Assembly: GCA_031763025.1 (NCBI GenBank)
Contig: JASSKH010000010.1
Location: forward strand, 4,583,901-4,647,900
Reading direction: 5' to 3'
Source of the DNA: Macrocystis pyrifera
Taxonomy: Eukaryota > Sar > Phaeophyceae > Laminariales > Laminariaceae
Length of the DNA stretch: 64,000 nt
This document shows positions 1 to 64,000 of this stretch, piece after piece. The translations under genes and the position numbers were made by a program. Under the pieces are notes generated by a model that searched no databases, was not told the DNA's origin, and was given only the letters and a program-made list of their open reading frames with translations. Within the stretch, counting starts at the first letter, position 1, and each line of letters begins with the position of its first letter.

Positions 1-325
1 AGCCGGGCGCGGCGCTGCTGTCTTGGGGCATGACGAGCCACTCGAAGAGTCGGGTGGGCGTGCAGAAGGCGGTCAGGGGTATGGTGTCGTTGTCGATGGT
101 GATTTGGTGGAACGAAGACACGAGATCGAAGAGGGAGAAGATACGGCCTTTACCGAGGGAGTCGAGAACCTCGTCGACGCGGGGGATGGGCAGTTGGCCC
201 AGGGAGCTGATGGCGTTAAGCTTTTTGTAGTTCACGGTTATCCGAACATTGTCGTCTTTCTTGGGAATGGCGACCATAGGGCTGGCGTACGGGGAAGTGG
301 AGTGTTGGATCAGACCGGCAGCCAG
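1..325 (-). pseudogene. Reverse transcriptase continuation beyond an in-frame TAG
   Basis: The frame that stops at TAG (326-328) stays open to the window edge, about 108 codons, and reads as canonical Ty3/gypsy reverse transcriptase. It includes SPYASPMVAIPKK, VNYKKLN, the motif A segment FSLFDLVSSFHQI with its catalytic Asp, and the TAFCTPTRLFEWLVMPQ segment that precedes the active-site YxDD (outside the window). The stop replaces a codon at the usual Q/W-L-x-A-G position of the motif. This is a nonsense mutation in an otherwise continuous domain, or less likely a read-through codon. Confidence 0.8.
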
Positions 326-2722
326 CTATTGGTCGAGCACAGCGTCGGCCTTTTTGGCGAGGATAGGGTTGATGCGGTAAGGGCGGGAAAAGACGGGGGC
401 GCTGTCCGGGGGGATGGAAATCTTGAACGGAATAAGGGAGCACGAGCCGAAGTCGGTTTTGGACGTGGAAAAAACGTCGGGAAACTCGCACAGAACGTCC
501 CCCAGAGCTGTGATGACCGAGGGGGACCAACCAGAACCGCGGAGGTCGAAGGAGATTTCGCGGAGGTGTAGCGGAAGTCGGTCCCAGAGGCGGAGGAAGC
601 TTGTCCGTTGGTCGGCAGTTAGGCGTTCCAGGAGTTTGGGGCAAGGGGTCTTGGGGGGATCCGCGGGAGGTGTACCGTCGTCATGCACGGGGATGTTGTC
701 GTGCAGGGCGTGAACGTCGTGTACAGCTGACGCTGGAGGTGACGTTGCGGGGAGACCTTGCAGTGCTGAGACCGGAATATGTATGAGGGGAGAGGAGGAA
801 GTCCCCAGAAGGTCGCCTGGTTCGAGATCAATGAATCCCGAGAGCGGGATGCTTTGGTAGCCGTTGGCGACGAAGATTTCGGTTTTGGAGTCAAGGCCGT
901 CGCGGGGAAGCATGTCAACGAGGTAGTGGCCGGTGGGTGCCGGAATGCCGGAGGGACGCACCAGATTTACCTGGACGAGAGACGGCGTAGCCGAAAGTGA
1001 GATTGCGTGAGCGCCGGCGAACTCGAGGTGTAGGGTGTCGGGAGAAGGTCGGTGGTCGTGGATGAAAGTGGAGAGACCATGCTTGTAAGAAGTGGTTAGG
1101 GAGAGCTCGCCAAAGAGCGGTCGCGAGGGGAGGGGAGGCAGGGTTACGTACGTGGATTGTTCGAACCGCATCCAGCTATCTCGTCCCAGTAGAACGGGGT
1201 GTTGCAGAGTCCCATGTGGCACTATGCACGCCCATACGGCGAGCTCGGCGGAGGGAGTGTTGTCGTGTAAGAACTGGATGCTGAGTCGGACGGAAATCGA
1301 AGTGAGGAGCGGACCGGATCTACCAAAGCCGCCCCAGGAACGAGGAGCATCGTGTGGTTCGCATATGTCCGACGCAGCGTTGTTGTGCTTCATACGGGCC
1401 CAAGCTTCAGCGGAGATGAAGGTCTGGGGGGGGCCGGTGTCCAAGAGAGCTACAAGGCCGTAGCGGTTGGATGCGGAGGGTCCACTGTGTACTCTGATCC
1501 TGGTCGTGAAGGAGGCGTCGTCGATGGTAACGATACCGCTCGAGAGGCCTGGCCCATGTTCGGCAATGAGGGAGGGGAGCGCGGAAGGGAGAGCAGCTCC
1601 GGACGAAATGGCAGAGACCAATGCGTGCGGACGAGTGGCCTCAGGAAGGAAAGGGGGCAGTAGGTGATCCAGCGTGGAGTGCGGTGTAGAAGCTGGAACG
1701 GTTGCGCTGATCTCATGGATCTCATTTTCGGAGGGTGAAACGCGAGAGGCGCGGGGGGGGGCGGGTGGGAGTAGAGGGGGGGAGGCAAGCTGGTGGCGGA
1801 TCTTCATGAGGATGTCGCCCCACAAGTTGAGTCCCGGCCAGTGTGGAGGTTGTAAGGCTCGCGTATCGTTACACCTGAAGCCTATGCCCCAGACGAGGTC
1901 GTAAGGACTTGCTTCGGCGAGGAACTTGTCGCCGGTGTCTACGAGTTGTTGTAGTAAAGGGGGAGCCGAAAACTTGGCGAGGTTGCCCTTGAAAACGATG
2001 TCGTACCGATGTTGTGCCCAAAGCTCTTGATTAAAATTGGAGACCGAGCGGCCGAGGCGTTTTTGTTGTGCGGGATTCGGAGAGGACATGATCATCCGGC
2101 GAGCTGCTGTGTCGCCGAAAAGCTTGACCTTTTCCGACATCATGTACTGTTCCGCACAGTTGTAGTGCTCGTTATCTACGGTGAACGTCGAAGGATACCA
2201 CTGGGAAAAAACCGAGGAATGATCCCAAAAAAAAAGAATTTGGGAGGGGCTCAGGGTCGAAGGGAGTGGAGAGGGGGACGTTGTGTGGGACGTTGTCGGG
2301 GAAGGCGTGGGTGAGACGACTTCGCTCCCCGAAAACGTGTGGGGTAAGGTCGATTGTGACGAGGCCCCGGGAGGATGTGCGTGACGGCGAGACGCTCGTG
2401 ACAGAGCACCCTGGGAGTCCCTGCTAACAGCATTTAACGTATGCGGAGGAGGGAATAACTCGGAAGAACATGCGGTGCCTGTAGTAGTCCGTGACCGGGG
2501 GGTGTGGGTGTCGGTACAGGTGGCTCCTGGCATAATCATGGTGACTTGGTCGAGTCTTCCGCGGGTGAATCCGCGGGAAAACCATCCCTTGGGCCCAGGG
2601 AGAGTGGTGTGGTCAGCACGGGGCGGGCAGCTACGAGTCCAGGAGATCCTGCAGAACCAACGGAGGTCGAAGTATGTGCTGTCCGGGATCGACGGACGCT
2701 GGTTGACGTGTGCCGATAACAT
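326..2722 (-). CDS. Retrotransposon pol with NADAR, retropepsin and RT start
   Basis: This 798-residue frame has three recognisable parts. Residues 1-160 are Ser/Pro/Thr-rich with no match I know. Residues 162-313 are a full NADAR (YbiA/DUF1768) domain. Residues about 395-535 are a retropepsin-like protease with LLDTG as catalytic motif and LLGRDSW downstream, the usual ILG(R/D) strand. Residues about 690-798 lead into Ty3/gypsy reverse transcriptase (FSRPYRINP), stopped by TAG. The ATG at 2722 is the first in a frame not clearly coding before residue ~120, so the true start is uncertain. A neighbouring frame (2536-3081) looks more protein-like upstream, and a frame change between them is likely. 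The product would be a polyprotein cleaved by its own protease. A NADAR module between gag and protease is not part of the standard Ty3/gypsy layout. Confidence 0.8.
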   Translation of the reverse strand: MLSAHVNQRPSIPDSTYFDLRWFCRISWTRSCPPRADHTTLPGPKGWFSRGFTRGRLDQVTMIMPGATCTDTHTPRSRTTTGTACSSELFPPPHTLNAVSRDSQGALSRASRRHAHPPGASSQSTLPHTFSGSEVVSPTPSPTTSHTTSPSPLPSTLSPSQILFFWDHSSVFSQWYPSTFTVDNEHYNCAEQYMMSEKVKLFGDTAARRMIMSSPNPAQQKRLGRSVSNFNQELWAQHRYDIVFKGNLAKFSAPPLLQQLVDTGDKFLAEASPYDLVWGIGFRCNDTRALQPPHWPGLNLWGDILMKIRHQLASPPLLPPAPPRASRVSPSENEIHEISATVPASTPHSTLDHLLPPFLPEATRPHALVSAISSGAALPSALPSLIAEHGPGLSSGIVTIDDASFTTRIRVHSGPSASNRYGLVALLDTGPPQTFISAEAWARMKHNNAASDICEPHDAPRSWGGFGRSGPLLTSISVRLSIQFLHDNTPSAELAVWACIVPHGTLQHPVLLGRDSWMRFEQSTYVTLPPLPSRPLFGELSLTTSYKHGLSTFIHDHRPSPDTLHLEFAGAHAISLSATPSLVQVNLVRPSGIPAPTGHYLVDMLPRDGLDSKTEIFVANGYQSIPLSGFIDLEPGDLLGTSSSPLIHIPVSALQGLPATSPPASAVHDVHALHDNIPVHDDGTPPADPPKTPCPKLLERLTADQRTSFLRLWDRLPLHLREISFDLRGSGWSPSVITALGDVLCEFPDVFSTSKTDFGSCSLIPFKISIPPDSAPVFSRPYRINPILAKKADAVLDQ
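1784..2239 (-). other. NADAR (YbiA-like) domain inside pol
   Basis: Residues 162-313 of the pol frame match the family end to end. The opening strand is ILFFWDHSSVFSQWYP. It is followed by YNCAEQYMM with the conserved acidic residue of the helix that starts with E-Q-Y-M, then KRLGR, LW, GNLAKF and a block LAEASPYDLVWGIGF with the conserved D-x-x-W-G-x-G. The close is W-P-G-x-N-x-W-G-D-I-L-M-x-x-R. Known members are N-glycosidases: plant and bacterial YbiA-type enzymes act on riboflavin-pathway intermediates, and others remove ADP-ribose from guanine bases. No key position looks lost, so I infer a fold that could be active. The substrate in a retroelement is unknown. Confidence 0.87.
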
Positions 2723-3081
2723 CGTTCGTCAGAGGACGTAGATGAGTTGGGAGTCGATGGCCCTGGGGGAGGAGCAGAGCCGGAGAGGGAGTGGATACCG
2801 CTGTTGACCGTTGTTGTCGTGTCGCCCACAAGATTGGCAAGATCCGCAGACATTTCGGCAATGTTGGGCAAGGCGCGGCGTCGCGCATCGACTGGGGACA
2901 CCGAGGGGAGCGTTGAGGGAGTGCTCGGTGTGCCCGCCTCCTCCTGCCCACACCTCAAACCAACCGCTTGAACAAGGGAGCCAACCCTAGATCGAGGGGT
3001 TGATATTGAAGATAGGTTAGAAGGGGGGGGAAAGAGGGGGAGGGGTCGGGAGAGTAAGTAGAGCCGGCGGCTCCTAAACAA
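2536..3081 (-). CDS. gag-pol spacer frame, function unknown
   Basis: A 181-residue frame lies between the gag stop (TAA, 3281-3283) and pol, in a different phase from both. It has a plausible helical stretch (ARRRALPNIAEMSADLANLVG) between Ser/Thr/Pro-rich ends and no domain I recognise. The gag/pol phase itself has TAA at 3281-3283, TAG at 3074-3076 and a further TAA near 3018. A G8 run (C8 on the coding strand, about 3023-3030) is a natural slip point. It may be part of the same ancestral polyprotein, separated by frameshifts. Confidence 0.35.
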   Translation of the reverse strand: MFRSRRLYLLSRPLPLFPPPSNLSSISTPRSRVGSLVQAVGLRCGQEEAGTPSTPSTLPSVSPVDARRRALPNIAEMSADLANLVGDTTTTVNSGIHSLSGSAPPPGPSTPNSSTSSDERCYRHTSTSVRRSRTAHTSTSVGSAGSPGLVAARPVLTTPLSLGPRDGFPADSPAEDSTKSP

Positions 3082-3280
3082 TACGCTGCCCGAGGGTCCA
3101 GAGAGGTACCTGGCGCGGTCGCGTGTAGTGCCGCTGGTGAAGTCGCGAGCGGTTCTTCACCATCGGCTGGTCAGTTAGTACGGAAGGTGCCCGGTTGCCG
3201 GGAGTTTTGATTGCCTCCGTGTTGTGAAGGACCGAGGCGCATGTTAGCTGGGGTAGTGGGGGTCTGGGTTGTGGGACCGG

Positions 3281-5215
3281 TTACAGTGAGGGCAGAGGAG
3301 GGAGGTCCTTGAGGGGAGGGGGGGGGGAGAGCTGTGGTGCCGAGTTATCCCTGAGTGGTGGTTGTTGGGGAGAGTAGTTTGTCCACTGAGAGCCTGCAGT
3401 ACGGTTGGAGTTGCCGTGGGAGCGCTCGTTTTTAAAATGAGAGTTGGACCGGCGGTTGTTGTTGGAATTGCCGGCAGAGTTGTGTCCCCTCGAGTTGAAA
3501 CGCTTGGAGTAAGAGTTCGAGTTCCGATGAGCATGGCGTTCGTACTGTCCCCGACGGTATGAAAGCATACGTTGTTGCCACTGTTGAAAAGCGTAGCCTC
3601 CGTCGTTGAGCTGGCCAAGCCGGGGATTGAGCACACCTGACTTGTTTATGAAGGGACTCTGACACGTCTTTACGCTGTGGTCCTGTCCGCCACAGTTGAG
3701 GCATACGCCACGCCAAGTGCGAAGAGCAGTCGCTCTGGCAGTAGCGCCAAGAAGAGGACTCCAGAGGGGGGGGTCGGTGGTCGAAAACGTGGTAGATACC
3801 ATGTACACTTCGTCGAAGTGTTCGAGAGGCCAGTTGTTGTAACCCAGAGTGAAAGGGTCAATGTCTGGGGACGTAGAGACGTTCATGACATAGGGGTTGC
3901 GTTGGGAACCTTGTTGGTTTGGGTTGGAATGATTGCGCGAACGCGTCTGCTGAGCAGGGGCCGATGACGGCGGGGACGACGAAAACGTCGTGTGGCCTCC
4001 TGGGGAGGTATAAGAAAAATATTTTTCGCCATTTATGGCAGGTGTATTATTCGTAGCGTACACTTCATGAGCCTGCCACATGGCCGAGACCGAAGGGAAA
4101 GGTTCTACCGCAGTCATCAATTCACCCGGGTACAAAACCGGAGTCAAAGCAGGAAACTGTCTACTAACACTGGTACGCACTACCTCTAATACCATGGCGT
4201 CGCTAGGCTTAAAGACCTTTTCAGAACCTTGTACAACCGCTGTCAACTCCCTCAAAGCACGCAAATAAATTGAATACACCGTGCCCGTTGGTACTCCGAA
4301 CGCTTGAAGCTTCTCGAATGCGCGGCCTTGGTCGCCGTGGTCGAAGTGCGTGCTCAGCAGACGCAAGAGTAGGCGAAAGGCAGACGGGCCGGCATTGTCC
4401 TTTTCCCGAAGGTGATCGCGCACCTGCTTAAAAAAGTTGTTGATAAGGAGGGACATCGGGGAGTTGGTGCCTGTCTTGATGGCTTTCCGGAAACACCGGT
4501 GAAGCGGGGTGATCCATCCTGGTGACCAACGCAGAGAGTCTAGAGTACCGTTCGGGGAGTCGTCACAGCGTGAGAGAATGTCCGCTAAGACAAGTTTGGC
4601 GCTAGCTATGAGTTGTTGAACTCCTACACAGTCGTCGGTTCCCGCAGGAAAAGGGAGTGGGTCGATGAGCTCCAATTTTCGAGAGTCCAAGTCAATGTAT
4701 TTGCGGTTGACCTCAAAGTCGTGGGTACTAGGTGCAGTGATTTGGGGCGTAGTGGGAGTTGCGGCAGGGGGGGCCGGTGCGGGAGTGGAGGTGGCCGGAG
4801 TGTAGGTGGGTGCGACTGGGTGTTGAGGGAGTACCGATGTAGTGTGAGTCGTGCTGTTTGGGAGAGGTGTTGGAGCCTGTACTGGCGCAATGGGGGTTGC
4901 GAGACCGGGCGTCGTAGGAAGCGGAGGGGCTTGGACTGCAACATAGGTTGCATGGGCGGGCAGATGGGTGAGGGTCGCTGGGAACTGTGGAGGTAGTGGT
5001 GAGGGAGCTACGTGATACTGTGGAGGTAGCGATGTGGTGGGGGTTGCGGTATTAGAGAGAGGAGTGCTTATCTGTAGTGGCGCATTTGGCTGATACTGAC
5101 CCAACGGTGGGGCAGTAGAGATTGTAGCGCTGGTTAGGGGGGGGGGGTTGATGCTGGGGCGGTAACGGCGTATCCGAAAGGTCGGTTGCCGCAAAACAAA
5201 CAGATAGCGGAGCAA
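3281..5215 (-). CDS. gag-like protein with CCHC zinc knuckle
   Basis: This is a 644-residue frame. Residues 1-165 are Pro/Thr/Ala-rich. Residues about 165-395 are mostly helical and fit a retroelement capsid (W-x-P-G-W motif near 230, then a long helical block). Residues 505-518 form a CX2CX4HX4C nucleocapsid knuckle (CLNCGGQDHSVKTC). After it comes an Arg/Asn/Ser-rich basic tail suited to RNA binding. Its start overlaps the upstream frame by 164 bases in a different phase, so the first ~50 residues may be a shadow and the capsid may be joined to the upstream frame by a +1 shift. It ends at TAA 3281-3283, well before the pol frame. Confidence 0.7.
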   Translation of the reverse strand: MLRYLFVLRQPTFRIRRYRPSINPPPLTSATISTAPPLGQYQPNAPLQISTPLSNTATPTTSLPPQYHVAPSPLPPQFPATLTHLPAHATYVAVQAPPLPTTPGLATPIAPVQAPTPLPNSTTHTTSVLPQHPVAPTYTPATSTPAPAPPAATPTTPQITAPSTHDFEVNRKYIDLDSRKLELIDPLPFPAGTDDCVGVQQLIASAKLVLADILSRCDDSPNGTLDSLRWSPGWITPLHRCFRKAIKTGTNSPMSLLINNFFKQVRDHLREKDNAGPSAFRLLLRLLSTHFDHGDQGRAFEKLQAFGVPTGTVYSIYLRALRELTAVVQGSEKVFKPSDAMVLEVVRTSVSRQFPALTPVLYPGELMTAVEPFPSVSAMWQAHEVYATNNTPAINGEKYFSYTSPGGHTTFSSSPPSSAPAQQTRSRNHSNPNQQGSQRNPYVMNVSTSPDIDPFTLGYNNWPLEHFDEVYMVSTTFSTTDPPLWSPLLGATARATALRTWRGVCLNCGGQDHSVKTCQSPFINKSGVLNPRLGQLNDGGYAFQQWQQRMLSYRRGQYERHAHRNSNSYSKRFNSRGHNSAGNSNNNRRSNSHFKNERSHGNSNRTAGSQWTNYSPQQPPLRDNSAPQLSPPPPLKDLPPLPSL

Positions 5216-6389
5216 TATCGTGATCGGTCACTTGCCTGTTGTCTCCGGAGATGTAGTCTTCGTCGGTTGACGAGGAGAAATAGTCGCCAACACTGTGCTT
5301 TCGTGGGCGTTGTTCAGGCCGAGGGGAAGGTCCGCTGTTGCTGGACCGGGGGCGTGTGGTCGAACTGGACGATGACGCGCGGCGGGCCGGGATGTCGGAG
5401 GTGCGGCTGTTGTGGTTGTTGTCGTTGCCATCGCGATCATGGTCGTCGTCCGGGCGCCTGCGGGTGACCGGTAGACGGCCGTCCGAGCAACCCATCGCCC
5501 GCTGTTGGCGCTGACCGCGGGAGGCGTTATATTCTGCCACGGTCGGCCAAGTGTGGTCGTATGTGGAGTGAAAAGCCCTCAAGATGGTGACCAATCTGAG
5601 TAGTTTGACACGCACGACGTCGTCGGTTACATTAGGAAGAGATTCCAGGGCGTGCCGGAGGGTGGTTGAGGCGGTAGAATGATAGAACCCTTTGATGGCG
5701 GAGGCAGCCGACGAGATGGCTGCCCGCCTGTCCTCTGGGACATGGTGTGACGAGATTAATTGGCGTATGGAAACGTGTAAAAACGCGAAGTCAGAAAACT
5801 CCAAGACAAACCCCAGCGGGGCAAGGTTTCTCGTGGGAGAAGTGGGGGGAGGCGGTGTGGCGGGAGCTGAAGAGTCGGCCGGGGGAGTAGGGCCGATGCT
5901 GGGAGTCGAGGCAGCCGTCGAAACCGCGCGGAAGGGAGTGGGATCGAGGCCTTGAGAGGCCAGAGTTAGGGCATGTTTGGCCCTTAGTGAGGCCACCAGT
6001 TTCTCGGCGCGGTCGATCTCGTCCCGCTCCCTCGCCTGTCGCTCCTGTAGGAGCCTCGAAAGGCGCGCTTCACGCCTGGCGCGTTGCACATTGTTGTCTT
6101 CGAGCCACGCCTGTAGTTCCGAGATGGACGGCTCGTCCTCCGCAGGTGTTGTTGTTGCGGCGGGAGGCGCAGCTGACGTGGTGTCCGCCGAGGCCGGGGG
6201 TCGCTCTGGAGAGGGAGTGGCGAGGGAGTTTTCCGAGGTGAGGAGTGTCGGAGCAGGGGGGGCTGTTGCGGTGGCTACCGGGGTAGAGGGTGAGTTGTCC
6301 ATGTCGTTTGTGTGAATGCCGTCATCCTCATCACCGGAGGACTCCGGCCCAAAGTCCACGCCATCCTCTTCATCTTTCACGTTTACCAT
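5052..6389 (-). CDS. N-terminal gag-like frame with coiled coil
   Basis: This 445-residue frame begins MVNVKDEEDG. An acidic, Ser/Pro/Thr-rich head (1-87) is followed by a strongly charged heptad-like helix at about 88-145 (ELQAWLEDNN, RLSRLLQERQARERDEI), a Pro-rich linker, a folded-looking segment (~185-290) and an Arg/Asp/Ser-rich tail. I know no specific family. Its position directly before the zinc-knuckle frame, on the same strand and overlapping it, suggests it is the N-terminal half of gag. An oligomerising coiled coil would fit that. Confidence 0.55.
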   Translation of the reverse strand: MVNVKDEEDGVDFGPESSGDEDDGIHTNDMDNSPSTPVATATAPPAPTLLTSENSLATPSPERPPASADTTSAAPPAATTTPAEDEPSISELQAWLEDNNVQRARREARLSRLLQERQARERDEIDRAEKLVASLRAKHALTLASQGLDPTPFRAVSTAASTPSIGPTPPADSSAPATPPPPTSPTRNLAPLGFVLEFSDFAFLHVSIRQLISSHHVPEDRRAAISSAASAIKGFYHSTASTTLRHALESLPNVTDDVVRVKLLRLVTILRAFHSTYDHTWPTVAEYNASRGQRQQRAMGCSDGRLPVTRRRPDDDHDRDGNDNNHNSRTSDIPARRASSSSSTTRPRSSNSGPSPRPEQRPRKHSVGDYFSSSTDEDYISGDNRQVTDHDIAPLSVCFAATDLSDTPLPPQHQPPPPNQRYNLYCPTVGSVSAKCATTDKHSSL

Positions 6390-6465
6390 TGTTGCTGTTG
6401 GCAGAAGCCGACGACAAGGGAGCGAAGGGAGGGAAGGAGGGAGGGGAGGGGAACATGTGTGAGCC

Positions 6466-8741
6466 CTAAGACATGTGGCGTAGCGAGCGGGGTGTGTGGG
6501 GGGGGGGGGGCTTGGGGGTGCTGTTATCCATGTGCGAGCGAGTTTTATAGTGACCGGTCGCGGTGATGGAGTGTGTTCGTGTGCGCCCTCCGTCCGTCTG
6601 AGTGTACTGTAGACTCTTGTGGCGCTCTGGTTGAAGCCTAGTTATATTTGGGCTCAGGTGGCCCCGCTCGTGTCCCGTGGTGGAAGGAGGTATAGAGATA
6701 CGACCTTTTAGACCCGTTTGAAGAGGAAGTGTAGAGACACTTCTGCGCACTTGACTGTAGTAACGGGGTGTAGAGACACTCCGTTTGTTCGCAACAGTAT
6801 CTTGAATTTCTTGAACGACGCTGGCTGGCCCGGGGGTTTCGTACTGGGAGGGGTGTAAAAGGGACCCGTGCCCGGGCTGGTTTGGGAGGGCGGGAGTCGT
6901 ATACCCGGGAGAGGAAGGGGAGGGAAAAACCGAAAAACAATCAAAAAGAATGCAAAAGTCCGGAGGAAGGTGGGCACGGGAAGGTGGTGTCCGTCGAACG
7001 GGTGGAAGAGGGTACCGTACCAACCATGTACTTGACTCGCGTTGTGATTCGAAGACAAAACTCTCGGCAAAATCATCCTCCAATTGTTGACTCTGTGTCT
7101 GAAGACAGCTGTCGGTTGCTGTCAGATTCAGAGACCGAATAATTGTACTGGGATTCGCGTCTTCTACGTCGCGAAGTGTGTTAGTAGTCGTCAAAAGTTC
7201 CACTGAATTTTTATCCGGAAAAGAATTTCCATCCGTACGACTCAAAATTTCTCTCCCATCGCCGAAGGTTCCACCATATTCATCCAAAACTGTACAAGCG
7301 TGTACTTCTGGAAAAAAAATACGATTGTGCCTGTCCAAAACGAGTGGTGTAACGTTGAAAATTTCGTCATAGTTTTCCAAAGCTGCAAAAGTGTGCAAAT
7401 CTGGAAAAAAATTACGATTAGGACGGCTGGAATTTACGTAAGGTTCGTCGAAAAGTATATCACTCGGGGGACCTGCGTGTTTTGGCAGATCTGAAAAAAA
7501 ATGCGATTACGACGGCTGGAATTTACGTATGTTTCGTCGAAAAGTACATCACTCGGGGGACCTGCGTGTTTTGGCATACCTGAAAAACAAATGCGATTAC
7601 GACGGCTGGAATTTACGTGTGTTTCGTCGAAAAGTACATCACTCGGGGGACTTGCATGTTTTGGCGAATCTGAAAAAAAAATGCGGTTACGACGACTAGA
7701 ATTTACGTATGTTTCGTCAAAAAAATCATAACTCAGGGGACCTGCGCATTTTGGCAAATCGAAAAAAAAAGTGCGATTAGGACGACTAGAATTTACGTAT
7801 GTTTCGTCAAAAATTTCATCACTCAGGGGACCTGCGTATTTTGGCAGATCTGAAAAAAAAATGCGATTAGGACGACTAGAATTTACGTATGTTTCGTCAA
7901 AAATTTCATCACTCAGGGGACCTGCGTATTTTGGCAGATCTGAAAAAAAAATGCGATTAGAACGACTAGAATTTACGTATGGTTCGTCAAAAAATTCATC
8001 ACTCAGAGGACCTGCGTCCAAAAATATACTCTCCTTGCGAAGTGAAAAGCAGAGAGAGTAGTATTTTGCGAAGGCGTCCGATGAGTCATCGGTGCAAAAT
8101 ATGCTCTCTAAAACGTCACGCGCGTGAGGTTCCACTAAGTTGGTGAGGGAGGCGGGGGCACTGCGTTCAGGGTTTTTCTGTGACGCGGTACGTACGAGGT
8201 CCAGATAATTTTCAAGCTCATCAGGGCTTAACGAAGACCAATGAACTGCGTGCTCTGTCTGAGGGAAATCGGACAAAAATGTAGCATCATCAAACTGTGC
8301 GTTGTCCAACTCATCATTCGTGGACGGAGCGACTACGTCCGTGGGTGGAAGCGGGTGAGGTAACTGCAACCTGTCCATTACACGCGCAAAATGACTATGG
8401 TGTGGAGAACGAGGTGCCAGGTGTTCGCAAAAAGTTTTATACAAGGCCTCATCGCGAGGATATGTTATATGAAAATCGTATGGGCTACAAGCGTCGGTCG
8501 GCTCTGTGGGGGTGTACGACTGAGATTTTTTTGTCTTCAGCCGTGATAGTTGGTGTGAGTAAGCGTTTAACGCAGCGATAGTCGCTGTCGGTGTCGACAT
8601 GAGCTTATTTGCATCAGCAACAGAGATGTGCTTTTCAGCGACGTCTGGTTCGTCGTCGAAATCCAAACTATAAATAGCTTCATGAAAAAGGATGATCTGA
8701 GGTGAGATCACTACGGAAAGCTCGTCAGACCGGTCGACCAT
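6466..8741 (-). pseudogene. Repeat-protein frame (30-residue repeats), broken by one base
   Basis: The frame 8741-7434 (435 residues) starts with an acidic, non-repetitive region of ~240 residues, then six 30-residue repeats, consensus like GPLSDEIFDETYVNSSR plus NRIFFSDLPKYA. An A tract at 7494-7501 has 8 A where most sister repeats have 9, which shifts the frame. The repeats continue in the new phase through at least two further, more divergent units into the frame 7398-6466, which ends in a Ser/Pro/Thr-rich tail. One original gene of roughly 750 residues is therefore split. It lies 77 bases upstream of the gag-like frame on the same strand, so it could be an extra retroelement gene or an unrelated gene. 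I recognise no family. The phase upstream of the ATG at 8741 also stays open for some codons, so the start is uncertain. Confidence 0.5.
7224..8020 (-). repeat. 90-bp in-frame tandem repeat array
   Basis: About seven clear units recur every 90 bases (anchors at 7951, 7861, 7771, 7681, 7591, 7501), then one of 89 bases and one of 93, with at least one more decayed unit toward 7224. Divergence rises toward the low-coordinate end. The units encode the 30-residue repeats described for this frame. Confidence 0.9.
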
Positions 8742-9780
8742 TAGAAACGCGCGGACGCGAAGGCGGAAGTTATTGCACAGGCGCAGGCGTGCGCGCTACG
8801 GCGGTCGTCTCTAGAAGCGGGCGCAACGCGCGCGTTGCGTTACGGTGCAGTGCTACCCAATGGAGAACACGAACGCTGGTAGACAGAAAGACAAAGACAG
8901 AAAAAAAAGGAAGAAAGACAAGGTACTCTAAAATGCAGTGACTCGACTCATGCCAAAACAAAAAAAAGGAGGAAGGCTCACCTAAAGGCAGAGGAAGGCT
9001 CGAAGAACAGGTCGAAGCGGTGGCCACGAGCAGAGATGTAGTCCGTAAGACGCCGCCAAGTGTGATGTGGGAGAGGAGTAAGGGTTCCAAGGGATGATGA
9101 TCCACAGAAGAAGTGTGACACAGGTGTCTGTGCTTGGTCAAACTCAGACCTAGTTCTTATTGGAGTTCTCGTATTTTATTGGTGCGAAGCTTGCACAAAA
9201 GGGGCAAGTGAGAAGAGTGAGAAGGGAGGGGGGGGGGAAGCAGATGCTTTTTGAAGCCAGAAGTATCATCTGGCTTCAACCGGCTATAATCTACTGGCAA
9301 GGGTGCATGCTATATCCTCAACTTCAATAGTGCAACACCCCGTAAGGGTGCATGCGTTACCCTCGACTTCAACAGTACAACACCTCGTAGAACCTGACGA
9401 ACATACCACGTGCGTACATCTCTGTCTCCTCGGCTACTCAGATGCTAGTCTGCGTATCATGTCCGCGAATACAAATATCTTAATCCAAACGGGATACGTA
9501 CGTGTACGAGGAATACTAGCACTGCGTACCGGATACTACAACTACGAAATATCTTATTCCAGACGGTAGAAGGGATACGTGTACGGAAGAATACTAACCT
9601 GCGCACCGGTATTACAAATGCAAGATATCTTATTCCAGACGGTAAAAGGAATGAGATCCAATTACTAGAATAATATCTAACGGTCCCTACTGCTGGTTGG
9701 TCTATATACTATAAAGCAGGGTACTCTATCACATAGTACTCTGTTGTAGTTCTGTGGTACGAAGATAGTCAAAAGTGAGA
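8742..9780. other. No gene recognised; short repeats
   Basis: The stretch is GC-rich near 8750-8880, then A/G-rich. A 9-bp stem (GAAGCCAGA/TCTGGCTTC) lies at 9255-9279. A ~46-bp direct duplication spans 9300-9391 (starting AGGGTGCATGC). Three diverged ~75-bp units containing AATATCTTATTCCAGACGG span about 9470-9655. No LTR boundary or splice structure could be supported. Confidence 0.6.
9300..9655. repeat. Two short tandem duplications
   Basis: Units of ~46 bp (9300-9346 and 9347-9391) are followed by three ~75-bp units carrying AATATCTTA(A/T)TCC and a TGCG(T/C)ACCGG end. Mismatches show they are not recent. Confidence 0.6.
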
Positions 9781-9793
9781 TTAAGAAAAAAAA

Positions 9794-9885
9794 CGGGGAT
9801 GGTGCGAGTCGAACCTCGGAAGCGAAAATGTTATCCAGCAAGTGCAGTTTAGACCTATACGCTAGAACAGCGCTCGTACAACTGG
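9794..9885 (-). other. Degenerate tRNA-like Pol III unit
   Basis: Read on the minus strand there is an A-box-like TAGCGTATAGG, a B-box-like GGTTCGACTC about 40 bases on, and a T8 run directly after the ...CACCATCCCCG end, as Pol III terminators are placed. The acceptor 5' strand does not pair with CATCCCC, and the T arm lacks a proper five-pair stem. I read this as a tRNA pseudogene or the head of a lost SINE, not a working tRNA. Confidence 0.35.
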
Positions 9886-10584
9886 CATGTCGTGTTTTTT
9901 ACGCAAATCTAAAACACTTTGCACGATCTTCTACAGCAGTAGAGTAGCTGGTACAGGTACGACAGCATATTCAGCAGTACTGCTGTAAAATGCAACGCGA
10001 GGAACGTACGTGTACTGATCCCCTTTCAGCTGGCTCTAGGATCTATCGATCAGCAATGTAGGACACACTGCAATCAGAACTACTACTATACTGTACTGCT
10101 GTAAGTATATTACGAACGCTGCTGTACGAATGAGCCGCAGTACGATCATCCATCGCGCAAGGTGCGCTCACTGCTGCTGCTGGGCAGCAGGGTTGGTTGT
10201 GGGTGCTGTAGGAAGCTGGAGGTAAGCACGCTCTGTGCACTGCTGTGTGTATTGTTCTCTAGGCGGTGGTCCGTGCTCCGTCAACAACCCAAAAAAAATG
10301 TATGATGAGCCGGGGGGAGAAAACAGAGAGCATGGCAATGTACCGATATACGTACGTGCAAAATAAGGCCTCTTTACCGAAACCAGGGAAATCGTCTTAT
10401 TCACTCCCGCCGGAAAAAAAAATTTTAAGCGCCTGCCACGCGCTTCAGAGTGCACGGATCGCGCCGAGACCTAGACCAATGTGTCCGGCAGGGCTTCCCG
10501 TGTCCGTGTGCTTACTGTTTTGCCTAAAAGTGCTCGTGCGAAGAGAAAAGTTGGCAAAAGTACGAAAATTTGACAAATATACGT
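9886..10584. other. No gene recognised
   Basis: Mixed sequence with CTG/CAG-rich patches (10040-10260) and an oligo-A/T-rich right end. The frames here lack protein-like composition and none matches a family I know. Confidence 0.5.
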
Positions 10585-12270
10585 ATACATATATATTTTT
10601 TTTCCTGTTTCTTTTTCTCCTTCGAATTGTTTTCTATGTTTCTTTTTTTTTTTCCACTTTGTTTCGTTTCGTTTCTCTAGGTCATGGAATGTGTATGTCG
10701 TGCCTGTCACACGCAGTATGATGACTTGGCATTGTTGTTGTTGTTGTTGTTGTTTTCTTCACATTAAACCGTTCTTTCTACCCGTCGACATCCAGCACAA
10801 CCAGTGTCCGTGCCGATTCTTCTATCCTAGAAAGTTCTGTGGTCACAAAGCTACGCCACAGAGATACTACGTTGCCACGTATGCAATGCAATGCCATGCC
10901 ATCATACTGGTACGACAGGCACGACATACACATTCCATGACCTAGAGAAACTAAACGAAACAAAGAGAGAAAAAAAAACAAAAACAAAGACAATTCGAAA
11001 GAGAAAAAGAAACAAGAAAAAAGAAACAAATATATACCTGGTATATGTATACCTGGTATATATAGCAACAAACCATCGCACCCCCCCCGCAGGGGATCTG
11101 GCAGACACTTGAAAAGAAGGACCTAGAAACAAAGGAAAAAAAAGAAAACACCACTAGTCGTCAACAGAGTAAGACTAAGAACCAAGGGAAAATAACAGGC
11201 AAACCAAACAAAGCACAAGGCATGCTCCAGGTAGCAGCAGCAGTTTATGGTACGAGTAGCACAGCCAGGGTCTCCCTGCTGGCCCGCCTGGTACCTTGTT
11301 ACCCTGTCTGCCACCATCGTCCAGCATTCGTCAACTATGCCGGGGCCCTCGGCGTCAGACAATACGAAACAAGCAGAGCAGGCTCGTCATCCACCCAGGC
11401 CACACGACTCCTTCTATAAGGCTTATCAATCGGAGAAAGGAAGAGAAAGAAAATATCGTGAAAATCACATAGGGTCAGCGCAAAGAAGAAAATAAAATGA
11501 AAAAAAAATAAAAAAAAAAAACAACAGGAAGACAAAGGAAGACCACGTTCGAATCAGCTGCACCAGTTGGGGGTACGAGTAGTATAGGCATGTTCTAATT
11601 CTTAGTCTGCCCGGTACCTGGCTACTCTATCTGCCATCTCCTTCCTACTTTCGTCCACTGCAGTTTCCCTTCTACTCCTCTTCCCCCCCTCCTCCGCATT
11701 CCCTTGGTCGGGTTTTCTGCTACTCCTCTTGTTGCCCCTCCTCCCCCTATTCCCTTGGACACCACCCACGGCGGATGCGCGGCGCTGCCTACTCAGCTCA
11801 GCCTCAGCCTCGTGCCACCTCACCATGGACCGTTCGGCTGCTTCGAGGATCCCCCGGTACCACTTCCCCGCCTTTTTTGCAGCAGTGGGCCACAGCGCGG
11901 TTTCAACTCCAAACACCAAGGGAGCAAGTTCCGTTATCCATTCGGTGGCTCGGAACTCCCTAAGGTCTTCGACTATGCATCTATGCCAAGTCTTAACCTG
12001 TCCGCCAGGTCTCGGGTTCTCCCCACCAGCAAACGTCCCGAACATTACCCGGCTGGGTAATCGATCCTTGCTTTGCCGTGCCACCCCCCCCGCGAAGAAG
12101 AGACGCCATTGCATTGCATATACGTGGCAACGTAGTATCTCTGTGGCGCAGCTTTGTGACCACAGAACTTGTATCTCTCTGGGATTTAAGAATCGGCACG
12201 GACACTGGTTGTGCTGGATGTCGACGGGTAGAAAGAACGGTTTAATGTGAAGAAAACAACGACAACAACA
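10585..12270 (+). mobile_element. LINE 3' end (plus) split by a nested LINE
   Basis: A plus-strand copy of the LINE 3' region runs 10585-10734, stops at GGCATTG, and resumes at 12108 with ATTGCATTGCAT. It ends near 12270 with GGTTTAATGTGAAGAAAAC and CAA-type repeats. A minus-strand LINE occupies the gap. ATTG is present at both junctions, consistent with a 4-bp target duplication. A further minus-oriented fragment of the same 3' region follows at 12271-12440. Confidence 0.75.
10735..12107 (-). mobile_element. 5'-truncated LINE inserted in another LINE copy
   Basis: The 3' end is the GTT repeat at 10735-10753 (CAA repeats on the coding strand), followed inward by the shared 3' untranslated region. 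The last 170 codons of the LINE ORF span 11602-12114 (FFAGGVARQSKDRLPSRVMFG, GGENPRPGGQVKTW, ending YRAD). It is truncated 5' at ...AGACGCC (12107). The coding remnant is a shadow of the longer LINE-B ORF and encodes no catalytic domain. Confidence 0.8.
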
Positions 12271-12440
12271 ACAGAGATCCTACGCATGTACGTTGCCACG
12301 CATGCAATGCAATGTCATGTCATCATGCAGTACGACAGGCACGAAATACACATTCCATGACCCAGAGAAACGAAACGAAACAAAGGGAAAAAAAACAAAC
12401 AAACAAACAAAGAAGACAATTCGAACGAGAAAAAAAACTG

Positions 12441-13220
12441 AAGTTTGTACAGGGGACACTCTTCTCAAATGAATAATGTATCAATGGCTTTGAACCAATT
12501 TATCTGTTTCATATCGAAGGGTGGACAGACTGGAGGGGTGGACAGACCTTATTGTGTTGGACGCCTGAAGCCGACCCTCCGACCCGAACCCTAACCCTAA
12601 CCCGAGCCCGAACCCTATGCCAGTGGTCAGTGCTGGCGGGATGCTGTGCTTGTTAAGACTCTAGGTTGGCTCGGCCGGCGTGGATGCTGAGCTTGGGAAG
12701 ACTCTAGGTTGACTCGGGATGACTCGGGATGCTGTGGCTGGGAAAGACTCAGAAAGTTGATTAAGCCGCGTAAAACATACCCCTAGCCAATCAGAGTGCC
12801 TAATTATAGCTACCCCAGGAAGATCTAGTTCCACCAAGGTTTGTCCACTACTGTTCATATCAGAGGGCCAATACTGCAGTATACTACGGCTAGCCTGTAT
12901 TAATAGTAAAAACCAAAATTACAAGTTTTCATTGAGACCTTTCCAAACGTCAAAGCTAGAGTGTGTAAACCTGCAAAGATACAATCTATCTCCCACCCTG
13001 TTATCCCCACAGTATCACCAGTCTAAACCGGTGTCGCACACCTACCCCAGCGACCCGGGTTGGTTGACGTTGTCGATACACATACTTGGTATGACTTTAT
13101 ATAATCGTCATTTTTTTCTGTCGATATATTTACCCTCTCAAGTCCCTTTTCATGTCATACTGTACTCGCGCTAATTATCTGTGTACACATCATGTAACTC
13201 CAAGAAGTGAGGTAATAACC
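12441..13220. other. No gene; TTAGGG-like tract and minisatellite remnants
   Basis: At 12580-12615 there are several CCCTAA/CCCGAA units, short and imperfect. At 12655-12745 GACTCTAGGTTG and GACTCGGGATG recur. No coding frame is supported. Confidence 0.6.
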
Positions 13221-13221
13221 A

Positions 13222-13620
13222 GCTTCGACAATAGACGAGGGGGGTCACCTGTCGATGTATATGTATATTGTCTGCGACAATAGATTGTGGAATTTATCTA
13301 TGGATAGATATTGTCGGCGACAATAGACTGGTGATATTGTCGATCGATAGACATTGTCCAACACAATAGATGTGGTGAACTTCGTCCGTCGATGACCATT
13401 GCAGGCCACAATAGATTGTGCGAGATGTCTATCGATAGCCATTGGTGACCACAATAGATTGTGCGAGAGGTCTAACGATGGTCATTGCGGGCCACAATAG
13501 ATTGTGCGAGAGGTCTATCGACGACCATTGTCGACCACAATAGATTGTGCGATATGTCTATCGATGGCCGTTGCCGGCCACAATAGATTGTACAAACTAT
13601 CTATCCATCGATAACAATCT
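13222..13620. repeat. 43-bp satellite with ATTG/CAAT dyads
   Basis: Anchors CACAATAGATTGTGCGAGA fall at 13407, 13450, 13493, 13536 and 13579, exactly 43 bases apart, with more divergent units before them. Each unit carries a dyad ATTGTC-N-GACAAT form and a palindrome close to TATCGATA. Confidence 0.92.
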
Positions 13621-14229
13621 CGAGGATATTTTGCACTTATCCCACGATATATGAGGTATGTCATGTTCTGTATGTATGTATGTGGTAATTTGAACCGACG
13701 TCATGTTGTGGATACTATACGCTCTCACACTCATTTGAAGAATACATTATATATAGATGTGGCCCTTAATAGAAACTCGCGCACCAAGATATTGGTAACT
13801 GTCATCAACTTGTGTGCGCTCTTAGTTTCGGAAATTGACTCGATTTACTACCCTTGCTTTGTCCTACAATCTATTAACTCCACTTTGAATAAAACGTAGA
13901 TCATTAAATTCAAACCACCTTACGCTCAAAATTCTAATATTTCCGTTTCTCATCTCGAGTTTGTTTGTCCCATACTGAAATCAAGAAAGTAAGAGTTATT
14001 TTTTCGGATGCTGGTCATCTATATTTTAGATTATTTTTTTGTTCGGAAATAAATTCGATTTGTTACCCTTACATTGTCCTCGATTAACTGCACTATCAAA
14101 AATAATCTGTATACTAAAAACAAAACCACCTTGACAAGAAAATTATCAGCTTTCCGTTTCTTAACTCGAGATTTTTGTCTCGTACTGAAATGAAGTAAAG
14201 TCAGATTCATATTTTTCGGAGCCCGGCCA
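13621..14229. other. AT-rich stretch, no gene recognised
   Basis: AT-rich sequence containing a diverged duplication: segments near 13780-13990 and 14010-14190 share TAAATTC/GATTTACTACCC and CTCGAGTTTGTTTGTC-like blocks. No protein-like frame. Confidence 0.5.
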
Positions 14230-14880
14230 ACAATCTGTTGTGGGTGGCGATGGCTATTGTTGGACACAATCGCGTACCTATTGTCGGCGGCAATAAAGCC
14301 TCGGCGGTCGTCAAGAATGGCCATCGACATACATCATTCCACGGTAGTATACAATAGGTTTAGGTAGTAGTCTATTACGAAAACACGCCCGACAGTCTAT
14401 TGTGGGTGACGATGGCTATTGATGGATACAATTGCGTATATATTGTTGGCGGCAATAGCCATCGATAGGCAAACGTTTTGGTCTGTTGTTCGAACAATAT
14501 CTATCACGGTTGCTTCCCCAACACCTATTGTTCAGGACAATGGCCATCTATGGACAACCTTTTGACTCCATTGTTAGGGCAAAGGCATATTGTCTCCATT
14601 GCCGAAAATGTATTGTTCCCTGACAATTTCTATGATATATATCGATAGACAGCGTTGCCAGTCTATTGTCGTTAACAACATCTTTCGATAGACAGCGTTG
14701 CCAGTCCATTGTGGTTAGCAGTGTCTATCGATAGAGAGTGTTGCCGGTCTATTATGGTTCACAATGTCTACCGTTAGCCAGCGTTGCCAGTCTATTGTCG
14801 TTAACAATATCCATTGACACACGCATTTTCGGGGCTACCGTAGCGGCAATGTTATATTTCCTTTCTATTGTCCAGGGTAT
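14230..14880. repeat. Diverged block of the ATTG/CAAT satellite
   Basis: The motifs TCTATTGT, GACAATGG and ATCGATAGACAG recur at irregular spacing, with the same dyad logic as the 43-bp array but lower identity. Units around 14640-14800 share CAGCGTTGCCAGTCTATTGT. Confidence 0.8.
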
Positions 14881-15199
14881 ATGCACATCTTACCTCATCT
14901 ATCTTATCCGTACAGAGTGTAACCGAGTTGGAATCACTATTAATAACACAGAGTACTAACCACAACAACACAGCCGACAATGCAACATACCTAACCCCCA
15001 TGATGCCCACTGCCTTGTTGAGACACACAACGTTGCAGCCCTCCTTCACGCTATACCATGCACCGACATTGCTGCTCATCACGATACACCATGCACTCGT
15101 TCAATACTGGTGGTGATCACAAGACGAAAATATGACATTGCTGCGGAACAAAATATTGCGTTGCTTAGTAAATCAGAGTGCATTGTAGGTGTGGAAACA
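14881..15199. other. No gene recognised between satellite blocks
   Basis: Unique-looking sequence separates two satellite blocks. No convincing frame or repeat. Confidence 0.5.
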
Positions 15200-15625
15200 G
15201 GCTGGTGATGGTGTCCATCGATAGACATTGTCCACCACAATCGATTCTCAACGGTGTCCAATGATAGCAATTGCCGGCCACAATATATTAGAAACGTATC
15301 TATCGATAGCCATTGTTGGTCACAATGGATTCAGAAACATGTATATCGATAGCCATAACCGGTCACAATAGATCAAGAAATGTGTTCATCGATAGCCACT
15401 GTGGACCGCAGTAGATTCTGCAAGCTATCCGTCGATAGCCATTGTCGGGGACAATAGCTTTCAACCCAGATACTTCAGCACACTCCTGCCTGAACAATAT
15501 GTTGGGGACGTAACCTATCGATAGGCATTACCGACAACAATGGATCGAGGAACGTGCCAATCGATAGCCTTTGCCGACGACAATAGACCCGTCCATTGCA
15601 CCAATTTGTATTGCTATTGCAGGGG
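15200..15625. repeat. Third block of the ATTG/CAAT satellite
   Basis: Repeated ATCGATAGCCATTGTNGG and CACAATAGATT motifs at roughly 50-60-base spacing, in the same sense as the 13.2-13.6 kb array. Confidence 0.8.
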
Positions 15626-15639
15626 CCATTGTATATTGT

Positions 15640-15782
15640 CCAGGGTGTGCTGGTTCTACCCGTCCGTCGACATCCAGCACAACCCCTGTCCGTGCCGATT
15701 CTTCAAACCTCGAGAGATACTACAAGTTATGTCGACACAAAGCAACGCCACAGATAGAGATACTACGTTGCCACGTACACAG
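15640..15782 (-). mobile_element. LINE 3' terminal fragment
   Basis: It contains the shared 3' end block (CTACCCGTC..GTCGACATCCAGC, GTCCGTGCCGATTCTTC, GATACTACGTTGCCACGTA) in minus orientation. It lacks the CAA tail and the coding part. Confidence 0.75.
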
Positions 15783-15821
15783 GTGGACACTCGGCTCCAG
15801 CCACGGGGTGGTAGGCAAGGG

Positions 15822-16230
15822 ACCCTGTACAGGGTTTACGTGTTGTGCTACCCTGTACAGGGTATACCATCTCTCGGGGTAGCCCTTTCTCATGACCCTG
15901 TACAGGGTTCGACCGGAGGACCCTGTACAGGGTTAATGTGTTGTGCTACGCTGTACAGGGTATACCATCTCTTGGGGTGCTCCTTTCTCGTGACCCTGTA
16001 CAGGGTTCGACCGGAGGACACTGTACAGGGTCAGGGCAGTCAGATGCTGGTCGGGGGGGTCAACTCGTTGACCTCGTACAGGGTCAGACCCTGCACAGGG
16101 TCAGGGCAGTCATACACGGTACGGGGATCAATTCGCTGACCCTGTACAGGGTCGAGCGGGCTTACCCGGTACAGGGTTTATCTCGCGGAACCTGTGCAGA
16201 GTTTTGTATTTGGACCCTTTGCAGGGTTGC
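15822..16230. repeat. Array of 14-bp palindromes ACCCTGTACAGGGT
   Basis: Thirteen perfect or near-perfect copies start at 15822, 15850, 15895, 15920, 15948, 15993, 16018, 16071, 16088, 16139, 16164, 16189 and 16214. Spacings 28-45-25 repeat twice, giving a 98-bp higher-order unit (15822/15920/16018). The end settles at 25-25-25. Later copies mostly keep dyad symmetry at the centre, while some outer bases vary. Confidence 0.95.
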
Positions 16231-16319
16231 ACCAGCGGACCCTGGGGGCGACTGGTTTGACGCGTTATATACCCAGCAGATCTGTTCTGTTGAGACGCGA
16301 TCGGGCCATATATATGTAT

Positions 16320-16447
<128 letters not shown>

Positions 16448-16551
16448 TAATATTACATACGCGTGTCGGACACAACGCTCGAAACGCACATGCACATACA
16501 TACGATAAATCCGAAAAATAGGGAAAGAATATGTTGTCCTCAACTGTGCAG

Positions 16552-16626
<75 letters not shown>
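16552..16626. repeat. Run of 75 consecutive C
   Basis: An uninterrupted C homopolymer follows GTGCAG and ends at AAATG. The poly-Pro/poly-Gly frames across it are not genes. True length may differ, since homopolymers are hard to assemble. Confidence 0.95.
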
Positions 16627-16628
<2 letters not shown>

Positions 16629-18790
16629 ATGACCACACCGGAAAACGAAAAACCTTGTCCACTACGCTGTCCATTTGCAAATCCGCGTCACAAGCGGTTC
16701 TATAGGATGCAGCTTATATCCGTCATATAAATGTAAGGGCACCAACAGACACGTACGAAAAGAACAAACGCAAGCATCTCAAACAGCACGCATACGCGTG
16801 TGTTGTCTTCACAGTACACCGTTTTCCTACCTAACTACATCACAGTATACATAGTGTCCGTCCTGTTTTGATATCCTAGAGATATCCAAATAAATTATGT
16901 GGTCACATATTGTGAGAAAGCGACAATCAACAAAAAAATGCCAATGATTGCGTTCTCGAATTCATCAAAAACACGTTGTCATTGACTATCAGGTACCAAA
17001 TTGGCAAAACCCCCACCTCATACAATCGTTTATATGCTATCATGATGTATTTATGGAGCAAGCTTCTCCAAGGTTGGCGCTCGCTGCGAAACCAAAAATA
17101 ATATAACACACATGTGTGCCTTCACATTCGGCTGTTTTCTCCACCGTAGATAACCCCCCTCTTCAAGGCCATACGACTACGGTCATGCATGACATAAGTA
17201 CCCCGGTATATTAGAACGAAGAGAGACTCCCGAGCTCAAGCTGAGTAATCTACCAGCACATGGGTAACGCCTGAAAAATAATGCACTCACACCTTACGAA
17301 TGGAACATCGACGCAGAGTACTACCCCGCATATTCCAACCGAGACCAATTTCCGACGCTGTATCACAAATAGCACATGCATCAGTATAGGGCAACAAAAC
17401 AACAACCCATTATATCCCCCAAAATACTTTTACGTCGTGTGAAATCCAGCTCTGGACGTGCAGTATCCGTCGCCGCCGATGTCCTTGGGTCTGAACACTG
17501 TTGCAAGACACGTACAATAGGGGTAGGAAGGAGAGCACGACATGCGAACACCGACAGGCAAGTATTAAAAAGCGCAACGATATACAAAAAATGTCGCACA
17601 TACAAACATTCGGCAACCTAGTCTCGGGCTGGGCAGAAAATCTCAGCAAAATCATCGTCAAGTTTCCAACTCGTCCCAGAGTGAACGAGAAGCCGAGGGT
17701 CAGGTCAGAGAAAAAGGATTCGACAACGGTTACACAAAAGACGAGTAACCAAAAACCGTAAAAGGTACACAACCATCGACAGAAATGGGTGGCTAGAACG
17801 CCAACCCATCGCCGGGGTCACACATAATACTTTTAGAAGCTAAATCTCATGGCTACATCTGCGGAGGCGTCGACGTGAACTGGTCTCGTGAAAGCAAAGC
17901 ACTAGACTATGCAGCCTCCGTTACCCCACCCATGTTATGTTCGGTAAGCACAATGGGCAATGCGATGCCATGTCATCATACTGCATACTACGATAAATTC
18001 AGTGGGTTATAGCGGCTCCCGATTCACTTGTTTTCCTGTAGATCTCGGCTTGGTTTCTTGTTACTGCTTGTAGCCGTCATGTGCTTCGAAAAAAGATAAG
18101 TCAGATAGATCACGACCTCCGGTCGTAGTATAGATGATTCAGGTCATACCGCTATGATATGTTGGGGAAGATCTATACAGTACAGACCCCAAACAGGAAA
18201 AGTTAGTTTCCTACTCGTAGATCAAGCAGGCAGGTTTACACGGCTCTCGCCCGCCAACATGAGCTGGATACTACAGATAGATAAGGCTTATATCTGCCCT
18301 GAAAGATTTACCCTCTGGTAGATAGATCCTTGGTGTGTAAAAGGATGACCGGATGACCGGCGCGGTGTCTTTTCCAAGTCTGTCGTCCAAAACGCGGCGG
18401 GTTCAGTTTTTACAGTGATAATACTGTGTAGAGACAAAACGAAGAAAGTCCTCTATCTCTCGTACTCGTACACCTTGCTACCTCAGAACAAAAATATGTG
18501 GACTACTGATTTATTGTCACCTGCGGCGTCCACGCCTGTCGAACAGCAATACTGCTGCTGTAGTTCTAGTCCAAGGGGACCCACCCTCTACGGGTCCCTC
18601 TGTCGTAGCCGTCGCCCTCAGAGATGATGCTGCTCCCCTCTCTGTCTCTGCAGCGTCGTCCTAAAAACCCTGGCCAAGGCATCCTGTGATATCTCAAAAA
18701 AAACTGTCCGCCTTCTGTTCAGGTACGGGTTCGATCTTTTGTCGTCCACGAGAATTCGGTCAAGCCGTCAAGCCGGTGCTGTTATTTTAC
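16627..18790. other. No gene recognised; decayed repeat DNA
   Basis: A faint minus-strand LINE 3' end (CTTCACAGTACACCG, TAGTGTCCG) lies at about 16805-16925. The frame 17410-17772 (minus) has no recognisable domain. The rest shows no repeat period or protein-like frame that I could support. Confidence 0.5.
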
Positions 18791-18814
18791 ATACCCCTGG
18801 TACGTATAGCAGCA

Positions 18815-18885
18815 GCGTGTGTGTGTTCTTCACATTAAACCGTTCTTCTACTCGTCGACATCCAGCAAGCCCAGTAGACCCTGTG
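18815..18885 (-). mobile_element. LINE 3' terminal fragment, CA-tailed type
   Basis: GTGTGTGTTCTTCACATTAAACCG followed by CTACTCGTCGACATCCAGCAAGCCCAG matches the 3' end of LINE-A (25739 onward). The fragment stops within 80 bases. Confidence 0.75.
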
Positions 18886-19019
18886 ATCTACCAGGTATGT
18901 CGTATACCTGGTATACGACATACGTACTGCTGTACGGTACGAGGACGTACAGGCAGTACACGTGGCAATAACAGACACAGAGTAGTAGTGTCGATCAGTG
19001 ATGAATAAATGCTTATTTT

Positions 19020-19043
19020 CCCGGGAGAGATGACTCTCCCGGG
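19020..19043. repeat. Perfect 10-bp stem-loop
   Basis: CCCGGGAGAG and CTCTCCCGGG flank the 4-base loop ATGA. It lies just after an AATAAAT-like element at 19002. It could form a stable RNA hairpin, but nothing nearby shows it is transcribed. Confidence 0.6.
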
Positions 19044-19796
19044 TGGCTATCTCCACCGCACCTGCTCCTCTCGGGGGTCAGGTCGGGTCAACGTGCCCAA
19101 CTGGGCTAAATTGACACACGACACGAAATTGGGAACGTGGAAGTGTGGTGAGCTTCATTTTTACCAATCCGCCGGAGGATAAAAAAAAAAAAAAAAAATG
19201 AATTTTGAATGTTGTGGGTTGTGGGTTGTGGGCCGCATCTCGTCAGGATGTCGCAATTTGGAACAAAACGTTCAAATTGACGAGCAGATATCAAGTTTGC
19301 ATCGTGTGGAGGATCGTTTCTCAAACGGAAACTTGCGCCACGTCCGGGCTATGAGCACGCGAAGCAAGCGGTGAATGGGATCGGGTACAGCACACTCGTG
19401 GATAGGATAGTAACAGCAACGACTCCGATAGATCGGTTATTCCTCGCCCCAAAAAAATGGTACCAGATCTGTCTGCAAAATGCTCTCGATTTTTCGCGTC
19501 CAAACCTTTCAGGGCCTGATTTGCTGGGCACAAGAAAGAGAAGGAGGCAGCAGAGCACCAATAGAGCAACCATTGGCGCCTGTAGCTGTCGGGCTTAGTC
19601 TCCAGTCCCCGAATGAAGTGTGCACTCTGGGTGCTCGGCTCACCTCCCAGGGATAGGGGCAACTTTATGTCAATTAAAAGATTGCGACAACGCGAGTTTT
19701 TTTTAACGTTATTATGTACCATGTATTCGCGTTTGTAAAGCTAAATTAAAGACGGGAAAAACAGCAGCAGCAGTATTTCCAATAATGATAATAATA
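19044..19796. other. No gene recognised; one anonymous frame
   Basis: A 133-residue minus-strand frame (19321-19722) has mixed composition with no domain I recognise. An A18 run (19181-19198) and (GTTGTGG)n at 19213-19231 are present. I do not call a gene. Confidence 0.4.
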
Positions 19797-20674
19797 GGGC
19801 AAAAGCCAAAATCAGGTATATACCTGATCCGTTTGAGCCAAAATCAGGTACATTCTAAAACCAAGTAAAAAACGCGCGCCATGAGGGGTGTGATGTCCAT
19901 GACAATCCGGAAAAAAAAAAGAATGCGCCTTTAAAGCATTAAGCGTGCCACATGGCCTCCAAAATCTGAATTGTTTTGTTTTCTTCAGGGTGTAGGGTGT
20001 AGGCACCACGGCCTCCACTTGGACCTGCAAAGAGTCACTATTAATATGCGTCGTTTGTTTCGCCACGGCGGGAGCGCCAAGAGTATTTACCCTGGCTCCC
20101 CCCCCCCGTTGGATGCTTTAAACCTTTCAGACCATCCTCGCGGAACCGCCTGCTCGGCACGAAATTATCTTGCCGTATCAAACCTGAGACCACCTCGACA
20201 CGACGCGTGGTGCAGACGAGTGCCCATGGTGCTGTAAAGACTGCTGTGAACATCGAAAACAACAGAGTACGCAACTGAAGCACATCGCACAACCCGAAGG
20301 AGAAAAAGTGAAACCAGCGTACGCATCATGTATGCGTGTATATACGTGCTTTTACGTACGATGTACGAGTACAGAGTTTATACGTCAATACAGAAGAATT
20401 TCTACCGAGGGAGGGCAGACGCATACGGAGACGAGAACACACAGCAGTGTACTTGTGGCCTCTCTGATTGGTTCAGAGTTGGCCAAAATCAGTTGAAAGC
20501 TAGACAGAGTAGAAAAAATCAGGTGTACCTTTGCCTTTTCGTGCCAAAATCAGTTACAATGTCAGCTTGGCCAATAGCAGGGCTCCTGGCGTGTGTTTGT
20601 ACTTGATTTCAGTGTCTAACAGTTACTGTTTGGGCACGAAAGTGGCCAGGTATACCTGATTTTGGCTAAAACCC
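19797..20674. mobile_element. TIR element, copy 1 (complete, 878 bp)
   Basis: It begins GGGCAAAAGCC and ends GGCTAAAACCC, with inverted ends built around GCCAAAATCAGGTATACCTG. The motif GAGCCAAAATCAGGTAC recurs inside the left end. No transposase frame is present, so it is non-autonomous. It aligns end to end with the 49.0 kb copy and with the split copy at 25.2-33.3 kb. It differs by a 7-base duplication (GTGTAGG near 19990). The flanks do not show the 9-bp duplication seen at copy 2. Confidence 0.85.
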
Positions 20675-21561
20675 TATTTTATAATGTTATATATCATGTA
20701 TCTTGTATATTGTGATATGCCACTTCATGTCTGCCCTCTATATATCGTGCTTTCGTGCTATTATCACCTACCAGGTATCTATCTACAGATGTACATCACC
20801 GCCGTGTTACATCGGTACTTCCTCGTGGGCCGTGTCACATCGGTAATTCCTCGTGGTTGGGGCCTGTGCCATATTGTGCTGGTAAAGCACTGGATCGGTA
20901 CTTAGCGATCTGTGCCTGCTACGTACTACCCGATACACCAAATGCATGAATGATTATACAGCAACCCCTTCTCCGCGAGGATATATCGCATGTAGACGTG
21001 TGGCGGCGCTTGACGATGTCGAAGGCGGCTGCCGTAGCTGTGTGGCTCCCTTGTGGCCGCAGGCGATGGCGCGTTCGACTCGCTCATCGCGGATTAAACC
21101 CGCACGACAGGAAGACAGCAGCGGGCACAGACCCCTGGTACGTCCCCCTTGTGTGTGCGTCACCCTTCGTACTCTTACTCGTACATACGTACCAGGTATA
21201 CTGCACCTATATTCCACCGAAAAAATACCAGGTACGCCCGAAAGATTCAAGACATATCGTCAAGACAGCAAATCGTCATATTATGCCACATATCGGATAG
21301 CTATATCACGTATTTCACCTCATATACGCCGATATATATATATAATCTTATTCCACCTTATATAGGCCGATATATCCTTTCATAGCGGACGTATATATCA
21401 TATGATATGCCAAATAAAATATAATATCACCTTTTAGTCACATCGTGCTGAAAGCCCCTATATATACAACATAGCAATGTAATACGATATGATATATATA
21501 TCGCACGTTGCGGCGAAAAAAAACATGACTAAAGCACTATGGAAATATCATGCATGTATAT
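20675..21561. other. No gene recognised; AT-rich with TATA-type dyads
   Basis: Repeated CATCGGTA(C/A)TTCCTCGTGG lies at 20813-20860. Many GATATATC/CATATATCGG dyads lie at 21280-21500. The 139-residue frame at 20946-21365 ends in AT-repeat coding and is not credible. Confidence 0.5.
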
Positions 21562-22560
21562 CGGGGAGGAGGGGCAACAAGAGGAGTAGCAGAAAACCCG
21601 ACCAAGGGAATGCGGAGAGGGGGGGAAGAGGAGTAGCAGGGAAACTGCAGTGGACGAAAGTAGGGAGGAGATGGCAGATAGGGTAGCCAGGTACCGGGCA
21701 GACTAAGAAGTAGAAGATGCCTATACTACTCGTACCACCAACTGGTGCAGCTGGTTCGAACGTGGTCTTCCTTTGTCTTCCTGTTGTTTTTGTTTATTTT
21801 TATTTCATTTTATTGTCTTCTTTGCGGTGACCCTATGTGATTTTCATTTCTCTTCCTTTCTCCGATTGATAAGCCTTATTGAAGGAGTCGTGTGGCGTGG
21901 GTGGATGACGAGCCTGCTCTGCTTGTTTCGTACTGTCTGACGCCGAGGGGCCGGGCATAGTTGACGAACGCTGGACGATGGTGGCAGACAGGGTAACAAG
22001 GTACCAGGCGGGCCAGCAGGGAGACCCTGGCTGTGCTACTCGTACCATAAACTGCTGCCGCTACCTGGAGCATGCCTTGTGCTTTGTTTGGTTTGCCTGT
22101 TATTTTTTTTCCCTTGGTTCTTAGTCTTACTCTGTTGACGACTAGTGGTGTTTTCTTCTTTTTCTTTTTTTTCCAGCTCGTTCTTTTCAAGTGTCTGCCA
22201 CGTCCCCTACGTGGGGGTACGATGGTTTGCTGCTATACTGAAGTATATACATATACCAGGTATATCTAGTTTCTTTTTTTGTTTCTTTTCTCTTTCGAAT
22301 TGTCTTTGTTTTTGTTTTTGTTTTTTCTCTTTGTTTCGTTTTTGTTTCTCTAGGTGATGGAATGTGTATGTCGTGCCTGTCGTACGCAGTATGATGACAT
22401 GGCATTGCATTACATACGTGGCAACGTAGTATCTCTGTGGCGTAGCTTTGTGACCACAGAACTTGTATCTCTCTAGGTTTGAAGAATCGGCACGGACACT
22501 GGTTGTGCTGGATGTCGACGCGTAGAAAGAACGGTTTAATATGTGAAGAAAACAACAACA
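21562..22560 (+). mobile_element. LINE 3' end copy
   Basis: It starts inside the C-terminal coding end (Arg/Gly-rich, stop after ...RYRAD at ~21705), runs through the full 3' untranslated region and ends GGTTTAATATGTGAAGAAAAC plus CAA repeats. It is close to the corresponding part of LINE-B. A second motif, (GGTACCAGGCGGGCCAGC) near 22000, repeats the coding end in diverged form. Confidence 0.85.
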
Positions 22561-22848
22561 TATCGTATAGGGGGTAATCTTCTCCTTTTCTTTTTCGGTT
22601 TGGTTCTTCGTTGCTTCTCTTTTATTATGGTGTATTTTGGTTGCTGGCGAATGCATGTGTGTATGTTGTGTCGGCCGCACCTAGTGCGAAGGCATGGTAT
22701 TGCGTGGCCTCTATTAATGCATAACGGTGTGTCGTAGTCTGTGACCACAGAGCTCGTATCTTTCTAGGGTAGAGAATCAGCACGGACACTGGGCTTGCTG
22801 GATGTCGACGAGTAGCAGAACGGTTTAATGTGAAGAACACACACACAT
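22561..22848 (+). mobile_element. LINE 3' end, CA-tailed type
   Basis: The sequence matches the terminal block of LINE-A in reverse (GTCGGCCGCACCTAGTGCG, TGCTGGATGTCGACGAGTAG) and ends GGTTTAATGTGAAGAAC plus CA repeats. It abuts the CAA-tailed copy directly. Confidence 0.8.
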
Positions 22849-23199
22849 ATTAATAGTAGGTTAGCCCTGTACTGATACCAGGCTCTACTGATTTTCACTA
22901 TGTTTTCTTTCTTCCTTTCTCCGATTGATAAGCCTTATAGAAGGAGTCGTGTGGCCTGGGTGGATGACGAGCCTGCTTTGCTTGTTTCGTATTGTCTGAC
23001 GCCAAGGGGCCCGGCATAGTTGACGAACGCTGGACGATGGTGGCAGACAGGGTAGCAAGGTACCAGGCGGCCCAGCAGGGAGACCCTGACTGTGCTACTC
23101 GTACCATAAACTGCTACCGCTACCTGGAGCATGCCTTGTGCTTTGTTTGGTTTGCCTTTCCCTTGGTTCTTACTTTTACTCTGTTGACGATTACGGGGG

Positions 23200-23526
23200 A
23201 GCCGGCGTCCCCGGTGGCTTGGTAGGTGGTCCGCGTGCCTGTCAAGATCAATTTCGCGGGTTCGAGTCTCACCGAGTGCATGCTCGTAGGGGCTGTTTCT
23301 TGCATTAAAGAGATTGATTAGCGGAAAGCGCGAGAGCGTGAGTTAGCTACATTCGATGAAAATCGACGAGCAGTGGGAATGCTGAACCCTATGCGCGATA
23401 AAAACTGAAGGCACGTACCGGGGGGGAGAAGGGAAGACACCTGTGACCACGGCTTGTCCAGAAGGTCGTCGAGGGTAACACCTCTTACGAATTAGGCTGG
23501 AAAGTGAAAGTGATGAGTAAAAAAAA

Positions 23527-23560
<34 letters not shown>
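23200..23560 (+). mobile_element. tRNA-derived SINE, copy 1
   Basis: A tRNA-like head (GGCGTCCCCGGTGGCTTGG as A box region; B box GGGTTCGAGTCTC at ~23261) is followed by a ~230-base body (AGCGGAAAGCGCGAGAGCG, ATGCTGAACCCTATGCGCG, CACCTGTGACCACGGCTTG). The tail is GTGATGAGT, A-run and (AAT)n. Pol III boxes, body and simple tail are the hallmarks of a SINE. The head is most similar in layout to the complete copy at 45.4-45.7 kb. Confidence 0.85.
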
Positions 23561-23634
23561 GGACCTATGGTAAACATAAAAACCTACCTGGTATATATTT
23601 ACCTATTTTTACTAGCAATATTTGGTCCTATTTA
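23559..23634. mobile_element. Fragment of the 110-120-bp foldback element
   Basis: TAGGACCTATGG to TTTGGTCCTATTTA matches the interior of the foldback element at 36279-36389, without its outer ends. It lies exactly between SINE copies 1 and 2. Confidence 0.7.
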
Positions 23635-23933
23635 GGTGGTCCGCGAGCCTATCAAGATCAATTTCGTGAGTTCGAGTCTCACCGAGTGCATGCTCATAGG
23701 GACTTTTTCTTGCGTAAAATTGATTTTAGCGGAAAGCGCGAGAGCGTGAGTTAGCTACATTCGATGAAAATCGACGAGCAGTGGGAATGCTGAACCCTAT
23801 GCGCGATAAAAATAAAGGCACGTGCCGGGGGGGAGAAGGGAAGACACCTGTGACCACGGCTTGTCCAGAAGGTCGTCGAGGGTAAAACCTCTTACGAATA
23901 AGGCTGGAAAGTGAAAGTGATGAGTAAAAAAAA
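23634..23933 (+). mobile_element. tRNA-derived SINE, copy 2 (5'-truncated head)
   Basis: It begins within the tRNA-like head (GGTGGTCCGCG), keeps the B box GAGTTCGAGTCTC, and then matches copy 1 closely to GTGATGAGT plus an A8 tail. The A box is lost. Confidence 0.85.
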
Positions 23934-24295
23934 GAGATCCCCTGCGGGGGGGGGTACGATGGTTTGTTGCTATATACCTGATATATATATACACCAGGTA
24001 TATATATTTGTTTCTTTTTCTCTTTCGAATTGTCTTTGTTCTTGTTTTTTTTCTCTTTGTTTCGTTTAGTTTCTCTAGGTCATGGAATGTTTATGTCGTG
24101 CGTGTCGTACGCAGTATGATGACATGGCATTGCATTGCGTACGTGTCAACGTAGTATCTCTGCTGTGGCGTAGTTTTGTGACCACAGAACTTGTATCTCT
24201 CTTGGATTGAAGAATCGGCACGGACACTGGTTGTGCTGGATGTCGACGGGTAGAAAGAACGGTTTAATGTGAAGAAAAAAAAAAACAACAACAAC

Positions 24296-25181
24296 TAGGA
24301 ATACAGGCTGTTCAAGTCAAAAACACCCCTAAAGATACCTAGGTCACAGAGTGCAAAACCTACTCGAACAAACTGACGTGCATCCCATACTGCTGTTATA
24401 AATTTTGAAATACGTCAGCTGTGATGAGTTCGGCTGATTTTCTTATTATTTTTTTTTGCAAAACCTACTCGAAAAAACTGTCGTGCATCCCACAATTTTA
24501 TAAACAAGTTTTTTAAGTACGTCAGCTGTGATGAGTTCGACTGATTAAATAGTTGATACTCAATTTTGCAAGCTGATTAATAATTGAAAAACACGAGCTA
24601 ATGAGTAGAGAGCGCACTAATATCGTGATCATTCCGTGAGCTCGTCACCAACCACCTTCTTGTAAAGCACAAGCTTGCGGCATCGAGTCTTGGTCCAGAC
24701 CTTGGTGCAAGTATTGGCCGGGAGAGTTTTAGGTGGGAATACAAGGAGCTGTAGCTTCAAGTGCGCTGCTCGAACGTCTGACTGAACAACACAGAGACCA
24801 CTTCTGGACTATCATCGCCGCATATTCAGGTGAACAACCGCGCGCGTGCACTCGTACAAGTTTTATGCGTGTATTTATGTCGATCGTATCAGGAAGAGAT
24901 GATAAATACACCATGAATAAGTCCCCAACAATACTCGTCGACACGATCTGATCAACGATACTGGAAAGGAGCGTGGTTCAGCATCTACACAAACATGGAG
25001 TCAATTGCCGGTAGAGCAGTCTATTGTTATAGCTCTCTTTAGCATCAGAATTCAAACGTTTTACTCATACGATGTATAGTAGTACCTGGTATGCACTTTT
25101 GATCTCATAGATTTCGCACCACCTCGCCCAGTACTGCAGCACTGCCCACCTTTCTTCGTCGAATTGACATACCTTGGTACA
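24296..25181. other. No gene recognised; ~107-bp tandem duplication
   Basis: Two units (about 24354-24434 and 24461-24547) share GCAAAACCTACTCGAA, CGTGCATCCCA and ACGTCAGCTGTGATGAG. A 72-residue plus frame at 24733-24951 has protein-like composition but no family I recognise and no splice evidence. Confidence 0.5.
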
Positions 25182-25190
25182 CAATATAAT
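25182..25190. repeat. Left 9-bp target duplication CAATATAAT
   Basis: CAATATAAT immediately precedes GGGCAAATGCC and recurs at 33271-33279 immediately after the ACCCC end, more than 8 kb away. Confidence 0.8.
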
Positions 25191-25335
25191 GGGCAAATGC
25201 CAAAATAAGGTATACCTGATCCGTTTGAGCCAAACTCAGGTATATGCTAAAATCAAGTAAAAAACGCGCGCCACGAGCGGTGTGATGTCCATGACAATCC
25301 GGAAAAAAAAAAAAAAGAATGGGCCTAAGCATTAA

Positions 25336-25424
25336 CCCCTTTAGTACCGCAGTCCCGATTTGGGGACAAACCAGTCTAATTCCAAGTGATTTTTCCCCAA
25401 AACGGGACTGCGGTACTAAATGGG
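25336..25424. mobile_element. 89-bp piggyBac-like MITE with TTAA duplication
   Basis: Inverted ends CCCCTTTAGTACCGCAGTCC and its near-complement at 25403-25424 are flanked by TTAA on both sides (25332-25335, 25425-25428). TIR elements 1 and 3 carry the empty site GCATTAAGCGTGCC with a single TTAA. A CCC start, TTAA target and no coding capacity fit a piggyBac-type non-autonomous element. Confidence 0.85.
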
Positions 25425-25738
25425 TTAAGCGTGCCACATGGCCTCCAAAATCTGTTTTTTTTTGTTTTCCTCAGGGTGTAGGTACCACGGACTCCACTTG
25501 GACCTGCAAAGAGTCACTATTAATATGCTTCGTTTGTTTCGCAACGGCGGGAGAGCAAAAAGTATTTACTCTGGCGCCCCCCCCCCGTTGACAGCTTTAA
25601 AGCTTCCAGACCGTCCTCGCGGAACCGCCTGCTCGGCACGAAATTATCTTGCCGTACCAAACCTGAGACCACCTCGACGCGGGGTGGTGCAGACGAAACG
25701 CCGAGTGTCCATGGCGCTGTAAAGACTGCTGTGAACAT

Positions 25739-28258
25739 GTGTGTGTGTGTGTGTTCTTCACATTAAACCGTTCTTCTACTCGTCGACATCCAGCAAGCCC
25801 AGTGTCGGTGCTGATTCTTCACCCTAGAAAGATACGAGCTCTGTGGTCACAGACTACGACACAGAGATAACACACCGTGATGCATTAATAGCCTACGTAA
25901 TACCATGCCTTCGCACTAGGTGCGGCCGACACAACATACATACATACGCCAGCAACCAAAATACACCATAAAGAAAGAGAAGCAACGAAAAAACCAAACC
26001 GACAAAGAACAAGAAAAAGAAAAAGAAAAGGGGAAGAATCCCAAATAAATAAATAAAATGGGAAGCCAAAGCTCAGACACATACATACTTACCCCGAGCA
26101 TGAGCCAAAAGGGACGTGCAAGGGGAAAGATACGAGAAGGAAAAAGGGGACTATGCATCCCGGTGAACATTTAACTAAGTAAAAAGAGCAATAGTGAGTG
26201 GGCCAAAATACGCTCGTCACCCACCCACTATGTAGTACTTCTTTCATAAGGATAAGAAGGGAAAAAAATCAAAATGCATACCGAACGGCCGCAGCAGTTG
26301 GCGGTACGAGTAGCAAAGAAAAGTCCAACCTATTAGTCGGCCTGGTACCTTGCTACCCTATCTGCGGCCTCTCTGCTACTCTCTTCTACCGCGGTTTCCC
26401 TTCTACTCCTCCTGTTCCCCCCCCTGCCCCCATACACTTGTACGGTGTTCCTTCTACCCCTCCTGCTGTTACCCCTCCCTCCATTCCCTCTAACACTACC
26501 TGCAGCGGATGCACGGCGCTGTCTACTCAGCTTGGCCTCAGCCTCGTGCCACCTGCCCATGAACTGTTCAGCTGCTTCGAGGATTCCCCGGTACCACTTT
26601 CCCGTCTGTTTTGCTGCAGTGGGCCACAGTGCGGTCCCAACTCCAAAGACGTCTCCTGAGAGTTCCCCCTCCCCTCCATTTCCCTCTAAGGGACTACCTG
26701 CAGCGGATGCACGGCGCTGCTACTCAGCTGCCATCATCCTCGTGCACCTGCCCTGAACTGTTCAGCTCTTGATAGGAGATTCCCCGGTAAACCACTTTCC
26801 CGCTGTTTAGAGCTGCAGTGGGCCACAAAGGGAGTCTTCCGTTGATCCCTCGGTGGCTTTGAACACTCTAAGGTCCTCAGCAATTGCCCTAGGCCAAGTC
26901 TTGGGCTGCCCGCCTGGTTTCGGGCTCCCCCCACCAGCGATCGTCCCGAACATCAACCGACTGGGCAATCGCCCCTCGTGTTGCCGCACCACAGCCCCCG
27001 CAAAGAAGAGTCGCCGTTTACGGATGGTCGTTTCGATACTTTCGCATCGTGTTATCCTGAGCGCCTTCGCATACGAGAGGGTGGTGTGGTCGGTGCGTAG
27101 TCGGCGCTGGAAACCAATGACTCGCAGAAGGACTTCGTGGTGGGCTGATCGAAACTTGGCGAAGTGGTCCGCATTGAGGGTCCACGTCACGCAACCGTAC
27201 AGCAAGGTCTCAATCACCTCGGCCTTCAGCATCCGGACTTTCAGACTAAGCGGTGCGTTCGTCCTATCGTACAGTTCCGGACCATACCGTTTGAGGCATG
27301 CCCGCATCAGACGGATTCGTCGCTCGATTTCGAAGGAGAGGTCAGCGTTCTCGTGGATAATGCCTCCTAGGTACAAAAACTGGGTCGTCTGTTTATACTT
27401 TTGGCCTGCAGCTTCGATCGCGAGCGGTGAGGTGGTAAACGTCTGATCCGGTGTTCGTAGGAGCATCGTCTCTGTCTTCTTCTCGGATACCGTGAGACCT
27501 ACTGCTTCGAAGACAGTCACGATGACTGTCATCATTCTTGCAAGGCCTTCCGCCGACCTTGAGACTATCCCTGCGTCGTCTGCATACAACATGCCCCACA
27601 CAGCCCTTTGCACGCATGCCAACGGTTCCTCTTTTCCGACAACCCTGTCCTCTTCGAGATGAACCAAATCCCTTACGATGCATTCGTCTTTGCTGAGGCG
27701 TACCAGCACGATGTGTATCGCAGCGGCGAAGAACACGTTGAACAGTAACGGCGATAGTACGCAGCCTTGCCGCAGTCCCTGGGTTACATTGAACCAGTCC
27801 GAGTGTTCACCGTCATCCGCACGAACGCGAGCCCGCATGCCTTCGTGAAAATTGCGAATGATTGTGAGCATCTTGGTTGGTACACCAAGGCGTGTGAGTA
27901 CCTCCCACAACAGTTCTCGGTCGACAGAGTCGTACGCTTTCTGCAAGTCGATGAAGCACATGTACAGGGGGATTTTCTTCTGCCGCCCGAGCTGCTGCAA
28001 CCGGCGCACGACAAACAGCATATCGGCTGTTGACCGTGCGGGGCGGAAGCCGCACTGTTCTTCAGGGAGTATATGCTCGGTCTCGCAGTAGCTGCTTAGA
28101 CGGGACGCAACGATTTTCAGCAACACCTTGCCTGCGTGAGCAACAAGCGAAATACCTCTGTAGTTGTTGCAATCAGTTCTATCCTTCTTTTTATGAAGGG
28201 TTTTTATGATCGCATCTTTCCATTGCTGGGGGACTTCTCCCGTTACCCAAACGTTAAC
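25739..28258 (-). mobile_element. LINE-A, 5'-truncated, with AACAT target duplication
   Basis: The 3' end is the GT repeat at 25739 (CA tail on the coding strand), with a 3' region diverged from LINE-B. The 5' truncation lies inside the reverse transcriptase at 28258. AACAT occurs at 25734-25738 and 28259-28263, and the undisturbed site in TIR copy 3 reads GTGAACATAGAAAAC. This is a clean target-primed insertion. Confidence 0.88.
26333..26806 (-). pseudogene. LINE-A C-terminal coding end, duplicated and damaged
   Basis: The coding end (WHEAEAKLSRQRRASAAG, ending ARYQAD) is present at 26333-26560. A second, poorer copy of part of it lies at about 26690-26830, repeating GCGGATGCACGGCGCTG, CTGAACTGTTCAGCT and CTGCAGTGGGCCAC with many small indels. 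The RT frame stops at 26807 within the second unit. Confidence 0.7.
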
Positions 28259-28354
28259 AACATAGAAAACAACAGAGTCGTACACACAACAACTATTAAT
28301 ACCTGAAGCACATTGCACAGCCCAAAGGAGAAAAAGTGAAACCAGCGTACGCAT
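26807..28354 (-). CDS. LINE-A reverse transcriptase (partial, chimeric N-terminus)
   Basis: This is a 515-residue frame. Residues 1-32 are not LINE: they come from TIR-element sequence (28259-28354) and only by chance resemble a signal peptide. From residue ~33 ([15 protein letters not shown]) it is LINE reverse transcriptase. It holds [22 protein letters not shown], motif [30 protein letters not shown], the catalytic YADD (257-260) and VSEKKTETM. After these comes the C-terminal [21 protein letters not shown] region. The endonuclease is missing through 5' truncation. The catalytic centre looks intact, but a functional protein is unlikely. Confidence 0.85.
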
Positions 28355-29238
28355 GTATGCATGTATATACGTGCTTTTACGTTGTTGTTGTTGTTGTTTT
28401 CTTCACATTAAACCGTTCTTTCTACCCGTCGACATCCAGCACAACCAGTGTCCGTGCCGATTCTTCAAACCTAGAGAGATACAAGTTCTGTGGTCACAAA
28501 GCTACGCCACAGAGATACTACGTTGCCACGTATGTAATGCAATGCCATGCCATCATACTGCGTACGACATGCACGACATACACATTCCATGACCTAGAGA
28601 AACAAAAACGAAACAAAGAGAAAAAACAAAAACAAAAACAAAGACAATTCGAAAGAGAAAAGAAACAAAAAAAGAAACTAGATATACCTGGTATATGTAT
28701 ATACTTCAGTATAGCAGCAAACCATCGTACCCCCACGTAGGGGACGTGGCAGACACTTGAAAAGAACGAGCTGGAAAAAAAAAGAAAAAGAAGAAAACAC
28801 CACTAGTCGTCAACAGAGTAAGACTAAGAACCAAGGGAAAAATAACAGGCAAACCAAACAAAGCACAAGGCATGCTCCAGGTAGCGGCAGCAGTTTATGG
28901 TACGAGTAGCACAGCCAGGGTCTCCCTGCTGGCCCGCCTGGTACCTTGTTACCCTGTCTGCCACCATCGTCCAGCGTTCGTCAACTATGCCCGGCCCCTC
29001 GGCGTCAGACAGTACGACACAAGCAGAGCAGGCTCGTCATCCACCCACGCCACACGACTCCTTCAATAAGGCTTATCAATCGGAGAAAGGAAGAGAAATG
29101 AAAATCACATAGGGTCACCGCAAAGAAGACAATAAAATGAAATAAAAATAAACAAAAACAACAGGAAGACAAAGGAAGACCACGTTCGAACCAGCTGCAC
29201 CAGTTGGTGGTACGAGTAGTATAGGCATCTTCTACTTC

Positions 29239-30032
29239 TTAGTCTGCCCGGTACCTGGCTACCCTATCTGCCATCTCCTTCCTACTTTCGTCCACTGCAG
29301 TTTCCCTGCTACTCCTCTTCCCCCCCCTCTCCGCATTCCCTTGGTCGGGTTTTCTGCTACTCCTCTTGTTGCCCCTCCTCCCCCCATTCCCTTGGACACC
29401 ACCCACGGCGGATGCGCGGCGCTGCCTGCTCAGCTCAGCCTCAGCCTCGTGCCACCTCACCATGAACCGTTCGGCTGCTTCCAGGATCCCCCGGTACCAC
29501 TTCCCCGCCTTTTTTGCAGCAGTGGGCCACAGTGCGGTCTCAACTCCAAACACAAAGGGAGCAAGTTCCGTTGACCCTTCGGTGGCGCCGAACTCCCTAA
29601 GGTCTTCGACTACGCATCTATGCCAAGTCTTAACCTGTCCGCCAGGTCTCGGGTTCTCCCCACCAGCAATCGTCCCGAACATCACCCGGCTGGGTAATCG
29701 ATCCTTGCTTTGCCGTGCCACCCCCCCCCGCGAAGAAGAGACGCCGTTTGCGGATGGTCGTTTCGATGCTCTCGCAACGTGTCATCTTGAGGGCCTTCGC
29801 GTACGAGAGGGTAGCATGGTCAGTACGAAGTCGGCGTTGGAAGCCAATGGCTCGCAACAGGACTTGGTGGTGAGCCGTTCGAAGCTTGGCAAAGTGTTCC
29901 GCTCTGAGGGTCCACGTCACACACCCGTAGAGCAGGGTCTCAATCACCTCGGCCTTCAGCATTCGAACTTTCAGGCTAGGGGGGGGCGGTCGTCCTATCA
30001 TACAGCTCCGGGCCGAACCGTTTGAGGCATGC
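29239..30032 (-). pseudogene. LINE-B C-terminal region after stop and frameshifts
   Basis: Beyond the TGA at 30033-30035 the C-terminal part continues in other phases: [18 protein letters not shown] (in frame 30079-29630), then VARQSKDRLPSRVMFGTIAG-like sequence (29721-29239), ending RYRAD. The phase changes map to G/C runs near 29980-29990 and 29720-29729. LINE-A shows the uninterrupted order, so these are at least three inactivating lesions. Confidence 0.8.
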
Positions 30033-32684
30033 TCACATGAGACGGATCCGTCGGTCGATTTCGAGCGAGAGGTCAGCATTTTCGTGGATAACGCCGCCTA
30101 GGTACAAGAACTGGGCCGTCTGCTTATACCTCTGGCCTGCTGCTTCGATAACGAGCGGTGGTGCGAGGGTTTTCTGGTCTGGCGTTTGTAGAAGCATAGT
30201 CTCTGTCTTCTTTTCCGACACCGTAAGGCCTGCTGCTTCGAAGACAGTCACGATGACTGTCATCATTTTCGCGAGCCCTTCAGCCGACTTCGAGACAATC
30301 CCTGCGTCATCGGCGTACAACATGCCCCATACAGCCCTTCGCACGTACGCCAACGGCTCCTGCTCCTTCGTCCCGACTACTCCAGCATCACTAAGTTGGA
30401 CCAAATCCCTTACGATTGCTTCGTCATGGCTAAAGCGTACTAGTACGACGTGCAACGCAGCAGCGAAAAATACGTTGAACAGTAACGGTGACAGCACACA
30501 GCCTTGCCGCAGCCCCTGCGTGACATCAAACCATTCCGAGTGCTCGCCGTCATCCGTACGCACGCGAGCCCGCATGCCATCGTGGAAATTACGGATAATT
30601 CTCAGCATCTTGGTTGGTACGCCAAAACGTGTGAGTACTTCCCATAACAGCTCTCGGTCGACAGAGTCGTACGCTTTCTGCAGATCGATGAAGCACAAGT
30701 ACAGGGGGATTTTCCTCTGTCTTCCAAGCTCTTGCAACCGGCGCACGACAAACAACATATCAATCGTTGATCGTGCGGGGCGGAAGCCGCACTGTTCCTC
30801 CGGGAGTAATTCCTCGGTCTCGCAGTAGTTGCTGAGGCGCGACGCGACGATTTTCAACAAGACTTTGCCTGCGTGGGCAACCAGCGAAATCCCTCTGTAG
30901 TTGTTGCAATCAGTTCGGTCCTTCTTTTTGTGAAGGACCTTGATGATCGCGTCTTTCCATTGCTGGGGGACTTCTCCTGTTACCCAAACATTGACAAGGA
31001 TGTTGTGAAAGCACTGGGCGAATGCGGGGTGGTCGATTTTCAGGAGTTCGGCCGGGAGACCATCTGGCCCGACAGCTTTCCAGTTTGACATCCCCTTAAG
31101 TGCTTCCGTCATCTCGTCCATGGATGGTTCATCTCCGAGCGACAGTTTAAGCGGTCGTGGTGGCAAGAGGTCGATGATCGTAGAATCGAGTTTAAGCGAT
31201 TTCGTGTTCAAAAGTTTGTGGTAAAACCTCCCCCACCGTTCACGAATTCGCACCTTATCCCGCAACAGCGTGCCATCCTCGTCCCTAATGAGCTGTTCGC
31301 TTCTCGCTTTAGTCCCTTCCAATCCTACCGTACTCTTAAGGTGCTTGTAAAAGCCTCTCTGGTCGTTGTTCGCTAGTAGTCGTTCGGTTTCAGCGAGGTA
31401 CGCTTCGAAGTACGCATGCAGTCCTTCGGCAATCACCTTCTGCAAGTTCGCACACGCAGATCTCAGTGTCTTCCACGCGATTCTGTTCTGGGGGTGGGCA
31501 CGCAAGAATTGCCGTGCATCCTCCCTCGCTGTCCATGCTAATATGAATGCGGTCACGGTTTCGGCAGACTCACACCATCCATGTCTGCGGTGGCGACGTG
31601 GAGGGGGTGGTACCTCTTTTTCGACCGCATCAATAATAGCCGCAGTGAAAAACTCAACCATGCCAGACGTATTACGGGGCTGGTTAGGCTGGTTGAGAGT
31701 GGAGATGACCCTCGCGACTACTCGTTCACGACACTTTCCATCGGACATAAAAAGCTGCCTGTCGAACTCTCGGCGTTTTGTCGGTCTACGTATTTGTCTG
31801 TTGGACGCAAAGTGACCATTGAGTCGGACTTTGACATACAAGATGTTGTGGTCTGAGTCAGCCTTAGCTGGGGCAGGAGGCTGTGGGACGACTTTAACAT
31901 CTTGTACTCTAGGTCGATGGGCTTGACGGGTTAGGATGTAGTCGATCCGCTTACGGTCACTCGGGCTGGTGCCGTTGTGTGTATGCGAAATCCCGCCCTT
32001 GCGCATGCTGAAAAACGTGTTGGTGAGAGCTAACTTGCAATTGGTGGCGAACGACAGGAGTCGTCTGCCATTACCATTACGAACATCACGCCCATATGCT
32101 CCAAGCACTCTATTTTCATCATCACCACACCCTTCCATCCTCTGTCCAGTTCGCGCGTTGGCATCCATCAGTACAAACAGACACTCTTTCGTCGGGATCT
32201 TTTCCACCAAGTCCTCCAGCTTCTGCCAGAAGCTACGTTTCAGTCCAACGTCTTTGGTACAATCAGTTGGAGCATACGCGACGACGAAATTAACTGCCTC
32301 GTATTTGCTAGCCAGCTCAAAGCGCGTAGACATAAGCCGCTCGTCAATGAACTGATGAGTGTACACAGCCTTACTGCACAACGATTCCTTTACAGCTAGA
32401 CCTACTCCGTACAGCCCTTGCCTAGCAACTGTTGTTTCCTGACCTGAACAGAAAACGCGATACCCTGCCGCACGAAACGTCGTGCTACCGGTCCTCCGGG
32501 TTTCCTGCAGGCCAATGAAGTCACAGCCGAGTTGCCATCCCTTCGCCAGTACACTCTCAATTGGTGGCGAACGACAGGAGTCGTCTGCCATTATCATTAC
32601 GAACATCACGCCCATATGCTCCAAGCACTCTATTTTCATCATCACCACACCCTTCCATCCTCTGTCCAGTTCGCGCGTTGGCAT
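30033..32684 (-). CDS. LINE-B ORF: EEP endonuclease plus reverse transcriptase
   Basis: This 883-residue frame starts with 1-50 uncertain. Residues about 54-288 form an exonuclease-endonuclease-phosphatase (AP-endonuclease-like) domain: FIGLQETR with catalytic Glu61, YAPT (137-140), MDANARTG with Asp174/Asn176, RIDYIL (Asp248) and SDHN (277-280). Residues about 540-850 are reverse transcriptase: [28 protein letters not shown], motif [14 protein letters not shown] (Asp667), [14 protein letters not shown] and YADD (790-793). It would nick target DNA and copy LINE RNA at the nick. Ordering and residues match APE-type LINEs. I cannot assign the clade. It ends at TGA 30033-30035, where LINE-A has a sense codon, so the copy is likely dead. 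Confidence 0.92.
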   Translation of the reverse strand: MPTRELDRGWKGVVMMKIECLEHMGVMFVMIMADDSCRSPPIESVLAKGWQLGCDFIGLQETRRTGSTTFRAAGYRVFCSGQETTVARQGLYGVGLAVKESLCSKAVYTHQFIDERLMSTRFELASKYEAVNFVVAYAPTDCTKDVGLKRSFWQKLEDLVEKIPTKECLFVLMDANARTGQRMEGCGDDENRVLGAYGRDVRNGNGRRLLSFATNCKLALTNTFFSMRKGGISHTHNGTSPSDRKRIDYILTRQAHRPRVQDVKVVPQPPAPAKADSDHNILYVKVRLNGHFASNRQIRRPTKRREFDRQLFMSDGKCRERVVARVISTLNQPNQPRNTSGMVEFFTAAIIDAVEKEVPPPPRRHRRHGWCESAETVTAFILAWTAREDARQFLRAHPQNRIAWKTLRSACANLQKVIAEGLHAYFEAYLAETERLLANNDQRGFYKHLKSTVGLEGTKARSEQLIRDEDGTLLRDKVRIRERWGRFYHKLLNTKSLKLDSTIIDLLPPRPLKLSLGDEPSMDEMTEALKGMSNWKAVGPDGLPAELLKIDHPAFAQCFHNILVNVWVTGEVPQQWKDAIIKVLHKKKDRTDCNNYRGISLVAHAGKVLLKIVASRLSNYCETEELLPEEQCGFRPARSTIDMLFVVRRLQELGRQRKIPLYLCFIDLQKAYDSVDRELLWEVLTRFGVPTKMLRIIRNFHDGMRARVRTDDGEHSEWFDVTQGLRQGCVLSPLLFNVFFAAALHVVLVRFSHDEAIVRDLVQLSDAGVVGTKEQEPLAYVRRAVWGMLYADDAGIVSKSAEGLAKMMTVIVTVFEAAGLTVSEKKTETMLLQTPDQKTLAPPLVIEAAGQRYKQTAQFLYLGGVIHENADLSLEIDRRIRLM

Positions 32685-32955
32685 CCATCAGTACAAACAG
32701 ACACTCTTTCGTCGGGATCTTTTCCACCAAGTCCTCCAGCTTCTGCCAGAAGCTACGTTTCAGTCCAACGTCTTTGGTACAATCAGTTGGAGCATACGCG
32801 ACGACGAAATTAACTGCCTCGTACTTGCTAGCCAGCTCAAAGCGCATAGACATAAGCCGCTCGTCAATAAACAAATGAGTGTACACAGCCTTACTGCACA
32901 ACGATTCCTTTACAGCTAGACCTACTCCGTACAGCCCTTGCCTAGCAGCTGTTGT
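32038..32955 (-). repeat. ~395-bp tandem duplication at the LINE-B 5' end
   Basis: The segment 32038-32435 (endonuclease coding, starting ATTGGTGGCGAACGACAGG) recurs at 32558-32955 with a few substitutions. The junction near 32557 joins it to an unrelated phase-compatible stretch. The outer copy gives the separate frame 32557-32979. Confidence 0.9.
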
Positions 32956-33270
32956 ACGACGTACGAGTACAGAGTTCATACGTCAATACAGAAGAATTTC
33001 AACCGAGGGAGGACAGACGCATACGGAGAGAAAACACAGTAGTGTACGTATGGCCTCTCTGATTGGTTCAAAGTTGGCCAAAATCAGTTGAAAAAGCTAG
33101 AGAGAGTAGAAAAAATCAGGTGTACCTTGGCCTTTTCGCGCCAAAATCAGTTACGATGTCAGCTTTTGGCCAATAGCAGGGCTCCTGGTGTGTGTGTTTG
33201 TACTTAATTTCAGTATATAACTGTTTTTGGCACCAAAGTGGCCAGGTATACCTGATTTTGGCAAAAACCC

Positions 33271-33279
33271 CAATATAAT
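33271..33279. repeat. Right 9-bp target duplication CAATATAAT
   Basis: It follows the right end of TIR element copy 2 and equals 25182-25190. Confidence 0.8.
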
Positions 33280-34264
33280 ACTAGGTACCCACGGACATAC
33301 CAGGTACAACTACACGTCTTCGTTCCCCTCGCTGCCTTGCCAAGCCATGCTGCGAGGCATGCCTTTTCAGGCTTACAGCGAGTGGGGTAGGTCTTTCTGG
33401 CGGGTGTAAGGCTGGATTCACCCGCAAGGGTTGACATACGTTCTTGCTGCTGCGTGTAGCCGCGAGGCTCACTGGTGGTAGTGGAGTTGAGTCGTACATG
33501 GTGCGTAAGGCACGCCTACGATTCGCGCGTCTTTTTAGGCAGAAGCGACAGAGCAGCAATGCTCAATCCGGATGTCCGTGCGCGGAGGCAGGTGCCACGA
33601 CAGGCCAAAATACGGCATGGTCTATTGCGCAGGTAGCCGGCTGAATTTGAAGACGAAGGAGGAGGGGGACAGGCCAAAATACGGCATGGTCTATTGCGCA
33701 GGTAGCCGGCTGAATTTGAAGACGAAGGAGGAGGGGGACAGAGCCTCGACGGGCGGAGAAGAGACAGATTGAACTTACTCTGCGCCCGAATTTTTGTATT
33801 TCACATCAGAACTTGTGCGAGGAGTATTTTGTTTTGGGACTGGAGTGGAGGGGAACCAACTGGAACGATTTGACAACGAGAGCACGTACGCAGGGGCGGG
33901 CTGATGGGGCTAAGGCGATGAAGGAAGGGGCCGTGGAAAACGGCAGCAGGACGGCCCACGGAGGACAACGTTTTGTATTGTTTTGTTTTGTACGAGGCAG
34001 TAGTATTTTTATTATTATTGTTGTTGTTTTTTGTAATTATCACTTCACTTTCTTCCAGCTTTGGGTCACACATATATACGGGAAAATACTGAACAAAAAC
34101 TGAAAAACAACTGAAATATATAGGAACGTGGTGCACATCGACACATCGACCACTAAAAAGTGGCATGATGAACGCGATGAGATGCATACCAGGCTAGTCA
34201 AATCAACGAGACAAGAAAAGGCCAAGAATGCCTTTGTTCTTCCTCACTGCTGCTGTGCTGTAGT
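33280..34264. other. No gene recognised; exact 69-bp duplication
   Basis: Apart from the duplication at 33599-33736 I see no repeat or domain. The duplicated frame (33572-33772) reads DRPKYGMVYCAG twice but has no known relative. Confidence 0.5.
33599..33736. repeat. Exact tandem duplication, 2 x 69 bp
   Basis: The unit starting GACAGGCCAAAATACGGC at 33599 is repeated at 33668 without a mismatch that I can see. 69 is a multiple of three. Identity implies a very recent event or an assembly effect. Confidence 0.9.
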
Positions 34265-34977
34265 GTCTCCGATTGATAAGCCTTATTGAAGGAGTCGTGT
34301 GGCGTGGGTGGATGACGAGCCTGCTCTGCTTGTTTCGTACTGTCTGACGCCGAGGGGCCGGGCATAGTTGACGAACGCTGGACGATGGTGGCAGACAGGG
34401 TAGCAAGGTACCAGGCGGGCCAGCAGGGAGACCCTGGCTGTGCTACTCGTACCATAAACTGCTGCCGCTGCCTGGAGCATGCCTTGTGCTTTGTTTGGTT
34501 TGACTGCTATTTTTCCCTTGGTTCTTAGTCTTACTCTGTTGACGACTAGTGGTGTTTTCTTCTTTTTCTTTTTTTTTTTTTCCAGCTCGTTCTTTTCAAG
34601 TGTCTGCCACGTCCCCTACGCGGGGGTACGATGGTTTGCTGCTATACTGAAGTATATACATATACCAGGTATATTTTAATTTCTTTTTTTTGTTTCTTTT
34701 CTCTTTCGAATTGTCTTTGTTTTTGTTTTTGTTTGTTCTCTTTGTTTCGTTTTTGTTTCTCTAGGTGATGGAATGTGTATGTCGTGCCTGTCGTACGCAG
34801 TATGATGACATGGCATTGCATTACATACGTGGCAACGTAGTATCTCTGTGGCGTAGCTTTGTGACCACAGAACTTGTATCTCTCTAGGTTTGAAGAATCG
34901 GCACGGACACTGGTTGTGCTGGATGTCGACGCGTAGAAAGAACGGTTTTTAATGTGAAGAAAACAACAACAAGAACA
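34265..34977 (+). mobile_element. LINE 3' end copy, 5'-truncated
   Basis: It runs from CTCCGATTGATAAGCC through the full 3' region to GGTTTTTAATGTGAAGAAAAC plus CAA repeats. It is close to LINE-B and to the 21.6 kb copy, with no coding sequence left. Confidence 0.85.
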
Positions 34978-35318
34978 ATGTTGAACATCGTACCGAAATT
35001 TTCGATATATCGTTCGATAATGTTTTTTTTTTATCGAACCAAAAAAAGTTCGGCATTTCGATTTTTTTTTTTTTTTCTTGTTTCTGTGCCTCGTGTTTTT
35101 GGACGGTTCGCACGGATTGGCAACCAAGCGGAATCTCACAGGAGGCGCTCGGCGGGAAGGATAGCTAAGGCAGGACAAGTGATTTTTTTGTTTTTTGTCT
35201 CGGCGACGGTTGGGTTCGTGAGTACGTGTACAAGTTCTTCCGAATAGATTGTGCGGCTTTATATACATTTTGTGTTGAGCTGTGGTTGTCGTTGCACCCT
35301 GCTACATATCTTTTCTAC

Positions 35319-35437
35319 TATTGTTACGGGGGGCATAGTAAATAGGACCAAATATTGTTAGTAAAAATAGGGACATGTATAGGTTTTTGTGTGTGCCGTA
35401 TGTCCTATTTACTATGTATAGCCCCCCGCAATAATAA
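35319..35437. mobile_element. Foldback element (MITE), copy 1
   Basis: Inverted ends TATTGTTACGGGGGGC...TAGTAAATAGGAC and GTCCTATTTACTA...GCCCCCCGCAATA enclose ~50 bases including CAAATATTG and CCTATTTT-type motifs. No coding capacity. Short, symmetric and multi-copy, as MITEs are. Confidence 0.8.
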
Positions 35438-36278
35438 TACGGCATAATAAACCTGATCAGGTGTATAGTTTCTTTTTTCATGTACATGGTACACAATACA
35501 CAATACCCGGTATACCTGGTAGCCAATACCTGTCTTCTTTTTTGTTTTTTGTCTGTCAGTCTCTTTTTTGCTTCCCTGGTGTTCTTAGTAGCGGAGTATG
35601 TTTGTCTTTTCGTTATTATCTCTGTTCTACACCCCTCGCGTAGTGTGCGAGCCTGCAATCTGCGAAAACATGCGCATTCTCTCTTGCGTTTCCTTTCTGA
35701 ATTTCTTGCTTTCTTGCCTGAATTTAACTTTTTTATCTCTGGTCCCTTTTAGATTTTTTTTTTTTTTTCCCCGATGTTGATTTCGATTTTTCGACGTCGA
35801 GTTGTTTTTTTTTCATGCTATCCATTTCTTCTGGGTAGTATGTGGTCTTCTCGGTTTCTGTGGCGACTTGTACAGCCTATGTTACGTGCGTGCGCGGACC
35901 TCACTTTTATTTTCGTCTGAGGTGTGCATGTGCTTCAGTAATCATGTGTACTATTCTTTGGTTGTTTTATTTTTACCGAGGTATTTCTTCCACTCCAGAG
36001 TTATGGGAGCTTGTCTGCATTGAAATGTGACGATGAGTTAATGCGAGAACCCTCTGCTGGTGTTTTATTTACTTATATTACGGGTCCTCGAGGTGATGAC
36101 GCGACCTCAAAAATAAAGAAAAAGGGTCTTTTGCGCCGGTTTTCCCCTCCATTATCGTTATCGTTATCGACTTTTCCGGATTATCGGTGCGATAATTATC
36201 GTTATCGTTATCTTTATCGTTATCGAAGTTATTTTGGCCTTATCGTACCGAAACGTTCATGGTTTCGATATCCAACGC

Positions 36279-36389
36279 TATTACGGGGGTCCATAGATAA
36301 TAGGACCTATGGTATATACATGAAATCTATATATTTACCTATTTTTAATGACAATATTTGGTCCTATTTACTATGGTCCCGCGTAATAG
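36279..36389. mobile_element. Foldback element (MITE), copy 2
   Basis: Ends TATTACGGGGGTCCATAG and CTATGGTCCCGCGTAATA are inverted. The interior (ACCTATTTTTAATGACAATATTTGGTCC) matches copy 1 in opposite orientation. Confidence 0.8.
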
Positions 36390-36600
36390 TTCCTATCAAT
36401 GCTCTCTGGGGGGGGTTAAGACGTTGAGACACATATTTTGCACATGCCAGAGCACATTGGTGTCCACATTAGAGGTCGGTATCATATCGCAAAATGTGAT
36501 ATATTATACGATATATCTGTGATATGATATAAGCGTATTAATATCACAAAAAACCGTGATATCATATCATATCATATCATATCATAATATGATATGGAAT

Positions 36601-38640
36601 AAAAGTCATGATTTCAACTTTCTGTGAGGCCACACAGTATAGCCAAGGACGTTCTTGGGTTGGGGTGTAATGCTTTTTCTTGCACTGCTGGTAAGCACAT
36701 ATTTCCATAGTCAAACATGTGTCCAGCGTCAGTAATAATAGTAGGGCGAACCGTATATAATACTCGTATAACGTTTTCGAGCACACGCTGGGACGAAAGG
36801 TGGGTGATGATGCACACAGCCAGCGAGAAGAAGAGCAGTGTAAAGTATTAGCATCAATCAGTAATAATGTATTCATGGCATGATGCCGAGTTATTTATTT
36901 AGTTAACATGGAAACCTTTGCATTTTTTTAAATGGCATTAATCGTAGTATATTTTAACTGCTCTACCAGGCTCTACTCGCCTACGACACCTATCTATGTT
37001 ACATACTATACAGCAGCAGTAGAGTATCTGGTAGGCTATATTATAATACCAGCTATACCAGGTACGTACGTATCACGTACGTACCGTACCTGGTGGTATA
37101 CAACTATAAACAGGATATATTTCGCTTCCACGGAATAAACAAGGCGCACATTTTTACGCAACAATCAGAAATTAATTATAAATAACACACCTTGGGCCCA
37201 AGGCATGCACAACAGCTAGCTGTGCAATCACCACAACTATTAATAGTCAATACGTAATGCTCGCAACAATTACAATTTCAACCGCTTGTCCTCCGTTCGG
37301 TTTTTTGTTTTGAGTCGATGAACGCGAAAACATATAGCCGGCGGAAGGTCAGCCTAGGTGAGGCATTCTAATCTGATATGACGCCTAAATGCTTGGAAGG
37401 TGGGTGTTGCTTCTCCTGTGTGGGACAGTCTCTGACGTGATACGACTCGGGCGTGTAATACAACGATATATATAGATGACTATTAAAGCTAATATACTCC
37501 ATGGAAAACGTCCATGGAAGCTTACATGGAACCATGTGAGAGACTATATAGGACACGATACAATGGAAACGATTATTATTAGGGATCGGGAGTCGATATG
37601 AAAATAATCTGCATTTGTTGTTGTCGAGAGAAATAGGCGTTATGGTCCACATTCTTTGGCTGGGTACGTATCAGTAGTACGTAGTCACGTCGACAGCAGC
37701 AGCGGGCGCTGTTTGGTTGATCGCGCTTGTGGGAGTATCAAGTGGATACCGCACGGAACGGTGCTGGTAGACTGGTAGAACACGCGAACAGACAGAGGGC
37801 CCGTGGCTTGCACCTGGACAGCGGTCGCTCGCTGGGCCAGGAATTCGTGAATTCTTTCTGGGTCAGGTGTTTCGTGAATTCTGATTCAACATTGGAAGCG
37901 GAGCGGAGGTGGAGCGCTTCATACGTGGCACAGGCAGCGAGCGCGGAAGCGTGGGCACCGTGCATCGCATCGACCGGTATGCTATTATGTGCAGACCGGG
38001 TAATTATCTGTCTCCTTGAGCCCGACGCTTACGGGCCGAGGGCGTGTGCGTTTGGAAGTAGCTTGATCGAGTTGCATTGCATTTATACGCGCAAAAAAAA
38101 CAAAAAGCGGGGGAATAACAACGATCGAACCTCCCGATCGAGCACATCCAAGTGAAAAAGTACCCAAATTTTGATGATAAAATACCTGTGGGTGGTACTA
38201 TTATTAATAATAATGCTTGTACGTACAATATTTATTTTCCGGATTCGGGGAGAACAAATAGAGTGTCGTGAAGACTGCAATAACACTGACGACACCACAT
38301 ACTAGAATCTTGACCCTGAAATCAACAGCAGCACTCCGCCTCTTTCTTTACCCAAGTACTATTAATAGTAATTGGTGGTAATGAGGCGCGACCTCACTCT
38401 ACCTGCAGTGGTCGTATCTGCGATGCATCATGCTGGGCGAATACGGATTAGTAATATTATGTTTTGTTGTCCTGAACCAACACGAACGGACATCTATAAT
38501 ACTTAACCTAATATTAATACCTATACGCCGTCGTTGGTGAATATCTCATAACCGTAAATATTCTTGGCCTCTCCTGCTCTTTATATATGCATCGCAGATA
38601 TGACTACTGCAGGTATTCAACAAAGCACATGTTGACTCCA
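36601..38640. other. No gene recognised; AT-rich
   Basis: A 142-residue plus frame at 37727-38155 has reasonable composition but no domain I know, and its end runs into A-rich sequence. At 38119-38147 an imperfect B-box-like GAGGTTCGATCG (minus) occurs without a matching A box. Confidence 0.45.
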
Positions 38641-38689
38641 CGTTCTTGATGATCAATTGTCAGCAACTAACCTAAGATATCTGCGCAAA

Positions 38690-39330
38690 TATTATCTCGT
38701 TGTATTTTCGTTGTCTCGAGAGGAGTTTGGCAAGTGTGTCACGGCCGGAACAGTGTTCCCCTCCCCCCGTTTTCTCGAGTACAACATCGCCATGGTCGGC
38801 GGTGCCCAGTTCCATCAGCGCGACTGTTGTACAGAGCGCTTACTGGCACGTAGTCGTTCCCTCGATCACAGCTAATCTACCACATTTTTGTGGCAAGCAC
38901 TCTCCTACACATTTACACCGTGTGGTGTTCGTATAGTATTGAATGATCTGTGAGTCTTGACAAAATGGCACAAATATCGTTGAGCCATATTGTCGAGCTG
39001 CTAATTGTCGTGGGCACTTCCCGTGTTTGTCCACAACTCGAAAGTTTCAATCTTCAACGACCGTGTTCGTAGCGCGGCAAACAACTAGAAGCCGTCGAAA
39101 TTAGCGCATAGTCCTAAATCTGTCCCCTATTTAGGCCACGTAAATTCTGCTCGACGAGTATACCAATTGGGGGAATTGTGGCAAGACCTCGAAAAGCTGT
39201 CCCCATTTGCACCAAAGATTGTCGTTTCGTTTTATGTGTGATAAATTTCTTACGGCGGTTCGTTGTCAAAGTTCGCCGAAGTAACCGCACCGCTCGCTGA
39301 ACTCGCCGGTACATGAGAATGTTCCTGCCC
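38690..39330 (+). pseudogene. Ty3/gypsy reverse transcriptase remnant
   Basis: YLGHVNSAR (frame near 39130) is the YLGHVISA motif after the palm. The signature N-F-x-R-R-F-V-x-x-F-A-E-V-T-A-P-L-x-E-L occurs at about 39247-39313 with one frame change in the middle. Upstream palm traces (EYN, then a HIFVASTLLHI stretch near 38883) are weaker. Confidence 0.75.
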
Positions 39331-39519
39331 GGACGCATAATACAAAGGCCTGGACAACGCGCAAAATACGCGTTATCCCACGTCAAGCGTTCACTGATGG
39401 TGGCTTCCGTATTCAAGATCCTTATTATTACTAGAGTTAGGTATCGTACATGCATGTAGTGATATGAAACCGTTGTCGCACTCGCTTGTTATTAATATCG
39501 AGCGTACTCTATTGAGAAG

Positions 39520-39711
39520 GACGTTGCGGTGATTGTTGATCATCAACCTCCTGACCCATCCATATCAAAATTATTAGACAGGTATATTTTTGGTATGCTA
39601 AATCGTTGGATTATCGTTCTTCAGACTTCCAGTTTTACCGTTCGGCATATAAAAGGAAATCTTGTTTTTTTTGTTTCCCTATATGTACTTAATGCCGAGC
39701 GTTTGACGTAG
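39520..39711 (+). pseudogene. Ty3/gypsy RNase H remnant
   Basis: VDHQPPDPSISKLLDR...RWIIVLQTSSFTVRHIKGN matches the RNase H end (TDHQPL, RW...LQ...F.V.H.KG). The catalytic His-equivalent region is kept, but the frame ends soon after. Confidence 0.8.
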
Positions 39712-39874
39712 TGGAGAATTAACGTTTGCTTGAAGTGGTGGCTGTAAGTTATATTCCCGCAGCGTCTGAGGGGAAAGACTTTACCGTTCGGCTAGCCACG
39801 CACCATTCAAGGCTCCTCTCAAACCTCGATGCCGTGGATTTTGTGCATACTCGTAGAGCGAAATATTCGCTGAT

Positions 39875-40075
39875 ACAGCGTCGTCGCTGCTTCTCAAACA
39901 GCATTGTCGCTGTTCCTCTTACAGCATCATTGCTGTTCCTCAAACAGCGTTGTCGCTGTCCCTCATGCAGCGTTGTCGATGTTAATCTTAGAGCATCGTT
40001 GCTGTTCCTCCAACAGCGTTGTCGCTGTTCATCATACAGCGTTGTCGCTGTTACGCATTCAGCGTTGTCGCTGTT
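39875..40075 (+). repeat. 23-bp tandem repeat inside dead gypsy pol
   Basis: About nine units start at 39875, 39898, 39921, 39944, 39967 and onward every 23 bases. The consensus ACAGCGTTGTCGCTGTT is itself a hairpin (AACAGCG/CGCTGTT). 23 is not a multiple of three, so the array would shift any frame through it. Confidence 0.92.
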
Positions 40076-40329
40076 TCCGTGTTTTCGTTGATGAACCCAG
40101 AAAGTTTCTGGAAGAACGATGTATTGAGTTCGAACCGTACATCGAATAGGTGAAAACGGTTGTTACCGTTCCCGTTTCCAACGATGAAATCTCGTACACG
40201 ATGAGTCACAAACCGTTTGAACGAAACCGCACTGTTCCAATCGTTATAGGCGTATATATCTGCGAGAGAGCGGTTCGTTCGGTGACCAGATCGTGCACCC
40301 ACCACTCTCCAGGAATGACTTGCACCGTG

Positions 40330-40960
40330 ATCTACCAGCGTTCGGTGGTCATCTAGCTTCGAAAGCTACGCTCATTAAACCCGAGACCGTGATTCAGTGG
40401 CTGTCTATGTACAAAGATGAAACCACGCAATTCGGTGCTGTTTGTCGAACCAACATTGCAAGACGTATTACCGTCCTCTGACGTACATGTTGAGCATCGT
40501 CCTTTTTCCGTCCGTTTCATGTGTACACCCTGGCCTGGTCGAGTAAAATCGTCGTCGAATTACTCGAAGTACATCATGTCTGTGATTGACCATATGACTC
40601 ATTTTCTCGTGATGGTCGCGATCAGTGACTAATCAACCGCCACAATCGCCCGAGTTCTCCGAGAACGTGTGTTCTCTGTTTTCTCTGCTCCGGAAATTTC
40701 TATTCGAACCAAGAGAGCGAGTTTGAGAATGAGTTTGTCAAGGAGTTGCAAGCCGTATATGCGTTCAAAAAGACGCGCACGTCAGCGTACCGCCCACAAA
40801 GCAACTCCCTCTTAGAGCGTGTGCATAGTACCTTGCACAACATGTTGGCGATGTACGTAAACGTTAAATACGACAATTGGGCAGAATTACTACCGTTTAT
40901 TTAGATCGCGCATCACAGCATATAACAAAACGCTCGAAGACACCCCACAGTTTTTAATGT
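40330..40960 (+). pseudogene. Ty3/gypsy integrase: zinc finger and core remnant
   Basis: The H2C2 finger reads as DLPAFGGHLASKATLI ... WLSMYKDETTQFGAVC (about 40327-40446). The core has YIMSVIDHMTHFLV (first catalytic Asp, about 40570-40610). It also has NQESEFENEF, where the second catalytic Asp position is Asn (AAC, 40707-40709), and AYRPQSNSLLERVHSTL with the catalytic Glu. Several frame changes and stops. Confidence 0.8.
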
Positions 40961-41628
40961 TCGGCCGTAAGGCTTCGTTACCCGTTGACATTATTCTCGG
41001 CGTCCCGTGTACGTCTGGTTCTGGAACAAGATTGGAATACTCCCGTCGCACCGTTGAAAACCTGCAACTCGCTTACGAAATTGCTCGTCGCAATTTTCAG
41101 GAACGTACCGATAAGCAGACAGAATCTAACGAGAAATTGTCGTTTCCGCAATATCAGCAGGGAGATCAGGTGTTGGTACACCGCCCCTATACCGTTGCAG
41201 ATGAACCCAACCCCAAACTTATTAGTGTCTGGCGTGGTCCATTTTCTGTTCGTTCCTGACTATCACCCGTAATTTATCGTGTTGCGAGAGATGGCGAACT
41301 TGCGGAAACATCAATTCATTTTGGTAGTATGAAGGCATACCATAATGACGCGTCTAACTCAGTACCGGATTTTACAACACTGGACGAGTTCCTTGTGAGA
41401 ACAACGTTGCCGCCACCTGACTTAGACGGCTCTGTGCTCACCGTGCACATCGGCCCGTATTCTATTTTAGCTATTGAAAGTCATATGCGTGGCCCTGGTA
41501 AAGCCTCGCCGACTAATTTCCAACACCACTTTCTCGTGAAAGATAAACCGTCTAGGTTGGGTATTCGCAGACGTGGCAATATCGTGCCACAAGATGATCA
41601 GAGCGTGTCGTACGAGGATCCCAGCTGA
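40957..41628 (+). pseudogene. Ty3/gypsy integrase C-terminal region
   Basis: The frame 40957-41259 has MFGRKASLPVDIILG, a basic helix and QQGDQVLVHRPYTV...PKLISVWRGPFSV, the GPY/F-type C-terminal domain. A frame change leads to RVARDGELAETSIHFGSMKAYH and on to 41628, ending YEDPS. The post-integrase tail contains DEFLV and a basic segment with no known domain. Confidence 0.8.
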
Positions 41629-42420
41629 AGATCCGCATGCATTTGATCGTCCCAAACGTAAGCGAGACGTTGTCGCTTCGTCACCCTGAAAAAAGCCCCA
41701 GTATCGTTCGTTGTCGACGTGGCTATAGCCCTGGGAGTACTTGTAGTCAGCACCGTCGCACCACATCCCACTACCATTTTAAACATCTGGCCAGATATCG
41801 TTTGTTCCTTATTAGTGGGTCGTTTAACACGTGATTCGCAACCTCACGTGCAGTTGCCTTGTGGTTGCTTGGGAGATATCGTTTTTGGAGTAATGGCCAC
41901 GAACGAAGTCATGGTCAGACAACTTAATGCTGAACCCCAACAGCCAGTGTCCCGGTATATCGTTGAGATATCAGTGTGGATTGTGCCCCACACGAAATGA
42001 TAGCATTTTATTCGTGGTAATTTGCTATAGAGTTTGAGACGTACAAGTGGGAGAAAGCGTCCAATTAGTAGTTTTGCACGGGTATGCATGTACCAAGAGT
42101 ATACACTTGTGCGTTATTATTACGTTATTTGACTACAGTATCCGCGCACAGTGCTCGTATACTTTGAAGTATGCGTGTGTGTGTGGTCATTCAATCAAGT
42201 AATGAATGTTTTCTTAATCGTTTCAGGTGGAAGAGACACAGTGTGCTTTCCATCAGTCTCTTTGTGCGAGACACTAGGGATTCCTGGATACATGGAGATT
42301 GTATTCTCTAGTGTCGGAATCGTTCCGTTGGATTTGGCCGAGGAGAGGCAACCGTGCGCGTGAATTGCGCAATCCAAAGTCATATATCCTCGGGCACATT
42401 ATGAGTCCCCGCTTGTTTTG
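41629..42420 (+). other. Unrecognised frame downstream of gypsy integrase
   Basis: A 93-residue frame (41719-42000) starts with a hydrophobic stretch (MAIALGVLVVSTVA), then a segment with two Cys (LPCGCLGD). It may be a remnant of a third reading frame of the dead element or noise. I cannot name it. The 42000-42420 part holds nothing recognisable. Confidence 0.25.
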
Positions 42421-43160
42421 CTGTTGTTGTTGTTGTTGTTTTCTTCACATTAAACCGTTCTTTCTACACGTCGACATCCAGCACAACCAGTGTCCGTGCA
42501 GATTCTTCAAACCTAGAGAGAGTACAAGTTCTGTAGTCACAAAGCTACGCCACAGAGATACTACGTTGCCACGTATGTAATGCAATGCCATGTCATCATA
42601 CTGCGTACGACAGGCACGACATACACATTCCATGACTTAGAGAAACAAAAACGAAACAAAGAGAAAAAAACAAAAACAAAAACAAAGACAATTCGAAAGA
42701 GAAAAGAAACAAAAAAAAGAAACTAAAATATACCTGGTATATGTATATACTTCAGTATAGCAACAAACCATCGTACCCCCACGTAGGGGACGTGGCAGAC
42801 ACTTGAAAGGAACGAGCTGGAAAAAGAAAAAGAAAAAGAAGAAACCACCACTAGCCGTCAACAGAGTAAGACTAAGAACCAAGTAAAAATAACAGTCAAA
42901 CCAAACAAAGCACAAGGCATGCTCCAGGTAGCGGCAGCAGTTTATGGTACGAGTAGCACAGCCAGGGTCTCCCTGCTGGCCCGCCTGGTACCTTGCTACC
43001 CTGTCTGCCACCATCGTCCAGCGTTCGTCAACTATGCCCGGCCCCTCGGCGTCAGACAGTACGAAACAAGCAGAGCAGGCTCGTCATCCACCCACGCCAC
43101 ACGACTCCTTCAATAAGGCTTATCAATCGGAGAAAGGAAGAGAAATGAAAATCACATAGA
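42421..43160 (-). mobile_element. LINE 3' end copy, 5'-truncated
   Basis: It starts with GTT repeats (42423-42440; CAA tail on the coding strand) and matches the LINE-B 3' region to AAAATCACATAG at 43160. No coding part. The flanks do not show an obvious duplication. Confidence 0.85.
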
Positions 43161-44800
43161 CTGTACCGTGCATGAGGCCATAAAAAACCCGTACAAAGTA
43201 CGTGCGATCGAAGTGCCACGCATAGCTTGCAAATATGATATTCGACGAAATCCATAATCTCACAGGTTTTCATTTTATGAATATACAAGGGGGGCTTCGC
43301 CGCGGCAGGCTGACGCCCGCCTGCGACTCCGCGCATGCCCGTAATGGCTGAAGGCGTACCGGTATGCAACTGGAGGCTATTAGTGCGACAATACTCCCAA
43401 AGGGTACATTAAAAAAATGATTTCGAGTGAAGAGAAAGAAAACGCTGCGGCCACAAGAAAAACATTGTCATCCACAATCCGGCCCAACTACGCATTATTC
43501 GTTCGTACAGCAGCAAGCAGCCCTACAAAGTACTATAGAACTTCTTATAGATATCTCACTCTCAGCGTGCTCGGTTGGTACATCCCTGGCCTCTCAGAGC
43601 TTCCGCTTGGAAGTCGCCTCCTTTTATTACTTGCCGGACCTTTCCAGCGGGTCTTTGTTTTCTTTATTTCTCTTTGCATTTTCAGTCCTTCTTTCTTTTT
43701 TCTTCTCACGTTTCGTGTGCGTGCGTGTACTCTGAGCACGGTTCCGCGGGCGAGCGCGGCACCGTCGCGGATGTCAGCGGGTAGAGGCGGGTAGAGGCGG
43801 GGTTGCAAAGAGCGCGGTCGCCGTTTTCGTGGCTGGGCGTCGCGTGTGCCTCGAGACACGAGGGAATCATGAATGGGCTCTATCTGGGCTCCTGGTGTGG
43901 TTCCGGTTGTACTATGTACGAGTATATAAGGTTCGTTTTGATAGGCAAAATAAAATCGATCGGTGCTTATTTTTGCGACCAATATGAAGTTCACCGGAGA
44001 ACTACGCAGTCTGAGCACCAACATTGTCGAGCTGGCGAACGAGGTCCACGGTGAGCTCCGGGCTTAACGCGAGGCGGGCGACGGGGCTCACTGAGGAAGA
44101 GAGGGAGGAAAGCTTTACCCGGACTGAATCGGTGGCGAGATGGTCGCGAGAGGGGCGGGCGGCGTACGAGGCTGAGAGAAAAGCTCTGCAGTTCGATTTT
44201 TTTCTTTTTCTTTTTGACCAGGTGTAAGGTGTTCCAATCAAGCAGGAAATCATTGCACGAGAGAGGACGGGCATTTTTTTTCTTTTTTTCTTTTCAGTTT
44301 CATTTGTATTGTTTTTGCGGTGCTGCTTTGCCGTGCTGTGCTTTATCTTTCGTACATACGAGTACAGACATAAGAGCATATCGAAAGAATAAAATATGTG
44401 CCCTGCCTGAGGTATGTACGTACGTACTCCATGTAAGCGAGCGTAGCGGAAAACCGCCTGCAACGCGAAGCGTATGTGGCGTCCGAGCTGTTTTCTCCTG
44501 AAGCATGGTGGTGGGACTCTTGGCATTATCAAATCGCCAGTTTGCAACTACAATCAATCATGAAAAAAACTATGTTCAATCATGGACCTCTGTCCGCTTC
44601 GCATAATTTGATGTACCTTTCGTTCCTGAGCGAGTGTAGCTGACGGCGTAGCCCACGGAGCGAAGCGCCTTGTAATACGTACGAGATGCTCAGCGTCCGT
44701 ACTGTATACTTCCTATGCAGATGGACACAAAACAAGTAGGTGAGCAGCAGTCGGTCTATTAATAGTTAATCGACAGTACGAAGCACTGGCGGTTGCGTTG
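43161..44800. other. No gene recognised
   Basis: Two plus frames (43417-43794, 43427-43735) and a minus frame (44002-44547) overlap without domain matches. T-rich and GC-rich patches alternate. The repeated GAGCG(T/A)AGC(G/T) theme at 44435-44665 is weak. Confidence 0.4.
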
Positions 44801-45395
44801 GTGCAGCAAGTTCAGCAGCAGCATAATAGCGTACAGATGAATATCATACGAAAACTACGCTGGCACGAGGCCTCCACCGAAACCCCCAAAAAATGTCAAT
44901 TGCGAGACGGTACTCGTACAGCTTCCGAAGCAGATGGGTCCGTCTTTTCAGCTTTAAGATGCGGAGACACATCACCGAAGGGGGTTGACTTGCATAATAT
45001 AGCCATGCTCACCCGCGGGTCAGCAGCAAAAAAATACGTATCTCAGACATAGCAGCAGCACCAGAGCAGCAGCGGCCGAACAGCGGCGGCAGCAGCAGCA
45101 GCAGCACATCACACCCGAGGCTGCACTTGGCACAACAGTCGGGGCAGGGGAACCCGGTGCCGCACGAGGAGGAAAGGCATAATACTAATAATATATCTCA
45201 GGCCGACCTTGAGGGGGGCTGCGTGAGCAGCTGAGGCAGCAACAGCAGAACAACACAGCAGCTGCACGTGTTACAGCAGCAGCAGTAGCACATCACGCAC
45301 ACCCGAGGCTGCCCTCGGCACAACAGTCGAGGCAGGGAGGCACGTTGGGTCACGACAGGGAAAGTTTTAGCGTCCCCGATGGAGTTACCTTTTTG
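44800..45395. repeat. CAG-rich tract with repeated GCACATCACAC blocks
   Basis: AGCAGCAGCAGC runs are followed by CACATCAC(GC)ACACCCGAGGCTGC and GGCACAACAGTCG(G/A)GGCAGG at 45093-45150 and 45275-45335. A third partial copy lies at 46105-46145. No frame is kept between copies. Confidence 0.65.
44838..44937 (+). repeat. Dispersed ~95-bp repeat, copy 1
   Basis: ATCATACGAAAACTACGCTG ... GAGACGGTACTCG ... CAGCTTCCGAAGCAGATG corresponds to 47706-47805 with about ten substitutions, same strand. Confidence 0.8.
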
Positions 45396-45399
45396 TTTC

Positions 45400-45730
45400 T
45401 TTTTTTTTTAATCATCACTTTCACTTCCGAGCTTAACTCGTATGAGATTTCACCCTCAGCGATCTTCTTCTGGACAAGGCGTGGTCACAGGTGTCGTCTC
45501 TTCTCTCCCCCCGGTACGTGCCTTCATTTTTTGTCGCGCATAGGGTTCAGCATTCCCACTGCTCATCGATTTTCATCGAGTGTATAGCTAACTCACGCTT
45601 TCGCGCTTTCCGCTAATAATCATTTTTTATGCAAGAAAAAGTTCTTACGAGTATGCACTCGGTGAGACTTGAACCCATGAAATCGATCTTAGCAGGCACG
45701 CGGACCACTAAGCCATCGGGGACGCCAGCT
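45400..45730 (-). mobile_element. tRNA-derived SINE, copy 3 (complete)
   Basis: On the minus strand it opens CTGGCGTCCCCGATGGCTTAG (A box TGGCTTAGTGG) and has an anticodon-arm-like CCTGCTAAG, which resembles a tRNA-Ser(GCT) loop. The B box is GGGTTCAAGTCTC inside a pairable T arm (TGGG/CTCA). The body matches copies 1 and 2 and ends GTGATGATT plus an A-run. It is the best full-length copy here. Confidence 0.88.
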
Positions 45731-45772
45731 ACTTTGTAGTGGGTAAATCTCGTCCCCACTAAAGTCAAGTTG

Positions 45773-45877
45773 TAGATTCAAGTCTCACCGAGTGCGTGCT
45801 CGTGGTCGTAGGGACTTTTTCTTGCGTAAACACTGACGAGCGGGAAGCGTGAGAGCGTGACGGAGTCTGACTGCCGG
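45773..45877 (+). mobile_element. tRNA-derived SINE, partial copy 4
   Basis: It begins at the B box (GATTCAAGTCTCACCGAGTGC) and keeps GGGACTTTTTCTTGCGTAAA and GGGAAGCGTGAGAGCGTGA, then stops matching. It lies head-to-head with copy 3, about 45 bases away. Confidence 0.75.
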
Positions 45878-46459
45878 CTGGCCGGGTGTGCTGTTGGTGG
45901 TTTACTACAGAAACATTTCGAATAGGTCAGCTGTGCGTTAGACCAGTTGAGTGGCCGATAGTTGACGTATCACAGCCTCGTTGTCGGAAATTTAGGTTGA
46001 CGGCCTACCGTTGCCCTGTCAAGCTTGCCTTTAGGCCCGTCAAACCCTCGTCTGATACTCGCATGTATCTCATGCCGACCTACTCCGCCAGAGGGACTGC
46101 GTGAGCAGCAGCAGCAGTAGCACATCATGCGCGCCCGAGGCCTGCTGCTGCTACTGCCGCTGCACGTTTGTCTTTTTTCTCGTGTATACGCTCGCGCAGG
46201 GCCCTAACGGGGTGCGAAAAATATTTCAAAGGGTTTGCACGGGACGACACGGATTTCACGGGATTCCCCCAAATTTCACGGGACCAGTTTGCACGGGATC
46301 GGGATTTGAAACGAAAACACGGGACGGGATCGGGATCGCGAACTTTTCCTCGGGATCAGCTTTTTACGGAAGAAGTTCGGAGGGAAGCCCTGCAAATTCC
46401 AACTCCTAATTCGCAGTGGTTCACGAGATACAACGTGCCCGAGGTTTAGGGCCACTCCT
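45878..46459. other. No gene; CACGGGA-type simple repeats
   Basis: CACGGGA(C/T) and GGGATCGGGAT motifs recur irregularly at 46235-46355. No supported frame. Confidence 0.5.
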
Positions 46460-46461
46460 AA

Positions 46462-46606
46462 CGAACAAAAAAAAACACGATTCGTGAGATTTTTGTTTTT
46501 GAATCGTGATTTTTTCGTCGTGAATCACGAAAAAAAAAAATCACGATTCATGCGGCCAATTTTTTAGCTTTTTCTTAAAAAAACAAAATCACGATTCGTA
46601 ACATTT
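46462..46606. repeat. Clustered inverted repeats of AATCACGATTC
   Basis: AATCACGATTC, its complement GAATCGTGATT and shortened forms occur at least five times in both orientations, separated by A/T runs. Confidence 0.8.
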
Positions 46607-48500
46607 CTCGTGTCTCAAAATACGCCTGATCAAGGCACTACGCAACCCACGCGCACCAAAGGTATCCGAAGATCGGTATAGGGGCATGGCAGACTTTGCT
46701 TCGTACGCCGCCGCTTGTGGACAAAGGGCGGCAACCCCAAGACACCGCTGGGCGCGGTCTAACGAGGAGGCTGTGGCCTCGAAATTTCGAGGAAGAGCCA
46801 CAGCTGGAAGACAAACGCGAAAATGAGTTGAGGATGTCACAGACCACGCCGGGCAGACGCTCTCGCGAACGGGACTTGGCCGACGGTCGGTGAAATTGGA
46901 ATCTCGCAGGCTGGGTCGGGCTTCGGCCCGTGATTCGAATATATCACGGGCTGGGCCAGGCGCGGACGGCTCAGCCAGGCCTGGCCGTGCCCCACTCGCG
47001 AGAGTTGGCTTCACCCCCGAAAATCTTTCGGTTTAAGATATATGAATTTTAACTATTAATATTAATATTTGGAAGTATCACGAAACGTGACGTTTTTCGG
47101 CTTTTTTCGTTAGAACGGAAATGTCACGGATCCTGATTTTTTTTTCGGTTCATTAGGAACGGCCCTTAGGCCATCTCATATGGGAGGGTTTTGAAAACCG
47201 AAAAACTTGCCCGGAACTGTGTTTTATACGTTCCTTCTTTCACGCATTTTAGACCCGGAGTCCGACCGAATCAGGCTCGCTCTTCTCGGAATACGTGCAA
47301 TCTTTTGGGGAGAGGTGTCTAGACCCGTTTTTCTTTTCTCCAGGGTTGTCGTTGGAAGTTTTTACGGTGTTGTCATTTTCAGACAAAAAATCATCAAGGC
47401 ATTTTCAGATATATATCGATGTTTCAGCCGAACAAATGGCCTCGATATCAGATAAAGTGTCCGTAACTGAGTAGAGGAAACTGGAGTGTTTGAAAAAAAT
47501 CAAACTGATATCCTGAACTCGCGAAATGGCTGGTGAGACTCCAAGAAAAGCGTGCCCGATTCGCCCGTTTCCCTGGTCAAACACGCCTGCGAAGGTGCTG
47601 GAACCTCGATTTCCAGAAACCAAAACCGGTTTGCCATAACAAAGAGATGGCCTTATTCATTTTTTGGCTGAGTCAGCTCGTACGTACGAACGCATAGCGT
47701 ACAGGTACGTATCATACGACAACTACGCTGGCACGAGACCTCCGCTGAAACACCAAAAAAATGTCAATCGCGAGACGGTACTCGCACAGCTTCCAAAGCA
47801 GATGTACCTCGAGTGCTTCGATGCAAACGCGGCAGCGGCGTTTATGCCCAGTTTTGGCCCGTTTTGGCTGCGGTTTGGAGTCAGGGTCAGGGGCAGGGTT
47901 AGGGTTAGGGGTTGAGTTGGGTCTTCGCCCGTCCGCACCTTGATCCCAACAGGAAGCGAAACACCTGTACAGCCTACCAACCCAAAGATCAGGGCTCACA
48001 GATTGTAAGAGACCTCCTCTGCTTCGTACGAATCAGTTGTTGTATGTCTGATAGGAAACGTTTTTTTTTTCAGGTTTTGCGGTTCCTGCGTACCAGTGAG
48101 CCATCCCACAGTAGGGATGCACCCGACGTTCCTGAGTCTCTCACATTAGGAACTCAATATCTCACCCGATACAATACTTGGAAAAAATTCGTTCCGGCCA
48201 TCCGACCGGCACTTGTATGCGCTAGTCCTAAAACGAATACACGAGTATTTTTTTTCTTTTTAACTGGTAGTTCCTCACTTAAGGAACTCAATTGGTCAGA
48301 AACCTTTCGCCCAAAAAGTGCAACCCCTACCGTGGGGGGTGACTCCAGTACTCAAATGTTGTACATCGCTATCGCTACCCTTGCACGCATTCGAGCTTTC
48401 AGCATATACCCCCAGACACGCAATCAAGTATTATACCTCATACACACTCAAACAGATGATCGATAAACTCAACCTCCCCGCTTTGTTTTGTGCACTATGA
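46607..48500. other. No gene recognised; TTAGGG-like tract and dispersed repeat
   Basis: The frame 46589-47014 (minus) has biased composition and no domain. A short GGGTTAGGGTTAGGGG tract lies at 47897-47912 within GGGTCAGGGGCAGGG-type sequence. The second copy of the 95-bp repeat is at 47706-47805. GGAACTCAAT follows TTAGGAACTC/TTAAGGAACTC near 48147 and 48279. Confidence 0.5.
47706..47805 (+). repeat. Dispersed ~95-bp repeat, copy 2
   Basis: Same sense as 44838-44937. Similarity ends at GAAGCAGATG/AAAGCAGATG. Confidence 0.8.
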
Positions 48501-48504
48501 GGTA

Positions 48505-49014
48505 CATTTTTTGTTGTTTTCCTTTTTCTCTTTCGATTTGTTCGTTCTTTGTTCGTCTGTTTATTCTCCTGTTTTATTCTCTCTTTCATAGAATAATGTG
48601 TATGTCGTACCTGTCGTACCCAGTATAATGACATTGGCATATGGTACTTGATAATTGCATTGGCTACCTTGCTTTTTACTGCATAACAAAGCAGTATCTC
48701 TCTGCCTATGTGTGTTCTTCACATTAAACCATTGTTTCTACCCGTCCACATCCAGCACAATCAATGTCCGTGCCGATGCTTCAATCCTAGAGAGACACAA
48801 GTTATGTGGTCACAAAACCACGCCACAGAGATACTACGTTGTCACGTATGCAGTAAGCACAGAGTAGACAATAGAATACCATATCATCATGCTGGATATG
48901 ACAGGCAGGCACAGCATACACATTCTATAAAATAGGGAAACGAAAGAAAACAGAGAAGCATTAAAACGAAGATAAATCAAAAGAGAAGAGGAAAAACGAA
49001 AAAAGGAAAAAAAA
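48505..49014. mobile_element. LINE 3' fragments in opposite orientations
   Basis: 48505-48706 reads in plus orientation (ATGTGTATGTCGTACCTGTC, GCAGTATCTCTCTG). From 48707 (GTGTGTTCTTCACATTAAACC) the sequence reads in minus orientation to about 49010. The layout equals the LINE-in-LINE case at 10.6-12.3 kb, but the far flank has been replaced by TIR element copy 3. Confidence 0.7.
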
Positions 49015-49888
49015 GGACAAATGCCAAAATCAGGTATACCTGATCCGTTTGAGCCAAAATCAGGTACATACTAAAACCAAGTAAAAAAAGCGCGCCACGA
49101 GCGGTGTGATGTCCATGATAATCCGGTAAAAAAAGAATGCGCATAAAGCATTAAGCGTGCCACATGGCCTCCAAAATCTGAATTGTTTTGTTTTCTTCAG
49201 GGTGTAGGTACCACGGGCTCCACTTGGACCTGCAAAGATTCACTAATAATATGCTTCGTTTGTTTCGCCACGGCGGGAGCGCCAAGAGTATTTACTCTGC
49301 TGGCGCCCCCCCCCGTTGACAGCTTTAAAGCTTCCAGACCGTCCTCGCGGAACCGCCTGCTCGGCACGAAATTATCTTGCCGTACCAAACCTGAGACCAC
49401 CTCGACGCGAGGTGGTGCAGACGAAACGCCGAATGTCCATGGTGCTGTAAAGACTGCTGTGAACATAGAAAACAACAGAGTACACACAACTGAACAACTA
49501 ACTGAAGCACATCGCACACCCCAAAGAGAAAAAGTGAAACCAGCGTACGCATGTATGCATGTATATACGTGCTTTTACGTACGACGTACGAGTACAGAGT
49601 TTATACGTCAATACAGAAGAATTTCAGCCGAGGGAGGGCAGACGCACACGGAGAGAAAACACAGTGTACGTATGGCCTCTCTGATTGGTTCAAAGTTGTC
49701 CAAAATCAGTTGAAAGCTAAACAGTAGAAAAAATCAGGTGTACCTTGGCCTTTTCGAGCCAAAATCAGTTACGATGTCAGCTTGGCCAATAGCAGGACTC
49801 CTGGTGTGTGTTTTGTACTTGATTTCAGTATGTAACTGTTTTTGGCACAAAAGTGGCCAGGTATACCTGATTTTGGCAAAAAAAAACC
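49015..49888. mobile_element. TIR element, copy 3 (complete, ~874 bp)
   Basis: GGACAAATGCC to GGCAAAAAAAAACC, inverted ends GCCAAAATCAGGTATACCTG. It aligns end to end with copy 1. Its site CTTTTACGTACGACGTACGAG and its AACATAG and GCATTAAGCG sites are the undisturbed versions of the three insertion sites in copy 2. Flanks are A-runs, so a target duplication cannot be judged. Confidence 0.85.
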
Positions 49889-49904
49889 AAAAAAACATAA
49901 GAAA

Positions 49905-50410
49905 AAACTGTCCGTGGCGTAGTTTTGTGACCACAGAACTTTATTTGTTCAAGATTGAAGAATCAGCATATGTTTTGTATGGTTGCTTCTTTTGTATGTC
50001 GTGCCTGTCGTATCCAGTATCTTGTGGCATCGAATTGTGTGTGTGTTTTTCTCCAGATTCAACCATTCGTTCTACCCGTCGACATCCATCAGGACCCCCG
50101 TTTCGGCATTCATATTTCGTTCTGGCTAATCCAGCTCGTATCGTTCTGGGATTGAAGAATCAGCACGGACACTGGCTGTGCTGGATGTAGACGGGTAGAA
50201 CGAACGGTTCACGTGCGGAACACACACGCACACTGGTTGTGCTGCTCATTATCGGGGTGTGTGTGTGTTCTTCACAGCAGTAAACCGTTCTTTCCACCCG
50301 TCGACATCCGGCACAGCCAGTGTCTGTGCCGCTTCTTCAATCCTACTGAATATGAAGATACAAGTTCGATGGTCACAAAACTACGGCACAGATTATACTT
50401 TTTTTTTCTT
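49905..50410. mobile_element. Several short LINE 3' end fragments
   Basis: Plus-oriented pieces: 49910-49970 (GCGTAGTTTTGTGACCACAG) and 50140-50230 (GGACACTGGCTGTGCTGGATG...CACACACGCAC). Minus-oriented pieces: 50040-50100 and 50262-50395 (GTGTGTGTGTTCTTCACAG, CACCCGTCGACATCCGGC). Orientation changes every 60-130 bases. Confidence 0.65.
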
Positions 50411-50412
50411 TA

Positions 50413-50580
50413 TTTTTTTCATGATCACTTTTACCCTCCAGCCTAACTCGTAGAAGGTTTTACCCTCGGCAATCTTCTGGACAAGCCGTGGTCACAGGTG
50501 TCGTCCCTTCTCCCGCCCGGTACGTGCCTTCATTTTTTGTCGCGCATGGGGTTCAGCATTCCCACTGGTCGTCGATTGTC
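50413..50580 (-). mobile_element. tRNA-derived SINE, 3' half only, copy 5
   Basis: It matches the 3' body (CTTCTGGACAAGCCGTGGTC, TCGCGCATGGGGTTCAGC) in minus orientation with an A-rich tail at 50395-50420. The tRNA head is missing. Confidence 0.75.
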
Positions 50581-50584
50581 AGTG

Positions 50585-50760
50585 CTATGCAGTAAAAAGC
50601 AGAATTGACCATCCAATGCCATGTCCTCATTCTGGATGCGACATGCACGACACGCGCATTCTATCAAAGAGAAAAAATGAAACAAGAACAAAAACAAGAA
50701 ACAAGGAAAACAACTAGAACGAGAAAAAGGAAAAGAACAGAACAGAACAAATTGTCGTGC
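50585..50760 (-). mobile_element. LINE 3' region fragment
   Basis: CCATCCAATGCCATGTCC, GACATGCACGACACGCGCATTC and the A-rich GAAACAAGAACAAAAACAAG match the LINE 3' region in minus sense. No tail and no coding part. Confidence 0.65.
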
Positions 50761-52059
50761 CTCCCCAACACTTGCGCCGAGTGCAGGCGATCCCCCCGCG
50801 TGCCCCACAATCGAAAGTGCGAGAAAATGCCCTCGGCCGGAGAAGAGAAACGTATTCCGGAAAAAAAATGTATTGCATACATGGACATATACAGACACGC
50901 GCCCATACGCCTTCTTTACCTGTATACTCTGAACCGTTCATCGTATATCTTGAACAGACCAATAATTAATCCATACGTTGTACCAGGTATCATTTTCTGG
51001 GTCTGCTACGAGTGATTCATTATGTATGTATTTGAGATACATTACTGTTGGCGAAATAAATATGTTGCGTGAAATAACATTTCGGGTCAGTTTTGACGAT
51101 GAGATGCGCTGCCTCTGCGTTTGGAACAGGTATCACGAGATCTCGACTCAGGTGCTAGATCGTCGGAGAGAGGCTAGAGCTTCCCTCGTGGGGCTAAAAT
51201 ACCAGCGGGTGTTTCGACGTTCGATGTGAGTGTCCCCCCATGTCACATTCTTGGGTATCTACCTCTGCACAGCAGGAGTACAATCTAGAGGTACTTACAT
51301 CGTCGACTAGTCTAACCCGGCCACATTTACCTAATACTAAAGCTGCAACCCGCTGGGTGCCCGCCATTAACAAGTCACATTTGAATTCGGACTCATTACC
51401 CGAACCGGGTAACAAGTACCCGGAGGGTATTGCGGCTACTCGTGGGTCCTCGAGGCGCGTTTCAAATAGCTTACCAATTACCCGGGTGTTGTTCACGGGT
51501 ACCCGGAAGACTATAGAGGCGATTGCACCCCGTAAGTGGCAAAGATTTCACTTGGCAACTGACGCAAAGAATTAAAAAATAGTGTGGGCGTCGGTTCGAT
51601 GAGCAGTACTACTGTTTGTAGATATTTGGTGGCAGGTAGTCCATAGAATCACAGAAGCAGAACAACAGCCCCCTGTTCAAACGCGGGTACTAAACACCAG
51701 GAATTTACGTTGCACGGAGTCCATGATAAACTAAAAAATACCGCCAAACCAATGTGTGCGCGTGTACTTGCTTATGTTCCATGAGCACGATGGTCAAGTC
51801 TCAGGTATACGAGATACAGTGTACTACTCGTAATGAACATGTTATAGGAATGATGTTATTCCAACGCATCACATCAACTGCCGCAATGGGTAAAGTCGTC
51901 AGAGGTACCCGAAGTTTGTAGACTGTCGTGACAATCACAACTATGATATAAAGCAACAAAATCATTGAAGCAATATGTAAATATCACTGTACGAGCACCT
52001 GATGCCAACATTTAATTTTGTGCACGACTTCACGACTGCTGTTATGACTGGTTATGCAT
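50761..52059. other. No gene recognised; ACCCG/CGGGT-rich frame
   Basis: A 111-residue plus frame (51240-51575) crosses repeated ACCCGGGT/CGGGTACCCGG motifs (51395-51510). It matches nothing I know. Confidence 0.4.
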
Positions 52060-52805
52060 TTATGGCAATGATGTATTGTTATCTCTGACCCGGGGAGGGA
52101 ACGTCACTGGCTGAACAGATAATCCCGCGGCCTGGGGCACAGATATCTGAACCTTGCCAGTACCTCTACTTCTCGAGTTTCCCTTCGCGAACGGATGGCC
52201 GGAGCCTTAATATATCCTGCCGTGGATATGGTCGAGGCGCCCAATGGTGTCTACCATTGACCTACTCCTCGAGAGATCCAATCCATCCGACCACAAACAA
52301 TATCAAATGAGGACGGCACGATATACATGCTAGACGCCGTACGCAGTAGTTATGTCCCCTCTACCTTCGAAAAAGGGATACGGTGGGTGGAAAAAACAGC
52401 AACAGCGCTATCTACGAGCCTGACGGGCTTGTGCTCGGCAGTCTGCTACTCCTCTGCCACGTGCGCCCGTCTCGCTGCACAACACATTGGTTTTCTCTCC
52501 AAGGAAACTGCTACGAGGGGCTAGATAACGACGTTGATAACTTAACAAAGCCATTATTTCTCTATCAAAACAGTACAATGATATATTGTGTCCTCATATA
52601 TGTCAATATTTATTATGCATTCTTGACCCGGGAATGAAACTTACGGGCAGAACAAGTCATCCGCCCTGTCACGTTCGCATCTGGATATTTCCAGTTCATT
52701 TACTTGTCGAGTTTCGTAACCAGATGGCCGGAGCCCAAAACATGTCCAGCCCCAGATGTGGCCGAGACTCCCAATGATGCCTACCATTGACCTAACCCTT
52801 TTGCG
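52060..52805. repeat. Two ~205-bp direct repeats 540 bp apart
   Basis: 52070-52275 and 52605-52805 share GCA-TT-TGACCCGGG, TCGAGTTTC, CCAGATGGCCGGAGCC-like and CCAATG(G/A)TG(T/C)CTACCATTGACC blocks. They are clearly related but well diverged. They lie on the 3' side of the DIRS-like recombinase, so they may be terminal repeats of that element. Confidence 0.6.
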
Positions 52806-52911
52806 AGGCTACTTGCAGGCTGCTATGTTTGACTCCACACCGTACCTTGTCCACGCTGTCTTGGGACTGCCTTGCCTTCCTCTGCTAGTTTATTCGAAAC
52901 CCTACGTGAAT

Positions 52912-53435
52912 CTACAGTGTTTCCTGAGTACGTATCTTGAAGGTGTTGTAGTCCCTGACCCAACGACCTTCCCTCTGAATTACTCGGTCTGGTACATCCC
53001 CTGCGGCCGCCATATTGGTGGCCGCCCCGGTACGTAGGGAAAGGAAGGGCATAGTCGCTAAGTTCACCCCAGGAGTGTACCACGAGCTGGCGCAATGCTC
53101 GTAGGGTTTGTCCATACCGCCATACTATCACAACACTGCCACATGTGTACGATGACAGCGGTGCGCTTTCAGGCAGAGTGATATCCGACGCCATCTATTC
53201 CACCATCAGCGCCACCTCGCCGCCGCCTGCGCCCACGCCTGAACGTACACCCGTGACCTCTTCGCGTGTACGTTTGATAAGGCTTTCTTTTTGGGAATGA
53301 CCGCCCTATTGCTCTAAAACCCCTCTCGTAAGTCCGTCGAGAGGAGCTCATAACTGACAGGTCGATGTACTCACGGCCAAGATTCCGGAACAAAACTCGA
53401 CACCCGCTCATCCCAAGACCTGCTCGCGCCAACAA
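52912..53435 (-). pseudogene. Tyrosine recombinase remnant of DIRS-like element
   Basis: The N-terminal part (53435-53169) has SSSRRTYERGFRAIGRSF, the usual SAM-like start of DIRS recombinases. The C-terminal part (53115-52912) has LSLRTGAATNMAAAGDVPDR, then VIQREGRWVRDYNTF. The box II Arg and candidate nucleophile Tyr are visible. The expected His of H-x-x-R appears as Leu, so the protein would not be active even in one frame. The two parts are in different phases. Confidence 0.75.
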
Positions 53436-53559
53436 ACGTCGTGCTGGAAATGACGTAAGTAAGGCCTTATTGATGGGCCATTTTACCTAGAAATATCGTC
53501 CGCCAGCGTATTAGCTACCCCGGCGACATGAGCGGCGGTAAGGCACCTACCACTGCGAG

Positions 53560-54056
53560 TTTGGAGGTCGCCCAGAAGGCCCACCAGTGCCCCACCACGT
53601 GGCTGCTTCCCCCCCTTGCACTTCGTTACCTAGTGAGCCACTGCCTGGTAATCACCGCGCATCCTACGACTCTCCAGCGCGTACGTTGGGCGCGACCCGA
53701 CCTGAACGACAAAGACCCACGCCGTAATCACCATGCCCAACCGCTCTAGCAGGATAATGGACAAATCGTCCCGATGCTCTCTGCATGATCTCAAGCGGGG
53801 TCTAACGTTGGCGTCAAGATCGAGCCGCCGCCATAGACCGGACTCGAGGCAGTACCCACCCGGCGAATCCCGCTAGTGTCTGACCAAATTGTATACGATA
53901 GATGCTATACAGAGGCGCTTCCAGCGTACCCCCAGAAGACTCAATACCCCACGCTACGATCATCCGCCAAACTTCTACATCCGCACGAAACGCGGGACCC
54001 AAACAGATGCGGCCCCGCCCGCCTGCCGATGCCCGGACTCCCCTGCTCCCTGCCAA
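53560..54056 (-). pseudogene. RNase-H-like region of DIRS-like element
   Basis: The frame 54056-53814 (LGPAFRADVEVWRMIVAWG... to W-VLP) resembles the segment after RT in DIRS elements with a helical W-x-x-x-x-x-W-x-x-E pattern. It continues in another phase (ERLGMVITAWVFV) to ~53560. I see no clear catalytic quartet. Confidence 0.5.
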
Positions 54057-54057
54057 C

Positions 54058-54546
54058 TTACTCTTGCCGCTTGCCCTGCCACCTGTGGGATGGGGGCAAG
54101 CCCAGCCGGTTAAGCATCCGACTCACGACTAACTTGCTCAGTTTAACAACTTCACATAGATGTAACAGCTTTCCGATCAACGAACGTGTATCCGTCTCTG
54201 GTGCTTGGCTGCGGGAAGCCGTCCATTGACGGCGTAGGTCGCACGTTCGCCCAAGCTTGTCAGGGGGAACCGATATGGTCCTGCGAACAGTTGCCACATC
54301 CCACCCCCAAGACTCTGAATCGCGAATCCCCCCACGAAATTTCCGTGACGCGAGAAGAGGAGGGTCGCCCGGAGGGTGCTCGTCAAAAAGGCGGTGGTGA
54401 CCTCTAGCCAGGCTGGCCGATGCCTGGAGACAACTACTACTACGGCCGGACTTCGGCATGGCCTCTACCGAAACTGCGTCATCCATATAAACGATACCAA
54501 ATAAAGCACCCCCCCCCCCCCTCGCTGCCGGGTGATGTCCGAACAC
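54058..54546 (-). pseudogene. DIRS-type reverse transcriptase, C-terminal part
   Basis: LFGIVYMDDAVSVEA holds the YMDD active site (54478-54489). Downstream RRTISVPPDKLGRTCDLRRQ and SLIGKLLHLCEVVKLSKLVV match the conserved thumb of DIRS/Ngaro-type enzymes (SVPPDKL, LLGKLL, R-L-x-x-R-L-L). The N-terminal fingers are absent. A C10 run (54511-54520 on the plus strand) lies just before the motif. Confidence 0.75.
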
Positions 54547-54689
54547 TCGGGGGGAACTAGCCGGCTACTCCGGAGCTATTGGTGACCTCACGTCTACGTG
54601 TTGCGTCGCATCCCGACTTTGTCAAGTCACTACGGCGTCCTGCAACTTACATTCTGCTTACGGTGGGAGTCAAACCGCAAGCACCCCTG

Positions 54690-55300
54690 CCAGGTGTAGC
54701 GGGAAAAAGCCGGAAGAAGAGCAGCAGGAAAATTCCCCAAGGAGGAACCTATCCTCGGGCACCCCCGTCGTGTGGTCGGTGGAGGGGGAATCGGGCGGCG
54801 TAGCCGCACATACTCCGCCACTCAGAAGTTAGTGGTGGAGATGAACGATGCGGTGGAGGCAGTGTCATTTCGACGCAGTATATACTGCTGTACAGCAATA
54901 ATAGCTGAAGTCCTAAAGCGGAGCATAACCGTAAGGGGGTGGCAGCAGCAGCGTATGTCCTCGGTTGAAGCATTGCCGTGGACCCTCATCGTGTTCAGCG
55001 GGAAGGGGGGGCGTACAGCAGAAGCTCCAGATCTTAAGAAGAAATACCTCCTTGGGCACCCCGTCTTGTGGTCGATGGAGGGGAAATCGTGCTAACCGCA
55101 CGTGCTCTGCTGCGGGGAGGTTAGTGGCGAATATGAACGACGCGATCACGGTGTCGTTCTAAGGGAGCAACTCCTGTTTACAGCAGTAGCTCAAAACCCT
55201 AGGGCGGAAGTACAGCTGCAGGTATCCCCGTCGCGTGCTGCGACGGGGGGATTCTAAGTCGTACGGCATATATTTTTCGTGCGCACTCGACACGGAGAGA
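54690..55300. repeat. ~298-bp tandem duplication, diverged
   Basis: Units at ~54700-54998 and ~54999-55300 share GGGCACCCC(C)GTC(G/T)TGTGGTCG, GAGGGG(G)AA, GAACGA(T/C)GCG, ACTCC/ACTGCTGTAC-AGCA and the end CCTA(A/G)(A/G)GCGGA(G/A). Minus-strand frames covering both units share PLHRPHDG/PLHRPQDG, a by-product. Confidence 0.75.
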
Positions 55301-56071
55301 TTGGAAGGGGAAGATTTAGGGGCATCGCTGAGCAAGGGGGGCGGGTCTGCCCATTCCTCGAAACGACGCATGGTCGAAGCTTGGCCATGTGTCTCGGTGA
55401 CGTCTCACAAGCGATTGTGGTAAGGAGAAACAGTCGAGTGGCATGGTATCGTTGACCATTGCGGAGGGAAATGCGGTGGAGTTGGCGGGTGTGGGGGAGG
55501 GTTCAATCTACGAGAAAAAAACTGTGCCTGAGTGACGGCAATGCACTAGGCGTGAACCGAGCGAACTTCACGAGACCAGCAGCAGCCGCGCAGTGGCAGA
55601 AGCAACAGAAGCAGCGGGGGGGCGTGGAAGGAGCAGACGTGAGCATATCGTCGACTGGAATTTTTATTCCGAGGCGTTCTACGATAGAAGTTCACTCGTA
55701 ATATTATGAGGCTCCTCACTTGAGGGGCTCCATACCTCACCTAAAACTGCCTTCAGCAAAAATCATGTTGCATCCCGATGAAAAATCCCATGGCCCAAGT
55801 ATACGAAAACGTCATTATTTCAAAGAAGATTGGCATTCCGACAGTTTTGGATTAAGGAGCCCCGTCATTCAGAAATCATTGTAGCGGAAATGTGCTACCT
55901 CTATCGTAGAACGCGTCTTCCGGTAATTCGCGGGGCGAGGGGGGCAACGTCTGACTATAGGCGGGTATTTCGCAGGGGTGAAATTTTTCCTCACGATGGA
56001 TACACCTGTTCGATTGAATATTGTTCTTGATCCTACAAATTGTTAATTATTGGGTGCGATCGGGTAGGAAC
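55301..56071. other. No gene recognised
   Basis: Two short plus frames (55459-55701; 55830-56030) have no known relatives. No repeat structure seen. Confidence 0.4.
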
Positions 56072-56381
56072 TTCTGAATGGTGTCAGATCTATCGTTCTT
56101 TCCGGGTACGTTGCGGATGATAAACGAGGTGTTGTATGCGATTGGGTTGGGTTTCTGAATGTTAGGAAAAATAGCATTGGTTCCGGGTAGAGTCGTGCAT
56201 GATGGGAGATGTATCGTTTGCGATTCGGGTTGGATTTCAGAATGGTGATGAAATTATCGTTCGTTTCAAGTAAAGTCGTAGATGGCAGGAGATGCATCTT
56301 CTGCGATTTGGGTTGGATTTCTGAATGGTAGGATTGTCGTTCGTTCCGGGTAGAGTCGTAGATGGTAGGAGATATATCGTT
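56072..56381. repeat. ~82-bp tandem repeat, four units
   Basis: Units start at 56072, 56153, 56236 and 56319 (spacings 81, 83, 83), each with TTC(T/A)GAATG, TTCCGGGTA(G/C), GTCGTAGATGG and GCGATT(T/C)GGGTTGG. The fourth unit is partial. Identity falls toward the first unit. Confidence 0.88.
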
Positions 56382-56839
56382 TGGGCCCATCTAGATTGAT
56401 GCCCTCCCCCCTCCCTTGGTAGTATAAGGGTGTTTGATGTAGACAAGCTGTCTTCTAATTCCAGCACGCCATGTGGCGTTCCCTGCAGGGAATAACGGTT
56501 AACATGGACACACTGCAAAGTCGATTTTTACCGTTTAGGGGGGGCGAGGGTAAGTGCGCCTTGTGTGTTTTTGTTGTGGAGTATGATTGGTTATAGTGAC
56601 TTGTTGGTTTTGCTGGTATCTCTTGTTTGTGGCTGCCTACGTGTGTTGAGAAAACGGGAAGGGGCATCCCTGTGGTCGTATAGGATGCACTAGCCTGGCT
56701 ATGAGAGAGGGGATGCGAAGTCATGATTAGTCATTCAACCACCACGAGTATTTTTCCAAACGTGATGGATGGTTGCAGTCGTGTTTGGGAATTCGGGATA
56801 TTTAAAAGAGTTGATTTGATTCACAAACAAGTTGCAGTG
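56382..56839. other. No gene recognised
   Basis: A minus frame (56455-56724) has no domain. No repeats seen. Confidence 0.4.
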
Positions 56840-58445
56840 GTTTGCGATGAAACGTGTCGAGAGCATCGAAACGATAATCCGTAGACAGCGCCTCTTTTTC
56901 GCGTGGCCGTGGCACGGCAAAACAAGGAGCGATTTCCCAGTCGGGTAATGTTCGGGACAATGGCTGGCGCAAAGAACCCGAGACCTGGTGGACAGTTCAA
57001 GACTTGGCATGGATACATAATCGAAGACCTTAGGAAGCTCCGATCCAACGAAGAATCAACGGAACACTCCTCCTTGGTGTTTGGAGTTGAGACCGCGCTG
57101 TGGTCCACTGCAGCAAAAAAGGCGGAGAAGTAGTACCGTGGGGTCCTTTAGGCAGCCGGACGGTTCATGGTGAGGTGGGGCGAGGATGAGGCATAGCTAA
57201 GTAGGCAGGCCCGCGCATCCACCGTGGATGGTGCCCAAGGGAATGGGGGCAGGGGGGGCAACAGGAGGAGTGGAAGGAAACCCGACCAAGGCAATGCGGG
57301 GAGGGGGGGCAACAGGAGTCGAAGGGAAACCGCTGCTGTGGACGAAAGTTGGGAAGAGACGGCAGAGAGGGTAGCTAGGCACCAGGCCGACTAGTAAGTA
57401 GAACATGTCTATGCAACTCGTGCCGCCAACTGCTGCAGCTGGTTCGAACGTGGTCTTTTGTTTTCTTCTTTTTCCCTTGGCGCTTGATCGTCCGTGATTT
57501 TCATTTTATTACTTTTATATTTCTTTTTTCGTGTTCCTCTTTCTTTCTGCTTGTCCTTATGAAATAAGTCTTGTGGCATGAGTGGATAACGAGCCTACTT
57601 TGCTTGCTTCGTGTTGCCTTGGCGCATCCTCTCCGGGGTGGGGCATAGTTGACAAACACAGGACGGAGACGGCAGAAAGAGTAGCAAGGTACCACACCGA
57701 CTTGTAGGGAGAACATGGCTATGCTACTCGTATCACTCACTGCTGCGGCTATCTGCAGAGTGCTTCGTGCTTCGGTTTGCTTGTGATTTACCTTGGTTCT
57801 AAGTCTTACTCTGTTTTCATGTAGTGGTGCTGTTTCTTTACCTCGTTTGTGTTGAAGTGTCTGCCATTTCCCCCGCGGGGAGGCACGATTTTTTTTTTTT
57901 TTTTTTTCCTCTTTTTCTTGCGATTTGTTTTCTTTTATTTTCTGTTTTTGTTTGTTTTTTCTTTTGTTTTCTCTGTTGCATAGAATGGGTGCTTTGTGCT
58001 TCGGTTTGCTTGTGATTTCCCTTGGTTCTGCTTGTGATTTCCCTTGGTTCTAAGCCTTACTCTGTTTTCATGTAGTGGTGCTGTTTCTTTAGCTCGTTGT
58101 GTTAAAGTGTCTGCCATGTCCCCCGCGGGGAGGCACGATATTTTTTTGTTTTTTTTTCCTCTTTTTCTTGCAACTTGTTTTCTTTGTTTTTTGTTTTCGT
58201 TTGTTGTTTCTTTTGTTTTCTCTGTTGCATAGAATGTATATGTCGTGCCTGTCGTATCCAGTATGATGACATGCCATTGCAATGTCTACTCTGTTTGCTG
58301 CATACCAATGTATTATCTCTGTGGCGTAGTTTGTGACCACAGAACTTGTACTCCGAAGTATATCTGTAGGATTGAAGAATCGGCTCAGATACTGGTTGTG
58401 TGCTGGTTGCCGACGGGTAGAAAGAACGCTTCGATGTGAAGAACA
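56840..58445 (+). mobile_element. Divergent LINE copy, C-terminus and 3' region
   Basis: It starts in the ORF C-terminus (ESIETIIRRQRLFF-like), runs through ARQNKERFPSRVMFGTMAG, PRPGGQFKTWHGYIIEDL (56903-57133) and to a coding-end repeat near 57400. The long 3' region follows, to ACGGGTAGAAAGAACG...GATGTGAAGAACAAAC at 58445. It differs from LINE-B much more than the other copies do, so it is an older or different subfamily. The RT is absent. Confidence 0.85.
57768..58240 (+). repeat. ~245-bp tandem duplication in LINE 3' region
   Basis: GTGCTTCGGTTTGCTTGTG through TTTTCTCTGTTGCATAGAATG occurs twice (57768 and 57989 onward). CCGCGGGGAGGCACGAT is repeated, and the second unit has its own 29-base internal duplication (CTTGTGATTTCCCTTGG). 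Confidence 0.85.
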
Positions 58446-58525
58446 AACAGTTCACAGACGACAACATCATGTTTGCTGGTCTCTGCGGTCTTCAGTCTCG
58501 AGTTTCGAAGTGGAGTTTCGAATCT

Positions 58526-58553
58526 TGAGCAGCAGCAGCAGCAGCAGCAGCAG
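58526..58553. repeat. Short (AGC)n microsatellite
   Basis: About nine AGC units precede GTGTACGGC. No coding role can be supported. Confidence 0.85.
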
Positions 58554-58811
58554 TGTACGGCGGTAGCAAACGTCTGCGATATTTCTGCTCATGACGAGCT
58601 AACGAGTATATTTCGGGGTTCTGCGTTCACCGGTTTGTTTCGTTTTTTTTTCGTTGTTGCACATCCTGGCCCAGTCAAAACGCACAGCACACAGCACAGC
58701 TCTGCAGCAGCAAGAAGCAGGAGCAGCCACATAGCTTTGCAGCTACAGCGCATATATAGCACCGCCATACAATCGGAACCTTCAACCCAAGTACAACCCG
58801 CCTCTCGGTGG

Positions 58812-59770
58812 CACACAAACATGAACGGAGATAAGAGATCCCCAACGAGCGGTCAGAGAGCTGACGACGCTCTGTTTGCGAATGAAAAACATGTCGGTTG
58901 AGATACACGACAGACTGACAAGAGATCTCTGTACCGCGAAAATATTAGAGATCCCCAACAAGTAGTGCCGCAACGACAGTCCGATGTGTTTTCAACAGCG
59001 GGGTTATTATTTTTTTTAGCACCGAAATATGCGATGAGGATCGCAAAATGAAGAAAACATTACACAGTGAGGAGGCACACAAACATGAACGGGGTTGAGA
59101 GTTCCCCAACAAGCGGTGTCAGAGAGCTGACGACACTCTGTTGGCCAATGAAAAACATGTCGGTTGAGATACACGACAGACTGACAAGAGATCTCTGTAC
59201 CGCGAAAATATTAGAGATCCCCAACAAGTAGTGCCGCAACGACAGTCCGATGTATTTTCAACAGCGTGGTTATTATTTTTTTTAGTACCGAAATATGCGA
59301 TGAGGATCGCAAAATGAAGAAAACATTACACAGTGAGGAGACACACAAACATGAACGGGGTTGAGAGTTCCCCAACAAGCGGTCAGAGAGCTGACGACGC
59401 TCTGTTGGCCAATGAAAAACATGTCGGTTGAGATACACGATGGACTGACAAGAGATCTCTGTACCGCGAAAATATTAGAGATCCCCAACAAGTAGTGCCG
59501 CAACGACAGTCCAATGTATTTTCAACAGCGGGGTTATTATTTTTTTTAGTACCGAAATATGCGATGAGGATCGCAAAATGAAGAAAACATTACACAGTGA
59601 GGAGGCACACAAACATGAACGGGGGTAAGAGTTCCCCAACAAGCGGTCAGAGAGCTGACGACGCTCTGTTGACCAATGAAAAACATGTCGGTAGTTTACT
59701 ACAAGGTATTAAACAACAGATTCACAAGAGATCGCTGTACCACAAAATATTAGAGATCCCTCAAGGAATG
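58812..59770. repeat. ~265-bp tandem repeat, 3.6 units
   Basis: Units start at 58812, 59076, 59342 and 59606 (spacings 264, 266, 264) with CACACAAACATGAACGG, AAGCGGT(GT)CAGAGAGCTGACG and AAAATATTAGAGATCCCCAAC. The last unit leaves the consensus after ATGTCGGT. In it the frame 59597-59830 stays open where other units have a stop just after HVG. Flanking sequence (59800-60030) repeats pieces such as CTCGTTCCTG(C/T)TCTGTCGCCC. Confidence 0.92.
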
Positions 59771-60065
59771 TTCTTTCCTTGTTGGAACAACAGTATGGCA
59801 TCTATACTCGTTCCTGCTCTGTCGCCCTGACGGCATCTGCTCTTTTTTTCAATGGACGCTCTATCTATACTCCTTCCTGCTCTGTCGCCCTGCTTTTGTG
59901 CACTTGACGTATTTTCAACAGTGGGGTTATTAGAGTTGGTACAGCAGCATCTACACTCGTTCCTGTTCTGTCGCCCTGAAAGCCTGTGCTCTTATCGTGC
60001 ACTTTACGCTCTGCCATCGCTCGTCATATAAGAGATCCACAACAAGCGGTTTAGCACAGCAGTAT
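59771..60065. other. Repeat fragments, no gene
   Basis: CTCTGTCGCCCTG and TATTTTCAACAG(T/C)GGGGTTATTA recur from the neighbouring array. No frame supported. Confidence 0.5.
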
Positions 60066-60500
60066 GATATCTAACGAGCGATAGCATGCTCTTGTGCACT
60101 TGTTGTTGCTGCTGTTGTTCTTCGGGGCGATCGTCGCAAGCGCTTAGCGGACCCACTTGGTCCTGCTGCTGCGTTTGTTTCGGACGTGACTGCTGGCTGC
60201 TGTTGCCGTTGCAGCTGCTGCTGCTCCCTGGTGCCATCGCTCTCTCTTTGCACTTTCACCTCTTCATATATCCCGTCACCTTGCACCTTCACCTCGCCTA
60301 TCACCTTGCACCTTCAACATATGCTCTTTTTGTGGTCCTGCTTGTCTGCTGGAGCTGCTGTTGCCATTGCGGCTGCTGCTGCTCTTTGGTGCCATCGCTC
60401 TCCCTTTCCACCTTCACCTCCTCATATATCACCTCATCACCTTGCATCTTCACCTCACTTATCACCTCATCACATTGCACCTTCAACGTATGCTCTTCTT
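60066..60500. repeat. ~160-bp tandem duplication, CTG-rich
   Basis: GCTGCTGTTGCC(G/A)TTGC at 60194 and 60354 starts two units that also share CTGGTGCCATCGCTCTC/TTTGGTGCCATCGCTCTC and a (TCACCTTGCACCTTCACC)-type tail. On the minus strand the units read EVKVQ..., RESDGT-EQQQ in different phases, since 160 is not a multiple of three. An original low-complexity coding region is possible but not provable. Confidence 0.8.
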
Positions 60501-60559
60501 GCGTAGTACTTGATGTGCTATCGTATGTTCGTATATGATAACTGGTCTGATGGAACTAC

Positions 60560-60725
60560 GGTTTGATATACTCTATGGAAAAAACACGGTATGGGATATG
60601 GGAAATGTTGATGTATGGTATATGGGAAAAACACCGTATGTGGTATGGTATGTTGTCGGTATGTTACGGGAAAAACACGGTATGTGGTATGGTATGTTGG
60701 CAGCATGGTACGGTGTCGTGGATAT
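60560..60725. repeat. GGGAAAAACACGGTATG minisatellite
   Basis: Three units of about 45-50 bases (GGGAAAAACAC(C/G)GTATGTGG, TATGGTATGTTG) with variable spacing. Confidence 0.8.
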
Positions 60726-63075
60726 ATTATATGGCTAAACTTGCTTGGTGGTATCGTATGTTTCAGTATATAAGGTCCGTAAGGGTCGAATACGTCGTAC
60801 GAATATCATCTGTAACGCCTTTATATATCGACCATTGGAGAGTGTTCGAAAACATAAGCCATGCGGACAGACAGACAGACAGACAAGTTTGTAATTACCG
60901 CAGCTGAGACTCAGTTTTACTGAGAATAGCTTTGTACACTACTTCCAAGTCGTTTGCTCCAAAAAGACAGGAAATACTGCTGCACTTTTTTTATAGTGTT
61001 ACATGTGCACAATACTCCGGCGAAAACGGGGCCCAAAATGTTTCGAGCCTGCGGCGAAGAAAAGTACCCTACAATAAATATCGCATGCTGCGCAGAAGGT
61101 TCCGCGACAAATTACTCGCCTGCGGCGAAACGTGTTGCGCAGTTCAAATTGCGTGTTTTGCATCTTAGTGATTTCGCGGGAAATGTTCTGCGCTGGCGCA
61201 ACATCGCAACACCCACAGTAAAAGAAGCCCTGATTGCAATGCGTCTGCGGCCCTGCTGACCTCACTTTGGACCCTTCGCATTTAGCACACAGACCCCGAT
61301 TAAGAGCCCCTGAAAATATTACAACCCCCGCGGGCCCCCTTAACGCCCTCTTCCCATTTTTAATTTTTTATTACAACGTACATGAATATAAATACCGTAC
61401 AAATTATACATGTGTAAAAGTGCCCGGGGCGAACTCCGGCGGCCCTGCGGCGCCTATAATGTTTTCAAAGTCTGTTACTCGGGGTCTGGGTGCAAGTTGC
61501 CAATGCTATGTTCTGTAGGGTACGCGCACAACCATAACCGGACCATACCGGGGTATTTCCCCGGGTATTGCCCGTGCTTGGAAAATCGCTCGGTGAGTTA
61601 TGTACGACAATCATTCTCGTGTATACCCAGAACTTGTAATTTCTGTCCGACGTTCGTACCCAAAACTTCTGCAAGTTCTGAACGCCGGTGCAACAATACC
61701 CGTGATACAGATGCAATTTTTTTATAAGTTGCGGGAACTTCTGTGAGTTATGTCACAATACCAGGAAATCCTGCGAGTCCTGCATGACTTTCATGCCCGT
61801 TCCGGGAATCCATAAACCCTAGAGAAAATAACCTTTCAAATTTCGACGACTTAAAACTGTCATCATACTTGAAGCTGACACATTCAGTTAACCCGTTCAT
61901 GGTGCAATAAGTCTTGGGATCGCTTTCAATATGCGATGCACGTCGGCGCATAGACCTTGTGTAAGGTCACACAGGTTTTGCGCATTTGCATGCCCTCCCT
62001 GCTGGCCGTTGGTATTTTCTCTCTCTGACCTAAGTTTGACCCCGGTCGAGCTCCGTGATGTGCTCTGGGCGTCTGAAGTCGCGCGAGCTGGCTCTTTTCC
62101 AAGGGATTGCGTTTCGCCTTGGCGAGCCGTGCAGGGCCATAGAAACCCATAATTCACAATATCATATTTTCGCTCTATAGCCGTTGTATCTTGCCGACCT
62201 TCAAGCTCACTGCGCTGCGACAGGCTTGGTACAACAGAAGCCGTGATGCAAACCCCTTCCTTTTGACAGATGCGGACGATGCTTCTACTGTGTGCGAGTG
62301 TTGTTCCTGTCACCCCGAACTACTGTAGGAACAAGATACACAACCTACAACATAACGTGTTGAGTATGTTCGGAGTACAGCTGTGAGCTGTGAGTATCGC
62401 ACTTGTCATGTGCGCTGGAACACGTGGAATACGTGGAACGACGTCCGACGTGAATCCTCATTCACCGCTAGATATAATGCAACACGGGAGTCCTTGCGAC
62501 CTTAATTTTGAGAGTGCGTTAACCTCGCCTAATTCCGCAAGACCTGTCACGCCCCAGAGTATCGATCACGCTAGCGGGTACGTCGAGACGCTATGGGTTA
62601 GGGCCCGCGCAGTTTGAGCGATCCCCATCTCGCAAAGATGGAGGTCGGTATACATGGACGGGTGGACGCAGACTCCCGCTCGCTGTAGGCAACGGCAAAG
62701 GATAGGGCTGCGAGTTAGCTGGAGTTCCCGTCTAGGTACAAGTCGACTGGCGAAACCCGCCAACAAACGCCACCCAACTAGTCGACTAAAGTCAGCCGAG
62801 CGTAGCGAGCCAGAAGCCCCCCCCGGCCGAGGGGGGCCCGTTGGAAGCGCCCCGGAGCCAGGGGCGCTTGCGGAGGATGCAGCTGAAGGTGCCAATGGAG
62901 GCCAAAGAAAAGCGCTATTTGTCTTCGTTTTACACTAAACAAATATGATAAATCGGCCAGGTTTATGGTTTTGATCACGAAAGATACATGTTTTAAATTT
63001 GTCTCAGTTTATCAGACTTTAAAGGGATGCACCAGAAATATGGACGTGCCGTCCCCGTCTGGGGGTCTCTGACCA
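60726..63075. other. No gene recognised
   Basis: (ACAG)n occurs at 60866-60885. A 138-residue minus frame (61897-62313) and a 94-residue plus frame (62654-62938, GC-rich, Pro/Gly/Ala tail) have no domain I can name. GCCTGCGGCGAA recurs at 61049 and 61119. No SINE or LINE piece was recognised here. Confidence 0.45.
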
Positions 63076-63658
63076 GTGTTATACTTCGTCGTAACGGTAA
63101 ATACTCGTGCGGCTCGCAGTAGTAGGGTCAGGGTTAGCCAACAGCAGTGGCCGCCGGGGTGGCGCGAGCCTGACCGTAGAGGTCATGGTAGAGACCAAAC
63201 GGGACTGACAGTACATTTCGTACTTAGAGGCAAGTCTGAGCATGTATTTGTTGGTCAATCGTCTGTAGTGATCCCTGCTCGAAGTGTATGGATGTGCGAT
63301 AACGGTACGGGTGATCACATGACAGGAGATTCCTACAAACGTATTCAGTCGCAACGCGCCCTTGAAGGGTCAGGATTGGTTCACGATTGGTGATGGTACA
63401 GTCAAGGCTCTTTTCGTAGGGACTTTGAACGTGAAGTTGCACTGTGCTACCGACGTAGGCGTACAGTTGCCGCGATCATCCGTAGTGGACGGCCTTGCAA
63501 TCAACCTATTCTCCCTGCGCCTAGTTCAGGCCAAGGATGCCGTTACACTAGACTCGACTGGAGTGCACTCTTGGGAGGCAACATCACTTTCCCTCGTGGT
63601 ACCAAAGGTTCCTTTTCATGTGCTACGAGGCTTTCCCCGTCCCACCTCCGGCTGCTAA
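63076..63658 (+). pseudogene. Ty1/copia-type protease remnant with frameshift
   Basis: Frame 63076-63393 carries SVWMCDNGTGDHMTGDSYK, the copia protease signature W-x-x-D-[ST]-G-A-[TS]-x-H-M-T-G-D. The catalytic Asp is at codon 63298 and the usual S/T after it is Asn. In the next phase (63362-63658) it continues as FTIGDGTVKALFVGTLNVKL, then VQLPRSSVVDGLAINLFSL, the strand pattern leading to LxxVLxVPxLxxNLxS. One frame change between 63362 and 63393 separates the halves. RT and integrase are not in the window. Confidence 0.8.
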
Positions 63659-63677
63659 AGAGCTGATTGGAGCGCGC

Positions 63678-63940
63678 GTGGATGATTTCCTCTCGCGGCC
63701 GCGTACTACTGTGGAAATGAAGGGAGTGCATATTGAAGATTTCCTCCCGCCTCCGTCTACTGCTGTACAGACGAATGGAGTGCATGTTGATTTTTCCATC
63801 CCGTCCACGCCTATTGTAAAGAGGAATTGAGTGTATGTGGATGATTTTCTCCCGCCCCCGCCTACTACTGCAGAGATGAATGAAGTGCATGTGAATGATT
63901 TTCTTCCGCCCCGTCTTCTGTACGAGTAGAGCTAAATGAA
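63678..63940 (+). repeat. 54-bp (18-codon) tandem repeat after copia protease
   Basis: Units start at about 63678, 63732, 63785, 63837 and 63891, giving residues like V-D-D-F-L-P-P-P-x-T-T-A-E-M-x-x-V-H. Units one and two are intact. Unit three has a one- or two-base loss and a stop (TGA 63828-63830). The array runs on from the protease remnant, so it may be part of the element's polyprotein. Confidence 0.8.
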
Positions 63941-64000
63941 ATAAAAGAGAAAGGGTTTTTTCCCGCCTCCACATATTGTCCAGGCAGAACATTTTTTCCA
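63941..64000. other. Window edge; possible further repeat unit
   Basis: CCCGCCTCCACATATTGTCC resembles the P-P-P-x-T part of the 54-bp repeat, so the array may continue beyond the window. Confidence 0.4.

What the first reader, a model, noticed from the sequence alone, without database searches (positions are those of the whole stretch)
1784..2239. NADAR domain built into a Ty3/gypsy pol polyprotein
Seen: a complete NADAR domain with its family motifs (SQWYP, AEQYMM, LW, KF, DLVWGIGF, W-x-G-x-N...LM-x-x-R) in one open frame with a retropepsin-like protease and the start of reverse transcriptase, on the gag side of the protease. Known: NADAR proteins are N-glycosidases, and some remove ADP-ribose from guanine in nucleic acid. 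Inference: the element may use it to erase host or defence ADP-ribosylation from its RNA or cDNA, or to act on NAD-linked metabolites. The domain shows no lost key residue although the element around it has stops, which hints at past selection.
Basis: partly seen in the sequence, partly recalled or inferred. Interest (0 to 1): 0.88.

Follow-up and report, generated by a model that had tools for sequence, protein, structure and literature searches.

The report
NADAR enzyme inside algal Gypsy retrotransposon
A jumping gene, probably from a brown seaweed, carries an intact-looking enzyme domain of a kind that elsewhere strips ADP-ribose from the base guanine; many related elements keep it too, a 2025 paper already described such elements in Ectocarpus, and its job in the element is still untested.

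Summary
Window 1784-2239 (minus strand) is a NADAR domain (Pfam PF08719, E 1.2e-43) in an 800-residue frame that runs on into a retropepsin-like protease and the N-terminal edge of reverse transcriptase. It is not a one-off: 25 of 34 hits cover NADAR, linker and protease start, and P0169 has NADAR, protease and RT in one frame. Eight active-site residues are kept in 28-30 of 30 aligned copies; NADAR is conserved like the protease, the linker between them is not. Two related elements appear to lack the domain and stand opposite all 18 NADAR-bearing rows on the pol tree. Hits that bear organism names in the protease-RT search are Ectocarpus and an Undaria gene model. NADAR in Gypsy Pol is already in print for Ectocarpus (PMC12477816). 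Most likely it is a particle-carried guanine-ADP-ribose hydrolase acting on the element's own RNA or cDNA, placed like the betaretroviral dUTPase; that function is inferred, untested. No DNA of sister copies was reached, so no dN/dS. New member of a known kind.

The parts
1787..2233 (-). NADAR domain (Pfam PF08719, YbiA type), residues 166-314 of the 800-aa frame
   Evidence: Pfam E 1.2e-43; 8BAU E 1.6e-19 by sequence; model matches 8BAU and 2B3W
326..2728 (-). 800-aa open frame: NADAR, linker, protease, N-terminal edge of reverse transcriptase; ended by a stop at 326-328
   Evidence: 25 of 34 hits aligned over 95-99% of residues 150-440
1094..1558 (-). retropepsin-like aspartic protease (DTG and LLGRD motifs, motif names recalled)
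   Evidence: AlphaFold2 mean pLDDT 83.1; Foldseek best E 1.7e-4, 21 matches at E <= 0.001
2..325 (-). beginning of reverse transcriptase, same frame, after a stop codon; runs off the window edge
   Evidence: Pfam RVT_1 E 4.6e-9
3281..5227 (-). gag-like frame (capsid region and zinc knuckle), same frame as NADAR-protease but cut from it by stops
   Evidence: 32% identity over 463 columns, E 1e-64 for the single comparison, to P0033, which has gag and the larger part of a NADAR in one 1054-aa frame
3662..3703 (-). CX2CX4HX4C zinc knuckle of gag
   Evidence: read directly from the translation
2729..3280 (-). gag-to-NADAR linker, broken: in the gag/NADAR frame it has three stops inside and one at its low end (2729-2731), next to the stop that ends gag (3281-3283); an open frame of another phase lies at 2536-3156
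5052..6641 (-). frame upstream of gag that may belong to the element (one 81-residue block shared with an Undaria gene model)
   Evidence: 44% over 81 residues, E 3e-14 for the single comparison; overlaps the gag frame at 5052-5227

Best explanation
Shown: this is a decayed copy of a retrotransposon of Ty3/gypsy type whose relatives include brown algal sequences and whose Gag-Pol carries a YbiA-type NADAR domain between the gag zinc knuckle and the protease; the domain keeps its place and active site in relatives and is conserved about as much as the protease. Inferred: NADAR is made as part of Gag-Pol, is carried into the particle with the RNA, is released or stays fused after protease cleavage, and hydrolyses ADP-ribose from guanine bases of the element's RNA or cDNA, so that reverse transcription or integration is not blocked by such adducts. 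It would be a sanitising enzyme carried in the particle, as the betaretroviral dUTPase is.
For: Family and fold. Active site (8BAU numbering, mapped by me through the alignment; roles from PMC11543638 section 12): E43, K50, K75, R79, W89, R93, E125, D130 and W133 are identical in the window copy; over 30 element rows E43 28, K50 29, K75 30, R79 28, W89 30, E125 29, D130 29, W133 29. Constraint: mean identity to the window copy NADAR 0.479, protease 0.495, linker between them 0.181 (no significance test). Linkage: P0033 gag and most of NADAR in one frame; P0169 NADAR, protease and RT in one frame; P0163, from within NADAR to RNase H. Activity of the family: the NADARs tested in PMC11833690 removed ADP-ribose from guanosine in RNA, and the macrodomain and ARH enzymes tested did not (passages); guanine in DNA, PMC11543638. 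Parallel of place: betaretroviral dUTPase lies at the N-terminus of the protease region and in MMTV and MPMV is a nucleocapsid fusion in the virion (PMC8961515 section 12).
Against: No activity, packaging or cleavage was tested. Single copies have lost key residues (for example E43 to G in one, E125 to Q in one of 30 rows; E125 to G in fragment P0035). R93 is C in 24 of 30 element rows, though C, K and A are also common there in free-standing NADARs. P0185, and probably P0161, do without the domain, so it is not essential for retrotransposition in general. E. coli C7 NADAR and SCO5665 did not act on uracil-linked ADP-ribose (passages of PMC13036486), so the proposed mark must be on guanine; no host guanine ADP-ribosyltransferase is known to me and none could be looked for. 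No dN/dS was computed.
Confidence: 0.45

Rival explanations
1. Same packaged NADAR, but acting on small molecules: free ADP-ribose derivatives made by host defence, or reactive riboflavin intermediates as YbiA does.
For: PMC9503650 posits that viral NADARs might prefer soluble ADP-ribose derivatives, while in another passage it favours macromolecular targets for eukaryotic RNA viruses (passages). The window domain has the YbiA-type glutamate (E109 = E125 of 8BAU).
Against: Fusion into Gag-Pol next to a zinc knuckle favours a nucleic acid substrate (inference).
Confidence: 0.2
2. NADAR processes the element's RNA intermediate (for example primer or end processing), along the line the Ectocarpus authors suggest.
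For: Processing of RNA intermediates is suggested in PMC12477816 (section 5 part 1); nematode SNA-3, with three NADARs, is needed for trans-splicing (passages of PMC9303266).
Against: NADARs tested in PMC11833690 did not act on ADP-ribosylated RNA phosphate ends (passages).
Confidence: 0.15
3. NADAR is a binding or structural module (nucleic acid or ADP-ribose reader) whose catalysis is not needed.
For: It could be kept by selection on fold and binding alone; no catalysis was tested.
Against: Residues needed for catalysis in E. coli C7 NADAR or placed at the distal ribose (E43, K50, E125 positions) are kept in 28-29 of 30 rows.
Confidence: 0.12
4. Passenger insertion without function.
For: This copy is broken.
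Against: Same place in divergent relatives and conservation like the protease.
Confidence: 0.03

Closest known systems
[quoted passage not shown]
   Same: Gypsy Pol with a YbiA-family NADAR at its N-terminal region; the families of one of four lineages all carry it (section 5 part 1)
   Different: The five hits named Ectocarpus sp. CCAP 1310/34 are 42-48% identical over the matched protease-RT part; the Undaria gene model is 69%. Gypsy-12_Ec32 itself was not available to align; integrase and any chromodomain lie outside the window.
Tx1 LINE ORF1 NADARs of Crassostrea gigas, PMC12477816
   Same: NADAR in a retrotransposon protein (section 5 part 1)
   Different: Non-LTR element, ORF1, divergent; not examined here
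NADARs embedded in polyproteins of positive-strand RNA viruses, PMC9503650
   Same: NADAR in a polyprotein with the polymerase (passages)
   Different: RNA viruses, no reverse transcription
Betaretroviral nucleocapsid-dUTPase, PMC8961515
   Same: Accessory enzyme between nucleocapsid and protease, found in the virion (section 12)
   Different: Different enzyme; a likeness of place and proposed role only, not kinship
Phytophthora nicotianae NADAR (8BAU) and E. coli YbiA (2B3W)
   Same: Fold and active site; guanine de-ADP-ribosylation reported for both (passages)
   Different: Not described there as part of a retroelement polyprotein

Membership tests
NADAR (PF08719) | Curated profile score above cut-off | tested here: met
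   149.6 bits vs 35.1, profile positions 1-162 of 163
NADAR (PF08719) | YbiA fold | tested here: met
   NADAR part of the model has 10-residue block means of pLDDT 72-94 (whole model 53.8, because linker and protease part are poor); the only two PDB hits at E <= 0.001 are 8BAU (2.4e-11) and 2B3W (3.4e-8)
NADAR (PF08719) | Conserved active-site and ADP-ribose-binding residues | tested here: met
   9 of 11 positions taken from PMC11543638 section 12 are identical in the window copy, Y84 is F and D86 is Q; F is the commonest residue at Y84 and D86 is variable among 134 non-element rows
NADAR, YbiA subfamily | Glutamate, not aspartate or histidine, at the E125 position | tested here: met
   E109 in the window; E in 29 of 30 element rows
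NADAR (PF08719) | Hydrolysis of guanine-ADP-ribose | not testable with these tools
   Needs an assay
Ty3/gypsy (Metaviridae) | Order protease, RT, RNase H, integrase | tested here: inconclusive
   Window shows protease then RT start and ends there; relative P0199 has RT, RNase H, then a sub-cut-off integrase match (27.2 bits vs 32.6)
Ty3/gypsy (Metaviridae) | Gag with zinc knuckle upstream | tested here: met
Ty3/gypsy (Metaviridae) | Long terminal repeats | tested here: inconclusive
   Window 1-10500 has no second copy elsewhere in the window apart from local tandem repeats; the element's other end lies beyond base 1
[quoted passage not shown]
Ectocarpus NADAR-Gypsy lineage | One clade in an RT or pol tree | tested here: inconclusive
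   The 18 NADAR-bearing rows, window included, are not separated by the two rows that lack it (branch 99/97); the named Ectocarpus model P0172 is on the same side. Gypsy-12_Ec32 itself was not aligned and there is no outgroup.
Ectocarpus NADAR-Gypsy lineage | C-terminal chromodomain | not tested
   Outside the window

The most novel reading that the evidence does not exclude
Brown algae restrict retroelements by ADP-ribosylating guanine in their RNA or cDNA, and this Ty3/gypsy lineage answers with an eraser built into Gag-Pol and shipped in the particle: a retroelement counter-defence against nucleic acid ADP-ribosylation. My two searches nearest to this listed no paper that describes one, beyond the Ectocarpus report of the domain.
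Probability: 0.22. Interest if true: 0.85.

Novelty: new member of a known kind. Interest (0 to 1): 0.42.

Why it matters
It places a copy divergent from the named Ectocarpus hits in a NADAR-bearing element lineage, shows relatives with and without the domain, and shows that the active site is kept. That makes one claim testable: that retroelements in a eukaryote meet ADP-ribosylated guanine in nucleic acid.

Tried and rejected
One-off insertion: rejected, because relatives share the arrangement. Chance match: rejected. Loss of catalysis in the window copy: no sign. Pfam did not see the protease, so it was modelled on its own; in the longer model the protease part had pLDDT under 50 for nearly all residues and was not used. 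Single origin of the NADAR: in a 154-row tree the 20 element rows need two changes, with a metagenome protein (P0047) and a bacterial locus (L033) between them; holding them together is not rejected (p-AU 0.194). Neither one nor two captures is shown, and no donor was identified. dN/dS on sister copies: not possible, no DNA of sister copies was reached; scans of viral contigs (31 loci) and genome contigs (77 loci) gave loci matched over the NADAR region, in viral contigs and in records titled as bacteria or archaea. LTRs were not found. The host species was not established: a brown alga is inferred from named hits only ('Undpi1' read as Undaria pinnatifida is recalled).

Rows judged for absence of NADAR: of 59 hits to the protease-RT part (only the 7997 candidates sharing most words were scored), 30 show NADAR sequence (27 by BLAST at E <= 1e-5; P0160, P0165 and P0166 added by profile, which looked at 14 of the 59). 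Of the other 29: P0185 has ample room and lacks it; P0161 has some room and lacks it, but a shifted start cannot be excluded; P0157 and P0172 look to me like composite gene models and were not counted; the start of P0167 reads by eye like a shifted NADAR tail; the remaining 24 start too near the protease, inside it or beyond it to tell. The pol tree kept rows with over 300 residues of query span and thinned them at 90% identity: 33 rows, of which 18 were scored as NADAR-bearing, 2 as lacking it, and 13 were in neither group.

Full report
What is there. On the minus strand of the first 6.6 kb lies part of a retrotransposon of Ty3/gypsy type, cut off by the window's left edge. Reading from high to low coordinates: a frame upstream of gag (5052-6641) that shares one block with an Undaria gene model (44% over 81 residues); a gag-like frame 3281-5227 with a CX2CX4HX4C knuckle at 3662-3703; a broken linker 2729-3280 with three stops inside and one at its low end in the gag/NADAR frame; the 800-aa frame 326-2728 with NADAR (1787-2233) and protease (1094-1558); a stop at 326-328; and the start of reverse transcriptase at 2-325.

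Is it NADAR? Pfam E 1.2e-43. By sequence the only solved relative found at E <= 0.001 is 8BAU. In a 420-residue model made with 30 rows the NADAR part has block means of pLDDT 72-94, while the whole model has only 53.8; Foldseek finds two PDB matches at E <= 0.001, 8BAU (E 2.4e-11, NADAR of Phytophthora nicotianae with ADP-ribose) and E. coli YbiA 2B3W (E 3.4e-8). With the alignment I mapped positions named in section 12 of PMC11543638: E43 to E30, K50 to K37, K75 to K60, R79 to R64, Y84 to F69, D86 to Q71, W89 to W74, R93 to R78, E125 to E109, D130 to D114, W133 to W117 (numbers on the right count from the first residue of window 1784-2239). Nine of eleven are identical.

Is the neighbour a protease? 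A separate model of 1094-1558 (46-row alignment, mean pLDDT 83.1, best of five models whose means run from 83.1 to 41.5) gives 21 PDB matches at E <= 0.001: Ddi1, FIV, RSV and HTLV-1 proteases, a Rickettsia retropepsin-like protease, and two chains of a Pseudomonas periplasmic aspartic peptidase. The E-values are modest (best 1.7e-4); DTG and LLGRD motifs are visible in the translation.

Do sister elements carry it? Searching with residues 150-440 gave 34 hits among 7990 scored candidates; 25 align over 95-99% of the query at 38-48% identity. P0033 has gag and most of NADAR in one frame, the frame ending inside NADAR; P0011 and P0169 have NADAR, protease and the RT-side linker in one frame, P0169 with a Pfam RT domain; P0163 starts inside NADAR and runs through protease, RT and RNase H; P0199 has a NADAR tail, RT, RNase H and then a weak integrase match below the Pfam cut-off. 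Searching with residues 440-800 gave 59 hits; 30 show NADAR; the other 29 are set out in Tried and rejected. Hits of that search with organism names are Ectocarpus sp. CCAP 1310/34 (P0172, P0189, P0193, P0194, P0199) and the Undaria model P0157.

Sisters without it. P0185 has 266 residues before its protease match and no NADAR at profile E <= 10; P0161 has 125 and no significant match (E 3). In a 33-row pol tree these two stand together on one side of a branch (99/97) with all 18 NADAR-bearing rows on the other; 13 rows could not be scored. Both lacking rows have long end branches (0.91 and 0.40), so their exact place is less sure. One gain or one loss explains this; without an outgroup the two cannot be told apart.

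Constraint on the protein. Over 30 rows (window plus the 29 of 205 fetched proteins with near-full NADAR and about 100 or more protease columns), mean identity to the window copy is 0.479 for NADAR, 0.181 for the linker and 0.495 for the protease; mean pairwise identity is 0.747, 0.576 and 0.767. The pairwise means are weighted towards one closely related group; the values to the window are the better guide; no significance test was made. Counts of 30: E43 28, K50 29, K75 30, R79 28, W89 30, E125 29, D130 29, W133 29; Y84 is F in 27; R93 is C in 24 and R in 6; D86 varies. In 134 non-element rows E43, K50, K75, R79, W89, E125, D130 and W133 are nearly invariant, Y84 is mostly F, and R93 and D86 vary.

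Where the domain came from. The 154-row NADAR tree holds 20 element rows, 72 thinned database proteins and 62 thinned loci (of 94 loci with full-length NADAR, 108 held). The element rows lie in a 22-row clade (99/90) together with P0047 and L033. One clade for all element rows is not rejected (p-AU 0.194). The Ectocarpus authors proposed acquisition by horizontal transfer because their hits outside Ectocarpus were almost all bacterial; my tree names no donor and does not contradict that.

What it does. NADARs hydrolyse guanine-ADP-ribose in DNA (PMC11543638 passages and section 12; [quoted passage not shown] Placed between the zinc knuckle and the protease, the domain would enter the particle with the RNA, as nucleocapsid-dUTPase does in MMTV and MPMV (PMC8961515 section 12). 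From this I infer an eraser of guanine-ADP-ribose on the element's RNA or cDNA. Fold, active site, position and conservation are shown; packaging, activity and the host mark are inferred.

Known or new. [quoted passage not shown] Searches of the held open-licence papers: 'NADAR domain' with 'retrotransposon' (1 paper, that one), 'YbiA' with 'retrotransposon' (1, the same), 'DUF1768' with 'transpos' (2, unrelated by title), 'NADAR' with 'brown alga' (80 papers, only 10 listed), 'NADAR domain' with 'polyprotein' (3, two on RNA viruses seen as listing here, PMC9503650 also as passages, and the Ectocarpus paper), 'nucleic acid ADP-ribosylation' with 'retrotransposon' (0). Subscription papers are mostly not held, so earlier mentions cannot be excluded. 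What I add is the divergent copy, the relatives that appear to lack the domain, the residue-level check and the dUTPase parallel.

Noticed in passing
window 7395-8017: Tandem array of a 90-base unit, 6.9 copies, 90% matches; most of it lies inside a long minus-strand frame, 7434-8795, so it may encode 30-residue repeats.
   Followed up: no
window 30033-32687 and 26807-28402 (-): Two reverse transcriptase frames of LINE type; the first also has an endonuclease domain.
   Followed up: partly
window 5052-5227: The upstream frame and the gag frame overlap in different phases; decay and a programmed shift cannot be told apart.
   Followed up: no
window 13384-13608: Repeats spaced by 43 bases, 79-84% alike.
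   Followed up: no
P0039 (protein, not in window): A NADAR fragment 87% identical to the window copy over 65% of the domain is named as a Paracoccaceae MAG protein; it may be algal DNA in a bacterial bin.
   Followed up: no
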